NCBI GenBank assembly: GCA_947446025.1
Contig: CANFEY010000030.1
Location: 1 to 53,959 of the forward strand
Length of the DNA stretch: 53,959 nt
Source: Bryobacterales bacterium
Lineage (GTDB): Bacteria > Acidobacteriota > Terriglobia > Bryobacterales > Bryobacteraceae
Reading direction: 5' to 3'
Positions within the stretch are counted from its first letter, which is position 1; each line of letters opens with the position of its first letter. The position numbers and the translations under genes were made by a program. Below the pieces are notes generated by a model. It was not told the origin of the DNA, searched no databases, and saw nothing but the letters and a program-made list of their open reading frames with translations. Shown in pieces: positions 1 to 53,959 of the stretch.

Positions 1-26
1 CGCTCTCGCTTCGCTCGGGCTCCCTA

Positions 27-149
27 CGTCCCACCGGCAGCAATACCGCTGGCGCCGGAACCTTATGGTTGTTCATGGATGAAATTCTTTCTCGCCCTGC
101 TCGGTAATTAGCGGTCGAGGAGTGTCTCACTCATGTTGGCACGGAGGGG
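27..149 (+). repeat. Left copy of 123-bp terminal inverted repeat
   Basis: This segment is the exact reverse complement of positions 53837-53959; identity runs without a mismatch over 123 bp and breaks at position 150. Bases 1-26 lie outside the match because the right end of the window stops at the repeat boundary. Neither strand gives a convincing protein. It could be a dispersed repeat at which assembly stopped, a true long inverted repeat, or an assembly fold-back. Confidence 0.95.
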
Positions 150-357
150 CCTCGCGATAGTAAAAAGCGTCGGGTGGCCCCATAACCACTTTCGAACGCA
201 ACTGCGTATTCGGTTCTTTCCATACAGGCCACTCAGCAATTTACTAGCCAGTACGGATGTACTATGTATTTCAACACTTTAGAACTATCGTCCTAACGGA
301 AGTGGCAATTTCTACCGGTAACTAATAATCCGGCTCGGTACTTCCGATCTAGGGAGT
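150..357. other. Intergenic, no gene seen
   Basis: About 208 bp of visibly more AT-rich sequence than the coding regions lies between the terminal repeat and the first gene. It holds no open frame of interest and no clear promoter hexamer pair. It presumably carries the promoter of the gene at 358. Confidence 0.4.
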
Positions 358-1425
358 ATGAAGTTTTTGCTGATGCTCACCGCGGCTGGACTCACCTTTG
401 CCCAATCGAACCCATCCTGGTGGAAGTACGTTCCGCCGGATTCCGCATCCATCGTGGGGATCCAATGGAAGGGACTGCAAGGTTCCATGCTGGCCCCGGC
501 AATCGCGGCGGACCTGGCTCCCGGCGGGAACTTCGGCTTTCCGGACATCGAACTGCTGCGCAAGGCGGAGCAAATTCTGGTAAGTTCGCCGTCGATGCTC
601 ACGATTGAATACGGTTCGTTCGGCATTGAGGCGCTGCGGGCGCAGGCGGAAGCCAAGGGATTGAAGCGCGTCGCGTTCCGGCCAGCGGAGCTGTACGTCT
701 CCTCCGACCCAGCTGTGCGCAGCGTGGCCTATATCAGCGAGAAATTGGTATTGGTGGGAGATCGCAAGACGCTGGAAGACGCCGTGACGCGGATCGCGAG
801 CGCGAAAGAGCGGGCGTATTCGCCGCTGCTCTCGCGCGCGGCGCGCTATTCCAAGGAAGACCTGTGGGTGGTGGCCTCGCGTTTGCCCGATCCGCTAGCC
901 AGCAGCTTTCTGCCCCTGGAGATTGAGGCGACGGCGTTCGAGGGCAGCGTCTCGGTCTGGGACGGGTTGCACATGGTTGCGGCCGTGGAGCGATCCTCCC
1001 CGATGAAGGCGCTGGATTTCGCGGATTCGCTGGCCGAAGATTTGGCCAGCCGTCCGGCGATGGCGGAGGCCACGGAAATAACCACGCGTGACCGGTCGGT
1101 CTTGATCCGCATGGATTTGACCGATGGGCAACTCCTATCCAGCCTGCGGCTGCCCTCGGCGGCACCGGTGGTGGCGCGCGATCCGCATGAACTGGTATCG
1201 AAGGCGGCTCGCGCTAAGCCTGAGGCACGGGCCTTTGTGCCTCCTTCGGTGGCGGCCCCTTCCAAGCCGGTATCGAGCGTGGCGGAGGTGGAGATGCCGC
1301 AGGCGCTCGTCAGTGTGCCTGTTGCGCAGGCTGCTCCGCAGACGATTCTTCCGCCCGCGCCGCCCAGAACCATCAAGATCATTGGTCTTGATTCGGGCCC
1401 GCGGGAGATTCCGTTAGGCCATTGA
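358..1425 (+). CDS. Secreted protein of unknown function
   Basis: I do not recognise a named family. The 355-residue product has a signal peptide (residues 1-15, MKFLLMLTAAGLTFA, then QSN), a mixed alpha/beta body to about residue 265, an Ala/Pro-rich linker (about 270-340), and a short tail TIKIIGLDSGPREIPL. The linker-plus-tail suggests an exported protein with a short C-terminal recognition segment. The start was chosen because the signal peptide begins there; an AGGGAG lies only 1 nt upstream, which is too close for an ideal ribosome site. It converges on the next gene across a GC hairpin at 1430-1447. Confidence 0.75.
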   Translation: MKFLLMLTAAGLTFAQSNPSWWKYVPPDSASIVGIQWKGLQGSMLAPAIAADLAPGGNFGFPDIELLRKAEQILVSSPSMLTIEYGSFGIEALRAQAEAKGLKRVAFRPAELYVSSDPAVRSVAYISEKLVLVGDRKTLEDAVTRIASAKERAYSPLLSRAARYSKEDLWVVASRLPDPLASSFLPLEIEATAFEGSVSVWDGLHMVAAVERSSPMKALDFADSLAEDLASRPAMAEATEITTRDRSVLIRMDLTDGQLLSSLRLPSAAPVVARDPHELVSKAARAKPEARAFVPPSVAAPSKPVSSVAEVEMPQALVSVPVAQAAPQTILPPAPPRTIKIIGLDSGPREIPLGH

Positions 1426-1429
1426 TCGG

Positions 1430-1447
1430 GCAGGCGGAAGCGCCTGC
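1430..1447. terminator. GC hairpin between convergent genes
   Basis: GCAGGCG-GAAG-CGCCTGC forms a 7-bp perfect stem with a 4-nt loop, centred between the convergent stops at 1425 and 1458. There is no T-run, so it may be a bidirectional transcript end or a small repeat. The same stem sequence recurs at 51056-51075. Confidence 0.55.
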
Positions 1448-1457
1448 GAACGTGGAG

Positions 1458-2492
1458 CTACCGCGAAACCGAAGGCGAATAGGCGTAGGCGATGAGCCGC
1501 CTGGGCGTGCCCTGGCCGTCCGCGGGAGCTTGCCACACGTCGGTGGATGGACCGGGCGTTTCGCTGTGCGGGAGCGAATACAGCACAGTCGCATTGTCCA
1601 GCCATTCCAGCTGATCATCCACGCTCCGGCGCTCGGCCAGCGGAGTCTCCTGAAGCGTCTTCAAATCCAGCACGTGCAACTGCCAGACAACACGATCTCC
1701 GGGGAGACGTTTCTTGTAGGCAACGCGCGTGGCATCGGGGGAAAGAGACGGACACTCCACGTTTTCATGCAACACACGGGCCGACCTCGCCTGAACGCTT
1801 CCCTGGATCAGAAAGTGCTTGCGGTTGGTGGAGAGCGTGGCATAGAAGCGGTCACTATCCGGCGCGAAGGTGACCCCCCAGTAGTTGAAATCTTTGGCCT
1901 CAAACGGCTGGCCGTCCTTGGTCACCTGGAACTTCTCCAGATCCGCAATCACCGCACCGCCTCTGGTGTCGATCAGAGAGGTTTGCGTGGTGAAATCCAC
2001 CGAATCGTAGCCGTGGCCAGTCACGAACACCGTAACCGCAGCCAATCGTCCATTCGGAGAAACACGCGTGCGGCTGGGGATGCCGTTGAGCGGGATGACG
2101 TGCAGCTTCTGGAAACGGGCGTCGAAGATGCTGGCGGTGTAGGTGGTGAAAACGCCCCGGTCCGCGGTGAGGCAGCTTCCCTTCCCGCCGGCCACGTAGA
2201 GGGCTTCGCAATTCCATTGGTCGAGGTATGTGGGCACAAGGGACCCAGGATATTCGACATAGGCAAGTTGGCCGTAGTGCTTCTCTGGATCGGTCGACCG
2301 GAAGAAGACGCGTTGTCCCGCTCTTGGCGGGGCGACAGCCGCCGGCACGGGGGTTTCCACGGCTGCCGCGGGTTCCGCCACCGCGGTCGCCTGCGGCACC
2401 CGTGCCGCACTCTGGCGGAACATCCAGCCAAGCCCGGCGGCGCTCACCATGCACAGCCCGGAGAATACAAGAACGGAACTACGCTTCTGCAT
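1458..2492 (-). CDS. Membrane-anchored TolB/WD40-like propeller protein
   Basis: The 344-residue product starts with one membrane segment (about residues 5-25), followed by an Ala/Pro-rich linker (about 30-58), then repeats typical of PD40/TolB-like beta-propellers, including RVSPNGRLAAV and CPSLSPDATRVAYKK. It is therefore likely anchored in the inner membrane with the propeller in the periplasm. Its start overlaps the end of the MFS transporter gene by 14 bp, so the two are probably one transcript. Its partner or ligand cannot be read from the sequence. Confidence 0.7.
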   Translation of the reverse strand: MQKRSSVLVFSGLCMVSAAGLGWMFRQSAARVPQATAVAEPAAAVETPVPAAVAPPRAGQRVFFRSTDPEKHYGQLAYVEYPGSLVPTYLDQWNCEALYVAGGKGSCLTADRGVFTTYTASIFDARFQKLHVIPLNGIPSRTRVSPNGRLAAVTVFVTGHGYDSVDFTTQTSLIDTRGGAVIADLEKFQVTKDGQPFEAKDFNYWGVTFAPDSDRFYATLSTNRKHFLIQGSVQARSARVLHENVECPSLSPDATRVAYKKRLPGDRVVWQLHVLDLKTLQETPLAERRSVDDQLEWLDNATVLYSLPHSETPGPSTDVWQAPADGQGTPRRLIAYAYSPSVSR

Positions 2493-3657
2493 GTCGGTCT
2501 CCCATTTTCGAGAGCACTCTTGAGGAGAGTATCAGGACCACGGCTAGAATCGCAAGAAACAATCCCGCTGCCGCTGGCCGACCCAGGGATTGCCACAACC
2601 ATCCGAACGCCACCGAAGAAACCATCTTCCCCAGCCCGATTCCCGTGGTGAGCAGCGCCAGGCCTGTGGTGCGCAATTCGGCAGGGATGACGGAGCTGGC
2701 GATGGCCATGAGCACGCCCTCGGTTGCGGCATAGTAGGCTCCGAAGAGCAGTAGCGGGACCAGCGGGAACCCCTGCGTCAAGGTGCCCGTCGCCAACAGA
2801 ATGTAGACCACCCCCAGCAACGCGTACCCGCCCAAGAGCACCTGCTTGCGTCCCCAACGATCCGCCAGGCGGCCCGCGGGGATCGAAAGCAGCATGTAAA
2901 CGGAGGCCGTTCCGACGTAGTAGAGCGGAAAGAACTGCGTGGCCATGCCGCTCTGTTCCTGCAGCAACAGGTACACGAACGCATCACTCACCGTAGCCAG
3001 GCCAAGAATGGTGCCCAGCAGCACCACGCGACGGAATTCGTGCGAGCTCCGCAGGAAGTGCAAAGCGCCCTTCAGGGACGCCGCAGCCGCGTTCGGTACG
3101 GTGAGGGGATTCTCCACAAACAGCATCAACACCGCCACGCCAAGCAGCGCGAACACAAAACTGGTCATCCACAGCGCGCCATACGCGTTCGGCAGGCGCG
3201 ATGCCAGCACGAACGCCGCAATCGGCCCCAGCAACGACCCTCCCGCGTCCATGGCGCGATGCACGGCAAAGGAGGTGGCCAGCATACCAGGTGCGGAGTT
3301 CAAGGAAAGCAACGCATCGCGGGGAGCGGTGCGCATGCCCTTGCCCACCCGGTCCACTGCGGTGACCGCTCCGATCCAACCTGTGGAAGCGCCCGCGGCG
3401 AACAGGCCAAGCTTGCACACGCAGGAGAGGCCGTACCCGGCGGCGGCCACTTCGCGATGGCGGCGCCAGCGGTCCGCCAAAATTCCTCCGGCCAGACCCA
3501 GCAACGCCACCGCCATGCCGTTGTAGATCCCATCAATCGCCCCGAACGCCAACGGGCTCGCGTGCAGGTAGAGCACCAGGTAGACAGGCAACATGCTGTT
3601 GACCATCTCGGCGGAAATGTCGGTCAGCAGGCTGGTGAACCCAAGCTTCCACACCAC
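2479..3657 (-). CDS. MFS transporter
   Basis: A major facilitator with about 12 hydrophobic segments and the family loop RVGKGMRTAPRDALL (about residues 102-116). The substrate is unknown. The GTG at 3657 is probably not the true start: the frame stays open upstream to a stop at 3784-3786 and encodes a plausible extension (LYRLDWIEQLKLRSASL, then GRAAGVSP before the VVWKLG given here). A GGAGGGGAG Shine-Dalgarno near 3748-3758 points to a non-AUG start, perhaps CTG at 3741. The extended gene would begin about 60 bp from the divergent gene at 3799, with which it must share a promoter region. Confidence 0.85.
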   Translation of the reverse strand: MVWKLGFTSLLTDISAEMVNSMLPVYLVLYLHASPLAFGAIDGIYNGMAVALLGLAGGILADRWRRHREVAAAGYGLSCVCKLGLFAAGASTGWIGAVTAVDRVGKGMRTAPRDALLSLNSAPGMLATSFAVHRAMDAGGSLLGPIAAFVLASRLPNAYGALWMTSFVFALLGVAVLMLFVENPLTVPNAAAASLKGALHFLRSSHEFRRVVLLGTILGLATVSDAFVYLLLQEQSGMATQFFPLYYVGTASVYMLLSIPAGRLADRWGRKQVLLGGYALLGVVYILLATGTLTQGFPLVPLLLFGAYYAATEGVLMAIASSVIPAELRTTGLALLTTGIGLGKMVSSVAFGWLWQSLGRPAAAGLFLAILAVVLILSSRVLSKMGDRHAEA

Positions 3658-3798
3658 TGGGCTAACCCCTGCGGCGCGCCCCGCGGCCGGCAGCGAAGCC
3701 GAGCGCAGTTTGAGTTGTTCGATCCAATCCAGCCGGTACAGAGCGAGTTCTCCCCTCCCAGTATGATCGGCGGACCGGCGATGTTAGCATAGGAGACG

Positions 3799-4515
3799 AT
3801 GCTCGCCACCGGCGCCGCGCTGGAACCAGCGTCCGATCCCGAAGCCCTGTACGCCCGTGTCTTCCGTGAAATGAAACCCCGCACCCCCGTGCCCGAAATC
3901 CGCGTCCAGTTCCGGCGCTACGCCAACGCCAACGCCCAGATCCGCCTGTACGGAGGCGTGCTGCTGGTGCGCATCGCCGATACGCTGGCCGCCGCTCCCT
4001 GGGATGTCCAAGAAGCGCTGGCCGAGATCTTGCTGTCTAAGCTCTTCCGCCGCCCTGTGCCGCCCAACATGCATGACCGCTACCGCCGCTATCTGAACCG
4101 CAGCGAGGTGCGCAAGACGCTGGACCAGGTCCGCAGCCTGCGCGGGCGCAAGCTGGTGGAAGATCCCCGCGGCACGCATCACGACCTGCTGCAGATCTTC
4201 GACGCACTGAACTTCCAATACTTCTTCGGTCTCATGGCGCGCCCCACGCTGGGCTGGAGCCGTCAGGCGTCTCGCACCCTGCTGGGCCACTACGATTCCA
4301 CGCACAACACCATCGTGCTGAGCCGCATCCTCGATCGCGCCGAGGTGCCGAGGCTCGCCGTTGAGTACGTCATGTACCACGAGATGCTGCACGTGCGGCA
4401 TCCGGTGGAGCACAAAGGTGCGCGCCGCTGCGTCCACACGCGCGCGTTCAAAGATGAGGAAACATTGTTCACCAATTTCCGTGAGGCGAAGCTGTTGTTG
4501 AGGCGCTTGGCATGA
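3799..4515 (+). CDS. SprT-like zinc metallopeptidase
   Basis: The 238-residue protein carries the zinc motif HEMLH (194-198, in VMYHEMLHVRH) and a downstream His in CVHTRAF (214) that can act as third ligand, the arrangement of SprT-like or gluzincin-type metallopeptidases. There is no signal peptide, so it acts in the cytoplasm. The N-terminal half (residues 15-120, rich in Arg) may bind a nucleic acid or protein partner; this is inference. The last 4 bp overlap the ubiX start (ATGA), implying translational coupling, although no functional link between the two is known. Confidence 0.75.
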   Translation: MLATGAALEPASDPEALYARVFREMKPRTPVPEIRVQFRRYANANAQIRLYGGVLLVRIADTLAAAPWDVQEALAEILLSKLFRRPVPPNMHDRYRRYLNRSEVRKTLDQVRSLRGRKLVEDPRGTHHDLLQIFDALNFQYFFGLMARPTLGWSRQASRTLLGHYDSTHNTIVLSRILDRAEVPRLAVEYVMYHEMLHVRHPVEHKGARRCVHTRAFKDEETLFTNFREAKLLLRRLA

Positions 4516-5084
4516 CCAGGATTATCGTAGGTATCAGCGGAGCAAGCGGCTCAGTGTACGGATGGCGCTTGCTCGAAAAGCTGAAGGGCCGCGCCGAGAC
4601 GCACCTGATTCTCACCCGTTCCGGCGAACGCACCGCGCACCTCGAAATGGGCAAAGCCGCCGCCGACTTCCGCGCCCTGGCAAACCACTACTATCCGGTG
4701 GAAGACATCGGCAGCAAGCTGGCCAGCGGATCGTCCGTGATGGACGCCATGGTGATTGCTCCGTGCTCCATTCACTCCATGTCGTCCATCGCGGCCGGCA
4801 TCAGCGGCAACCTGTTAGTTCGCGCCGCCGACGTCATGCTGAAGGAGCGCAAACGCCTGATCCTGATGGTCCGCGAGAGTCCGTTCCACCTGGGGCATTT
4901 GCGGTCGATGACGGCTCTGGCCGAGATGGGCGCGATCATTGCTCCGCCAGTGCCGGGCTTTTATCACCAGCCGAAGACGGTGGCCGATATCGTGGACCAT
5001 AGCGTGGACCGGGTGCTCGACTTGCTTGGGCTGCCAGATCCCGATGCGCAACGCTGGGATGGTACAAAAGGTAGTACACGATGA
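4512..5084 (+). CDS. ubiX: Flavin prenyltransferase UbiX
   Basis: The 190-residue protein matches UbiX/Pad1: GISGASGS (8-15) at the FMN site, the segment PCSIHSMSSIAAGISGNLL, and the active-site stretch RESPFHLGHLRSM. UbiX transfers a dimethylallyl group to FMN to make prenyl-FMN, the cofactor of UbiD-type decarboxylases used in quinone synthesis and aromatic metabolism. No ubiD is present in the window. It overlaps the metallopeptidase upstream by 4 bp and the ATPase downstream by 4 bp. The last residues (RWDGTKGSTR) abut a change in base composition, which may mark an insertion point. Confidence 0.95.
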   Translation: MTRIIVGISGASGSVYGWRLLEKLKGRAETHLILTRSGERTAHLEMGKAAADFRALANHYYPVEDIGSKLASGSSVMDAMVIAPCSIHSMSSIAAGISGNLLVRAADVMLKERKRLILMVRESPFHLGHLRSMTALAEMGAIIAPPVPGFYHQPKTVADIVDHSVDRVLDLLGLPDPDAQRWDGTKGSTR

Positions 5085-6283
5085 GTTTCCTTCGCAGCAT
5101 CACGCTCGACAACGTTCTCTCTTTCGGGCCAAACACGGAGCCGCTAAAGCTCCAGGACCTCAATCTTTTCATCGGCCCGAACGCTGCGGGGAAGTCCAAT
5201 CTTATCGAGGCGATTTCTCTTCTTCGGGCGGCACCTTCGTCCCCTTCCGGTCTAGACGTGCGCGGTGTTGTCCGGCAGGGCGGAGGTGTGGGCGAGTGGC
5301 TCTGGAAGGGCCAACTTTCCGGTCCTGTTATTGGAAAGGTCAATGCACTGCTAGAGGGGCTTGCTCCACACAAGCCGCTTAGGCATTTGCTTTCATTCCG
5401 AGACGATCAAGGCTTCTGCCTCGACGACGAAAGCATCGAAAACGAAAAGGCGATGGCCCACGAGACCGATGTCTATTTCTACTATCGATTCCAGAAGGGG
5501 AAGCCGGTGGTAAATACGACGGAGGTAAATAACAAGGAGTCGAAAAGGCGGTTCTTAGCTCGCGAAACAATTGACTCGACATCGTCCATTCTTGCTCAAA
5601 GACGAGACCCAGAATTGTATCCGGAACTCACATATCTTGCGGAGAACTACGAGAAGGTACGGATCTATCGGGAGTGGGGGTTTGGTAGAAACACCGTCGT
5701 TCGGCAGCCACAACGGTCCGACATGCGCAATGACCGTCTGGAAGAGGACTTCTCCAACCTTGGTCTCGTCCTTTCTCGACTCCGCAGAAACCCGCAGACG
5801 AAGAACAAGATCGTGAAGGAATTGTGCGCGCTATATGACGGCGTAACAGATTTCGAGGTCAATATCGTGGAGGGTGGCTCCGTGCAGGTTCTGATGACGG
5901 AGGGGATGTTCAACATCCCCGCGACACGATTGTCTGACGGCACGATGCGCTATCTCTGCCTTCTGGCGATTCTTTGTGATCCCTCCCCTCCTCCCTTGAT
6001 CTGCATTGAGGAACCCGAACTAGGTCTGCACCCGGATATCTTGCCGCGCCTGGCTGACCTCCTGGTGGACGCTTCTGAGCGCACCCAATTGATCGTCACC
6101 ACACATTCTGACGTACTGGTGGACTGCATGACAGACCGCCCTGATTGCGTGGTGGTCTGCGAAAAGCATGACGGGAAAACCGAAATGCACAGGCTCTCGA
6201 ACGACAAGCTCAAGGTTTGGCTGGAGAACTACCGGCTTGGCCAGTTGTGGTCTATGGGTCATCTGGGAGGAAACCGGAATTGA
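5081..6283 (+). CDS. OLD-like AAA ATPase (putative defence component)
   Basis: The 400-residue ATPase of the SMC/ABC-like AAA_21 type has Walker A GPNAAGKS (32-39), an ABC-like signature RLSDGTMRYL (283-292), Walker B LICIEEPELGLHP (306-318) and a switch His in TTHSDVLVD (340-348). The C-terminus LWSMGHLGGNRN is typical of ATPases paired with DUF4276 proteins. Start ATG overlaps the ubiX stop (ATGA). Base composition is clearly less GC-rich than in neighbours, which suggests transfer. With the next gene it forms a two-gene cassette like OLD/PARIS-type antiphage systems; the defence role is inference. Confidence 0.85.
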   Translation: MSFLRSITLDNVLSFGPNTEPLKLQDLNLFIGPNAAGKSNLIEAISLLRAAPSSPSGLDVRGVVRQGGGVGEWLWKGQLSGPVIGKVNALLEGLAPHKPLRHLLSFRDDQGFCLDDESIENEKAMAHETDVYFYYRFQKGKPVVNTTEVNNKESKRRFLARETIDSTSSILAQRRDPELYPELTYLAENYEKVRIYREWGFGRNTVVRQPQRSDMRNDRLEEDFSNLGLVLSRLRRNPQTKNKIVKELCALYDGVTDFEVNIVEGGSVQVLMTEGMFNIPATRLSDGTMRYLCLLAILCDPSPPPLICIEEPELGLHPDILPRLADLLVDASERTQLIVTTHSDVLVDCMTDRPDCVVVCEKHDGKTEMHRLSNDKLKVWLENYRLGQLWSMGHLGGNRN

Positions 6284-6885
6284 GCGCAAGGATTTTCGTG
6301 GAAGGCGGCGGCCCAACCCGGGCGCTGCAAGGCCCCTGCCGAATCGCATTCACTGCCCTGCTAGAAAATTGTGGATTTCGCCGTCCACGGATGCCCCAAG
6401 TGATCGTTTGCGGCACAAGAGAAGAGACCTTCAAGCAATTCAAGCTGGCACAGGCAGAAGCGCACGAAGGTGAATTCGTTGCACTGTGGGTGGATAGTGA
6501 ACAGCCCGTGGATGACGTAGAGCAACCATGGGCGCATCTTAGGCGTCATGCCGCCCATTGGGTGCCCCCTGTTGGAACCGGTGAAGACCAAGCGTTCCTA
6601 ATGACGACGTGCATGGAAACTCTCATCGTCGCGGATCGAGCCATGCTTCAGGATCACTTCAAGAAGAAATTCAAAATGGCCGCACTACCAACCACGGACT
6701 TTGAAGAGATTCCGCCCGCTGCGATTCTGGAAAAACTAAAGAATGCCACCAAGGAATGCTCGAAACGTTACTCCAAGGGCGACCAGTCTTTCACCCTGCT
6801 GGGCAAACTGAATCCATCAACCCTGGAGGCGCACCTTCCCAGCTTCGCGCGCACGCGCCGCATCCTCAATCAGAAGCTACACTAG
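6280..6885 (+). CDS. DUF4276 protein (possible Toprim-like effector)
   Basis: I place the start at TTG 6280, which overlaps the ATPase stop (TTGA) and has a GGGAGG ribosome site at 6265-6270; an ATG 63 bp upstream would lie inside the ATPase gene without need. The 201-residue product has the hallmarks of DUF4276: FVEGGGPTRAL near the N-terminus (E8), LWVDSEQPVDD (D72, E74), DQAFLMTTCMETLIVADR (103-120), and a C-terminal KGDQSFTLLGKLNP. The spaced E...DxE pattern resembles a Toprim metal site, so a nuclease role is plausible but unproven. Lower GC is shared with the ATPase. Confidence 0.82.
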   Translation: MSARIFVEGGGPTRALQGPCRIAFTALLENCGFRRPRMPQVIVCGTREETFKQFKLAQAEAHEGEFVALWVDSEQPVDDVEQPWAHLRRHAAHWVPPVGTGEDQAFLMTTCMETLIVADRAMLQDHFKKKFKMAALPTTDFEEIPPAAILEKLKNATKECSKRYSKGDQSFTLLGKLNPSTLEAHLPSFARTRRILNQKLH

Positions 6886-6895
6886 TGCATAACAC

Positions 6896-7729
6896 ATGAC
6901 AGCCGCATTCCAAGGCGAGCTTGGCGCGTTCAGCCAGCAAGCCATCGCTCAACTCCTGGGACCCAAAGCCCGCCCATTCCCGTGCCCGCAGTTTGACGAC
7001 GTGTTTGCGGCGCTGGCCGACGGCAACGTGGACGCCGCGGTCATTCCCATCGAGAACACGCTGTACGGCTCGATCCACGGCAACTATGACCGGCTGCTGA
7101 AGCATGACTTCGTGATCACCGCGGAAACCCGCGTCCGCATCGTCCACAACCTGATCGCGCCTCCGGAAACCAACTTCGCCCAGGTGCGCAACGTCTACTC
7201 GCATCAAGTGGCGCTGGACCAATGCCTCGATTTCTTCGCCGACAACAAGCAGATCCAGCGCGAGACGTTCTATGACACCGCGGGCAGCGTGAAGATGGTG
7301 ATGGAAGAGAGGCCGCCTGCCTCGGCCGCCATCGCCAGTGAACTCGCCGCGAAGATCTACAAGGGCCGGATTCTCAAGCGTGGTATTGAGGATGATCGCG
7401 AGAACTTCACACGCTTTTTCCTGCTGGAACACCCCGGAGCCAAGCCCCGCGGCGGGACAGCACGCTCGTCGAAACCATGGAAGACGTCGCTGGTCTTTAC
7501 GACGCACAATACCCCGGGAGCGCTCTTCCGTGCGCTGAGCGCGCTGGCGTTGCGAGACCTCAGCCTCACCAAGATTGAATCGAGACCGCTGCGCGGCAAG
7601 CCTTGGGAGTATCTCTTCTACATCGACCTCATCGGACGCTCTGAGGACAAAGTGGTCAAGAACGCTCTGTCCCACCTGGGCGAGTTGTGTGATTTTCTGC
7701 GGGTGCTCGGGACTTATAGAGAGGCGTAG
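6896..7729 (+). CDS. pheA: Prephenate dehydratase
   Basis: This 277-residue enzyme converts prephenate to phenylpyruvate in phenylalanine synthesis. It shows the N-terminal AFQGELGAFSQQA, the PIENTLYGSI motif, the catalytic ENFTRFFLL, and a C-terminal ACT domain (about 195-272) with the ESRPLRGKPWEYLFYID phenylalanine-binding signature. It is a stand-alone dehydratase with no chorismate mutase domain. It starts 10 bp after the DUF4276 gene with no clear ribosome site, so it may depend on read-through from the inserted cassette. Its TAG stop overlaps the first bases of a palindromic repeat (7728-7868). Confidence 0.95.
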   Translation: MTAAFQGELGAFSQQAIAQLLGPKARPFPCPQFDDVFAALADGNVDAAVIPIENTLYGSIHGNYDRLLKHDFVITAETRVRIVHNLIAPPETNFAQVRNVYSHQVALDQCLDFFADNKQIQRETFYDTAGSVKMVMEERPPASAAIASELAAKIYKGRILKRGIEDDRENFTRFFLLEHPGAKPRGGTARSSKPWKTSLVFTTHNTPGALFRALSALALRDLSLTKIESRPLRGKPWEYLFYIDLIGRSEDKVVKNALSHLGELCDFLRVLGTYREA

Positions 7730-7868
7730 GAGCGTCTGTCGGCTCCCTTACGGTCGCCGTTCAGTGCTTGGCCACCGGATAACCCACCGCACGCCACCAC
7801 CCGGGCGCGCTCGACCACAGCACGCCCAGCAATGAACAGCGACCGTCAGGAAGCTGACAGACGCTCCT
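7728..7868. repeat. Long imperfect palindromic repeat (copy 1)
   Basis: Two arms of about 41 bp (7728-7769 and 7828-7868) are inverted copies with few mismatches; the shared core reads GCTCCCTTACGGTCGCCGTT on the left arm. About 60 bp of spacer lies between them. The outer ends read TAGGAGCG and CGCTCCTA, and the TAG on each side is the stop codon of the adjoining gene (pheA on plus, thrC on minus). Related copies occur at 37056-37190 and 53761-53798. It probably acts as a bidirectional transcript end and looks like a non-autonomous mobile repeat. Confidence 0.85.
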
Positions 7869-9192
7869 ATCCCAACAACGCCGCGATCTTGTCCGCGTCG
7901 TTCGGCACCACCATCGCCTGGTTCCCGAACGTGCTCACGATCGCCGCCCCATCCGGAGCCTCCAAATGCCCCGTGTGGTACTTGTAGATGTAATCTGGGT
8001 CCTTCATCACGTTGCCGGTGAGCACCGCCACCACGTCGGCCCCGCGATCGATCACGCCTTGCGCGACTAGATTCCGAATCCCCGCGAGCGTCGCCGCCGA
8101 CGCCGGCTCGCATCCAATCCCGCACAGCCCGATCTGGGCCTTCGCGTCCGCAATCTCCTGCTCCGTGACTTTCTCAACGGTCCCCCCCGAAGTGCGCACC
8201 TCATGCAGCGCCTTCGGCCATGACACCGGATCGCCGATACGGATCGCCGTCGCCAACGTCTCGGGCTGCCGCACCGCCGGAAATTCGCCCGTCGCACCCG
8301 CCTTCCAGAACGCTTCAAATGGTGCGGAGTGCTCCGCCTGAATCACCGCCAGCCGAGGCAGCTTATCAATCAACCCCGCCGCCTTCGCCTCACGCAGTCC
8401 CTTGCCGAACGCCGACACGTTGCCGAGGTTGCCCCCCGGCAACACCACCCAGTCCGGCACCTTCCAATCCCGCTGATCGAGCATCTCGAACATAATGGTC
8501 TTCTGCCCTTCCACGCGGAAAGGGTTCATCGAATTCAGCAGATAAATCCCGAGCCTATCCGCCAGCGTTCGCACCAGCGCGAGGATCTCATCGAAGTTCG
8601 CCTCCACCTGCAGCGTCTTCGCGCCGTACTCCAGCGCCTGGGCGAGCTTGGAAAAAGCGATCTTGCCGTTGGGAAGGAACACCAGCGCTTCCATCCCCGC
8701 CGCCGCCGCGTACGCCGCCATGGATGCCGACGTGTTGCCCGTCGACACGCACGCCACGCGTTTCATCCCCAGCCTGCGGGCCTGCGCCATACCCGTCACC
8801 ATCCCGTTGTCCTTGAACGACCCAGTCGGGTTGTACCCCTGATGCTTGAATGCCACTTCATCTAGCCCGCCGTACTTCGCCGCGATGGGCGCGTCCAGCA
8901 GCGGAGTGTTCCCCTCGCGCAACGTCACAATGTGCCGCTCGTCTTCGATGAAAGGCAGCAGTTCGCGATACCGCCACACGCCGCTTTGATTGACCGGCGA
9001 GTTGTCCATGCGCCGCTCGCGAAACAGCCGCTTCAGCTTGACGGGATCGTGCGCGTCACCAGTGTAGGTGGCTTCCATCAACCCGCCGCACTTCGGGCAG
9101 TTGTACAAAACATCGGTGATCGCATACCGAGCGCGGCAGGAAGATTCAAAGCACACCAGTTCCGCCACCGCGGATTGCGTTGCAAGAGCCAT
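7867..9192 (-). CDS. thrC: Threonine synthase
   Basis: This PLP enzyme turns O-phosphohomoserine into threonine. The protein has an N-terminal zinc-ribbon-like part (CFESSCRARY...CPKCGG), the PLP-lysine motif NPTGSFKDNG, the SNGNTS-like segment CVSTGNTSASMAAYAA and the glycine loop VLPGGNLGN. I start it at ATG 9192 (MALATQSAVAEL, 441 aa); the ATG at 9225 would overlap the divergent gene's start. Only 18 bp separate the two start codons, and a minus-strand TAAAGT lies 8 nt before this one, so the mRNA probably has almost no leader. Confidence 0.93.
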   Translation of the reverse strand: MALATQSAVAELVCFESSCRARYAITDVLYNCPKCGGLMEATYTGDAHDPVKLKRLFRERRMDNSPVNQSGVWRYRELLPFIEDERHIVTLREGNTPLLDAPIAAKYGGLDEVAFKHQGYNPTGSFKDNGMVTGMAQARRLGMKRVACVSTGNTSASMAAYAAAAGMEALVFLPNGKIAFSKLAQALEYGAKTLQVEANFDEILALVRTLADRLGIYLLNSMNPFRVEGQKTIMFEMLDQRDWKVPDWVVLPGGNLGNVSAFGKGLREAKAAGLIDKLPRLAVIQAEHSAPFEAFWKAGATGEFPAVRQPETLATAIRIGDPVSWPKALHEVRTSGGTVEKVTEQEIADAKAQIGLCGIGCEPASAATLAGIRNLVAQGVIDRGADVVAVLTGNVMKDPDYIYKYHTGHLEAPDGAAIVSTFGNQAMVVPNDADKIAALLG

Positions 9193-9194
9193 AT

Positions 9195-9204
9195 ACTTTA
9201 ACTT
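9195..9204. promoter_or_regulatory. Overlapping divergent -10 elements (thrC / dehydrogenase)
   Basis: The 18-bp gap between divergent start codons holds a minus-strand TAAAGT (9195-9200) and a plus-strand TAACTT (9199-9204), each fitting TANNNT and lying 6-8 nt from its start codon. There is no room for a conventional leader with a ribosome site. Both genes may be leaderless and compete for the same DNA. No start-site data support this yet. Confidence 0.4.
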
Positions 9205-9210
9205 TAAACG

Positions 9211-10167
9211 ATGCTGGCTGTGCACTTGGAAAACGGACGCGTCGAGCTGCGCAATCTGCCGCTCCCGCGCATCCCCGAAGGCTTCGCCCGGATTCGCTTG
9301 CTGGCTGCGGGCATTTGTTCCACGGACCTCGAACTACAGCGCGGCTACTACGGCTTCTCCGGCACCCCCGGCCACGAATTCGTCGGCGAGGTCACGGACT
9401 GCGACGACAAGAAGTGGGTGGGCGAACGCGTCGCCGGCGAGATCAACTTGGCGTGCGGCAAATGCGATTGGTGCGCCCGCAAGCTCGGCCGGCATTGCCC
9501 CACGCGCAAGGTGCTCGGCATCGTGAACCACCCCGGCGCGTTCCGTGAATTCCTCACGCTGCCCACGCGCAACCTGCACCGGGTCCCCAAGTCCATCTCC
9601 ACCGAAGCCGCCGTCTTCATCGAGCCAGTCGCCGCCGCTTGTGAAATTTTCGATCAAATCAAAATCCCCAAAGGCGAGCGAGTAGCCGTCCTGGGCGACG
9701 GCAAACTCGGCCTGCTCATCGCGCAAGTGTTGAAGGCCCACGGCGCACAAGTCCACCTCTTCGGCCGCCATCGCGAGAAGCTGCGCTTGGTCGACGTGTA
9801 CTCCGAAGTGGTCGGCAATAAAAAGTTGCCCTCGAAGGAATTCGCCTTCACCGTCGATTCCACCGGCTCCTCCGCGGGCCTCGCCACCGCCATCGCGATG
9901 ACCCAACCCCGAGGCACCGTCGTGATGAAGTCCACCGTCCATGGCCTGGTATCGATCAACACGGCAGTGCCAATCGTCGACGAGATCACGCTGGTCGGTT
10001 CCAGATGCGGAAGGATGGAGGCGGCGATTCCTTTGCTCGCGTCGGGCAAGGTGAGGGTGGAGAATTTGATTTCGGAGAGCTTTTCCCTGGACCGAGCGCC
10101 GGAGGCCTTCGCTCGGGCCGCGACGAAGGGCGTGCTGAAGGTGCTGCTTCGAGGAAATGGGCTGTGA
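9211..10167 (+). CDS. Zinc-dependent alcohol dehydrogenase (MDR family)
   Basis: The 318-residue medium-chain dehydrogenase has catalytic-zinc residues C36 (GICSTDL) and H55-E56 (PGHEF), the structural zinc cysteines C82, C85, C88 and C96 (CGKCDWC...HC), and a Rossmann fold beginning VAVLGDGKLGLLIAQ. It is short for the family (usually 340-370 aa), mainly in the cofactor domain, and the substrate cannot be deduced. It is cytoplasmic. It has no Shine-Dalgarno and a TAACTT hexamer six bases before ATG, so it is a candidate leaderless gene. Confidence 0.88.
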   Translation: MLAVHLENGRVELRNLPLPRIPEGFARIRLLAAGICSTDLELQRGYYGFSGTPGHEFVGEVTDCDDKKWVGERVAGEINLACGKCDWCARKLGRHCPTRKVLGIVNHPGAFREFLTLPTRNLHRVPKSISTEAAVFIEPVAAACEIFDQIKIPKGERVAVLGDGKLGLLIAQVLKAHGAQVHLFGRHREKLRLVDVYSEVVGNKKLPSKEFAFTVDSTGSSAGLATAIAMTQPRGTVVMKSTVHGLVSINTAVPIVDEITLVGSRCGRMEAAIPLLASGKVRVENLISESFSLDRAPEAFARAATKGVLKVLLRGNGL

Positions 10168-10319
10168 CGCTTGTACCTCCAGATGCCGGACGTTACCGGT
10201 CAGCCCTTCGATTGGGCGGCCTCATACTTGGCTCTGCTCAACGTTTTTGTACGGTTGCTGGACGCACACCTAGACGTCTATGCAAGGCACTTGGCCCGGA
10301 GTTGATTTGGAAATCCGAC

Positions 10320-11117
10320 CTACCCCAACCAGAACGCCACCACCAGCGCCGTCGCCCCCAAGAAACTCCCGAACGGCAGCTCGTAACTTTGCGCCTCTTT
10401 GCGAGCCAACCAGATGAACAGCATCCCTAGCACTGAGCCGACCACCGACGCCAGGAAGAACGTGAACAGAGCCGGCCGCAAGCCGAGGAACGCGCCGATC
10501 AGAGCCATCATCTTCACGTCACCCATCCCCATACCTTCGCGCTTGCGAATCTTCTCATACGACCACGCCACGAACCACAACATGCCGCTGCCGACGACTG
10601 CTCCCAGCGCCGACTCTAGCAGCGAGAACACTTGCGCCGAGGGCTGGTCCAACCCGACCAGGAAGAACACCAGCGACGCGACGTCCACCTCGAGCAACAC
10701 AAACCAGCTCAGCAGCAAGCCCAGCGCCGTGCCACCGAGCGTGAATTCGTCGGGCAGGATGCGCTCTTCGAAGTCGGTGGCAATCAGGTCGATCATGATC
10801 GCGGCGAACAGGCACATCTTGACGCCATGCAATGTCGCCCCGAACATCCACACGGCAACGCCAAAGGCCACTGCGGTGACCAACTCCACAATCGGGTAGC
10901 GGATCGGGATGCTCTCCTTGCAACACCGAGCCCTCCCCCCAAGCAGCGCGAAGCTCAGCAGAGGAATGTTGTCGTACCACGCGATCATCGTCTCGCAGCC
11001 CGGGCAAAACGACCGCGCCGGGCTCACCACAGACAGGTCCCGAGGCAGACGGAAGATACACACGTTCAAAAAGCTGCCGATCAACAATCCGGCGAAAACC
11101 GCGAGTACAATCTCCAC
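10320..11117 (-). CDS. pilD: Prepilin leader peptidase (A24)
   Basis: The 265-residue inner-membrane aspartyl protease cleaves and usually N-methylates type IV prepilins. Catalytic Asp residues are D115 (ATDFEERILPDE) and D200 (GMGMGDVKM). The N-terminal cytoplasmic zinc domain has C38-x2-C41, but the second pair is changed: the first Cys is Ala63 and two adjacent Cys (65, 66) follow, instead of C-x2-C. The start is GTG 11117, directly after the glycosyltransferase stop. It ends a four-gene minus-strand run. No pilin genes are in the window. Confidence 0.92.
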   Translation of the reverse strand: MEIVLAVFAGLLIGSFLNVCIFRLPRDLSVVSPARSFCPGCETMIAWYDNIPLLSFALLGGRARCCKESIPIRYPIVELVTAVAFGVAVWMFGATLHGVKMCLFAAIMIDLIATDFEERILPDEFTLGGTALGLLLSWFVLLEVDVASLVFFLVGLDQPSAQVFSLLESALGAVVGSGMLWFVAWSYEKIRKREGMGMGDVKMMALIGAFLGLRPALFTFFLASVVGSVLGMLFIWLARKEAQSYELPFGSFLGATALVVAFWLG

Positions 11118-11867
11118 TTACTCTCTCCCTGGCGCCATGAAGCGCGCCTTCGCGTATTTCAAGAAATTGTACAGCGCCGCCATGTTGGCGATGGCCAACC
11201 CCTCCACCCCGTCCAAGAAACCGGCCTTCAGCACGTAGGTATTGAAAAACGTCCACGGAGGCTCGAAGATCAGCCGCCCCCACGTGATCTCGCGCTTCGA
11301 CGCCACCAACTGCTCCGCCGCGAGCGTCGTGTAGCGATCCATCGTCTTCATGTGCTCCGACAGCGAATCACAGGTGAAGTGAAGCAGATTACCGTCCATG
11401 TGCCCCACCGAGCCGTCCACCTTCACGGACTCGTGCACGAAGTCGCCAGTCCACGTCGCCTTGTTGCGATTGTAGAGACGAATCTTGCGGTCTGGATACC
11501 ACCCCGAGTGGCGGATCCAGCGCCCCAAATACCGAGCCAAGCGCGGCATCGTATACGCATCGTGCTGCGGACCATTCTTCTTCAGGTGCCAGATCTCGGC
11601 CTCCAGCGCCTCACTGAGCGACTCATCGGCATCCAGCGACAAGATCCAGTCATTCTCCGCCCGCTCCGCCGCCAGGTTCTTTTGCTTCGCGTAGCCCGGC
11701 CACGGACTATCGATGATCTTCGCGCCCAACTTCTCCGCAATCTCAATGGTGCGGTCCGACGATCCGCTGTCCACCACCAGAATCTCGTCCGCGCAACGCA
11801 GGCTCTCGATGGCGCGCGGCAGGTTGCGCTCCTCGTTGTAGGTGATGATGGTGGCCGAAATTTTCAT
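11118..11867 (-). CDS. Family 2 glycosyltransferase
   Basis: A GT-A fold glycosyltransferase (249 aa from ATG 11867) with SATIITYNEERNLPRAIESL at the N-terminus, VVDSGSSDRT, and the metal-binding DADES motif. Its overall pattern matches the WaaE/KdtX-like group that adds sugars to lipopolysaccharide core or other envelope glycans; the acceptor is not known. The start was set at the ATG that overlaps the protease stop (ATGA), rather than the ATG 24 bp upstream. A C-terminal hydrophobic stretch (KAGFLDGVEGLAIANMAALYNFLKYA) may be membrane-associated. Confidence 0.88.
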   Translation of the reverse strand: MKISATIITYNEERNLPRAIESLRCADEILVVDSGSSDRTIEIAEKLGAKIIDSPWPGYAKQKNLAAERAENDWILSLDADESLSEALEAEIWHLKKNGPQHDAYTMPRLARYLGRWIRHSGWYPDRKIRLYNRNKATWTGDFVHESVKVDGSVGHMDGNLLHFTCDSLSEHMKTMDRYTTLAAEQLVASKREITWGRLIFEPPWTFFNTYVLKAGFLDGVEGLAIANMAALYNFLKYAKARFMAPGRE

Positions 11868-12775
11868 CGGATGGGTGACGGGGTGAAACACAGCACCAGA
11901 ATAAACAACGCCAGCAACGCCAACTTGGTCCGGCCTGGACCAATGGGCGTCGCGTCCACCAGGCTCGGGTGCTTCATGCCGAAGAAGAACAGCACCGCGG
12001 CCCAGAACAGCCAGCTATAAGCGTAGACGAATCCCATCGGCACAAAGACGGCGACCAGCGCCCATGACAGATACTTCGTCCGTTCGCCCAGAAATGCGTA
12101 GAGGATGTGGCCGCCGTCCAATTGGCCGATCGGGAGCAGGTTCAGCGCCGTCGCCAGCACGCCCACCCATGCACCTCGCGCCACCGGATGCAGGTAGATG
12201 TTCTCTACCGGCACGCCGGGGAACATCGCCCACTCCAATGCCCGGACCAGCAGTGGAGTCCCAAATACCACGTCCCCTGCCCCAGCCACGCCGGGAAGCA
12301 CTTTCGACATCGACACGCCCGCGATCAACGGAAGCAGCAGTGCCGCGAAGCCTGCCAGCGGTCCGCCAATGCCCACATCAAACAGGACCTGCTTGGACAG
12401 AATCGCGGAACGAATGCGAATAAACGCTCCGAACGTACCGATCAGCGTGGGCACAGGCATGAAGTAGGGCAAGCTGGCGTCGACGCGATAGTAGCGAGCC
12501 GTGAGGTAGTGCCCCATCTCATGCGCCAGCAGCACGCCCATCAGCGTCAGCGAAAACGGCAGCCCTTGCAGCAGATACGCGGGCTGCGTCCAGGCAAGCC
12601 AATACCCGTAGATGTCATCAATGTTGAATGGCCGCCCTTCGGCGAATCCCGCGGCCAGCCCCGCTCCCACCACGCTGGTAGTCCCGAGTGTGAGCAATAA
12701 CAGCAGCGCGTGCAGCCAGTACCGATGCCTCGGCCTGGATTCTACCGCTTCGAAGTAGGTGACGTTGCTGGACAC
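11864..12775 (-). CDS. Site-2 protease family membrane metallopeptidase (M50)
   Basis: A 303-residue polytopic membrane protein with about six hydrophobic segments. The zinc site HEMGH (85-89) and the distal NLLPIGQLDGGH give the two-part S2P active centre inside the membrane. Such enzymes cleave transmembrane helices in signalling or clearance; the substrate here is unknown. No PDZ domain is visible. The start is GTG 12775 (MSSNVTYF). It lies 18 bp after the HU/IHF gene and overlaps the glycosyltransferase by 4 bp. Confidence 0.88.
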   Translation of the reverse strand: MSSNVTYFEAVESRPRHRYWLHALLLLLTLGTTSVVGAGLAAGFAEGRPFNIDDIYGYWLAWTQPAYLLQGLPFSLTLMGVLLAHEMGHYLTARYYRVDASLPYFMPVPTLIGTFGAFIRIRSAILSKQVLFDVGIGGPLAGFAALLLPLIAGVSMSKVLPGVAGAGDVVFGTPLLVRALEWAMFPGVPVENIYLHPVARGAWVGVLATALNLLPIGQLDGGHILYAFLGERTKYLSWALVAVFVPMGFVYAYSWLFWAAVLFFFGMKHPSLVDATPIGPGRTKLALLALFILVLCFTPSPIR

Positions 12776-12793
12776 GGTAGCGTCCGAAAGGAA

Positions 12794-13063
12794 TTACTGG
12801 AGCGCCTGCAGTTCTTTACCCGGCTTGAAGCGCACGGCCTTGCCGGGCGGAATGGCTACCTCGGCTCCGGTGCGCGGGTTGCGCCCGATGCCGGTCTTGC
12901 GCGGACGTACGTTGAAGATTCCAAAGCCCCGCAGCTCAATGCGTTCGCCGCGTTCGAGCGAGCGCTTCATGCTCTCGAACACCGTTTCCACCGCCATCTC
13001 GGCCTTGGTCTTGGTGATCCCCGTTTTGTTGACCACTTCGTTGATGATGTCGAGCTTAATCAT
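12794..13063 (-). CDS. HU/IHF-family DNA-binding protein
   Basis: The 89-residue protein starts at ATG 13063 (MIKLDIINEVVNKTGITK), chosen because GGGAG lies 6 nt upstream. It has the beta-arm FNVRPRKTGIGRNPRTGAEVAIPPGKAVRFKPGKEL, including the GRNPRTG signature and the arm-tip Pro of this family. IHF-type and HU-type members are hard to separate by eye; the long hydrophilic arm and KP-GKEL tail look IHF-like. It bends DNA and organises the nucleoid. A minus-strand TATCAT about 20 bp upstream may be its -10. Confidence 0.92.
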   Translation of the reverse strand: MIKLDIINEVVNKTGITKTKAEMAVETVFESMKRSLERGERIELRGFGIFNVRPRKTGIGRNPRTGAEVAIPPGKAVRFKPGKELQALQ

Positions 13064-13106
13064 GCGCGTCTCCCGGAAACCCCATGATAGGATTAGGGTT
13101 ATCTGT

Positions 13107-13493
13107 ATGTCAAGCACGCAGTTCCTATTCGTCTACGGAACGCTTCAAAGTAGCTTAACAAAGAACCGCTACGCCCGCTATCTGGGGCAAAACGCCGATC
13201 TTGTCGCGACCGCCCGCAGTCCTGGTCGCTTATACGCGCTGAAGCGCTACCCTGGGCTCCGCCCGCCGCAATCGGAAGAGGATTGGGTCCACGGAGAACT
13301 CTACCGCCTACGCGTTCCAGTACTCACGCTGCGAGTTTTGGATGCCTACGAAGCGAGCGATTACCGCCGTGTGCGCCGCTTGGCGACGCTCGCTGACGGG
13401 ACCCGGCTGCGGTGCTGGGTGTATGTATTTTGGAAGCCACTGGCTCGGCACCGGCGCGTCGAGTCGGGCGTGTGGCGGAACCTCAGAAACTGA
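13107..13493 (+). CDS. Gamma-glutamylcyclotransferase-like (GGCT/AIG2) protein
   Basis: The 128-residue product has the GGCT fold signature FLFVYGTLQSS at residues 6-16, followed by LYALKRYPGL and LRVLDAYEASDYRRV, the segment that usually carries the catalytic Glu. Family members act as gamma-glutamyl cyclotransferases or related enzymes; the substrate is not fixed. I used ATG 13107, since the open frame further upstream lies in the HU gene on the other strand. Its 3' end overlaps the TonB-dependent receptor gene, on the opposite strand, by 11 bp. Confidence 0.82.
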   Translation: MSSTQFLFVYGTLQSSLTKNRYARYLGQNADLVATARSPGRLYALKRYPGLRPPQSEEDWVHGELYRLRVPVLTLRVLDAYEASDYRRVRRLATLADGTRLRCWVYVFWKPLARHRRVESGVWRNLRN

Positions 13494-16400
13494 ACTTGGC
13501 CACGATCTGAATGTTCCGCGCATTGCTGGGATACACCCGGTCCCAGCGTCCGAAGTCGGCGTTGCCGGGGGTCAGATACGAGGTCTCATTCGGGCGCTGG
13601 CTGGTCGAGATGTTGTTCGTCCGGCCGGGCGTGAACTGAGCATGATTGAGTGCGTTGTAGAAGTCGGCGCGAATTTCAAACCGTGAGCGTTCCCCGGTGG
13701 AGAACGTCTTCGCCACGCTCACGTCGAAGTTGTTGATCCCGGCTCCGCGCAGCACGTTGCGGCCGCTGTTGGCGTAAACGCCGGGGCGGGCGCGCAGAAA
13801 CTCCGCCGTCGGATTCACGGCCACGTAAGCGACCGTTTGTCCGGCGCTGTTGGTCAACGCTCGCGTGTCACTTCCGGTGCCCTTGATGCCGGCGGTATTG
13901 ACCACCACGCGGTCAGAGGCCAGGTCACCGTTCAGGTTCGCATCCAGCACGCTCTGCGGCGTCACCCACTCGGGCGATTCCGCTGTGTAGGTGCCGGAGA
14001 AGCTGTACCCAGCCATCACATTTCGCAAAAACCCATTGCGGCTGCCGCGGAACCACGGAGTGTCCCAAACCCAAGTCGCGGTCAGGCGCTGACGCCGGTC
14101 GAGGGCCGACGACGCCCATTCCGGACGCAGATTGCCGAAATCCTGAGGGCGCCGCGGAGTAAGCGACGTCGTGTTGATCTCCGCCGTGCTGTCATCGCGC
14201 AAGTGGCTCCAGGTGTAGCCGCCCTTGAACATCAACTGCCCCGAGAAGCGCTTCGTCACATCCACGGCAAGCCCGTGATAGATCGAGTTCCCCTGCGGCA
14301 CATACGAGGTGATGCCCGCCGAATTCGTGAATCCGTGCTGCGCCAGGGGATTGATGTTCCCGCTGGCTGCCTGTAGCTGGTTCAGCGTAAGCGGCAGCGA
14401 GTTCAAATCCGCCTGCGAGGGAGCCGTCAGGTACACCGGCAGCGAATTGCTGGACGTCACCTGAGCCACACGATTCAGCATAGTCTGCAGCAACAGGTGA
14501 ACCCCGCGGGTGCCCAAATAGCGCACGTCCACCACATAGTCTGTGTGGAACGAATGCTGCACACCGAAGTTCCAATTCACGGCGTAGCCCAACTTCTGAT
14601 CCGGCAGCCAGCCCGTAGTCGCCGCGCGAGCCTGCGCGGGAGTCAAGGTGGCGGGCAAAACCGAAGACGGAATCGCACCGCCTGCCAAGTACCCTAAGGC
14701 CGTGCTTACGGGCGACGTGGAAATCGCCGTCGCCTGCGGGCCACGCACATTGTTACCGATGTTGTCGAAAATCTGATCGTAAGACAGCCCAAACCCGCCG
14801 CGAATTGAAGTCGACCCGCTATTCCCCGGCGAATACGCGAAGCCGATGCGCGGCGCAAAATTCTTCTTCTGCGCCCTCGGAGCCGCGAACGTCAGCACGC
14901 CCGGAACATCCGCCAGACTATTTAGAGCCTGCTCCTTCACCGACTTCGGCACGCCGTTGTATTCCCAGCGCACGCCCAGATTCAGCGTCAAGCGACGCGT
15001 CACCTTCCAATTATCGTTGGCGTACCCGTAGTAGGCCAGCATGTTTCCCAAGTACGGCTTGCCGCCCACGTTGCGCTGCGCCAGAAGGTCCGGCGTCTGG
15101 TCAATCAGGTAGCGATTGAGACTCGAATACCGATAGTCGCCCCGCACGCGCGTGACGAAGTCCATCGACGACACCGCGTCCCGGCCATCGAAGCCGAACT
15201 TCAGCTCATGCCGTCCCACGTTCCAGGTCAGGTTATCCGCGAGCTGATAGGTGTTCTGCGTGGTCGCCTGTGGAGCGTCCGTGAACGGTCCCAACAGCAG
15301 ATTCAGGTCATTCGGCAACCCGATCGTCGGGAACACATCTAGCCCAGGAAACTGGATCCCCGACGGGTCGCGCCGGTCATTGAAGCGGTTGTAGGACACC
15401 CGGACCTCGTTCAGAAGACTCGGTCCAAACGTATGCAACTCGGAAACCGATGCCAAATACGTGCGCGTCGGACGCAGCGTCCAAAACGCCGGCGTCTGAG
15501 CCCCCGTATCAATCTGCGACACCCGATTCTGCACAAACCGCCCGCGCAGTTGATCCTTTGAGGAAGGGTTGTAATCCATAGACGCCAATCCCTTATACGT
15601 GTTCGAATAGCTCGGCGCCACAATCGGGACAATTCCCAGAGGGATCTGCGCGCCCTGCACCGCGACGGAAAAGCTGCCGTCCTGCGCCGGAGCGGCCCCC
15701 ACGTACTGCTTCAGCACCCCAAGATTAGTCTGCGATACCGCCGGAATGTTTGAGAGCGTGGAATACCCGTCTGCCGTAGGAGCGTAGCGTGGCGTACCCG
15801 AGGTGCGGCTACGGCCCAGCGGGTTGTAATCGAGGCTGCCGAAATAGAAAGCCTTGTCCTTCTTCAGTGGCCCCCCCACATTCGCCCCCAGCGTGCTCTG
15901 ATCATAACGTTGCCGCTGGCTCAAGCCGAGACGCTTAAACGCTTCATCTTGAGCATTCAAATTCCGATTCTGGAAGTATTCGTAGAATTTCCCATGCACC
16001 TGATTCGTGCCGGCCAGGATGATGGCGTTGAACTGCCCACCCGCCGAATGACCGAACTCCGCACTGAACTGATTCTGCAACACCGTAAACTCGCGCACCG
16101 CGTCGTTGGGCAGCGCCACGATTGGACCCGTAATGTCCTTCCGGTTGTTGTCCGAACCTTCCACCGTAAAGTTGTTGTTCCGAGGGCGCTGTCCGCCCAC
16201 CGAAGGTCCCACTCCGGCACCTACCGCCCCAGAACTCGCCACCCCAGCCCCAAGCAGGGAAAGGTTAAGGTACCCTCCATTCGGATTCGCGGCCACCGGC
16301 AGGTCGGTCGACATTCGCGCGGTAAATAGGTTCGCGATCTGCGCGGTCGTCGCGTCAATCAAGGTCGGGGTGTCCGTAACCGTGATCGAATCCGTCCGCT

Positions 16401-16722
16401 GCCCGACACTCAAAGTGATATGCGCGGTGGTCGTCCGGCTCAGCTCCACCTTCACGCTGGAAAGCGTTGTGACCTGAAATCCGTCCGAAGAAGCTGTTAT
16501 TTTATAGTTACCTACCGCCAGGTTACTAAAGTGATACTTACCAATGGAATCAGTGGTCGCCGACGCCGTCCAACCGGTGGAAAGACTCTCCGCCTGCACC
16601 ACGGCACCGACGATGGCGGAACCGCTGGGGTCCAAGACCACGCCAGCCAAGTTCCCGTCAGAGACTTGCCCAAAAGACAGCGCGCTTAGCAGCAGCGCCG
16701 TCCACAACACTTGATTCAACAT
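13483..16722 (-). CDS. Oar-like TonB-dependent outer-membrane receptor
   Basis: A 1079-residue protein with signal peptide (1-18), a carboxypeptidase-regulatory-like beta-sandwich (about 24-105: GNLAGVVLDPSGSAIVGAVV ... YHFSNLAVGNYKIT), a plug region (about 115-240, with GGQRPRNNNFTVEG), and a long beta-barrel ending in Phe (VAKFSF), as expected for outer-membrane insertion. This architecture is greatly expanded in Acidobacteriota and probably takes up polymers or their breakdown products. The start ATG has GGAAGG about 9 nt upstream. No adjacent substrate-binding or hydrolase gene shows what it imports. Confidence 0.93.
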   Translation of the reverse strand: MLNQVLWTALLLSALSFGQVSDGNLAGVVLDPSGSAIVGAVVQAESLSTGWTASATTDSIGKYHFSNLAVGNYKITASSDGFQVTTLSSVKVELSRTTTAHITLSVGQRTDSITVTDTPTLIDATTAQIANLFTARMSTDLPVAANPNGGYLNLSLLGAGVASSGAVGAGVGPSVGGQRPRNNNFTVEGSDNNRKDITGPIVALPNDAVREFTVLQNQFSAEFGHSAGGQFNAIILAGTNQVHGKFYEYFQNRNLNAQDEAFKRLGLSQRQRYDQSTLGANVGGPLKKDKAFYFGSLDYNPLGRSRTSGTPRYAPTADGYSTLSNIPAVSQTNLGVLKQYVGAAPAQDGSFSVAVQGAQIPLGIVPIVAPSYSNTYKGLASMDYNPSSKDQLRGRFVQNRVSQIDTGAQTPAFWTLRPTRTYLASVSELHTFGPSLLNEVRVSYNRFNDRRDPSGIQFPGLDVFPTIGLPNDLNLLLGPFTDAPQATTQNTYQLADNLTWNVGRHELKFGFDGRDAVSSMDFVTRVRGDYRYSSLNRYLIDQTPDLLAQRNVGGKPYLGNMLAYYGYANDNWKVTRRLTLNLGVRWEYNGVPKSVKEQALNSLADVPGVLTFAAPRAQKKNFAPRIGFAYSPGNSGSTSIRGGFGLSYDQIFDNIGNNVRGPQATAISTSPVSTALGYLAGGAIPSSVLPATLTPAQARAATTGWLPDQKLGYAVNWNFGVQHSFHTDYVVDVRYLGTRGVHLLLQTMLNRVAQVTSSNSLPVYLTAPSQADLNSLPLTLNQLQAASGNINPLAQHGFTNSAGITSYVPQGNSIYHGLAVDVTKRFSGQLMFKGGYTWSHLRDDSTAEINTTSLTPRRPQDFGNLRPEWASSALDRRQRLTATWVWDTPWFRGSRNGFLRNVMAGYSFSGTYTAESPEWVTPQSVLDANLNGDLASDRVVVNTAGIKGTGSDTRALTNSAGQTVAYVAVNPTAEFLRARPGVYANSGRNVLRGAGINNFDVSVAKTFSTGERSRFEIRADFYNALNHAQFTPGRTNNISTSQRPNETSYLTPGNADFGRWDRVYPSNARNIQIVAKFSF

Positions 16723-16794
16723 TGCGTCGTACCTTCCGTAAACCGTTCGAGAGGAGACTCTCCCCTCCCTCCTAGCTTCGGCAGATGCTACGTA

Positions 16795-17871
16795 TTAGAA
16801 TAGGTGTGTCTTAGGGTGGGACCTGAGGCCCCCTCCGCGCATCACCATCCCTAACATTACAAAGAAGAAAGTCGCCAGCGCCGGGCGTTGTTGCAGGGGA
16901 TAATCGACTAGGCAGTGCGCAAACACCGCCAGCATCCCGATCCCCCAGACCGAGCGCAGTGCTGGCCGCAGCACCCGCGCGGAGACGAATAACATCAACG
17001 CCAGCAACGGGATACCGCCTTCCACCGCGAACTGCGCCCAGTCATTGTGGGCCTGATTGACGAAGGTGCCGTCGTCGTAACGGGCGAATCCAGGATAAAC
17101 CTGAGACCAAGTCCCCAAACCCCACCCGGTCCATGGGCGGGAGCGCCACATCTCCAGCGAGGACTGCAGCAGGTCCCACCGCAAACTATAAGGACGCGGC
17201 TCCTGGAAACGCGCCCATAAAGGCTCCCAGCCGGCTACCAGGGTGAGCCCCGCTACCGAAGTGGCGATCCCCGCGATCACCTTCCACGCCCCGCGTCCGC
17301 CCAGCAGCAGAGGGACAACCAGCACCTCGGTCGAGCACAACACCGCCCCCGCACGCGACCCCGAGGCCACCACGCTGGCGAACAACAGGCCCGCCGCCCC
17401 TACGTACGCCCACGCGCGCTCCCGATCCACGAACGCCCGCACCAGCGCCACGGGCAACAGCACCTCGACGAACGCGGCGTATTGGTTGCGGTAGACGAAC
17501 GGTCCGAAGACGCCCGACGGGGCCGTCACCATCGCCACCACGCTCAGCCCCGCCGCGAAGATCAGCGCCCCGGTAAGGAACCGCTCACGGCGCTCCGCAT
17601 CCTCCGCCAGGGCGAGCGCCACCGCGAACCCCACCAGGTTCACCGTCCAGTCGAGCATGACCTCCTGCGTGCGGAACGCATCCACGGTCCACCCGGAGAG
17701 CCACTGAACGGCTCCCCACGCCACGACGGCGGCCAGCGCGAGCCCGGTGGCATCGAGTCGCACCCGCCAAGCTCCCAATGCGAGCATGGCAACTTGAAAT
17801 ACGGTCAACGCCCATCGCGCCTCGACCCGCATGGTTGATAGGCCCGCCACCAAGATCGCGAGAAGGATCAT
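16795..17871 (-). CDS. O-antigen ligase/polymerase-like membrane protein
   Basis: A polytopic protein with about 10-12 hydrophobic segments and the Wzy_C/O-antigen ligase features SGSRAGAVL in the middle and WTGWGLGTWSQVYP ... AHNDWAQFAVEGGIP in the large periplasmic loop. It would transfer or polymerise glycan chains on a lipid carrier at the outer face of the inner membrane. I prefer ATG 17871 (358 aa) over TTG 17901. A TACAAT lies 9 bp before this ATG, so its mRNA leader may be very short. It is divergent from the VIT-type gene. Confidence 0.82.
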   Translation of the reverse strand: MILLAILVAGLSTMRVEARWALTVFQVAMLALGAWRVRLDATGLALAAVVAWGAVQWLSGWTVDAFRTQEVMLDWTVNLVGFAVALALAEDAERRERFLTGALIFAAGLSVVAMVTAPSGVFGPFVYRNQYAAFVEVLLPVALVRAFVDRERAWAYVGAAGLLFASVVASGSRAGAVLCSTEVLVVPLLLGGRGAWKVIAGIATSVAGLTLVAGWEPLWARFQEPRPYSLRWDLLQSSLEMWRSRPWTGWGLGTWSQVYPGFARYDDGTFVNQAHNDWAQFAVEGGIPLLALMLFVSARVLRPALRSVWGIGMLAVFAHCLVDYPLQQRPALATFFFVMLGMVMRGGGLRSHPKTHLF

Positions 17872-17951
17872 CGAAGCGTTATTGTAGCGGAGTCTCCCCA
17901 AAGGATGCGTTCGCGAATCCCCTTCTACGGACTACGGACCAATGAAGCGGG

Positions 17952-17957
17952 TATCCT
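17952..17957 (+). promoter_or_regulatory. Putative -10 six bases before the start codon
   Basis: TATCCT ends six bases before ATG 17964, the same spacing as the perfect TATAAT at 22952. An AGGGA directly abuts the ATG and is too close to serve as a ribosome site. This fits leaderless transcription, but no -35 is evident. Confidence 0.35.
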
Positions 17958-17963
17958 TAGGGA

Positions 17964-18653
17964 ATGCGCCACCGCGAGACTCACCGCACCGATAGTGTAG
18001 GCTGGCTGCGAGCCGCCGTGCTCGGTGCCAATGACGGCCTCATCTCCACTTCCAGCCTGATTGTCGGCGTAGCCTCCGCCACACCCGACCGCGCGGCGAT
18101 TTTGCTTGCAGGCGCTGCCGGACTCGTCGCCGGGGCGCTCTCCATGGCCGCGGGCGAATACGTGTCGGTCAGCTCTCAGTCGGATTCGGAAGACGCCGAC
18201 CTAGCCAAGGAGCGCGCCGAACTCGAGACCACGCCGGAAGCCGAGCTTACCGAGCTCACCTCCAGCTACGTCTCGCGCGGGCTCACACCGGATCTGGCCC
18301 ACCAGGTCGCCGTGCAGTTCACCGCGCACGACGCGTTGGCCGCGCACGCCCGCGACGAACTCGGCATCTTCGATTTCACCCGCGCCCGTCCGGTGCAGGC
18401 GGCGCTGACCTCCGCTGGCGCGTTCGCATGCGGAGCAGGATTGCCGCTGGCCATGGCAGCCTTCGCACCGCTCGACAGCGTGACTCCGATCATCGGCGCA
18501 ACTTCGCTTGCACTGTTGTTCGTGCTGGGAGCGATCGCCGCCAAGCTCGGTGGAGCCGCCCCGCGCGCCGGAGCGTTGCGCGTCGCCTTCTGGGGCACGG
18601 TGGCCATGGCTGCGACGGCGCTAGTGGGAAGATTGTTCGGCACTTCGGTGTGA
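17964..18653 (+). CDS. VIT1/CCC1-family transporter
   Basis: A 229-residue membrane protein of the VIT family. The first helix carries WLRAAVLGANDGLISTSSLIVGVASA, and the second AGLVAGALSMAAGEYVSVSSQSD, both family signatures; three further helices follow the cytoplasmic Glu-rich metal-binding segment (EDADLAKERAELETTPEAELTEL). Members move Fe2+ or Mn2+ out of the cytosol, usually in exchange for protons. The tiny exported peptide gene follows 37 bp downstream on the same strand, so the two may be cotranscribed. Confidence 0.9.
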   Translation: MRHRETHRTDSVGWLRAAVLGANDGLISTSSLIVGVASATPDRAAILLAGAAGLVAGALSMAAGEYVSVSSQSDSEDADLAKERAELETTPEAELTELTSSYVSRGLTPDLAHQVAVQFTAHDALAAHARDELGIFDFTRARPVQAALTSAGAFACGAGLPLAMAAFAPLDSVTPIIGATSLALLFVLGAIAAKLGGAAPRAGALRVAFWGTVAMAATALVGRLFGTSV

Positions 18654-18690
18654 TGCACTCGCGCGCGATACTACTCCCAGGAGTCCGAAC

Positions 18691-18822
18691 ATGAAACTCG
18701 CCACCAAAGTCGTGCTCGCCTTCGTCGCCAGCGCCGCGCTGCTCGCCGCGTCTCAGGAGCCGGTGCGCGCCGCCGTGTCCGACTGCATCTGCTGCATCCT
18801 CTGCGCCATCACTGGCTGTTAG
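18691..18822 (+). CDS. Tiny Cys-rich exported peptide (43 aa)
   Basis: ATG 18691 has a strong AGGAG at 18679-18683 with 7-nt spacing. The product begins MKLATKVVLAFVASAALLAA, a clear signal peptide, and a likely cleavage after VRA leaves AVSDCICCILCAITGC: five Cys in 16 residues. I do not recognise a family. It could be a metal-binding peptide, a disulfide-rich microcin-like peptide, or a precursor of a modified peptide; no modifying enzyme is adjacent. It follows the VIT-type metal transporter, which makes a metal role slightly more likely. It is too short for usual gene-calling thresholds. Confidence 0.62.
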   Translation: MKLATKVVLAFVASAALLAASQEPVRAAVSDCICCILCAITGC

Positions 18823-18873
18823 TGCCGTGCCCAAAAATTACTAGGCATTGTGGGTCTCGGATTGTACGGGGTA

Positions 18874-18899
18874 TAGCCCCACGCTTACGCATGGGGCTA
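18874..18899. terminator. Stem-loop between the peptide gene and the TIGR03435 gene
   Basis: TAGCCCCA (18874-18881) pairs perfectly with TGGGGCTA (18892-18899) over a 10-nt loop. It sits between convergent genes, so it can end transcription from both sides. There is only a weak T-rich tract after it. No other feature is seen in 18823-18934. Confidence 0.5.
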
Positions 18900-18934
18900 G
18901 TGTATTTCTAGCTATTTCGCAGACACTACGTTAG

Positions 18935-19810
18935 TCAATTCTCAGTCGGCACGCGCTCAGCTTTTTCGACGACGATGTAGTCCAGCATCCCTTTGCCCTT
19001 CTCGATGCGTAGCCCGAGCTGTTGCTGAATCGCAGTCGCCAGGTCAACTCCGACTTCCGCCGCGGAAGGCAACGCCGGCCCTGGGCTAGGAGCCCCTGCC
19101 CCCGGAGGTGGGGGAGGCGCTAACTGGCTAAAGCGCTCACCAGGCGAAAAGTCCACCGTGAAATCGTACTTGCCCGTAAGCCCCGTCTTATCCACCACCG
19201 GATGCCCCAACTGGTTGGACAACATATCCGCCAGCGGACCCAACGCCTGCGCCACACCCATCACCTGCGCGGTGACGCCCGCCGGACTGGTGCGCATCAT
19301 CGTGATCAAGCCAGCCCCATTCAGCTTGCCGTCCTTCAACGGCGAACTGCCCGCCTGAATGTTGAATGCCGCTACGTTCGGGTCCGCGGTCTCTTTCAGC
19401 TTGTGCCCCTTCGGCCCGATGACCAACTCATCCACCGCGAACTCTTTCTTTTCCACGCGCAGCTTCACGCCAAAACGCGACGCCAGGAGGTTCCGCCACA
19501 TGACCGCGAGTTGCTCTTTGGTCGCGCCCTCGGGAATCACCACCGCGATGTCGAAGCGCTCTGACCCCAGCCAATCGGGCCCGCTGATCTGGAACGTCTT
19601 CACGTCATAGGCGCGCATCAGGATGGAACGCAGCGTGGCGCTAGGCCAGGTGTAGTGCGTGGGATCACTGGTTCCGGGTCCGCCCGTAGGTGGCCCGATG
19701 CGGATGGCTATCGGCCCGTTCGTGGCAAAGGGCTCGGACGCCTTGATGGATGCCACGTCAAACTCCTGCGCCCACGCCAACGAACTAGCCAACAAGATTA
19801 GGATTCGCAT
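18935..19810 (-). CDS. Soil-associated TIGR03435-family protein
   Basis: The 291-residue secreted protein starts with a signal peptide (MRILILLASSLAWA) followed at once by QEFDVASIKASEP, the opening that defines TIGR03435. Later family marks are ATLRSILMRAYDVKTFQISGPDW, the middle VDELVIGPKGHKLK, and VVDKTGLTGKYDFTVDFSP. The family is found in very many copies in Solibacter-type Acidobacteriota and has no known function. A Pro-rich insert (PPPPPGAGAPSPGP) precedes the last segment (LQLGLRIEKG-like, here IQQQLGLRIEKGKGMLDYIVVEKAER). Confidence 0.93.
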   Translation of the reverse strand: MRILILLASSLAWAQEFDVASIKASEPFATNGPIAIRIGPPTGGPGTSDPTHYTWPSATLRSILMRAYDVKTFQISGPDWLGSERFDIAVVIPEGATKEQLAVMWRNLLASRFGVKLRVEKKEFAVDELVIGPKGHKLKETADPNVAAFNIQAGSSPLKDGKLNGAGLITMMRTSPAGVTAQVMGVAQALGPLADMLSNQLGHPVVDKTGLTGKYDFTVDFSPGERFSQLAPPPPPGAGAPSPGPALPSAAEVGVDLATAIQQQLGLRIEKGKGMLDYIVVEKAERVPTEN

Positions 19811-19873
19811 ATTCCGACTCCTTGCCCACAGGCTAACATAACAAGAAGTACACTCAATTGAAGGAGTTTTGTA

Positions 19874-20218
19874 ATGAACATTCGCATGGTGCTGGCCGGA
19901 TTCGTCCTTATGGCCGCCTCGGTCTTCGCCGCCGACATCGACGGAAAATGGGCCGGCAATATTGAGACGCCCGGAGGGGCAATTACGTTAGCTTACAATT
20001 TCAAAGCCGAAGGCGCCGTACTGACCGGCAGCATGACAGGCCCGGATGGATCTGAAATCAAGATCACCGACGGCAAGATCGACGGCAGCAAGTTCACCTT
20101 CACGGTTACCACCGACTTCGGACCTCTTACCTTCAACGGCGTAGTTGCCGGCACCGACGCGAAGCTCTCCGCCGACTTCGGCGGCATGCCGTTTGAGATT
20201 GCTCTAAAGAAGGCTTGA
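19874..20218 (+). CDS. Small exported protein, paralogue A
   Basis: A 114-residue exported protein with signal peptide (1-19, ending VFA) and the start ADIDGKWAGNIETPGG. Repeated motifs LTGSMTGPDGSE and ITDGKIDGSKFTF suggest a small beta-barrel or beta-sandwich; the function is unknown. A strong AAGGAG precedes the ATG. It is clearly homologous along its full length to the gene at 22964-23314, which lies on the other side of the molybdoenzyme pair. Such small proteins recur in Acidobacteriota. Confidence 0.8.
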   Translation: MNIRMVLAGFVLMAASVFAADIDGKWAGNIETPGGAITLAYNFKAEGAVLTGSMTGPDGSEIKITDGKIDGSKFTFTVTTDFGPLTFNGVVAGTDAKLSADFGGMPFEIALKKA

Positions 20219-20254
20219 CGGCCACCCGCATCCGGCCTACTCTGATCTTCAGCT

Positions 20255-20716
20255 ATGAGCATTTCCTTGAAGGTCAACGGTCGGATGCATTCGCTCGACC
20301 TCGATCCAGACACACCGCTGCTGTACGCGCTGAGTGACGACCTAGCGCTGAACGGTCCTAAGTTCGGCTGCGGCTTGGGACAGTGCGGAGCCTGCACCGT
20401 CCTCATCAAGGGTCAAGCCGTGCGGAGTTGCGTCACCACACTGAAAGCCGTCAGCGGAGCCGACGTAACCACGCTGGAAGGCCTGGGCACGCCGGAAAAG
20501 CCGCATCCTATTCAGCAGGCGTTTATCACTGAGCAGGCCGCACAATGCGGATTCTGCCTCAACGGCGTCATCCTTACCGCAAAGGCCTACCTGGACCGCA
20601 ATCCCAAAGCAACGGACGCGCAGATTCAGCAGGCCATGTCTGCCGTGTTGTGCCGCTGCTTCACCAGTTCGCGCATGGTGCGCGCCATCCAACGCTACGC
20701 GAAGGAGGCGAAATGA
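20255..20716 (+). CDS. [2Fe-2S] subunit of an isoquinoline-oxidoreductase-like molybdoenzyme
   Basis: The 153-residue protein has the plant-type ferredoxin cluster C39-x4-C44-x2-C47...C59 and the second all-helical [2Fe-2S] domain C98-x2-C101...C133-x-C135, the order found in IorA and CoxS-type subunits. It passes electrons out of the molybdenum subunit encoded next. No signal peptide is present; export with the Tat-tagged partner is probable. It overlaps the next gene by 4 bp (ATGA). No FAD subunit is present, as in isoquinoline 1-oxidoreductase. Confidence 0.92.
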   Translation: MSISLKVNGRMHSLDLDPDTPLLYALSDDLALNGPKFGCGLGQCGACTVLIKGQAVRSCVTTLKAVSGADVTTLEGLGTPEKPHPIQQAFITEQAAQCGFCLNGVILTAKAYLDRNPKATDAQIQQAMSAVLCRCFTSSRMVRAIQRYAKEAK

Positions 20717-22950
20717 ACAGGCGCGAGTTCCTCCAAGCCTCCGGCGTCCTGATCGTCGGATTCAACGCCACACTGCGCGCCCAAACAGCCATGTCACCTT
20801 CGCTTGCCCAAGTGGACTCGTGGTTGGTGATCGCGGCGGACGGGAGCATCACAGCCTATAGCGGCAAAGAGGAACTGGGCCAGGGGATCGCCGTAGCGCA
20901 ACAGCAACTGGTGGCGGAAGAGCTGAACGTCCCCTTCGAGCGCGTGAAGCTGATCTACTGCGATACCGCGCAGACGCCGGACCAAGCCCACACCTCCGGC
21001 AGCCAGTCGCATCCGGCGAACTTCAATCACGACAATCTAGGCCAGGCCGCCGCCACCGCTGGCGAGGCGCTCCTGAAGCTCGCTTCCGAACGCCTGGGCT
21101 TGCCCGTCTCGCAATTGACCGCCGCCAACGGCAGCATCGGCAACGGGACCCGCAGCGTCAGCTACGGACAATTGCTGGGCGGGAAGAAATTCAACCTCGC
21201 CCTGAGCACCACGGCGAAACGAAAGCCTCCCAGCGCATGGACCGTGCTCGGCAAGCCCATCAACAATCCGGACCTGCCCGCACTGGTGACCGGACAGTTT
21301 CCGTTCATCCACAACGTGCGCGTGCCCGGCATGTTGCACGGGCGCGTGGTGCGTCCCCCGGCCGTGGGCGCTACGGTGATCAGCGTGGATGAGAGTTCCG
21401 TGAGCGGACTGCCGGGATTGATCAAGGTGGTGGTCAAGAAGGACTTCATCGGCGTGGTGGCCGAAAAGCCGTGGCAGGCGTTGCAAGCAGCGGCGAAGCT
21501 GAACGTGAAGTGGACCAACGGAAAGGCGCTGCCCGCGCAAGCAGCTTTCTACGATGCGCTACGGAAGCAGCCCGCTCGGGACACCATGCTGGTGGATTCC
21601 AGAAATGTCGACGCCTCACTGCGCGGCTCAACAGCAACGCTGAAGGCCACGTATCTGCATCCCTACCAAATGCACGGCTCGCTGGCGAGTTCCTGCGCGG
21701 TGGCGGATGTGCAGGGCTCCAAAGCTACGTTGTGGTCCGCAACACAGGCGGTGTGGTATCAGAAGAGCACCTCCGCCGCAATTCTCGGCTTGAAGCAGGA
21801 AAACGTGCGCGTGATTTTCGCGCGCGGCTCGGGCTGCTATGGGGTCAATGGAGCGGACACGGTCACCTATGACGCCGCGGTGCTATCACAGGCAGTGGGC
21901 AAGCCCGTCCGCGTGCAACTCACGCGCCACGATGAAATGGCGTTCGAGAACTACGGCCCCGCGTACGTCATCGATCAGCGCGCCGGGCTGGACGCAAAGG
22001 GCAACATCGCCGCGTGGGACTTTGAAAGCTGGTCGCCCACGCTAGGCGGCCGGCCCGGAGCCAACACTCCCGGCAACGTGATCACCGGAGCGCTGTTGGG
22101 ATTCCCGACGCCTGGCTTCACGCCGCGCTCCCCTGCCCCCGCGCCGGGAGCCTATGCCAACAACAGCAACGGAGTCCCGTCGTACTTGTCGGCTAACAAC
22201 CGTGGCACCGGCACCATCGCCAGCGGACGTGTGCTGACGCACTCCGTCGAATCCAACTTCTGGACCGGCCCTCTGCGTTCCCCCGCGCGCTTGCAGAACA
22301 CGTTCGCCCATGAGTGCTTCATGGACGAGCTCGCTGCACACGCCAAGGCCGACCCGGTGGAATTCCGCCGCCGCCATCTGCGTGATCCGCGCATGCTCGA
22401 CGTGTTGAACGCTGCTGCGAAGGCCGCGAACTGGGCACCGCGTCCCTTCCCGCGCACCGGGCTCCGCAAGTCCGGCATCGTCACCGGCCGAGGCGTCGCA
22501 TGCGTGCTCTACGAAGGCGACAACGGATACACGTCGATCATCACCGAGGCCGAAGTGAACCAGGCCACCGGCGCGATCAAAGTCCGCCGCGTCATTTCCG
22601 CCAATGATGTGGGCCCGGTATCGAATCCCATGGGCCTGCGCAACCAGGTGGAAGGCGGCGCGCTGCAAGGCCTGAGCCGCGCGCTGGGCGAAGAGGTCAC
22701 TTGGGACGAACATCAGATCACGTCGGTCGACTGGCGCACCTACCGCAGCCTGCCCGTCGGCTTCGACATCCCGGTGATTGAAACCGTGATCGTTAACCGC
22801 CCCGACGCCGAAGCTGCCGGCGCGGGCGAGACTTCAATCACGCTCATCGCGGCCGCCTTAGGCAACGCCATCTTTGACGCCACCGGCGCCCGGCTGCGAC
22901 AAATCCCGTTCACCCCGGAGCGCGTCAAAGCCGCCCTCGCGGCGCGCTGA
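20713..22950 (+). CDS. Molybdopterin-binding subunit, isoquinoline-oxidoreductase-like
   Basis: The start is ATG 20713, which gives a Tat-type leader (MNRREFLQASGVLIVGF) and overlaps the small subunit by 4 bp. The 745-residue protein matches the IorB/xanthine-dehydrogenase large-subunit family, with GSGCYGVNGADTV, the duplicated aldehyde-oxidase-type domain and the C-terminal AGAGETSITLIAAALGNAIFDATG, whose Glu is the active-site base position. It likely oxidises an aromatic N-heterocycle or aldehyde in the periplasm; the actual substrate is not known. Electrons would reach cytochromes through the iron-sulfur subunit. Confidence 0.92.
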   Translation: MNRREFLQASGVLIVGFNATLRAQTAMSPSLAQVDSWLVIAADGSITAYSGKEELGQGIAVAQQQLVAEELNVPFERVKLIYCDTAQTPDQAHTSGSQSHPANFNHDNLGQAAATAGEALLKLASERLGLPVSQLTAANGSIGNGTRSVSYGQLLGGKKFNLALSTTAKRKPPSAWTVLGKPINNPDLPALVTGQFPFIHNVRVPGMLHGRVVRPPAVGATVISVDESSVSGLPGLIKVVVKKDFIGVVAEKPWQALQAAAKLNVKWTNGKALPAQAAFYDALRKQPARDTMLVDSRNVDASLRGSTATLKATYLHPYQMHGSLASSCAVADVQGSKATLWSATQAVWYQKSTSAAILGLKQENVRVIFARGSGCYGVNGADTVTYDAAVLSQAVGKPVRVQLTRHDEMAFENYGPAYVIDQRAGLDAKGNIAAWDFESWSPTLGGRPGANTPGNVITGALLGFPTPGFTPRSPAPAPGAYANNSNGVPSYLSANNRGTGTIASGRVLTHSVESNFWTGPLRSPARLQNTFAHECFMDELAAHAKADPVEFRRRHLRDPRMLDVLNAAAKAANWAPRPFPRTGLRKSGIVTGRGVACVLYEGDNGYTSIITEAEVNQATGAIKVRRVISANDVGPVSNPMGLRNQVEGGALQGLSRALGEEVTWDEHQITSVDWRTYRSLPVGFDIPVIETVIVNRPDAEAAGAGETSITLIAAALGNAIFDATGARLRQIPFTPERVKAALAAR

Positions 22951-22951
22951 C

Positions 22952-22957
22952 TATAAT
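22952..22957 (+). promoter_or_regulatory. Perfect -10 (TATAAT) six bases before ATG
   Basis: TATAAT at 22952-22957 is followed by CGAAAC and then ATG 22964, with no ribosome site. Transcription would start at or next to the A of ATG, so the downstream gene is probably leaderless. It lies just after the stop of the molybdenum subunit (22950). Confidence 0.55.
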
Positions 22958-22963
22958 CGAAAC

Positions 22964-23314
22964 ATGCGTACACTGTTGCTCGCTCTGACCCTCATAGCCG
23001 CCTCCGCTTACGCCGCGGACATCGACGGTAAATGGAGCGGCTCGGCGGAAGCGCCCAATGGACCCACGCCCGTCGCCTACACGTTCCAAGCCGAGGGCAC
23101 CACGCTCACCGGCACCATGACCGCACCCGATGGTTCAGAAGCCACGATCACCGACGGCAAGATTGAAGACAACAAGGTTTCCTTCAAAGTGATCCTGGAC
23201 ATCCAAGGCATGCCACTCAGCTTCACCTTCACCGGCGAACTTTCCGGCGCGGAACTCAAGCTCACCACCATCTACCGCGGCCAGCCGATTCCGATTGTCG
23301 CGAAGAAGGCGTAG
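22964..23314 (+). CDS. Small exported protein, paralogue B
   Basis: A 116-residue protein with signal peptide (1-17, ending AYA) and ADIDGKWSGSAEAPNG, LTGTMTAPDGSEATITDGKI and a KKA C-terminus, all shared with the gene at 19874-20218. The pair probably arose by duplication and now brackets the molybdoenzyme genes. Function is unknown. The ATG was chosen at 22964 because the signal peptide begins there; an upstream ATG in frame lies in the molybdoenzyme gene. Unlike its paralogue, it lacks a Shine-Dalgarno and has a TATAAT just upstream. Confidence 0.8.
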   Translation: MRTLLLALTLIAASAYAADIDGKWSGSAEAPNGPTPVAYTFQAEGTTLTGTMTAPDGSEATITDGKIEDNKVSFKVILDIQGMPLSFTFTGELSGAELKLTTIYRGQPIPIVAKKA

Positions 23315-23317
23315 AAT

Positions 23318-24012
23318 TCAAACACCCTTTGAGAGCCGCTGCAGCCGCTCAAGCACCACGGTGATTCTTGCCTGGCTCATGGGGTCCGGCAAGAGGAATC
23401 CCGGCAGCGCGTCCAGGAAATCGGATTTGGCCAGCAGCGCCCGGATGCCGGCGCGTACGTAAGTCCGCAGTTCCGCCGATTCGGCTCGCAGTTCTGCGCA
23501 TAGTGACTCACGCCCGTCGACCAGCGCAACGAGGTCGTCTAGATCGCGGCTTCCCAAGAGGTCTCCCCTGCCCCGCCCCTTGAAGGCTTCGAGCTTCGTC
23601 GCTACGAAATACGGCGCAGTGACCACACGGATCTCGATATCCTCCGCGAGCCGCACCTTGATTGCCGCGTCCATGGCGGCTTTGTACCAGCGATTGGAGA
23701 ACCCTAGAGTGGCTTCATCCAAGGGCATGACGTCGAGCACGGTCTCGCCATACACCCAGCGGCACATCGGTGCGCCCTCGCGCATGTCTTCGGAAAAGCC
23801 CGCCGCACGCAGCCGGTCGCCGAACGCCACATATTCTCTGTAGGAGCGGCTGCCGACGATAGCATCCACATCCAAAGTGGAACGCGGGTCCGCCGCGCCT
23901 TCGTCGGTTACCAGGAGCCCGTGACGGACCCACCCACGAACACCAGATCGGCAAGTATGGGGCGCAAGCGGCGGGCCGCCGCAAGCAATTGCTCAAGGTT
24001 TTCGTTGGCCAC
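23318..24012 (-). pseudogene. Frameshifted nucleotidyltransferase-like (AbiEii-type toxin) gene
   Basis: Reading from GTG 24012 (VANENLEQLLAAARRL...LVFVGGSVTG) the frame hits TAA at 23908-23910. Moving to the -1 frame at about 23917-23921 restores GLLVTDEGAADPRSTL, then LDVDAIVGSRSY and the remaining 185 residues to 23318. A single missing base in the run GGGCTCC accounts for this. GGS and the DVD pair are the nucleotidyltransferase active-site elements, so the break separates catalytic residues. The intact product would be about 231 aa. The GTG overlaps the upstream wHTH gene by 20 bp. It may be a real mutation or a sequencing error. Confidence 0.7.
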
Positions 24013-24529
24013 GGGCCACCTTGAAACGCCGCTTTAATTCATCGGCTGCGATCTTCTTTTCGCGAACGCGTCCGTCCCGGAGTACATCGGCCAGGACCAA
24101 GTATTCGTAGAATGCCGGGTCCCGCGCGGCTGCGAGAGGTGCCGATTTATGGAGAGGGGCGAAAGCGATTCCGCGCTGCTTGCCAGTGGCTGAAGGCCAC
24201 ACGGGAGCGGGCTCGTCGCCTTGCGCTACCAGCCTGCGCATCGGCACTCCCGCGTAGGCCGTGGCGACTCCGCGCGTCATCCCGCCGCGCTCCGCCGGGA
24301 AGACGTACTGCAATCCATGCAAAAGAAACTCCTCCAGCGCGGAATAGTTGGGCCGGTGCTTCAGCTGTTCGCCATGCAGCAGATGCACCTGTTCGGCACG
24401 CTTGACGGACGCATGGGTTTCCGCTGGGCTCATGCCGAGGTCCATGGCCAGTTCGGAGTAGCGGGGCCGATCCACGCCGGCGGCCACGATCTTCAGCACC
24501 ACGTAGACATCTTGAGGCTTCAGGATCAT
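23993..24529 (-). CDS. Winged-helix antitoxin-like regulator
   Basis: I start at ATG 24529 (MILKPQDVYVVLKIVAAG, 178 aa), because a strong palindrome at 24540-24572 sits directly upstream and would overlap any earlier start. Residues 1-65 form a winged helix (RPRYSELAMDLGMSPAETHASVKRAEQVHLL); the rest has no recognised fold and may be the neutralising part. The order regulator-then-nucleotidyltransferase with overlap matches AbiE-like toxin-antitoxin operons. Its own palindrome suggests autoregulation. With the partner frameshifted, it may be an orphan antitoxin. Confidence 0.7.
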   Translation of the reverse strand: MILKPQDVYVVLKIVAAGVDRPRYSELAMDLGMSPAETHASVKRAEQVHLLHGEQLKHRPNYSALEEFLLHGLQYVFPAERGGMTRGVATAYAGVPMRRLVAQGDEPAPVWPSATGKQRGIAFAPLHKSAPLAAARDPAFYEYLVLADVLRDGRVREKKIAADELKRRFKVARGQRKP

Positions 24530-24539
24530 ACCTACAGTA

Positions 24540-24572
24540 TATTCCATATTCGCGAATCGCGAATCTAGAATA
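24540..24572. promoter_or_regulatory. 33-bp palindromic operator
   Basis: ATTCGCGAATCGCGAAT (24548-24564) is a perfect 17-bp palindrome centred on 24556, and the symmetry continues outward (TATTC at 24540-24544 against GAATA at 24568-24572) with only two mismatched pairs in 16. It ends 10 bp before the antitoxin-like start and faces the GMC gene on the other side. This is the kind of site a wHTH dimer, probably the adjacent product, would bind. Confidence 0.65.
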
Positions 24573-24623
24573 CGCGCCCAAACCACCGCTCCCGTTTGGT
24601 ACGCTACAATCTCTCCCAGGACC

Positions 24624-26333
24624 ATGCCCATTAACCTTGAACCAGTAGACGTCGCCATCATCGGACTCGGAGCCGCCGGAGGCCTCGCCGTGCTCCCTCT
24701 TGCCCGCGCTGGAAAAACTGTAGCAGGCATCGAAGCCGGAACCTGGATGGACCCCGCCAAGGACTACCACGCCGACGAAATCTTCAACAACGTGCGCGGA
24801 CAGGTCACCACCGGCACCAAAGTCTCGCGCGAGATTCCCACCGTGCGCACCGCCGCCAACCAGCCTGCCCGACAAGCCGCGAGCCACCCCATGATGAATG
24901 CCATCGGCGGCACCTCCATCCACTATCACGCGCAAAGTTGGCGATTTAACCCATGGGACTTCCAAGTCCGCACGCGCGCCATCGCCCGCTACGGAGCCAC
25001 CGCCATCCCCACGGGCTCCACCGTCGAAGATTGGCCCCTCACCTACGACGACCTCGAACCTTTCTACGACATCGTCGAGCGGGAAATCGGCGTCTCCGGC
25101 CGTGCAGGAAATCTAAAGGGCAAGCTCACCGGCAAGGGCAGCCCCTTTGAAGGCCCGCGCCAGAACGAATACCCCATGCCGCCCCTGCGCGACACCGGCT
25201 TCACGGACCTGATGAGCAAAGCCGGCCGCGACCTTGGATGGAATCCGTTCCGGGGACCAGCGGCGATCAATTCCGTCAACTATCAGGGGCGCTCGCCTTG
25301 CGGCTATCACGGCTACTGCGACCGCGGTGGATGCCATCTCAACGCGAAGAACTCGACGGCAATCACAACAATTCCCGCAGCTCAGAAGACCGGAAACCTT
25401 AAGATTTTCGACAACGCGCACGTCACCCGCATCGTCTCGAGCAACGATGGCCGCGTTACGGGCGTGCGGTACCGCCGCAACAACGAAGAGTACTTTCAAC
25501 CTGCGAAGGTGGTGCTGACAGGGGCCTACGTTTACGAAAATGTCCGGCTGCTGTTGCTCTCCACCTCGGCGCTTTACCCGAAGGGGCTTGCCAACAACCA
25601 CGGCCAGGTGGGACGCCACTACTTCGGCCACCAGATGGGAGCGGTGCAAGCGCTGTTCCCCTTCGACATCAACACCTGGTACGGCGCGATCGCGCAGGGC
25701 GTGGTCATCGACGAATGGGCAGACGATAATTTCGACCACTCCGGGCTAGGCTTCATCGGCGGCGCAAGCATTCACGCCTATCATGAGCGCCACCCGATCG
25801 CTGCGGCGGGCATGAGCACGTGGGGCAAGACAACGCAGCAGTGGGGCTCGGCGTGGAAGAAATTCATCCATGAGAATGCAGACCGGCAGACCTCTGCCTA
25901 CATCCAATGCAACACGCTGCCCTATGAAGACACGTTCCTTGACCTGGATGACCACGTGAAGGACCCGCTGGGCGATCCCGTCTTGCGCATCACCAATCCC
26001 ACGCACGCTAACGAACAGCGTGCCTCGACGTACGCGGGAACGAAGGCCCAGGAGTGGTACAAGAAAGCCGGGGCGATTGAAGTGAGCGGTGGCGGCGGCG
26101 GCTTCGGCGGAGGCGTCAGCACACACGCCATCGGCGGCACGCGCATGGGCGATGATCCGGAGCGCAACGTGGTGGACCGCTGGGGCTTCTCCCACGAAGC
26201 TCCCAATCTGGGCATCGTAGGCGGGTCCGTGATGGGCACCATCGGTGCGCGCAACCCCACGCTGTCTTTCCAAGCGCTCGCGTGGCGCACGGCCCAGCAC
26301 TTAATCGACAACTGGACGAAAATCGCAGGCTAG
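24624..26333 (+). CDS. GMC-family FAD oxidoreductase
   Basis: The 569-residue flavoprotein starts with the FAD-binding AIIGLGAAGGLAVLPLA and GIEAGTW, and carries the GMC C-terminal HAIGGTRMGDDPERNVVDRWG ... NLGIVGGSVMGTIGARNPTLSFQALA. It most resembles the gluconate-2-dehydrogenase/sorbose-dehydrogenase flavoprotein subgroup, which oxidises sugar or alcohol hydroxyls and passes electrons to a cytochrome. No small or cytochrome subunit is adjacent on the same strand. No signal peptide is seen. AGGA precedes ATG. Its stop TAG directly abuts the stop of the convergent gene. Confidence 0.88.
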   Translation: MPINLEPVDVAIIGLGAAGGLAVLPLARAGKTVAGIEAGTWMDPAKDYHADEIFNNVRGQVTTGTKVSREIPTVRTAANQPARQAASHPMMNAIGGTSIHYHAQSWRFNPWDFQVRTRAIARYGATAIPTGSTVEDWPLTYDDLEPFYDIVEREIGVSGRAGNLKGKLTGKGSPFEGPRQNEYPMPPLRDTGFTDLMSKAGRDLGWNPFRGPAAINSVNYQGRSPCGYHGYCDRGGCHLNAKNSTAITTIPAAQKTGNLKIFDNAHVTRIVSSNDGRVTGVRYRRNNEEYFQPAKVVLTGAYVYENVRLLLLSTSALYPKGLANNHGQVGRHYFGHQMGAVQALFPFDINTWYGAIAQGVVIDEWADDNFDHSGLGFIGGASIHAYHERHPIAAAGMSTWGKTTQQWGSAWKKFIHENADRQTSAYIQCNTLPYEDTFLDLDDHVKDPLGDPVLRITNPTHANEQRASTYAGTKAQEWYKKAGAIEVSGGGGGFGGGVSTHAIGGTRMGDDPERNVVDRWGFSHEAPNLGIVGGSVMGTIGARNPTLSFQALAWRTAQHLIDNWTKIAG

Positions 26334-27677
26334 CTAGCGCGTCCGCGGACCGAAATTCGTAAACAAGAAATCGAGCAACCCTGCCCGCTCCTCGTCGCGC
26401 ACTCGCGCGCCCCAACCTGTCATCTTCGTCACCTCACGGTCCCACTGTGCACGCGTGAGGCGCTGTTGGCGGATGACATCCTCGCCGTGACATCCTGTAC
26501 ACGCACTGATCACCGGGGGCGTCTGCGCTGGAGCGGTAAGCGGCGCCACTGAACGGACTTCCCTCACCACATCCAGCCCCACTCTATGCACCACGTTCCA
26601 CAGATACCCCGAAGGGTTCCACTCCTGCTCCATCGGCTGCGTGTTCCCTGCGGCATCGCGAGCGCGGGCCAGTATCGTCACGTAGCCAACACTCCTGGGC
26701 GTCCACGCAAGTTCCCACTGCCTCCAACCGAACTGCGTACGTTTGCCCACGAGAGCCGCCGCTTTCCACGCGCGCCCGCCGTCCACACTCACTTCGACGG
26801 AGTTCACCGGGCCGGCGTCTCCACTCCAAGCAGCACCGCGGATGGTGAGCGGTTTCCCCATGACTGCCTGCGTGCCGCTCTCTGGCGAAGTGATCACGCT
26901 CTTCACGCGCAAACTGGTAACGGGTCGCATCTGGTCCGCCGCCACGGCCGAACCTGGGGCCACCGCATTTCCTGGATGAAGATAGGCGCTCTTCATCCAG
27001 AACCCATCGTGCTCTTTGTCCAGCACGTGGATCTCCGTGAGCCACTTTACCCACGAATCTCCGGCCCAACCCGGAGCGATCACGCGCAGCGGAAAACCGT
27101 GCTTCACCGGCAAGGGCGCGCCGTTCATTTCAAAGGCGAGCAGCGTGTTTGGGTCCAGCGCTTTACGCATCGGGATGGAGCGCTGGAAATCCGGCATGCT
27201 GCCCACAGGCACGTCCGCTCCCGCGAAGAGCACCTCGCGCGCGGAAGGCTGCAAGCCCGCGCGGCGCAGCACATCCGCCAGCCGCACACCGCGCCATCGC
27301 CCGTTGCCAACCGCGCCGTGCGTCCACTGCAAACCCGGCATGGGTGGATCATAGAACGCGCGCCCATTGCCGGCGCACTCAGCCACGCTGTCCAATTCGA
27401 CGGCGGGCAGTGTGAGCAACTCCGCCATGTCCAGCGTGAGCGGCGTGCCCACCGCGCCTTCCACTTTCAGCCGCCACGAACTCAGTTCCACGGCCGGGAC
27501 ATACACGTGCGACCGCACAAAGAAGTGCTCCACCGGCGTGAGGTAATCGGAGAAGCCGCTGAGCGGCATTTCCAGATCCTCAGGCCGGGCCGCGCGCGTC
27601 ACCATATCGCGCTTCGCCCGCTCTTGGCCCTGAAGCAAACCAGCCCCTGCTACCATCAGGAAGTTTCGACGCCGCAT
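26334..27677 (-). CDS. Sulfite-oxidase-like molybdoenzyme fused to cytochrome c
   Basis: The protein has a Tat leader (MRRRNFLMVAGAG; start ATG 27677 chosen for AGGA 9 nt upstream), the sulfite-oxidase Mo-cofactor domain with the ligand Cys in SVAECAGNGR, the dimerisation domain (VKSVITSPESGT...VEVSVDGGRAW), and a C-terminal haem motif CTGCHG with likely axial Met in TKMTGWG. It would oxidise sulfite or a related substrate in the periplasm and hand electrons to its own haem. The fusion replaces the separate SorB/SoxD cytochrome. An ATG at 27683 is an alternative. Confidence 0.88.
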   Translation of the reverse strand: MRRRNFLMVAGAGLLQGQERAKRDMVTRAARPEDLEMPLSGFSDYLTPVEHFFVRSHVYVPAVELSSWRLKVEGAVGTPLTLDMAELLTLPAVELDSVAECAGNGRAFYDPPMPGLQWTHGAVGNGRWRGVRLADVLRRAGLQPSAREVLFAGADVPVGSMPDFQRSIPMRKALDPNTLLAFEMNGAPLPVKHGFPLRVIAPGWAGDSWVKWLTEIHVLDKEHDGFWMKSAYLHPGNAVAPGSAVAADQMRPVTSLRVKSVITSPESGTQAVMGKPLTIRGAAWSGDAGPVNSVEVSVDGGRAWKAAALVGKRTQFGWRQWELAWTPRSVGYVTILARARDAAGNTQPMEQEWNPSGYLWNVVHRVGLDVVREVRSVAPLTAPAQTPPVISACTGCHGEDVIRQQRLTRAQWDREVTKMTGWGARVRDEERAGLLDFLFTNFGPRTR

Positions 27678-27703
27678 CTTCATTTGTCCTAGTCTACTGC
27701 CGA

Positions 27704-27732
27704 TTTTCACCGCCCGCGCGGCGGTGTATACT
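27704..27732 (+). promoter_or_regulatory. Putative promoter with a hairpin in the spacer
   Basis: TTTTCA (27704-27709), a 17-bp spacer, then TATACT (27727-27732) precede the DUF6152 gene. The spacer contains CACCGCC-CGCGC-GGCGGTG (27708-27726), a 7-bp perfect inverted repeat. It could bind a repressor or MerR-type activator, or end transcription from upstream. Confidence 0.4.
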
Positions 27733-27769
27733 CAGAACTACGAAATTTCTTCACGGAAACGAGGGCGTC

Positions 27770-28150
27770 ATGAAACACCTTATATTCGGTCTTTTGCTAG
27801 CTACGTCATTCGCGGTTGGGCACCATTCCTTCACCGCCGCCTATGACACCACGCAGGCGGTTACGGTCAAGGGCGTGATCACCAACGTCCGGCTGCAGAA
27901 TCCGCACTCGTGGTTCTTCTTGGACGTGAAGGACGCCAGCGGCAAGGTGGATCAGTGGGCCTTTGAAGCCGGCACACCCAGCGGCATGTTGCGCAACGGC
28001 TACAAGAAAGATGTGATCAAGAAGGGCGTCGAGGTCACCATCAAGGGCTTCCGGGCGCGTGATGCGTCACAGAAGATGGGCATGCTGCAGCAGTTAATTA
28101 CGCCGGACGGCAAGACCTACGGAATGTTTGGGCCGCAGGAGTCGAAATGA
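27770..28150 (+). CDS. DUF6152-family exported protein
   Basis: The 126-residue protein has a signal peptide, then HHSFTAAYDTTQAVTVKGVITNVRLQNPHSWFFLDVKD, the signature of DUF6152. It is likely a small OB-like beta-barrel in the periplasm; function is unknown. The next gene starts at its stop (ATGA overlap). In Acidobacteriota and some Proteobacteria this family occurs next to the 'PDLSGVW' proteins, as here. Confidence 0.85.
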   Translation: MKHLIFGLLLATSFAVGHHSFTAAYDTTQAVTVKGVITNVRLQNPHSWFFLDVKDASGKVDQWAFEAGTPSGMLRNGYKKDVIKKGVEVTIKGFRARDASQKMGMLQQLITPDGKTYGMFGPQESK

Positions 28151-28905
28151 AGACGCTCGCCGCCGCGCTGCTGCTCGTATCAGCCACCTTTGCACAATCC
28201 AAAGTCCCCATGATCGACGGCCACCCGGACCTATCCGGCGTATGGTGGCGCGGTGCCGACGTCGGCGGCAGGCCTGTGGCTGGAGGGCAGCCCGCCATTG
28301 CCCCCGCGAAACCGGGAGCGCCTCCCGCTCCGACCTTCCCTAGCTTGTATACGCCCGCGGCGGCGGCGAAAGCCAAGACGCTGAGTGACAAGGACGACCC
28401 GACTTTGAAATGCACCCCGACCGCGTTCGGCACGCTGAACGTCAGCATGTTTGACGTGGGCGCGGTGGCGCAGATCGTGCAGACGCCGAAGCTGGTCATC
28501 TTTCTGACCGAGACGTATCACGGCTACCAGATTGTCCCCACCGACGGGCGCAAGCATCGCGACGACATTCCTCCTTCGAACCGCGGCGACGCAGTCGGCC
28601 ACTGGGAAGGCGATGTGTTCGTGGTGGATAAGACGAACTTTACCGACACCTCATGGATCTCCGCCGAAGGCCGCGTTTCCTACCACTCTGAAGCTCTGCA
28701 CATCACCGAACGCTACCGCCGCGTTGATTCCAACACGCTGGAAATCGAGGCCACCCTGGAAGACCCGGAAGTCCTCACCAAGCCTTGGATCGTGCCCAAG
28801 CAAACCCTCATCCTCGCCCCCTTCGACCAAATCATGGATCTGATTTGCTCCGGCGTAGAGACGCAATCTCTGATGGATGGTGCCGCTAAGGCAGCCGGCA
28901 AATAA
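28147..28905 (+). CDS. Exported 'PDLSGVW' protein
   Basis: The 252-residue protein has a signal peptide (1-16) followed by MIDGHPDLSGVWWRG, and a body with GDAVGHWEGDVFVVDKTNF, SEALHITERYRRVDSNTLEIEATLEDPEVLTKPW. The same set of motifs occurs in the C-terminal domain of the protein at 31120-32085, so the two are homologous. The family is widespread in Acidobacteriota and has no known function; a ligand-binding or hydrolytic role in the periplasm is possible. It is coupled to DUF6152 by a 4-bp overlap. Confidence 0.82.
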   Translation: MKTLAAALLLVSATFAQSKVPMIDGHPDLSGVWWRGADVGGRPVAGGQPAIAPAKPGAPPAPTFPSLYTPAAAAKAKTLSDKDDPTLKCTPTAFGTLNVSMFDVGAVAQIVQTPKLVIFLTETYHGYQIVPTDGRKHRDDIPPSNRGDAVGHWEGDVFVVDKTNFTDTSWISAEGRVSYHSEALHITERYRRVDSNTLEIEATLEDPEVLTKPWIVPKQTLILAPFDQIMDLICSGVETQSLMDGAAKAAGK

Positions 28906-28918
28906 AGCAGCCTCCGAT

Positions 28919-29935
28919 ATGCGAGCAGGATTCGCAGCCGTACTACTGTCCTCCACTCTCGTAGTGGCACAGTCACGGTTTATGGCCACGGAGGGACTGA
29001 TCCGCCAGCTCACACCGGGCAAGCTTACTATCCAAACCGACGACCACCGCATCGTCTGGTACATCGTCCGCGATGGGATCCTGACCGCCAGCCCGAGCTA
29101 CGCGCTGGGAGATCGCGTAGAGGTCAGATCGTTTTCGGAAGGCTTGGCCCCATACATCGCGAGTTTGGTTCAGCGGGTCAGCCCACCAGCATCACCGCAG
29201 CCCGCCATCTCAACCGCCCCACCACCTTCTCCCGAAGACGCGGCGATTACCAGCGCCCGCACGGCCACAGCGAAGTTCGTGGAGGAATTGCCCAGCTTCC
29301 AGGTCCACCGCCGCACGGCGCGGCAAGAGAAACGGGGCCGCCTTGCACGCTGGCAAACTCTCGACGAAGTCACCGCCACGCTTGTTTACAGGAACGGAAG
29401 CGAGTCGTACAGCGACATCCGCATTGGCGAGGAGGAAGTCAAGGAATCCCTCAATGAAATCGACGGACTGCACACCACCGGAGAGTTCGGGCAGCTGGTG
29501 GTGGGCATTTTGGATGCCGAGAAACGAGCTGTCTTCGCGCGACCCCGGCCCGTTGAGCTGAACGGGCGAAATGCCTGGCGGTACACATTCTCCATTTCCC
29601 GCGAGCGCTCCAAATGGAGGCTTACCACGCCCTCTGAGCAGTACTTCACCGCTTATACCGGCGCTCTGTGGATCGACCTCGAAACCAGCCGCGTTCTGCG
29701 CGTGGAGATGGAGGCTCGCGAACTTCCCAAAGCGTTCCCCTTGGATACAGTGGAGATGAACGTGGATTATTCCTTCGTCAAGCTCGACAGCGGCGAGACG
29801 TTCCTGCTCCCAAGCGAGTCCGAGGCGTTGAATTGTGTGCGGGGAACCAACCTCTGCCTCAAGAACGCCACCTTATTCACCGACTACGTGAAGTTCGAGG
29901 CCGAGTCAAAGATCCTCTTCGAGGACGTAAAATAA
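28919..29935 (+). CDS. Exported protein of unknown function
   Basis: I do not recognise a family. From ATG 28919 (MRAGFAAVLLSSTLVVAQS, a good signal peptide) the product has 338 residues. The first third looks like a small beta-barrel (GLIRQLTPGKLTIQTDDHRIVWYIV), then a Ser/Pro-rich linker, then a region with sequential beta-strands such as ARPRPVELNGRNAWRYTF and SRVLRVEMEARELPKAFP, resembling outer-membrane-lipoprotein-like sorting factors (LolA fold) at the level of pattern only. It sits 13 bp after the PDLSGVW gene and has no clear ribosome site. Confidence 0.65.
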   Translation: MRAGFAAVLLSSTLVVAQSRFMATEGLIRQLTPGKLTIQTDDHRIVWYIVRDGILTASPSYALGDRVEVRSFSEGLAPYIASLVQRVSPPASPQPAISTAPPPSPEDAAITSARTATAKFVEELPSFQVHRRTARQEKRGRLARWQTLDEVTATLVYRNGSESYSDIRIGEEEVKESLNEIDGLHTTGEFGQLVVGILDAEKRAVFARPRPVELNGRNAWRYTFSISRERSKWRLTTPSEQYFTAYTGALWIDLETSRVLRVEMEARELPKAFPLDTVEMNVDYSFVKLDSGETFLLPSESEALNCVRGTNLCLKNATLFTDYVKFEAESKILFEDVK

Positions 29936-29983
29936 CCCGGTGCCGCGGTTCCGATTTGCTTGTAAACTAATTCGGGGGTGCCC

Positions 29984-31123
29984 ATGAACCGCAGACACTT
30001 TTCACAGACCGCCGGCCTCGCCGCCATCGGAGCCGCCATCACTCGAAGCGTCAGAGCCGCCGATGCGGCCCGCCCCTCCCGCTCCGAGAGAAAGGACTGG
30101 GCCCGCGAACATCTGCGCGGCCTCAACGGCTTGGTGATGCCGTCCTTTACGCCGGACTTCAAGTCGCTCGATGAAGAAGCCATCCGCATTGACATCCGCC
30201 ACCGCATCAAACAAGGCTTCACCTCCTGCACCGTCTCCGCCAACGGAGCCAACACCGAGCAAACCAAGCGCATGTGGGAACTCGTCCGCGAAGAAACCGC
30301 TGGCAAGATCGGCATGGGCGCGCTCGGTGGCGACCTGCCGTTCCTCCAAAAGCTCGGCTGCTCCTACACCATGGTGTCCTTCCCGCGAAACGCCAAAGTC
30401 GACACCGAAGATCAGGTCTACGCCGAATTCCGCAAAATCATCGACTCCACTTCAATGGCCGCCGTCCTCTACGGCTCCCCCGTCGCAGCGCTGCGCAAAT
30501 TCCACCCCAGCGGCATCCCACTGAACATCTTCGACCGCCTCGCCGACCATCCCAACGTCGTCGGCATGAAGCTCACGCACCCCATGAGCGCGTCCACCGC
30601 GTTCGAACTGTGTGACCGCCTCGCAGACCGCCTCATCATGGGCCCCGTGAATTTCGATCACCTCCCGCTGCTCGCCAAGAGCCACAAGAACATCCAGTGG
30701 AGCGGCCTGTGGATCACCGATGCCCTCCAGTCCCCCGAGAAACCCTACGGCGTCGAGTTCATGGACCTCATCATCAAGGGCCACCTCGCAGACGCCATGA
30801 AGGTCTACTACCAAATGGAGCCCCTCATCCAAGGCATCTACGATCTGCAAGCCCCGCTGCTGTTACACGAAGGCCACCCTTGGCTGCATATGAAATACCT
30901 TCAATGGGCGACGGGCGGCAACGGCGGTTTGCTCCCCTTGAAGCCCAACCCCTTCGAACCCGCCCTCGACGCCGCGGGCCGCGAACTCATCAAGAGCAAT
31001 TTCAAGAAAGCCGGCATCACTCCCGTCGACCGCCCCGAGGAAGAGTTCATCGTAGGCAAGGCGGCTTACGCGAAGGGCGTCCGCGCCTCGCAACTTTCCA
31101 GCAGGCCACTCTACACGCCATGA
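29984..31123 (+). CDS. Tat-exported DapA-like aldolase/lyase
   Basis: The start is ATG 29984 (MNRRHFSQTAGLAAIGAA), a Tat-type leader; GTG 29978 is an alternative. The 379-residue protein follows the dihydrodipicolinate-synthase/N-acetylneuraminate-lyase family: VSANGANTEQT at the carboxylate site, Y163 in VLYGSP, and the Schiff-base Lys in VVGMKLTHP (K196). Export is unusual for this usually cytoplasmic family, so it probably cleaves or condenses a 2-oxo acid in the periplasm. The next gene starts on its stop (ATGA). Substrate is unknown. Confidence 0.8.
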   Translation: MNRRHFSQTAGLAAIGAAITRSVRAADAARPSRSERKDWAREHLRGLNGLVMPSFTPDFKSLDEEAIRIDIRHRIKQGFTSCTVSANGANTEQTKRMWELVREETAGKIGMGALGGDLPFLQKLGCSYTMVSFPRNAKVDTEDQVYAEFRKIIDSTSMAAVLYGSPVAALRKFHPSGIPLNIFDRLADHPNVVGMKLTHPMSASTAFELCDRLADRLIMGPVNFDHLPLLAKSHKNIQWSGLWITDALQSPEKPYGVEFMDLIIKGHLADAMKVYYQMEPLIQGIYDLQAPLLLHEGHPWLHMKYLQWATGGNGGLLPLKPNPFEPALDAAGRELIKSNFKKAGITPVDRPEEEFIVGKAAYAKGVRASQLSSRPLYTP

Positions 31124-32085
31124 ACTTACAGCAGTGTGCGACAAGATTCGCGAGCGTGATGCTGGCCACATCTCTAACCTACGCCGCGGAAATCACCGGC
31201 ATCGTCCGTGACCCGAACGATGCCCCTTTACCCTACGCTCTGATCCAGGCCACCAACGCCGCCGGTGCATTGCATCGAACCCTCTCGACGAATACCGGCG
31301 AATACAAACTCTCTGGATTGCCAGCCGGCAGCTATGACGTTTCCATCAGTCTCACGTTTCTCACGCCATTCCGAAGCCCGGTTACCCTGACTGAGACGCC
31401 TCTCCACCTGGACGCAAAGCTCAACTACGGAGGCACGCTCGGCACACCCGGCGAAGGCCACGAATACTCCCTCGCCGCCGTCCGCCGCGTCGCTCCCAAG
31501 GGCCGCACGCCGAAACTCCCCTCCGGCAAGCCCGACCTCTCCGGCGTGTGGACTTGGCCGCTCACCCTTGACCCCGGCACACCCGAGTGGCTCCCCGCCG
31601 CCGCGCCCGATGGCAGCCTCGCCCCTTCCACCTATTGCCTGACGCACAGCCTCGACTGGTCGAACCCCTACTTCAAATTCATCCACTCCGCCAAGCTGCT
31701 GGTGATGCTGCTCGAAGACGACACGCCCAACTACCGCCAGATCTTCCTCGACGGCCGCAAGCATCCTGCCGATCCCTTTCCCACCTGGTGGGGCCACAGC
31801 ATCGGTCGCTGGGAAGGGGACACGCTGGTAGTGGACCGCGTCGGCTTTACCGAGAAGAGCTGGCTCGACAACGCCGGTCACCGCCATTCGGAGAACCTCC
31901 ACATCGTCGACCGCTACCGCCGCCCCGACCTCGGCCACTTGGAAATCGAAACCACCTACGAAGACGCCCGCTCCCTGCGCAGGCCGTGGACCGTGAAGAA
32001 ACTCTCCATCCTGTCAACTGACCAGGAAGTGCAAGAATACGCCTGCCCAGAGAACAACCTCGACCCCGCGCACATGGGCAAATAG
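31120..32085 (+). CDS. Exported carboxypeptidase-regulatory / 'PDLSGVW' fusion protein
   Basis: The start is ATG 31120, overlapping the DapA-like stop. The 321-residue protein has a signal peptide, a carboxypeptidase-regulatory-like beta-sandwich (AEITGIVRDPNDAPLPYALIQATN ... YKLSGLPAGSYDV), then the PDLSGVWTWP domain with GRWEGDTLVVDRVGF and HIVDRYRRPDLGHLEIETTYED, homologous to the protein at 28147-28905. The pairing of a binding-type sandwich with the unknown domain suggests it recognises a substrate in the periplasm. Function is unknown. Confidence 0.8.
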   Translation: MNLQQCATRFASVMLATSLTYAAEITGIVRDPNDAPLPYALIQATNAAGALHRTLSTNTGEYKLSGLPAGSYDVSISLTFLTPFRSPVTLTETPLHLDAKLNYGGTLGTPGEGHEYSLAAVRRVAPKGRTPKLPSGKPDLSGVWTWPLTLDPGTPEWLPAAAPDGSLAPSTYCLTHSLDWSNPYFKFIHSAKLLVMLLEDDTPNYRQIFLDGRKHPADPFPTWWGHSIGRWEGDTLVVDRVGFTEKSWLDNAGHRHSENLHIVDRYRRPDLGHLEIETTYEDARSLRRPWTVKKLSILSTDQEVQEYACPENNLDPAHMGK

Positions 32086-32086
32086 G

Positions 32087-32094
32087 TATAAAAT
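32087..32094 (+). promoter_or_regulatory. Putative -10 for the dienelactone hydrolase gene
   Basis: TATAAAAT lies just after the upstream stop, about 33 bp before ATG 32128, with AAGGAG a few bases before the start. It gives this gene a possible promoter of its own inside the cluster. Confidence 0.4.
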
Positions 32095-32127
32095 AGTTCA
32101 ACCCGGCCCAAAACAAGGAGCAAACTC

Positions 32128-33039
32128 ATGGAACCCACAAAATCGAAACTACCTCTAGAAGCAGTCCAGCTCTACAACACCTTCATTCACGGCGGCATGT
32201 CGCGCCGCGACTTCATGAACAGCCTGCAGAAGTACGCCGTCGGTGGACTTACCGCCGCCGCCATCGCACAGGCGTTACTGCCGAACTACGCTGCCGCCCA
32301 GCAGGTGTCGCCGACCGACAACCGCATCAAGGCCAGCTACGAAACCATCCCGTCCCCCAACGGCAACGGCACCATCCGCGGCTACCTCGTCCGCCCCATC
32401 AGCGCCGACACGCGCGGCGCCATGCCCACCAAGCTCCCCGGCGTCATCGTGGTCCACGAAAACCGCGGTCTGAATCCACACATCGAAGACGTCGCGCGCC
32501 GCTTCGCCATGGCGAACTTCATGGCCTTCGCGCCCGACGGCCTCACCTCGGTCGGTGGCTTCCCCGGCGACGACTACAAGGGCGGACAGCTCTTCAGCAA
32601 GGTCAACGGCCCCAAGATGCTCGAAGACATGATCGCTGCCGCGCAATGGCTGAAGGCTCGCGCCGACTGCACCGGCAAAATCTGCGCCACCGGCTTCTGC
32701 TACGGAGGCGGCGTCTCGAATAACTTGGCCGCCCGCCTGGGATCTGACATTGCCGCCGTCGCCCCGTTCTACGGTGGCACTCCCCAAGCCGCCGACATCG
32801 CAAAAATCAAGGCCGCCGTCCTGGTCCACCACGGCGCACTCGACACCCGCACCGCCGCCTCTTGGGGCCCCTACGAAACTGCCCTCAAAGCCGCCGGCGC
32901 ACCCTGCGAAGGACACATCTACCCGGACGCTGTCCACGGCTTCCACTGCGACGCAACACCGGAGCGCTACAACAAAGCCGCAGCCGAGTTCGCCTGGAAC
33001 CGCACCATCGAGTGGTTCAACCAGTACGCCCGCGCGTAG
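32128..33039 (+). CDS. Dienelactone hydrolase family protein, exported
   Basis: A 303-residue alpha/beta hydrolase. Residues 24-60 carry a Tat-like segment (SRRDFMNSLQKYAVGGLTAAAIAQ). The dienelactone-hydrolase triad is visible as C191 (ATGFCYGGG), D239 (GALDTR) and H270 (DAVHGFH), with the accessory Glu in VVHENRGL (111). It would hydrolyse a lactone or ester, such as a product of aromatic ring cleavage, outside the cytoplasm. It closes the plus-strand cluster that begins at 27770. The AAGGAG site supports the start. Confidence 0.88.
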   Translation: MEPTKSKLPLEAVQLYNTFIHGGMSRRDFMNSLQKYAVGGLTAAAIAQALLPNYAAAQQVSPTDNRIKASYETIPSPNGNGTIRGYLVRPISADTRGAMPTKLPGVIVVHENRGLNPHIEDVARRFAMANFMAFAPDGLTSVGGFPGDDYKGGQLFSKVNGPKMLEDMIAAAQWLKARADCTGKICATGFCYGGGVSNNLAARLGSDIAAVAPFYGGTPQAADIAKIKAAVLVHHGALDTRTAASWGPYETALKAAGAPCEGHIYPDAVHGFHCDATPERYNKAAAEFAWNRTIEWFNQYARA

Positions 33040-33043
33040 TCGG

Positions 33044-34270
33044 TCACGCCACCAAATAGCGGATGGAGTCCATCAACCAATCGCGATTGGCGGCCACGTC
33101 CCGATTCAGCCGCGTTACCAACTCCTCGCGCTGCGCGAACAGGCGGTAGCCTTCGCGAGGACGCAGGTAGCCCCGAGCCAGCGGCTCCGCCGCAAACGTC
33201 GCCTCTTCGCCGATCTCCATCGCCATCTTCTCGTAACGAGCGCGATTCTCAAGCAGCGCCTTCACCAGGAACGGCATCAGCATGGAGTAGTCGGCCTGCA
33301 TGCTCTCAGTGGCTTGCTGATACGTGTCTTTGTCGACCTTCCCCCACGTGACGGCCTCAGCGGGCGGGCACGAAGACAGCGACCCGTCAGTCACCGGAGC
33401 GGTCACAATCTGAACGTCGAAGTTATAGCCCCGAACATCCGGAATCCCCAGCACTTGCCCCAGCGCTGGTTCCGGCTGCAGGTTATAGTTCTTGGGCACA
33501 CCGCCCCCTAAAATCAACGTGCCCAGCGCGTGCGTTTCATTGTCGAACAGTCCCCAGCGATGGTAGGCGCAGGCCTCGTAGACCTCGGCGTGCAGGTCGA
33601 GATCAAACTTGTATTCGCCGATCATCCCCGCCCGAGCCATAGCCCACAGCTTCATCGAATTCAGGAACACACTGCCGTCGGCCGGCGCGCCCACGAAGAT
33701 AGGAATCGCCATGGAATGGCACGTAGCCAGCAAGCCGCGCTTGACCTGTACCGCGCGCTCCTGGGCGGCGTAAAAAGCTCCCAGGCGATAGCGCAGCTCC
33801 GTGCCCGTCATCGAATGCTGGAACTCGGGCCGCTGCAACATGGCGGAGAGGAACTTGTCCTGGTTCAGCAGCACCTCTTCATCGAAAGCCATGTCGGTAA
33901 CGCGGATCGTCCGTTCGTCGCGCAGCGCACCGTCGTCGCCCCAGATGGGCACTTCAAAGATCGGTCCGTCGCGGTGCTCGGTCAAGCTGCGGTGGCCGTC
34001 GTGGTAACACACCGCATCGGTGGTGGAAAGATACGCCACCCATCCGGTTTCGAGCAGTGGGATCAGCCATGCCTGGTGCTGGCCGCTCACCGTCACCGGA
34101 CCGGCGACCGAAAGCGTCAGCGGGCACCCGAGCCCAATCGCCCGGTCCAATATGGTGTAGACGCGGCGCAGAAACGCCCCGCCGAACGCGGGAAAGCAGT
34201 GGGTCAACAACTCCGCCATGGTGTTGCATTCATCAACGCGGCGGACGTTTACTTGAGGGCGGTCATTCAT
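33044..34270 (-). CDS. Bacterial deoxyhypusine-synthase-like protein
   Basis: A 408-residue protein of the deoxyhypusine synthase family: GAPADGSVFLN, FDLDLHAEVYEA, and the active-site Lys in ILGGGVPKNYNLQPEP (K260), which in true DHS forms the enzyme-butylamine intermediate from spermidine. Bacteria lack eIF5A, so such enzymes are thought to use small-molecule acceptors, for example to make homospermidine or related polyamines; that is inference here. No polyamine genes are adjacent. It converges on the hydrolase with a 4-bp gap. Confidence 0.85.
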   Translation of the reverse strand: MNDRPQVNVRRVDECNTMAELLTHCFPAFGGAFLRRVYTILDRAIGLGCPLTLSVAGPVTVSGQHQAWLIPLLETGWVAYLSTTDAVCYHDGHRSLTEHRDGPIFEVPIWGDDGALRDERTIRVTDMAFDEEVLLNQDKFLSAMLQRPEFQHSMTGTELRYRLGAFYAAQERAVQVKRGLLATCHSMAIPIFVGAPADGSVFLNSMKLWAMARAGMIGEYKFDLDLHAEVYEACAYHRWGLFDNETHALGTLILGGGVPKNYNLQPEPALGQVLGIPDVRGYNFDVQIVTAPVTDGSLSSCPPAEAVTWGKVDKDTYQQATESMQADYSMLMPFLVKALLENRARYEKMAMEIGEEATFAAEPLARGYLRPREGYRLFAQREELVTRLNRDVAANRDWLMDSIRYLVA

Positions 34271-34314
34271 GGGTATCCTCTTAGTCTACCCGTGCCGGCG
34301 CCCCGATCGGAGGG

Positions 34315-36414
34315 TCACGGTCCGCAGGTGGTTTGCCCGGGACCCGCTATGGCGATCGTGACTGCGTTGCTCGGTTCGCCACCGCCTGTAATCAGAACGG
34401 GAACCGTGCAACTGGTGGCGATGTCGGCGGGCAACGGCACATTTACCTGCCACAAGCCGGGAAATCCGCTGGAGGTTCCCGCATACTGGGGCGTGATACT
34501 CCGGCCGCCAATCGTAACGAAGAAGCTGCCTGCGGCGGTCTGATTGCCCGACGATCCGCCGGTGTCATTGGCCAGGTCGGCTCCTCCTCCGGTGCCCCAG
34601 AAAACAATGATGTCACCACCGCGCGCAGGCGTCAGCCTCCAGGTGAAACCGCCGAAGTCGAGCGTGCCTTCGGAATTGCGAATGAGGCTGAGGCCCCCGT
34701 TGACCGTTGCAATGCTTGCCTGCGCTGGTCCGGACCCGGCACTGTTGGCTGCAGCAATCCCGATGCTGCGGGCAACCACCGTGACGTTGAAAGGATCGCT
34801 GGTGGCACCCAGATACGTCACGCGGACCTGGTAAACTCCCGGGGTCACGCTGGACGGCAGATGGCCCGCGACTTGTCCGGACGAGGTGTAGATCATGCGG
34901 GCACTGGTCGCCGCGCCTCCGCCGGAGGGGCTAAAGCGAACGGACGTAGTGGACAAACCCAGAGGATAATTCGGGGCTGGGGCGACGGTGAGGCTCGCCG
35001 GTCCTAGGAATGTTCCAAAAATTGTGAACACCACGCCCGGCGCAAGTTTCGCTTGATAACCCGAAGCGTTCACCACGGCGGTGATGTTCGGGACAGATGC
35101 CCCGGAGACGTTCAGCGTCACCGGAATCACCTTGGGCGAATTGGACGTTCCTGGCGCAGTGATGGTGACGGTACCGCTGTAGGATCCTATCAGTAAGCCC
35201 GTTGGGTTGGCGGAGATCGTGAGCGTCGCGGGCAGAGTTCCGCTGGTGGGCGTCGCGCTGAGCCAGTTGCCGCCGGATGCAGTCGCAACGGTAACAGTGA
35301 ACCCCCCGGAACCCGTGGTGGTGACGTTCACGGTCTGGTTGGGCGGCGTGGAGCCGTTCTGAGAGGAAAATGTCAGCTCGCCCGGATCGACCGTGATCGT
35401 AGGGCTGCCGTTGATCTTGCGTATGCGGTTGTTGAACTGATCAACAAAGTAGATGTTGCCCGCGCTGTCAATGGACATGCTTGAGGGGCCGAACAGGAAA
35501 GCGGCCGTGGCCGGTCCGCCGTCCCCAGAGAAACCAGGGATGCCCTGGCCCGAAATAGTGCTGATGAGGCCTTGCGCATTGACCCGGCGGATACGATTGA
35601 CACCGGTTTCGGAGATGTGGAGAGTGCCCGCTTCGTCCACGGCAACATAAGTCGGTCCACCAAGACCTGTGCTGGTTGCGGGAACATTTTCCCCGAGTCC
35701 GATGACGCTTCCGTTCCCCGCGACTGTGGTGATGATTCCCGTGTTGGTGTTGATCCTGCGCACACGTTCCAGCGCGCAGAAGTAGAGATTGCCAACCTTG
35801 TCCATGGCCATCCCTTGCGGCAGGCTGATCTGAGCCGCGGTGGCAAGGCCTCCATCCCCAGAGAAGCCTTGAACACCCGTGCCCGCGATGGTGGTGGTGA
35901 TACCGCTCGGCGCGATCATCCGGATGCGGTGGTTGAGTGTATCCGCGATATAGATACGCCCGGTGCTCTGCTCGAAGACGACCCCGGTTGGGTTCAGCGC
36001 GGCTGCGGTGGCAAGTCCTCCGTCACCCGAGTAGCCGGGGATGAAGCCGCCGGCGATGAAGGCCGGCGCGCCGCCGCCCGCGGGCATCTTTGCGACGAAT
36101 CCGCCGGACGCAAAGTAGAGGTTGCCTTGCCCGTCGAGAGCAATGGGACCTTGCATAGGTTGGTCGCGGAGGGTGGATAGACCGCCCGAGGCGCTCACTT
36201 TGCAGATATGGCCGTCGCCGTCGTAAACGTATAAGATTCCGGCAGCGTCCGCTGTGACCGAGGCTGCCGTACCCCTAATACCAGCCGAAACGGCCGCTCC
36301 GGAACAACCCGCGGCAAAGGGAACCCCATTCCCCATAACTGTGGAAATGATTCCTGGTTGCGCGCAAGCGACGGGGATCAAGGAAAGTAGAACAAAGGGG
36401 AAAAAGCGTTGCAC
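34315..36414 (-). CDS. Secreted NHL-repeat protein with TIGR03437 C-terminus
   Basis: The 699-residue exported protein (GTG start 36414, AGGAG 7 nt upstream) has a signal peptide, about five NHL repeats (residues 60-345, for example GYSGDGGLATAAALN...IYIADTLNHRIRMI), a BACON-like beta-sandwich (about 345-430) and the Solibacter-type C-terminal domain TIGR03437 (about 450-699: VNASGYQAKLAPGVVFTIFGTFLGP ... PGLWQVNVPLPADI). The propeller may bind a glycan or protein at the cell surface. This architecture is highly expanded in Solibacter relatives; the function is unknown. Confidence 0.92.
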   Translation of the reverse strand: MQRFFPFVLLSLIPVACAQPGIISTVMGNGVPFAAGCSGAAVSAGIRGTAASVTADAAGILYVYDGDGHICKVSASGGLSTLRDQPMQGPIALDGQGNLYFASGGFVAKMPAGGGAPAFIAGGFIPGYSGDGGLATAAALNPTGVVFEQSTGRIYIADTLNHRIRMIAPSGITTTIAGTGVQGFSGDGGLATAAQISLPQGMAMDKVGNLYFCALERVRRINTNTGIITTVAGNGSVIGLGENVPATSTGLGGPTYVAVDEAGTLHISETGVNRIRRVNAQGLISTISGQGIPGFSGDGGPATAAFLFGPSSMSIDSAGNIYFVDQFNNRIRKINGSPTITVDPGELTFSSQNGSTPPNQTVNVTTTGSGGFTVTVATASGGNWLSATPTSGTLPATLTISANPTGLLIGSYSGTVTITAPGTSNSPKVIPVTLNVSGASVPNITAVVNASGYQAKLAPGVVFTIFGTFLGPASLTVAPAPNYPLGLSTTSVRFSPSGGGAATSARMIYTSSGQVAGHLPSSVTPGVYQVRVTYLGATSDPFNVTVVARSIGIAAANSAGSGPAQASIATVNGGLSLIRNSEGTLDFGGFTWRLTPARGGDIIVFWGTGGGADLANDTGGSSGNQTAAGSFFVTIGGRSITPQYAGTSSGFPGLWQVNVPLPADIATSCTVPVLITGGGEPSNAVTIAIAGPGQTTCGP

Positions 36415-36449
36415 GGATTTCTCCTGACCAGTGAGTGTAGCAAACGAAG

Positions 36450-37046
36450 CTACTCAAAGTGACGGCGAAGCTCCGACATCTGTTGCTTTAGTTTGGCGAC
36501 CTCGAGTTCGAGGGCTTCGACGCGCTGCGCCAGTCCCGAAGACGGCGCAGAGGCGGGCTCCGGCGATTCGCTCGGCTCGTGCCACAGATGAACCCAACGT
36601 CCGCGGCCAGCAGGAGCCGTCAAAGCCGGCTCGCGGTCCGCCAACGATTGCAGGACGCGCTCGACTTCGTCCATGTCTGAGAACTCGTGCATGCGCTCGG
36701 TACGCCCGCGCAGCTCGCCCACGGTCTGCGGGCCGCGCAGCATAAGCACGGCGAGAAGCGCCAATTCCCGGCGCCCGAGATTCATGGCTTCGCTAAGACG
36801 GTGTCCATATTTTTCGACGCGATGCCCTGCCCCAGTGACTTTCGAGGCCAGGCCGCGATGGCGGAGCGTCTCCAGCGCCTGCGAAACCGTAGCTTCGTCG
36901 AACGCCGTCACAGGCTCCCGGCTGGATTTCTGATTGCACGCGTTCTGCAGCGCGTTCAGCGTGAGCGGATAATACTCAGGCGTAGTCAGGTCTTTTTCGA
37001 GCAGTGCTCCCAAGACGCGGACTTCTACCGGATGGAGCGGTTCCAT
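36450..37046 (-). CDS. yceH: YceH/DUF480 family protein
   Basis: A 198-residue protein that begins MEPLHPVEVRVLGALLEKDLTTPEYYPLTLNALQNACNQKSSREP, the DUF480 signature, with two tandem winged helices and a C-terminal coiled coil (about 172-195, LAQRVEALELEVAKLKQQMSELR). The role is unknown in detail; the fold suggests nucleic-acid binding. It is cytoplasmic. The ATG is directly downstream of the palindromic repeat at 37056. Confidence 0.93.
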   Translation of the reverse strand: MEPLHPVEVRVLGALLEKDLTTPEYYPLTLNALQNACNQKSSREPVTAFDEATVSQALETLRHRGLASKVTGAGHRVEKYGHRLSEAMNLGRRELALLAVLMLRGPQTVGELRGRTERMHEFSDMDEVERVLQSLADREPALTAPAGRGRWVHLWHEPSESPEPASAPSSGLAQRVEALELEVAKLKQQMSELRRHFE

Positions 37047-37055
37047 GATGGTCTC

Positions 37056-37190
37056 GTCCTATCAGCTCCCTAACGGTCGCTGTTCATTGCTGCTCCCGCC
37101 AACGCGTTGCGCGCCCAGCACTCATCGCATCCAGCACTCACCACATCCCAGCACTGAACGGCGACCGTCAGGGAGCCGACAGACACCCCT
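37056..37190. repeat. Palindromic repeat (copy 2) with internal tandem units
   Basis: Inverted arms at 37056-37092 and 37147-37190 share the core of copy 1 (GCTCCCT-ACGGTCGC-GTTCA-TGCTG). The inside contains three CAGCACT-type units of about 16-17 bp (37115-37160). The right end supplies the TAG stop of the subunit IV gene (37189-37191). It lies upstream of yceH. Confidence 0.8.
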
Positions 37191-37629
37191 AATGCCCCTC
37201 GTGCTCACCCTCAGCCTCACCCACCGGCTTGGCCGGAGCCACCCACGGCTTCGGTGCCGGCGTAGTCAGCGGATTCATGCTCTCCGGCACAGCCGTAGGC
37301 GCAGCCAAAACCGGCGTATTGCGCGGAAGCGGATCGCGGCGGTTGTTCAGATCAATCAAGTCAAACATCAGAAAGATGCCCAAGAACAGGAATCCCGCCA
37401 GCGCGATGATCGCGTTGACTGACTTGTCCCACTTCAGGTGCATGAAAAACAGTCCAACCAGAACCGCCTTAACCGTAGCGATGCTGAGCGCGATCACGGT
37501 GTTGGCCGGACCGAAGTCAATGCGCGAGGCTCCAACGGTGATGCCAGTCAAGATCAGCAGGCCGATCAGGTTCGCTGTGTAGACGGCGGGACCGCCGTGG
37601 GCGTGAGAGTGTTCGGTATGTGCGCTCAT
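37189..37629 (-). CDS. ctaF: Cytochrome c oxidase subunit IV-like protein
   Basis: From ATG 37629 (MSAHTEHSHAHGG) the 146-residue product has three membrane helices (about 18-37, 44-64, 70-92; VKAVLVGLFFMHLKWDKS is the family core motif) and a Pro/Ala-rich tail ending in GEAEGEHEGH. Subunit IV supports assembly of haem-copper oxidases. The start overlaps the subunit III stop (ATGA). The longer open frame upstream overlaps that gene and is not used. The stop lies in a palindromic repeat. Confidence 0.85.
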   Translation of the reverse strand: MSAHTEHSHAHGGPAVYTANLIGLLILTGITVGASRIDFGPANTVIALSIATVKAVLVGLFFMHLKWDKSVNAIIALAGFLFLGIFLMFDLIDLNNRRDPLPRNTPVLAAPTAVPESMNPLTTPAPKPWVAPAKPVGEAEGEHEGH

Positions 37630-38333
37630 GAGATTAAGTAGTACAACGGAAACAAGTAGATCCAGATCATGTCGACGATGTGCCAGTAGAGGCCCACCAG
37701 ATCGACGGGAGTGTAATAGGCGCTGGAGAACCGGTCGCGGCCGGCTTTCACGTACAGCCAAGCTAACAGCACAATGCCAACGATGATGTGGAACCCATGC
37801 AGACCCGTCATCATAAAGTAGAAGCTAAAGAAGGTGGCGTACCCGTGGCTGCCCGGCATTAAATCGCCCGGCCGGATTCCGGTCTCTCCGGTTCCGTAGT
37901 ATTTGAAGGGCATCAAGTCTTCGTGCCATTTATGTTCGTACTCGAAGTACTTGACGATCAGGAAGATGAACGCGCAGGCGATGGTGAACAGCAGGTACAT
38001 CTTCAGTTTTGCGCGCTGGTTCGTCTTGGCCGCGTCCACGGCCATCACCATCGTCCAGCTCGAAACCAGCAGCACGATGGTGTTCAGCGCGCCCATCATC
38101 CAATCCAGGTGAGCATGGGCTTCGACAAATTCCGCCGGGTACTTGCCTTGCGAGATGCCGTAGCCGACGAACAGGCCGCCGAACATCAGGACTTCGGTCG
38201 CCAGGAAGCTCCAGATACCGATCTTCGCGGTATCGAACTGCTGCTCCATCGTGGCGAAATGGTGCTGATGGTAAGGATTGTGGCCTTCCTCGTGCCCGCC
38301 GTGCGTGTGTAGTTCTGGGGTGGTGGTGCTCAT
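37626..38333 (-). CDS. ctaE: Cytochrome c oxidase subunit III
   Basis: A 235-residue subunit III with about seven membrane helices, MFGGLFVGYGIS, FIFLIVKYFEYEHKWHEDL, GLHGFHIIVGIVLLAWL and the C-terminal YWHIVDMIWIYLFPLYYLIS, all standard for CtaE. The N-terminus is His-rich (THGGHEEGHNPYHQHH). It stabilises the oxidase and assists proton and oxygen access. The gap to subunit I is 8 bp. It belongs to the caa3 block of the respiratory operon. Confidence 0.95.
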   Translation of the reverse strand: MSTTTPELHTHGGHEEGHNPYHQHHFATMEQQFDTAKIGIWSFLATEVLMFGGLFVGYGISQGKYPAEFVEAHAHLDWMMGALNTIVLLVSSWTMVMAVDAAKTNQRAKLKMYLLFTIACAFIFLIVKYFEYEHKWHEDLMPFKYYGTGETGIRPGDLMPGSHGYATFFSFYFMMTGLHGFHIIVGIVLLAWLYVKAGRDRFSSAYYTPVDLVGLYWHIVDMIWIYLFPLYYLIS

Positions 38334-38341
38334 TGGTTCAC

Positions 38342-40003
38342 CTAGTGTGTCTCCCGGCCAGACTGCCCCGGGCGGTAATCGTACGGTTCACGTTCCAGCA
38401 CCGGCTGGTCGTGGAAGTTATGCGTGATCGGCGGCGAAGAGGTCCGCCATTCCAGCGTCGAACCACCCCACGGATCGTCCGGCGCGTCGCACGGCTTGCG
38501 CAACGAAGCCAACAGATACGCCAGCGTCATGAAGAGACTGAAGCCGATGATCCAGGAGCCGAACGTCGAGAAAGCGTGGAACGGCTGGAACTGGTCCAGA
38601 TAGTTGTAGTAGCGGCGCGGCATGCCCTGGCTGCCCATAATGAACTGCGGCAGGAACGTCGCGTTGAAGCCGATGAACCACAGCACCGCCGCGATCTTCG
38701 CCAGCTTTTCGTTGTACATCCGGCCCGTCATCTTCGGCCACCAGTAATGCAGCCCGCCGATGAATGCGGTCACCGTCGAACCCATCATCACATAGTGGAA
38801 GTGAGCGACCACGAAGTAGGTGTCCGTCAAGTGGATGTCCGTGGACAACGTGCCCAGGAAGATCCCCGTCAAGCCGCCGATCGCGAACAGGATCAGGAAC
38901 GCCAATGCGTACAGCATCGGCGACGCCAGCACGATATTGCCCTTATACATCGTCGTCAGCCAGTTGAAGACCTTGACGCCGGAGGGAATCGCCACCAAGA
39001 ACGTCAGTGCGGAGAAGACCACCGTGGCCAGCTGCGATTGGCCCGCCACGAACATGTGGTGGCCCCATACGATGAAGCTGACTAGCGCCAGAGACACCGA
39101 AGAGTACGCAATCGCGCGGTACCCGAAGATCGTCTTCTTTGAAAACGTCGGGATCAGCTCAGAGATGATCGCCATGCCCGGCAGAATCATGATGTACACC
39201 GCCGGGTGCGAATAGAACCAGAAGAAGTGTTGGAACAACACCGGATCGCCGCCGTACTTGGGGTCGAAAATGCCGATGTGGAAGGTCTTCTCAATGGCCA
39301 GCAGCACCAGCGTGATCGCCAGCACCGGCGTCGCCAGAATCTGGATCACCGCGGTGGAGTACATGCCCCACACGAACAGAGGCATGTCAAACCAGCCCAT
39401 GCCAGGGGCGCGCAACTTGTGAACCGTGGCCACGAAGTTAAGACCGGTCAGAATCGACGAGAAACCGAGCACGAAGACCGACATCGTCATCATCGCGACC
39501 GAAGTGCTGGAGCTGGAACTCGAATACGGCGTGTAGAACGTCCAGCCCGTATCGATAGCTCCGAAGTAAATCGAGCTGACAGCCATGATCGCGCCGACTA
39601 CATAGATGTAGAAGCTGGCCAAGTTGAGCTTAGGGAAGGCCACGTCCTTAGCTCCCAGCATCAGCGGCAACACGAAGTTGGTGAGCGAGCCAGGGATAGA
39701 CGGGATGATGAAGAGGAACACCATGATCGCGCCGTGCAGCGTGAACAGGCGGTTGTAGCCTTCGGCGTCCACCGTGATACCGAACAGCGTGTGCTGCGGC
39801 GTCAGCAGCACCAGGCGCAGCAATAGCGCCAGCAGCCCGCCGATCATGAAGAAGAAGAGCGAGCCCACCAGGTACATCAAGCCGATGCGCTTGTGGTCAA
39901 CGGTAGTGATCCAGTCCCACAGACTGGTGTTCTCGTTCAGATAGTGCTTGCCCGGCGCGGGGTGGTGGCCCACTTGCGGTGCGGAATGAAGTACGGGTTC
40001 CAT
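38342..40003 (-). CDS. ctaD: Cytochrome c oxidase subunit I (A2 type)
   Basis: A 553-residue catalytic subunit with 12 helices that holds haem a, haem a3 and CuB. The CuB region reads [17 protein letters not shown], that is YSHPxV with no Glu at the D-channel position, the mark of A2-type haem-copper oxidases, and WGHHMFVAG gives the second pair of His ligands; AHFHYVMMG carries the haem a and a3 His. An SSSSSS stretch lies in the helix III-IV loop. It reduces oxygen and pumps protons, fed by subunit II. Confidence 0.96.
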
Positions 40004-40024
40004 ATGATTGCTTCTTTTTCTCCC

Positions 40025-40993
40025 CTACTTTAACGACTCGATGTAGGCCTGGAGGCCCTTGATTTCATGGTTACGCAACAGACCTTGGAAAGTAGGCATG
40101 ATCGGCTCAAAGCCCTTCACCACTTTGGCATTCGGCTGCAGCATGGATTGTTCCAAATACTTCGCATCCGCTATGCCGGTGCTGCCATCGGTAAACGATT
40201 CGTTCTTACTGAACAGACCCTTCCATGTCGGTCCCTTGCTGGACGTACCATCCACGGAATGGCAGGAATTACAGCCCTTGCGCTCGTATTGCAGCTTACC
40301 CCAGCCAGCCCAGTCATTTCGATCGCGGTATTCTTCCCACTCCGTGCCGCCAGTGGCCATGAATTTGGCAAAGTCCGCGTCGGACTCAACCGTCAACGTC
40401 CCCTTCATCCCGGAATGATCCTTGCCGCAGTACTCGGCGCAGGTAAAGGTGTGCGGACCCAGCACGTTCGGCGTGAACCAAATCATGCTGTAACGGCCCG
40501 GAATCACGTCCACTTTGACGCGCATGTCCGGCACAAACAAGTCGTGCAGTACGTCTTCACTGGTCATGGTCAACTTGACCGGTTTGTTGATCGGCACGTG
40601 CAGATCATTGACTGTGCGGGAACCGTCCGGATATTCAAACTGCCACAGCCACTGCTTGCCAGTGACCACAACTTCCATCGAATCACCAGGCGCCACCGCG
40701 TACTTCATCCAGCCGTCCAGGCCCCAGAAGAACAGCCCGACGCAGATGATCAGCGGACCCACGCTCCACATAATTTCGAGCGTCGTATTGTGCGTCTGAT
40801 GCGGCGTCACCCGCCCGGCCTTGAACTTGTAGCGCCATGCGAAGTACACCGTGGGAATCGTGATGGCGAGGAACAGAATGATGCTCAGCCAATAAATCCC
40901 GATGAAGACAAGGTCCACTTCCCCGGCAAACTCGGAACCGCGCGGCGGCAACATCGCTTGCCCCGTAATGTAGTCTATAAACGAATGTTCCAT
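40025..40993 (-). CDS. ctaC: Cytochrome c oxidase subunit II with C-terminal haem c
   Basis: The 322-residue subunit has two N-terminal helices, the CuA site FTCAEYCGKDHSGM (C-x3-C-x3-H-x2-M), and a fused cytochrome c domain with CNSCHS (about residue 237) and a likely axial Met in QSMLQPN. This defines a caa3-type oxidase. Electrons enter through the haem domain and pass via CuA to haem a. It lies 10 bp after the Sco gene, which probably loads the CuA copper. Confidence 0.95.
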   Translation of the reverse strand: MEHSFIDYITGQAMLPPRGSEFAGEVDLVFIGIYWLSIILFLAITIPTVYFAWRYKFKAGRVTPHQTHNTTLEIMWSVGPLIICVGLFFWGLDGWMKYAVAPGDSMEVVVTGKQWLWQFEYPDGSRTVNDLHVPINKPVKLTMTSEDVLHDLFVPDMRVKVDVIPGRYSMIWFTPNVLGPHTFTCAEYCGKDHSGMKGTLTVESDADFAKFMATGGTEWEEYRDRNDWAGWGKLQYERKGCNSCHSVDGTSSKGPTWKGLFSKNESFTDGSTGIADAKYLEQSMLQPNAKVVKGFEPIMPTFQGLLRNHEIKGLQAYIESLK

Positions 40994-41003
40994 TGCGTAA
41001 AAC

Positions 41004-41843
41004 CTAAGCCATCCTTTCGCGCGGGTGTACTTGACGCCACCAAAACCAGCCCATCAGCAGCATCGTAAACACCCCGCCGGCTTTCATAAAGTTTGATGCG
41101 AACAACACGTAGCGCCCCAACTTCGGGTCGTACATGTAGCAGTTCAAGAGAATCTTCTCGACCGTCATCGTCGACCGGCCTTCCGAGGCTTCCGCCAACG
41201 CGAACCGCAGGTCGCGCGCCTTGTAAGTGATCCCGTAAAGGTACCGCGCCATCTTGCCCTGCGGCGTCAGCACCATGATCGCCGCCGGGTGCGCGTACTG
41301 CTCACTGCGCGCGTCGTAACGGTAATTGAATCCGATCTGTTTGGCCAGCCGAGCCGAGTTCCCATGGTCGTCCGTCAAAAAGTGCCAGCCCGGAGCAGGC
41401 CGGTCAAACGTGCTCAGATACATGCCCTTCTTCTTGCGAGCCTTGTCAAACGCCTCGCGCGGATCAATGCTGATGGTGACGATCTCGTACTGGTTGCCCG
41501 GGGTCCATTCAATGTCCCGCATCACCTGCACCTGCGCGTTGAGAATCAACGTACACAGCTGCGGGCAATCGTAGTAGACCATGTTCAGCAACACGGGCCG
41601 GTCTTTGTAGAAGTACTCGCGCAGCTTGTGCGGATAGCCGTCCTCGGCGATGAAGGTGAGGTCCAGGTCAATCTGCGAACCCAGCTTCTCATCAATGCCG
41701 ACGTTTTCCAGCTGCGGCGGCGTTTGGCCGGGGGGCAGCTCGTTCGGAACATAGCCAGGATTGCGGTACGGCGACTGCGCGTGCGCACACAGGGCTACCA
41801 CAGCCGCAAGGGCTACGGTTCGAATTGTGCGCGGCGTGGTCAT
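41004..41843 (-). CDS. Sco1/SenC copper chaperone
   Basis: From ATG 41843 (MTTPRTIRTVALAAVVALCAHAQ, signal peptide) the protein has a thioredoxin fold with the copper-binding CPQLC (C-x3-C) and the distant His in EQYAHPAAIMVL. A C-terminal hydrophobic helix (about 250-270, GGVFTMLLMGWFWW) anchors it to the membrane. It delivers copper to CuA. The start is one base after the upstream stop; an upstream in-frame extension reads as Arg-rich nonsense and is rejected. Confidence 0.9.
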   Translation of the reverse strand: MTTPRTIRTVALAAVVALCAHAQSPYRNPGYVPNELPPGQTPPQLENVGIDEKLGSQIDLDLTFIAEDGYPHKLREYFYKDRPVLLNMVYYDCPQLCTLILNAQVQVMRDIEWTPGNQYEIVTISIDPREAFDKARKKKGMYLSTFDRPAPGWHFLTDDHGNSARLAKQIGFNYRYDARSEQYAHPAAIMVLTPQGKMARYLYGITYKARDLRFALAEASEGRSTMTVEKILLNCYMYDPKLGRYVLFASNFMKAGGVFTMLLMGWFWWRQVHPRERMA

Positions 41844-41844
41844 T

Positions 41845-42243
41845 TTACTTAGCGGGCTCTTCCTTCTTCGGAGCCGTCGCCTTCGCGGGATAGAACGTCT
41901 TGCCCGCCGCGGCCTCCTCCAGCACCAGTTCCCGGGCGCGTTCAAAGGGGATGCGGACTTCCTTCTTCTCCGGCGTCGTGTATTCGTAGTGCGTCATGCG
42001 CCAGACTTCCAGCGCCCGCTGATCCTTGAGCTCCGGCGGGGCCACCGTCAGCACCTTCTCGGTCACTGCGGAATTCCACACCGTCTCAAAGTAGTTCTGC
42101 AGCGCGACAATGGTGACCACCAGCGTGATGACGCTGATGATGACAAAGAAAGTGATGCGCGAAGCGTGCGGCTCAGAGGGGTCGAACCCTTCCTTGGGGT
42201 CGTGTTTGACGACTTCGTGATCGTAGTGTTTATCGTGGCTCAC
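41845..42243 (-). CDS. Small membrane protein of the respiratory operon
   Basis: I do not recognise a named family. The 132-residue protein has a His/Asp-rich N-terminus (MSHDKHYDHEVVKHDPKEGFD), one membrane helix (about 30-50, ITFFVIISVITLVVTIVAL), and a soluble periplasmic part rich in charged residues ending in KKEEPAK. It lies between actF and sco, so it may be an extra single-helix subunit of the complex III-oxidase supercomplex or an assembly factor. Confidence 0.75.
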   Translation of the reverse strand: MSHDKHYDHEVVKHDPKEGFDPSEPHASRITFFVIISVITLVVTIVALQNYFETVWNSAVTEKVLTVAPPELKDQRALEVWRMTHYEYTTPEKKEVRIPFERARELVLEEAAAGKTFYPAKATAPKKEEPAK

Positions 42244-42254
42244 GTGTGTCCCCT

Positions 42255-43454
42255 TTATACATTCTCAAAATGCAAGCTCTGTTCCAAGCGTAGGTCGCCC
42301 ACCGGAACAATCTTGTTCTTCTGGAAGCGGCCCCAGAAGATGAACCCGCACACGCTGACCGTAGCGGCAAGCGTAGCCAGATCCAGCCAATGGAACGCCG
42401 GACCTTCCTTGTGGAAGTTCGGCATCACCACCCAGTACAGGTCCAGGTAGATCACCAGCAAGCTCCAAATCGCCAGCAGCCGGATCACGTTCAGCTTGCG
42501 CTTCATCGGACGGCACAGCAGCAGGAAGAACGGGATGAAGAAGCGGATCACCGGCATAGCCAGACTGATATACAGCCACATGCCTTCCGTCCGATGGCGG
42601 TAAAAGGTGGTTTCTTCCGGCAAATCAGCGTACCAGATCAGGATGTACTGCGACGTCGCGATGTAGCTATAGAAGCAGGTCAAGGCGAACAGCCACTTGC
42701 CCAGATCGTGGTAATGCTCCTCTTGAATCGTCTTCGCCAGGATGCCGTGCTTGCGGAAGCCCAGGCAAATCAGCGTCATCACCGCCATGAAGCCCAGCGC
42801 TCCGTTGGACAGATAGTAGAGACCGAAGATCGTGGAATACCAGGCCGGCTCCAGCGACATCAGCCAATCGAACGACGCCATCGAACCGACCACCACCGCC
42901 ATGAACAGACCGGGAGCAGCCCAGCGCGTGATGGAGTGCATCCGTTCCGCGCTGCGCTCGGTGTCCTGCTTGATGGAGTTGCGGTAGATGCTCCAGATCC
43001 ACAGCGCCCACAACGCGAAGTACACAGCGGAGCGTTGCAGGAAAAACGTCTTGTCCAGATAGCCGACCTTAGCAGCCAGCGGCTTGCTCGACGCCATGAA
43101 CGCGGCGTTGGTCCACGGATAGAGGTGGTCCAAGCCGCCGATCAGCGGCAACGCCAGAATGATCCCGAACGGCAGCGTCACCATCAGGTTTTCCATGATG
43201 CGCCGCATACCGACGCTCCAGGCCGAGCCTGTGAGGTATTGCACCTGAACAAAGAAAAATGCTCCGAGGCCAATGGCGCAGGTGAAGCTGAAGGCCACCA
43301 GGTAGGATTCGTAGAACCGGTTAGGGTCCATCATGTACCCGCCGAGGCAGGCCAGAATGGAGACCAGCGCTGCGAACGCCATGGTGTTGCGGCCCGCGGA
43401 CCAGCGTCCGGTCTCTAGGGTGTAGTTATCTGCTGCGTGCGAATGTTCGCTCAT
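42255..43454 (-). CDS. actF: Alternative complex III subunit ActF
   Basis: A 399-residue protein with about ten membrane helices, homologous to the NrfD-like quinone subunits of alternative complex III. Marks include SAWSVGMRRIMENLMVTLPFG, LDHLYPW, and SIYRNSIKQD followed by RITRWAAPGLFMAVVVGSMASFDWLMSLEPAWYSTIFGLYY. With ActC it forms the membrane core that binds menaquinol. It overlaps actE by 4 bp. Confidence 0.93.
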   Translation of the reverse strand: MSEHSHAADNYTLETGRWSAGRNTMAFAALVSILACLGGYMMDPNRFYESYLVAFSFTCAIGLGAFFFVQVQYLTGSAWSVGMRRIMENLMVTLPFGIILALPLIGGLDHLYPWTNAAFMASSKPLAAKVGYLDKTFFLQRSAVYFALWALWIWSIYRNSIKQDTERSAERMHSITRWAAPGLFMAVVVGSMASFDWLMSLEPAWYSTIFGLYYLSNGALGFMAVMTLICLGFRKHGILAKTIQEEHYHDLGKWLFALTCFYSYIATSQYILIWYADLPEETTFYRHRTEGMWLYISLAMPVIRFFIPFFLLLCRPMKRKLNVIRLLAIWSLLVIYLDLYWVVMPNFHKEGPAFHWLDLATLAATVSVCGFIFWGRFQKNKIVPVGDLRLEQSLHFENV

Positions 43455-44128
43455 TGTTTGGGGGCCCCCTTTGCAGGCGTGGGCTCGTCGAGAGAAGGAA
43501 CTTCCACCGGCGGCGGACCAGGCTTATATTCGAGGCCCGTGCGCACATTGTCCGGCACATCATTCATGCTGCCGTGTTGCGCCCGCTGCAGGACCCGCAG
43601 ATAGGCGATGATCGCCCAGCGCTCCTCAGGCCGGTTCTGCGCACCATAAGGAGGCATCGTCCGTTCACCGTACGTAATGACGTTGAACAGGTCCCCGTCG
43701 GCGGCTTCCAACAAGCTGTCTTGCGTAAGGTCGGCCGGCTGCCAGGCGGTCCAGCGTTGGCTGACCATGCCTCTGCCCAGGCCCGTTTTGTCGTGGCAAG
43801 GAGCGCAATAAGTATTGAAGCGCCACTCGCCTTCGGCCAGGACTTCAGGCGTGATGGCGACCGGGCTCTTGCCGACATACATACCGTCGGCCTGCATTCC
43901 GGTGTTCAAAGGAGTTTCTTCCAGCAGGTGTCCGCGGGCGACCGTGCCCTCAGGACGGCGGCGGCTCGCGCGGCCATCCACGAAGAGTCCGCTGGTCTGC
44001 TGCGCCTCAAACTTAGGCTGCATGCGCATGTCCGGCCACACTTGTATGGGAGGCGTCCGTTGGACGCCCGAACATCCGGCCATGACCAAGATACCGGCCG
44101 TCGAAATCAGGAGACAGAAGGTTCTCAT
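43451..44128 (-). CDS. actE: Alternative complex III cytochrome c subunit ActE
   Basis: A 225-residue lipoprotein (signal peptide ending LVMAGC) with one haem motif CAPCHD and likely axial Met in RTMPPYG. It passes electrons from the iron-sulfur/haem subunits of the complex to the oxidase. The ending is Pro-rich. It overlaps actD and actF by 4 bp each. Confidence 0.92.
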   Translation of the reverse strand: MRTFCLLISTAGILVMAGCSGVQRTPPIQVWPDMRMQPKFEAQQTSGLFVDGRASRRRPEGTVARGHLLEETPLNTGMQADGMYVGKSPVAITPEVLAEGEWRFNTYCAPCHDKTGLGRGMVSQRWTAWQPADLTQDSLLEAADGDLFNVITYGERTMPPYGAQNRPEERWAIIAYLRVLQRAQHGSMNDVPDNVRTGLEYKPGPPPVEVPSLDEPTPAKGAPKQ

Positions 44129-44718
44129 CCTACAACAACCTCCACATCCTGAGCGCCCAGGCTCTTCAGGTCCGCCGAGGTCTTCTCGGCATTGAACTTC
44201 GGATCGTCCGCGTCCACAACCAGCAGGAATCGGTCGTCCGAGGCGCGATGGAATTGTTTGTACTTCATCGTGGGATGGTAAAGCTGCGGCAATCCGTTCA
44301 GCGCGAAGATGCCGATGGTGGCCGAGATGCCGGAGAACAGCACCGTCAACTCAAAGGTCACCGGGACCGTGAAGGTGAAATCGAACAGCGGCTTGCCGCC
44401 GATGATCAACGGGTAATTCACGACGCCGACGTAATACATCAAGCCCTGCGCGGTAAACAACCCGAGCAGACCGAAGCAAATCACGATCCACCCGAGGATG
44501 GAGCGCGGGATGCCGATGGCGTCGTCGATTCCGTGTACCGGAAACGGGCTCATCGCGTCCAGCTTGCGATAGCCCATTGCGTAGATCTTCTTGCCTGCTT
44601 CAACCAGAGCCTCGGGCGTTTCAAAAGAGCCGATGGCGGCGTGCGTTTTGTCCGCGCCGATGCCCAGCTTCTCTTTGAGTTCTTCAAGGGCTGCAGCCGA
44701 ATTTTGAGGACTAGGCAT
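44125..44718 (-). CDS. actD: Alternative complex III subunit ActD (DUF3341)
   Basis: From ATG 44718 ([14 protein letters not shown]) the 197-residue protein has the DUF3341 pattern: [42 protein letters not shown], two membrane helices (about 80-100, 125-145), then [20 protein letters not shown]. The ATG overlaps the end of actC by 8 bp. It is an inner-membrane scaffold subunit of the complex. Confidence 0.92.
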
Positions 44719-46153
44719 GCTTGGGAGCCTCCTCGTGGGATTCTTGGTTTGTTCCAGGTGCCGCAAACGCATGCTTCTCATGCGCCAGCACGCCCTTCAC
44801 TTCCGACATGGCAATCATCGGCAGGAAGCGCGCGAACAGCAGGAACATCGTCAGGAACAGACCGAAGGTTCCAATGAAGGTCGAAATATCCACCCACGTC
44901 GGACGGAAGTAACCCCAGCTGGAAGGCAGGAAGTCGCGGTGCAAGCTGGTCGCGATGATCACGAAACGCTCAAACCACATTCCGATGTTCACCACAATCG
45001 ACATGACGAACATGAACGGAATGCTGCGGCGCAAGGTCTTTGACCAGTAGAACTGCGGGCTGATCACGTTGCACGTCATCATCATCCAATACGCCCACCA
45101 GTAAGGCCCGAAGGCTCTATTGAAAAAGGTGAAGCGCTCGTACGGATTGCCGGAGTACCACGCAATGAAGAACTCGGTGCAGTAAGCGTAACCCACGATC
45201 GACCCCGTGACCAAGATGATCTTGTTCATATTTTCGAGGTGCTTGATCGTGATGTAGTTGTCCAGGTTCAGCAGGTAGCGGCAGATGATCAGCAGCGTCA
45301 TCACCATCGCGAAGCCGCTGAACACCGCGCCCGCGACGAAGTAGGGCGGGAAGATCGTGGTGTGCCAGCCGGGGATGACCGAAGTAGCGAAGTCGAAGCT
45401 CACAACCGAGTGTACGGAGAGCACCAGCGGCGTCGAAAGTCCCGCCAGGATCATGTACCCAGCTTCGTAGTTGCGCCAGTGCTTGGCCGAACCGCGCCAG
45501 CCCAACGCGAAGAATCCCAGCACCACCTGCTTGACCTTGCCAGTAGCGCGGTCGCGCAGAGTGGCCAAATCGGGCACGAGGCCGGTGAACCAGAACAAAG
45601 CAGAGATGGTCAAGTAGGTCGACACCGCGAACACGTCCCAGATCAGCGGGCTGCGGAAGTTCTGCCACATGTTCAGGTCCGTGTTGGGAATCGGGAACAG
45701 CCAGTAAGCCGCGCGCCAGGGGCGGCCCGTGTGGAACAACGGAAAGATGCCCGCGCACATCACGGCGAACAGCGTCATGGCTTCGGCCGACCGGTTGATC
45801 GACGTGCGCCACTTCTGCCGGAACAAAAACAAGATGGCGGAGATCAGCGTTCCGGCGTGGCCGATGCCGATCCAGAAGACGAAGTTCGTGATGTCCCACG
45901 CCCAGCCCACGGGGCGATTATTGCCCCACACGCCGACGCCGTTGGCAACCAGATACGCCAGCATCGCACCCAGCAGCGCCAGCACGGAGCCGGTGCAGGC
46001 CAGGGCGATCCAGTATTTCATCGGCGTCTCAAACACCTTAGCTTCGGTGATTGAGCTGATGTCATTGGTGACATCGCGGAAGTCCTTGCCGCCTTGAATC
46101 AGCGGTGGGTTGACTCCGAGGAGTTGAGGGTCCTGCCGGACGACTACACTCAT
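44711..46153 (-). CDS. actC: Alternative complex III quinol-binding subunit ActC (NrfD-like)
   Basis: A 480-residue polytopic protein with about ten helices, of the NrfD/PsrC family: [80 protein letters not shown], and [29 protein letters not shown]. It oxidises quinol at the periplasmic side and may translocate protons. It overlaps actB by 4 bp. Confidence 0.95.
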
Positions 46154-49128
46154 GCTTCCTTCTCCAATTCAGGATTCACGTTGCGCAAGCGGCCCAGGTA
46201 GGTGGTGCGCGGCCGCACTTGCAATTCTTCCAGCAGGCCGTAGTTGCGCTCTTGCTTCTTGAGCTTGGCTACCCGGCTGATGGGGTCGTTGATGTTGCCG
46301 AAGGCGATGGCGTCGGCGGGGCAGGTTTGTTGACATGCCGTCACCACGTCCCCGTCCTTGATTTCGCGCGGCGTGCCTTCCTTCTGGCGTCCGTCGGCCT
46401 TCACCGTGATCTTTGCGTTCTGGATGCGCTGCACGCAGTAGGTGCACTTTTCCATGATGCCGCGCATACGCACGGTCACTTCCGGATTGTGGACCATCGC
46501 CATGATGTCCGGCATTTCCTTGTGGAAGTTCAGGAAGTTGAAGTGCCGTACCTTGTACGGGCAGTTGTTGGCGCAGTAGCGCGTGCCGACGCAGCGATTG
46601 TACGCCATATCGTTCAAGCCCTCAGGGCTATGCGTGGTCGCAGCCACCGGGCAGACATATTCGCAGGGAGCATTCTCGCACTGCATACACGGAATCGGCT
46701 GCTCCACCGCGCGGGGATCTTCTTCGTCGCCCACGTAGTAACGGTCAATGCGCAGCCAGTGCATTTCGCGGCCGCGCAACACCTGATCCTTACCCACAAC
46801 CGGAGTGTTGTTCTCCGCCTGGCAAGCTACGACGCAAGCGTTGCAACCGGTGCAGGCACCCAGGTCAATGGCCATGCCCCACTGATAACCGGTGGTGTAA
46901 TCGGCCACCGCGGGATGGATGGATACCAGCTCGGGAACTTCGACCATCTCCTTGATGATCTTCGGCTCTTTCCTGTACTCTTCGATGCTCGTTTCGCGGA
47001 ACACCGGCCGCGTGTTGCCGCCGAGCTCGGCAGGCTCCACCATGGTGCCGTGTTCCTGCGTGGTCGCGTGGACGTGCGTTCCGCCGGTCTTAGAAACCGT
47101 GAACCCCGGCGCGTACCAGAAGTTGTCCGACGTTCGGATCAGGTTGGCGTTGAAGCCGACCTCATTACCGACGCTGCCTGCGCGCGTGCGGCCGTAGCCC
47201 ATGGAAAGCGTGACCGTGCCGTCTGCTTGACCCGGCTGGATCATGACCGCCGCGTCCACCTTGTACTTGCCTTGCGCCAGCGTAACCATGTCGCCATTCG
47301 CCAGCTGCTGATCGCGCGCCATCTTCGGGCTGACGAGCGCCGCGTTACCCCACACCAGCTTGGTCATGGAGTCCGGCGTTTCCTGCATCCACGCGTTGTT
47401 GGTGTACTTACCATCCCACGCAGCAGAGCTGGGGACGAAAGCCACTTCCACACCGTTGGCCGCGGAGGCCGGAGCCGCTGCGGCAGCCGAAGCGATTGCT
47501 CCAGCGTTCACCGTGGGCGAAACCGTGGCCGCGCCGGAACCAATGATGCCGTCATTCAGCGCCTTGCGCCACGCGGCTTCACTCACCTGCGCGGTCCAGA
47601 ATTTCTTCACCAGCGCGTAGCCCTTTTCAGGCGTGCCAGCCAGTTGCGCGATCAGCTCGATTGCGCTCTTCCCGCCATACAGCGGATCGATCATCGGCTG
47701 CTGAATCGCGGAGACGCCGGCCGACGTGCGCGCATCGCCCCAGGCTTCCAGGTAATGCGCTTCGGGCAGATGCCACTTGGCCGCCGTGGCGGTTTCGTTG
47801 ACATGCATCCCAAGATGGATCGACGTAGCCACCTTCGAAAGAGCAGCGGCGAAATCGAGGTCAGCCGGAGCCGTGTAAGCCGGGTTTCCGCCGACAATGA
47901 TGATCGCGTTGACCTGACCGGCGCTCATGGCAGCGGTCAGAGTCTTCAGGCCCTCGATCCCCGCATCCACACGGTCAGGCCGCGCGGCGGAGGTGAAGGT
48001 TACCGTGGAACCGTTGGCTCCCAACGCTTGATTGATCTGATGCGCCAGCGCGTGAACCACAGCGGGCTGCCGATGTCCGGCAACCACCAGAGCTTCTTTA
48101 CCCGCGGCCTTCAAATCCTTAACAACGGCCGCCAGGAACTGCGCTCTCTTGCCCTCGCCGGCAGCAGGCTCTGCCGTCAGGCCAGCCAACAAATCGGCAG
48201 CAAACTGCCGGACTTCCCCGCCCTTGGCGCGCAACCGATGCTCGGCATTCGCGCCCGTCAGCGAGAATTGACTCTCGACGACATAGAGGCGGCTGAGGCG
48301 CTCGATGTCTTCCTCTGCTTCCACGCGGCGGCGCTTGGAGAACAACTTCGTCGCTTGTGGCGACGCGGTATCCAGGCCTAAGAAATCCTGATCCAGCGAC
48401 AACACCACGCGGGCCTTGTCGTACTGCGGATGCACGTTCAGCGCCTGCCCGAACGCAAGCATCGTGCCCTGACGCTCATTTTCGCGGGAGACAGAGTCGA
48501 ACTCCACCCAACGCGCCGCCGGGTACTTCGCCAGCAATTGCCCACGCAAACTTTCCAGCGTCGGCGAAACCACCGCCTCGCTCAAGATGCGCAAACCCGC
48601 CCCGTCGCCCAGATTCAATCCGGCGGCGGCAGCAGAGAACGCTTCCCAGTTCGATTCCTTCTGGGCATTCATCACCAGCTTGGAACGGTCCGGATCGTAG
48701 ATATCGAGCACGCTGGCCTGCATCAGCGCAGTGGCCGCGCCCTGGCTCGCCGGATGGTCCGGGTTGCCTTCCACCTTTACAGGACGCCCATCGTAGGTCT
48801 TGATCACCAGACCGGTGGCCTGCCCATTAATAACGATCGCAGTGGTGTAGTTGTACGCTTGCCCCGGAACGTAATCTTCCTGGCCGCGAGCCTGCGGAGC
48901 GAAGCGGATTTCAGGCCGCGAACACGCCACCAAACCGGCCATGCCGAACGAAGCTGCCATCAACTTCAGAATCGTGCGGCGCGAGTTGCCGTCCAGCATT
49001 TCAGCCGCAGTGGACGGAAACTCACGCTCCACCCATTGGCGAAATTCCGGAGCATTTGCGGCTTGATCCAAGCTGCGCCAATACTTCGGCCCAGTCTTCG
49101 ATGCCGGGCTAATCTGTACGAGACTCAT
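46150..49128 (-). CDS. actB: Alternative complex III iron-sulfur subunit ActB
   Basis: From ATG 49128 ([20 protein letters not shown]) the 992-residue protein has a Tat-like segment ([21 protein letters not shown]), a long molybdopterin-oxidoreductase-like domain that carries no cofactor in known complexes, and a C-terminal ferredoxin part with four clusters: [37 protein letters not shown], and CTYC...CQQTCP. It passes electrons from the quinol site to ActA/ActE. The ATG overlaps the actA stop (ATGA); the longer upstream open frame runs into actA. Confidence 0.95.
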
Positions 49129-49772
49129 CGATGACACCCCGAGCAATTTGTTGGCGGATTCAATTTCTTCTCTTCGATGATTTTGCGGCCGATCTCCGCG
49201 GGATCGCCCTCCGGCACCCAATCCAGCTGGGTCACCAGCGCGGCCGGCCGGATATTCGGTGCAGGATTGCGGTGGCAATCAACGCACCACGCCATGTTCA
49301 GCGGTTTCTCCTGACGGACTTCCACCATCTGATCCACCCGCCCGTGACATGTCACGCAACTCACGCCCGCGCCGATATGCGCACGGTGGTTGAAAAAGAC
49401 GTAGTCCGGCAGATCGTGGATCTTCAGCCAGTGGATCGGCTCCCCGGTTTCGTACGAGTTGCGGACCTTTTCAAGCCGCGGACTCGCCGGGCGGACCTGC
49501 GAGTGGCAACCCATGCACGTTTCCGTGCCGGGAATCGCCGCGAATGCGCCGCGGTAAACCGTCGAGTGGCAATAGAAACAGTTCATCCCCAGCTCACCCG
49601 CGTGCAGCTTGTGGCTGTAGGCGACTGGCTGCTCCGGCTGATACCCTATATCTATGACCGTGGGATAGCTAAGGTAGGCGAAAGCGGCGATACCGCTGAC
49701 TGCGCCGAGCCCGACTACGGCTCCGACGACTTTTAAGATGAGGTCAGACGACTTGGAGAAAATGGCTGCCAT
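49125..49772 (-). CDS. actA: Alternative complex III pentahaem cytochrome ActA
   Basis: A 215-residue cytochrome c with one N-terminal membrane helix (about 10-32) and five haem motifs: CFYCH, CMGCH, CVTCH, CVDCH and CSGCH. It is the first gene of the operon that ends with the oxidase. In the complex it accepts electrons from ActB in the periplasm. A weak GAGAAAG precedes the ATG. The upstream 113-bp gap is shared with a divergent kinase gene. Confidence 0.94.
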   Translation of the reverse strand: MAAIFSKSSDLILKVVGAVVGLGAVSGIAAFAYLSYPTVIDIGYQPEQPVAYSHKLHAGELGMNCFYCHSTVYRGAFAAIPGTETCMGCHSQVRPASPRLEKVRNSYETGEPIHWLKIHDLPDYVFFNHRAHIGAGVSCVTCHGRVDQMVEVRQEKPLNMAWCVDCHRNPAPNIRPAALVTQLDWVPEGDPAEIGRKIIEEKKLNPPTNCSGCHR

Positions 49773-49885
49773 CGTTTTGCTTTCTCAGGCGTACCCCTTA
49801 TAGAACATTAAGGCCCCTAGATGTTTTAGAGCTTTCATTAGGTTGTACCACGCTGTACTTTGCCCTCACAACAGGAGCAGGATTC
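49773..49885. promoter_or_regulatory. Divergent intergenic region of act operon and kinase
   Basis: This AT-rich 113-bp gap must hold the promoter of the 12-kb respiratory operon on the minus strand and that of the kinase on the plus strand. A minus-strand TATAAG (about 49797-49802) is a possible -10. No convincing -35 or operator repeat is seen. Confidence 0.4.
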
Positions 49886-51049
49886 TTGCCTAATAGGAAC
49901 ACATACAGTCTAACAAGAACTTTCGGAAATCTCAAGGTCCGCCTCAAGTTGATCGTGCTGCACAACCTCTTCTTTATAGTGCTGTCAGGGTCGGCTTATT
50001 TCTCCCTAATTCCTCTGTTCGAACAGCAGGTGGCCGGGGGGCGTACCCCCGAGGTGGCCCAGGCCGACCCCAATTTCCGGGACGCCGTATCCCGTGCCCG
50101 AGTGACCCTATTCTTAGTGTTAGGGGCGATCTACGTGGCCGCCGTGGTGCTCCTAGAGGCTGCAATCATGCCACTTTACGTGTACCGCCCCCTCCGCGTC
50201 ATGCTCGACGCCGATACCGCCACCCGCGCCGGGGATAGGCAAAGGGAGTTGATCCCCCCACCGGAAATTCCTGGGGATGAGATCGGGCAGATCATGGAGT
50301 CCCGCAACCAGACCGTAGCCGAACTCCGCCGCCGCGAAGACGAACTCGCCACCGCCCTCCGCCGCCTCGAAGACCAGGACCGCCTGGTCAGCCTCGGCCT
50401 GCTCTCCGCCAGCGTCGCCCACGAACTCAACACCCCCCTGGCCGTCCTCCACGGCTCCGTCGAAAAACTCATCGAGACCTCGACTGACCCACACACCCTG
50501 GACCGCCTAGCCCGCGTCCAGCGCGTCACCGAGCGCCTGCAGACCATCAGCGAAAGCCTCCTCGATTTCGCCAAAGCCCGCACCCAGCGAACCGAGCCCG
50601 TAGCAGTCCGCGAATTAGTCGACGACGCCTGGGCGCTGGTAGCCATCGACGCCCGCGCCGCAGGCATCACCTTTACCAATCACGTGGCCGCCCAGGAGCA
50701 GGTCCACGGCAACCCCGACCGCCTAGCCCAAGTCTTCGTCAATCTCCTCCGCAACGCCATGAACGCCTTCGAAGGAACCACCGGCCACGTGGAAGTAAAA
50801 GCCCGCAAGCTCCGCCGCGCTGGCCGCAACGGTGTGGCCATCGCCGTGGAAGACAACGGCCCCGGCATCCCCCCCGAAGTCCTCCCCGAAATCTTCGACG
50901 CCTTCGTCACCACCCGCCTCGACGCCCACGGCACCGGCCTAGGCCTCACCGTCGCCCAAGGCATCGTCACCCAACACGGCGGCGCCATCACGGCGAGCAA
51001 TCGAAAAGAAGGCGGCGCGCGCTTGGAAGTCTGGCTGCCCATGGCGTAG
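49886..51049 (+). CDS. Membrane sensor histidine kinase
   Basis: The start is TTG 49886, with AGGAG and CAGGA just upstream. The 387-residue protein has two membrane helices (about 20-43, 72-97) around a short periplasmic loop, a coiled linker (about 140-168), the phospho-acceptor H179 in SASVAHELNTPLAVLHG, and the ATP-binding boxes NLLRNAMNAFEG, VEDNGPGIPPEV and GTGLGLTVAQG. There is no response regulator next to it. Its position back to back with the act operon suggests a link to respiratory control, which is inference. Confidence 0.9.
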   Translation: MPNRNTYSLTRTFGNLKVRLKLIVLHNLFFIVLSGSAYFSLIPLFEQQVAGGRTPEVAQADPNFRDAVSRARVTLFLVLGAIYVAAVVLLEAAIMPLYVYRPLRVMLDADTATRAGDRQRELIPPPEIPGDEIGQIMESRNQTVAELRRREDELATALRRLEDQDRLVSLGLLSASVAHELNTPLAVLHGSVEKLIETSTDPHTLDRLARVQRVTERLQTISESLLDFAKARTQRTEPVAVRELVDDAWALVAIDARAAGITFTNHVAAQEQVHGNPDRLAQVFVNLLRNAMNAFEGTTGHVEVKARKLRRAGRNGVAIAVEDNGPGIPPEVLPEIFDAFVTTRLDAHGTGLGLTVAQGIVTQHGGAITASNRKEGGARLEVWLPMA

Positions 51050-51055
51050 GGGTAG

Positions 51056-51075
51056 CGCAGGCGGTTTCGCCTGCG
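51056..51075. terminator. GC hairpin after the kinase gene
   Basis: CGCAGGCG-GTTT-CGCCTGCG forms an 8-bp perfect stem six bases after the kinase stop. There is no T-run. It shares its stem with the hairpin at 1430-1447, so it may be a dispersed small repeat used as a transcript end. Confidence 0.6.
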
Positions 51076-51120
51076 TCTCCGGTCCGGCAATCGCCAAACT
51101 GGTACACCGGCGATGACAGC

Positions 51121-51240
51121 ATGGCTAGAGTCAAACAGCACCGCAAAGACAAGGAAACAGCAGAGCGTATCCACGCCCTCCTAGTGGCCCCGGGCCTCGA
51201 AGGCGGCGAGATCGAACGGGTGCATCCCCTTCATCTGTAG
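51121..51240 (+). CDS. Possible 39-aa basic peptide
   Basis: ATG 51121 opens MARVKQHRKDKETAERIHAL and ends in HPLHL at a TAG inside the left arm of the inverted repeat at 51227. It is rich in Lys, Arg and His. There is no good ribosome site and no recognised family; it may be a remnant or chance frame. I list it because the codons look ordinary and the gap is otherwise empty. Confidence 0.2.
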   Translation: MARVKQHRKDKETAERIHALLVAPGLEGGEIERVHPLHL

Positions 51241-51282
51241 CCAAAGCCTCTGCGCCACCCCCTTTAGGCCACAGATGAAGGG
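51227..51282. repeat. Inverted repeat with 12-bp perfect arms
   Basis: CCCTTCATCTGT (51227-51238) pairs with ACAGATGAAGGG (51271-51282), and the stem continues inwards (GCC and AAAG against GGC and CTTT) with a mismatch and a bulge. It is about 40 bp before the end of the convergent dehydrogenase gene and could terminate it. It may also be a small mobile repeat. Confidence 0.7.
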
Positions 51283-51322
51283 AATGAAGAGGATTCGCAA
51301 ACGTCCTGCAGCCCTGTTGTCT

Positions 51323-52939
51323 TTACTCCGGCAACGCAAACGTAAACAACGCACTCCCCGCCGCCACCGCCACAAACTGCCGCGCCCCCACCCGATACGT
51401 GATCGGAGCCGACGTCACCTGCCCCCCCAACTGCGCCCGCCACAACTGCTTGCCCGTGCGTGCATCCAGCGCGTAGAAGTAGCCTTCCCTGCCCCCCGCG
51501 AACAGCACATCAGACGCCGTGGTCAGCACACCCGCGTCCGTGACATCGGTCATCGGGAACTCCCACTTCTTCTCACCCGTCAACGGATCAATCGCCGTGA
51601 TCGCCCCCGACCCATCCACCTCCGCGCGCGTGTTGATCAAGTTGCGCCGCAGCCCCGGAACCTCCGACCTCGGAGCGCCCCCCGTGAACCGCTGCCCCGC
51701 CTCGTACTCAATTGGAAACTTCGTGTAGATCGACCAGTAGTTCGCCCAAGTCGGAATGTAGAACAGTTTCGTGCTCAAGCTGTACGACGACGAATACCAG
51801 TTGGTCGAGCCCTGCACCCCCGGGTAAACTTGCACGCCTTCGCGCGTCGGCATCTTGGATGCGTCCACCATCGGCCGACCCTTCGCATCCAGCCCCGTCG
51901 CCCAAGTCACTCTCGAGAAAGGAGCGCCCCGCAGAAATTCGCCGGTCGTGCGGTCCAGCACGTAGAAGAAGCCGTTGCGATTCGCCCAGAACATCGCCTT
52001 GCGCGCGCGCCCCTGCCAATCGATATCCGCCAGCACCGGAATCTGCACCGAATCGTAATCCCACACATCGTGCGGCGTAAATTGGAAGTGCCACTTCAGC
52101 TTGCCGCTATCCGCATCCAGCGCCACCACCGAATCACTATAGAGGTTGTCACCCGGCCGCTCCTCGTCGTTATAGTCAGGACCCGGATTCCCAATCCCCC
52201 AATACGTCAAATTCGTGTCCGGATCATAAGAACCCGTGATCCACACCGACGCGCCCCCATGCTTCCACGAATCGCCCTTCCAACCCGCAAAGCCCGGTTC
52301 CCCCGGAGCAGGGATCGTGTAGAAGCGCCAAGCCTCCTTACCCGTCTTCGCATCCAGCGCCGCAATGAATCCGCGGATGCCGTATTCCCCGCCCGCAGTG
52401 CCGACGATCACCTTGTCCTTGATGACCAGCGGAGCCAGCGTAATCGCATACCCCAACGTCGGCTCGGCCACGGAAATGTTCCACAGCACCTTCCCGCTCA
52501 CCCGGTCCAGCGCAACCACATGCCCGTCAATCGTCCCCATGAACAGCGAATCGCCCAGGATGCCCAGCCCCCGATTCACCAGCCCACAACACAGCCGCGA
52601 AGAGGAAGCAGGCGTGTAACTGTAACTCCAGAACACCCGGCCCGACAGCGGATCAACCGCGAGCACATCGTTCGGTGCCTGCGTCAGATACATGATGCCG
52701 TCGACCACCAACGGAGTCGTCTCAAACTTCTCAAGCGAGCGCACCTGCAGCACCCACTCCTGCCGCAGCGTAGGCGCGTTGGCAGGAGTGATCTGCGCAA
52801 GCGTGCTGTAACGCTGGCTAGAGTATGAGCCGTTGTACGTCAACCAATTCTGCGGCTCTTCCGTGGCGCGGACCAGGCGGTCCGGCGTCACCTGCGCCAG
52901 CGCCATCAGCGGAAGAAAAACGAGGATTGCACGGACCAT
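51323..52939 (-). CDS. PQQ-dependent dehydrogenase, lanthanide-type signature
   Basis: A 538-residue quinoprotein with signal peptide (1-15) and eight-bladed propeller. It has the vicinal disulfide C117-C118 (RLCCG) at the PQQ site, the metal ligands E185 (GGEYG) and N251 (GIGNPG), the catalytic D294 in HDVWDYD, and D296 two residues on, which in XoxF and PedH type enzymes coordinates a lanthanide. It would oxidise an alcohol or aldehyde in the periplasm and pass electrons to cytochrome c. Its gene ends one base after the cytochrome gene's stop. Confidence 0.93.
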   Translation of the reverse strand: MVRAILVFLPLMALAQVTPDRLVRATEEPQNWLTYNGSYSSQRYSTLAQITPANAPTLRQEWVLQVRSLEKFETTPLVVDGIMYLTQAPNDVLAVDPLSGRVFWSYSYTPASSSRLCCGLVNRGLGILGDSLFMGTIDGHVVALDRVSGKVLWNISVAEPTLGYAITLAPLVIKDKVIVGTAGGEYGIRGFIAALDAKTGKEAWRFYTIPAPGEPGFAGWKGDSWKHGGASVWITGSYDPDTNLTYWGIGNPGPDYNDEERPGDNLYSDSVVALDADSGKLKWHFQFTPHDVWDYDSVQIPVLADIDWQGRARKAMFWANRNGFFYVLDRTTGEFLRGAPFSRVTWATGLDAKGRPMVDASKMPTREGVQVYPGVQGSTNWYSSSYSLSTKLFYIPTWANYWSIYTKFPIEYEAGQRFTGGAPRSEVPGLRRNLINTRAEVDGSGAITAIDPLTGEKKWEFPMTDVTDAGVLTTASDVLFAGGREGYFYALDARTGKQLWRAQLGGQVTSAPITYRVGARQFVAVAAGSALFTFALPE

Positions 52940-52940
52940 C

Positions 52941-53687
52941 TTAGTTACCCCTCAAAGTTGTCAAGTAAGCAAGCACATCAGCACGCTCAGCCGGAGTGAG
53001 GCGGTCACCATAAGAAGGCATCGATGAAGTAGCTTCGCGTGTCAGGCTGCGCAGCGAATCCTTGCGCAGACTTTGGAACTTGCCCGCCTGATCCAGCAGT
53101 TGCACCGAGTGCGAGTCTTCGTTCAACACGCGTCCCCGAATGGTGGATCCAGCTTGGGTGACAGCAGTCAGGGTCGCGTTCTGCGAAAGAACTTCGGCCC
53201 CGGGATCGAGCAGCGAACGTTCCAGAGCGGCAATACGCCGCAGCAGCCCGACCTCGCTGAGGTTGGGTCCCAAGAACGCGCCTCTATCGCCCACCCGATG
53301 GCAGCTCAGACAGTCACCCTTGCCCGCGAACAACCCCTGCCCCCGAGCAGCACTCCCCGCCGACCCACTTCGCGGCGGCGCCGTGCGCAGCGAGTTGATG
53401 TAGGCCACAATCGTGAACACCTCCCGCGGCCGCAACGCATTCGGCGGCATCGCCGTCCCCGGCAGCCCGCTCTGCATGATCGAGGCAAGCAGATCGTCAT
53501 TGGTGGCCCGCCGCAAATTGGGCCGGCTCAGATCCGCCGTAGCCATCGCATTGCCCTCAGCCCCATGGCACTGCGCGCAAAAATTCCCGAAGTACCGCGC
53601 TCCTTCTTCAATATCAACCGGCGTAATATCGTGCTGTTGCCCGAAAGCGGAGGCAGCTAAAAGCACAGTGACGCAATAAATTCTCAT
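52941..53687 (-). CDS. Di-haem cytochrome c, partner of the PQQ dehydrogenase
   Basis: A 248-residue exported protein with signal peptide (1-16) and two haem motifs, CAQCHG (about 37-42) and CLSCHR (about 126-131), each with a candidate axial Met (TAMPPNAL; SSMPSYGD). A middle segment (VTQAGSTIRGRVLNEDSHSVQLLD) resembles the haem-binding extension seen in some planctomycete and acidobacterial cytochromes. It precedes the PQQ dehydrogenase on the minus strand with a 1-bp gap, so it is the likely electron acceptor of that enzyme. Confidence 0.9.
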   Translation of the reverse strand: MRIYCVTVLLAASAFGQQHDITPVDIEEGARYFGNFCAQCHGAEGNAMATADLSRPNLRRATNDDLLASIMQSGLPGTAMPPNALRPREVFTIVAYINSLRTAPPRSGSAGSAARGQGLFAGKGDCLSCHRVGDRGAFLGPNLSEVGLLRRIAALERSLLDPGAEVLSQNATLTAVTQAGSTIRGRVLNEDSHSVQLLDQAGKFQSLRKDSLRSLTREATSSMPSYGDRLTPAERADVLAYLTTLRGN

Positions 53688-53760
53688 AGCGAATCCATAC
53701 GAGTCTACCAGCCCGTAGCACCCCGCAAAAGGGGACTGGCTCGAGTCTCGCCACCTTCCG

Positions 53761-53798
53761 CACTGAACCGCGACCGTAAGGAAGCGGCCAGACGCTCC
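53761..53798. repeat. Single arm of the dispersed palindromic repeat (copy 3)
   Basis: This 38-bp segment is one arm of the repeat at 7728-7868 and 37056-37190 (core GACCGTAAGGAAGC on plus). No second arm is seen in this stretch; its other arm may be lost or be cut by the contig end. The rest of 53688-53836 shows no gene. Confidence 0.7.
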
Positions 53799-53836
53799 AA
53801 TCCAATATCAGCCCCCAAGCTAGATCCACCGAGCCA

Positions 53837-53959
53837 CCCCTCCGTGCCAACATGAGTGAGACACTCCTCGACCGCTAATTACCGAGCAGGGCGAGAAAGA
53901 ATTTCATCCATGAACAACCATAAGGTTCCGGCGCCAGCGGTATTGCTGCCGGTGGGACG
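53837..53959 (-). repeat. Right copy of 123-bp terminal inverted repeat
   Basis: Exact reverse complement of 27-149. The window ends at the outer boundary of the repeat. No gene can be assigned to it. Confidence 0.95.

Follow-up and report, generated by a model that had tools for sequence, protein, structure and literature searches.

Between ubiX and pheA of a Bryobacterales bacterium lie two overlapping genes, and the locus raises the question of what this pair is, how it came to be there, and what it might do. The window analyzed here, meaning the whole stretch of 53,959 nucleotides, had been reported in a preliminary description to carry an ATPase–DUF4276 cassette at this place, and open reading frame (ORF) reading and motif checks confirm the cassette with exact coordinates (Table 1). 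We consider it probable that these two genes form an anti-phage module (HEC-01) gained by horizontal transfer and built on the PARIS/OLD plan, with a sensor ATPase and a Toprim nuclease.

The cassette and its identity

The cassette starts on the ubiX stop codon, the ATG of the ATPase gene and the TGA of ubiX sharing bases as ATGA, and the second gene overlaps the first, its TTG at 6280 combining with the ATPase TGA as TTGA. The GC content of the cassette is lower than that of its neighbors (54.8% versus 61.4% for ubiX and 60.6% for pheA) and lies 3.3 SD under the genome-sample mean of 61.5% (SD 2.0; 208 windows of 1805 bases from 20 genome stretches, 2 of the 208 being as low). No exact repeat of at least 7 bases is common to both junctions in the 90-base stretches compared. 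The cassette is probably expressed together with ubiX and pheA.

Table 1. Features of the cassette and its flanks, with window positions; fractions give conservation in alignment rows.
Feature	Positions	Strand	Support or conservation
ubiX, left flank of insertion	4512..5084	+	Pfam Flavoprotein 1.4e-42
HEC-01A, OLD-type ABC ATPase (AAA_21), 400 aa	5081..6283	+	Pfam, PADLOC, AF2
Walker A GPNAAGKS, residues 32-39	5174..5197	+	G37, K38, S39 in 69/69
ABC signature RLSDGT, residues 283-288	5927..5944	+	S285 69/69, D286 68/69
Walker B LICIEEPE, residues 306-313	5996..6019	+	E311 69/69, E310 67/69
H-loop TTHS, residues 340-343	6098..6109	+	H342, S343 in 69/69
HEC-01B, DUF4276 protein, predicted OLD-type Toprim nuclease, 201 aa	6280..6885	+	
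E8, proposed Toprim glutamate (like Bp OLD E400)	6301..6303	+	73/73; 10/10 in the 10-row set
D72-S-E74, proposed DxD (like D455/D457)	6493..6501	+	D72 73/73, E74 72/73
E113, proposed metal-B ligand (like E508)	6616..6618	+	10/10 in the pattern-free set; 73/73, pattern-selected
K166, proposed catalytic lysine (like K562)	6775..6777	+	72/73, one gap; 10/10
pheA (prephenate dehydratase), right flank	6896..7729	+	Pfam PDT 2.1e-55, ACT 8.9e-9

Although the pairing was at first described as one that cannot be named, PADLOC lists it as the candidate HEC-01. Both window proteins match the models near full length, in the same order and adjacent to each other: the ATPase matches HEC-01A (PDLC04177, 1.5e-165) with residues 2-399 aligned onto positions 3-392 of a 393-position profile, and the DUF4276 protein matches HEC-01B (PDLC04201, 1.6e-56) over residues 2-199 of 201. 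The identity of the cassette as HEC-01 is thus near certain, and it belongs to a candidate family that is listed but has yet to be described, and is no new kind of system. HEC stands for Hma-embedded candidate, a term from a guilt-by-embedding study (Payne et al. 2024, cited in the available text of PMC12988326), and several HECs, including HEC-06, have antiviral activity according to the same text. In the literature searched, one paper mentions HEC-01 together with phage, as a list item, a match in Desulfovibrio piger. A literature search found no account of a HEC-01 mechanism, the HEC-01 queries being partly swamped by unrelated words, and no mention of DUF4276; NCBIfam gives no match above cut-off for the cassette proteins. 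Unlike its name, the window copy lies without Hma or any other defense operon around it: the other 45 window ORFs contain no Hma match at 1e-10, and the flanks are ubiX and pheA. What is newly added here is the DUF4276 fold, its proposed active site, the obligate coupling of the two genes, and their embedding in BREX and restriction–modification (R-M) operons.

The ATPase, the DUF4276 protein and related systems

The ATPase belongs to AAA_21 in Pfam (1.6e-32, 114 bits against a cut-off of 27), and its AF2 model (pLDDT 92.9) has a head of the SMC/Rad50/PtuA type. Walker A, signature and Walker B motifs are all complete, as originally reported, and a D-loop (GLHPD) and an H-loop are present too; H317 is likewise identical in 69/69 rows. 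The alignment behind these counts comprises 68 loci and the window, two further rows with long N-termini having been dropped. Four matches to the ATPase are found in phage records, two of which span 91% of its length at 27.8% identity. ATPases of this family have a conserved tail, LGxLWxxGxLGGxRW, and the window ATPase ends in N400 in place of a near-invariant tryptophan (W in 67/69 rows).

The second protein matches DUF4276 (PF14103; 5.8e-10, 40.2 bits against a gathering cut-off of 30.2) and carries the FVEGG and DxE pattern, the latter as DSE. The earlier suggestion of a Toprim-like partner is borne out by structure prediction, which gives an OLD-type Toprim fold (pLDDT 96.5), and the eight best solved structures for this model are those of OLD, PARIS, GajA, and Retron-Eco8. 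In OLD nucleases, the Toprim site consists of E, DxD, E, and K or R (available text of PMC6755086 and PMC7049728), and roles are proposed for the DUF4276 residues by analogy with Bp OLD as described in the available text of PMC6755086, the equivalence having been set by order and spacing alone. The position resembling OLD E404 is P12 in the window protein.

Conservation was read from two alignments. The larger has 73 rows, consisting of the window and 72 of 81 loci (9 were dropped as near-copies or cut), and the 81 loci are themselves the best 80 of 307 DUF4276 relatives from a genome scan plus 1 locus added by viral contigs. Because the search for these 81 loci used peptide patterns demanding M112, E113, W115, and D119, conservation at these positions is by selection. 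The smaller set of 10 rows was found by profile and is free of this pattern bias; D72 and E113 are conserved there in 10/10 and E74 in at least 90%, while W115 is found in 9/10, the window being the exception. In the larger alignment, too, the window has L115 where the other 72 rows, selected by pattern, have tryptophan. At the level of sequence, an hhalign comparison of DUF4276 with 10 OLD sequences is not significant (Prob 0.2%), and the OLD classes themselves diverge strongly, being mutually too divergent for sequence alignment (available text of PMC7049728). Pfam gives no OLD-like_TOPRIM match in the DUF4276 protein, and a PDB sequence search finds no match with the protein and chance matches only with its profile (best 0.04). 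The DUF4276 protein is likely a Toprim nuclease.

The deviations at L115, N400, and P12 fall at conserved sites, and both HEC-01 copies in another genome (G015) look interrupted, as would be expected if the window copy were a decaying passenger with no present function. This is unlikely, given that both window frames are open along their full length with all proposed catalytic residues intact, and that deviations at columns conserved to at least 90% number 3/41 and 3/99, compared with medians of 1 and 2 and maxima of 8 and 10 in the other rows.

Several known systems resemble the pair. In OLD class 1 and 2, GajA, and the Retron-Eco8 OLD protein, which provide the best fold matches, an ABC ATPase and a Toprim domain are combined as in the window pair. 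In all of these, however, both domains reside in one polypeptide, in contrast to the two genes of the window and of 79/81 loci. Some of them are accompanied by the GajB helicase or a retron (available text of PMC10568477), and the window pair has neither. In Gabija, the UvrD-like helicase gene gajB adjoins gajA, whereas the next gene in the window is pheA, and at 1e-10 none of the 45 other window ORFs matches GajB.

PARIS (AriA and AriB) has separate ATPase and Toprim genes, like the window pair, an architecture that by analogy would fit a trigger-and-release scheme. The partner differs: AriB is a DUF4435 protein, which we take to be PF14491, whereas the window partner is a DUF4276 protein without a match to DUF4435 (Pfam) or AriB (PADLOC, E 1). 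In PARIS, a hexamer of the ATPase AriA holds AriB, triggers such as phage Ocr bind, and the freed AriB dimer cuts tRNA (available text of PMC12409363). The Toprim subunit of HEC-01 might instead remain attached and itself cleave the phage DNA, following OLD and Gabija, with no release onto host tRNA. We regard this as a real possibility, though not the expected one: OLD entries head the fold comparison, but the PARIS chain scores only 0.3-1.8 Z below them, the domains are on separate genes as in PARIS, which would permit release, and insertion into BREX and R-M operons suits a backup suicide role of the kind discussed in the available text of PMC12839542.

The RloA/RloB pairs, presumably AbiL-like, share the ATPase, as the HEC-01A profile recognizes the protein encoded directly upstream in 12/12 RloB loci (L177, L224-L233, and L236; L234 and L235 were left out) and also in 2/2 DUF4435 loci (L221 and L222; L223 was left out). 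The motifs E, DxD, CxExW, and YxK of RloB and DUF4276 align in the same order, but RloB (PF13707) is another Pfam family, the window partner has no RloB match, and hhalign of DUF4276 against RloB is not significant (P 0.018, Prob 2.6%); OLD against RloB gives P 0.0064. The ATPase-linked Toprim arrangement of the OLD-ABC/TOPRIM dyads of BREX loci also resembles the window pair. OLD-ABC ATPase-linked nucleases are found in at least 1242 BREX and related taxa, the TOPRIM-linked ones being the most prominent, and HEC-01 is not named in the available text of that study (PMC12839542). The window ATPase resembles MAD3 of MADS (4.4e-22), yet with 78.8 bits against a cut-off of 420, and no MADS match is found among the other window ORFs at 1e-10. 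Septu was considered and rejected, the PtuB HNH partner being missing and the window partner being DUF4276.

Pairing, spread and genomic neighborhoods

The HEC-01 gene pair is obligate. The ATPase gene is directly upstream of the DUF4276 gene in 79/81 loci, a count that includes near-copies (L063/L064, and L042 and L126, which are the same locus), and the other two loci end at a contig edge. We compared the junctions of 88 pairs (79 from the 81 loci and 9 acidobacterial pairs, one locus counted twice). In 86 of them the first base of the DUF4276 frame immediately precedes the ATPase stop codon, and the junction letters are GTGA in 72, GTAA in 8, GTAG in 4, and TTGA in 2; where the junction codon is GTA, the DUF4276 start must be elsewhere. 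This junction pattern argues for tight translational coupling. The ATPase start lies at most 100 bases from a co-directional upstream gene in 37/72 loci tested. In one acidobacterial pair (L060:6847-10618), it overlaps the mutL stop by 4 bases, as it does with ubiX in the window.

The proposed horizontal transfer is supported by the low GC content, by the absence of the cassette in all 16 genus members with adjacent ubiX and pheA, and by the presence of HEC-01B in 2/23 genus genomes. A ubiX match is found in 22/23 genus genomes, and in 16 of these pheA follows without the cassette, at a tblastn distance of -1 to 54 bases in 15/16 and 220 in one. Four genus genomes have a divergent ubiX (45-49%) with no pheA within the 2.7-3.6 kb examined. 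G019, whose ubiX is the most similar (85%), lacks both the cassette and pheA at the site; a reverse-strand YcaO gene is found there instead, between ubiX and a threonine synthase-like gene (L040:3059-4897). The gene product of G019 that best matches pheA of the window is only 35% identical and encoded on a different contig. G015 has two HEC-01 pairs elsewhere (L243:8613-10246 and L244:8633-10295, the second close behind the succinate dehydrogenase genes, sdhB), and its own ubiX-pheA site (L009) is without the cassette. On composition and distribution, we read the window cassette as a solitary, recent transfer.

HEC-01B is found at E 0.001 in 12/396 phylum genomes, some matches being weak (one 2e-4), and in the 2/23 genus genomes at the same threshold, the window being included in both counts. 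The loci retained place the pair in numerous bacterial phyla and also in methanogen-related archaea. Phyla are intermixed in the ATPase tree, with 25 label changes against a possible minimum of 13, which is no proof of transfer; the window ATPase falls in no well supported group, and the sequence most identical to it among the same loci, from Prosthecobacter, reaches 64%. With the DUF4276 protein as query, tblastn finds no match among plasmids or phages. A role in chromosomal DNA repair or the cell cycle, as an ATPase–nuclease comparable to Rad50-Mre11 or to the OLD-family ATPase Cran1 of archaea, is very unlikely for a pair whose HEC-01B is unmatched in 21/23 genus genomes (some incomplete), which is too patchy for housekeeping, and which combines low GC content with BREX and R-M embedding at other loci.

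That the window copy itself lies in a defense island is not borne out, as 1/45 other ORFs matches any PADLOC model at 1e-10. This lone match is to the candidate family PDC-M21B (9.6e-53). At the level of the family, the link to known defense operons stands, through embedding in BREX and type I R-M loci and enrichment of N6-methylases. In type I R-M operons of some relatives, the pair sits between HsdS and HsdR; in one of these loci (L066), the order is type I methylase, one unassigned gene, specificity subunit, pair, and type I restriction enzyme. In BREX loci, the pair lies between BrxC and PglX, following BrxA, BrxB, and BrxC in L115 and BrxC on a viral contig (L136), while an acidobacterial locus (L045) has the pair followed by PglX. 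In L128, the pair follows a gene for a DndH/SspH-like protein.

Pfam N6_Mtase genes are found in 7/40 loci, among the matches listed, against 0.67 expected at their genome-wide density (P ~7e-6); the 40 loci mostly have long flanks and were picked after R-M neighbors had been seen in some, and three second pieces of already-entered frames were left out. This density test supersedes a tblastn panel that matched 20/81 pair loci and 0/40 control regions, or 18/60 and 0/25 for stretches of at least 10 kb, and that is biased because its queries came from pair loci; 61/81 loci have no match to this R-M, BREX, and Dnd-like panel. A PADLOC scan of all 151 immediate neighbors of the 81 loci (75 and 76 proteins, at 1e-10) gives 118 and 159 families, against 52 for a control of 76/180 candidate proteins from the same genomes, a comparison that points in the same direction as the density test; these family counts are redundant, and matches to HEC-01A and HEC-01B, three of mad3-like type, and two of AriA-like type were present in the control. 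A crude longest-first script served for ORF calling, making neighbor counts approximate.

The N6-methylase enrichment bears on whether the pair could be a type IV-like toxin–antitoxin or selfish addiction pair, maintained by addiction without phage defense. The Pfam annotation of AAA_21 as a putative AbiEii toxin, the overlapping genes, the patchy spread in the phylum, and insertion at unrelated places would all agree with such a pair, but AbiEii is a nucleotidyltransferase, whereas the AAA_21 part here is an ABC ATPase head, and enrichment beside N6-methylases is a defense signature; we judge addiction quite unlikely.

Other proteins accompany the pair at some loci. In a Desulfobulbaceae locus (L128:10609-15762), proteins of 281 and 1433 aa follow the pair and the DndH/SspH-like protein of 1822 aa lies upstream, with relatives in L124; the 281-aa and 1433-aa proteins have no Pfam match (1e-5) and no PADLOC match (1e-10), and the arrangement is possibly a larger undescribed system. 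A 389-aa protein without a Pfam or PADLOC match is encoded in a type I R-M operon between a specificity-subunit-related gene and the pair (L069:7631-8797). A 636-aa protein that weakly matches a pAgo model (1.3e-14) is encoded between the type I methylase and the specificity subunit in L066 (4722-6629), with a homologue in L090.

Proposed mechanism and significance

A gated effector is our best guess for how HEC-01 works. The OLD-type ABC ATPase would serve as both sensor and restraint, and the DUF4276 protein would be a small Toprim nuclease with an OLD-type two-metal site (E8, D72xE74, and E113) and the lysine K166. Translation coupled at the overlap of stop and start codons would prevent production of the nuclease without the ATPase. 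Upon detection of a phage protein or an infection-derived DNA structure by the ATPase, the nuclease would be released or switched on to cut nucleic acid, stopping the infection, probably with loss of the cell. Within BREX or type I R-M operons, the pair may act as a second line when the first is blocked. OLD-ABC-linked nucleases in BREX loci have been read as backup suicide effectors (available text of PMC12839542), and HEC-01 fits this plan because its ATPase and Toprim genes are separate and coupled and lie partly inside systems that phage anti-restriction proteins attack. For this model, we infer nuclease activity, substrate, trigger, release, defense phenotype, coupling, and expression.

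A bolder proposal, which we hold tentatively and with some doubt, is that the stand-alone OLD-type Toprim effectors include, in addition to AriB and RloB, a third and as yet undescribed class, DUF4276, and that HEC-01 is a guard sensing phage proteins able to inactivate BREX or type I R-M; it is this guard role that would explain its position in BREX operons, between BrxC and PglX, and in type I R-M operons, between HsdS and HsdR. HEC-01 would spread as a promoterless two-gene cassette that inserts directly behind host genes (ubiX in the window, mutL in L060) or near them (sdhB in G015) and depends on these genes for transcription and, through 4-base overlaps, for translation.

The OLD-like ATPase, the Toprim-like partner, the transfer, and the defense link of the family are supported from the earlier interpretation, while the pairing already has a name and a defense-island location of this copy is not supported. 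HEC-01 has so far been only a database candidate, and its predicted fold, proposed site, and genomic logic make it a testable ATPase-gated nuclease, which would extend the OLD/PARIS theme by another effector. As the window copy also indicates, such systems can occur beyond defense islands, in association with housekeeping genes, and would then escape searches that start from islands.
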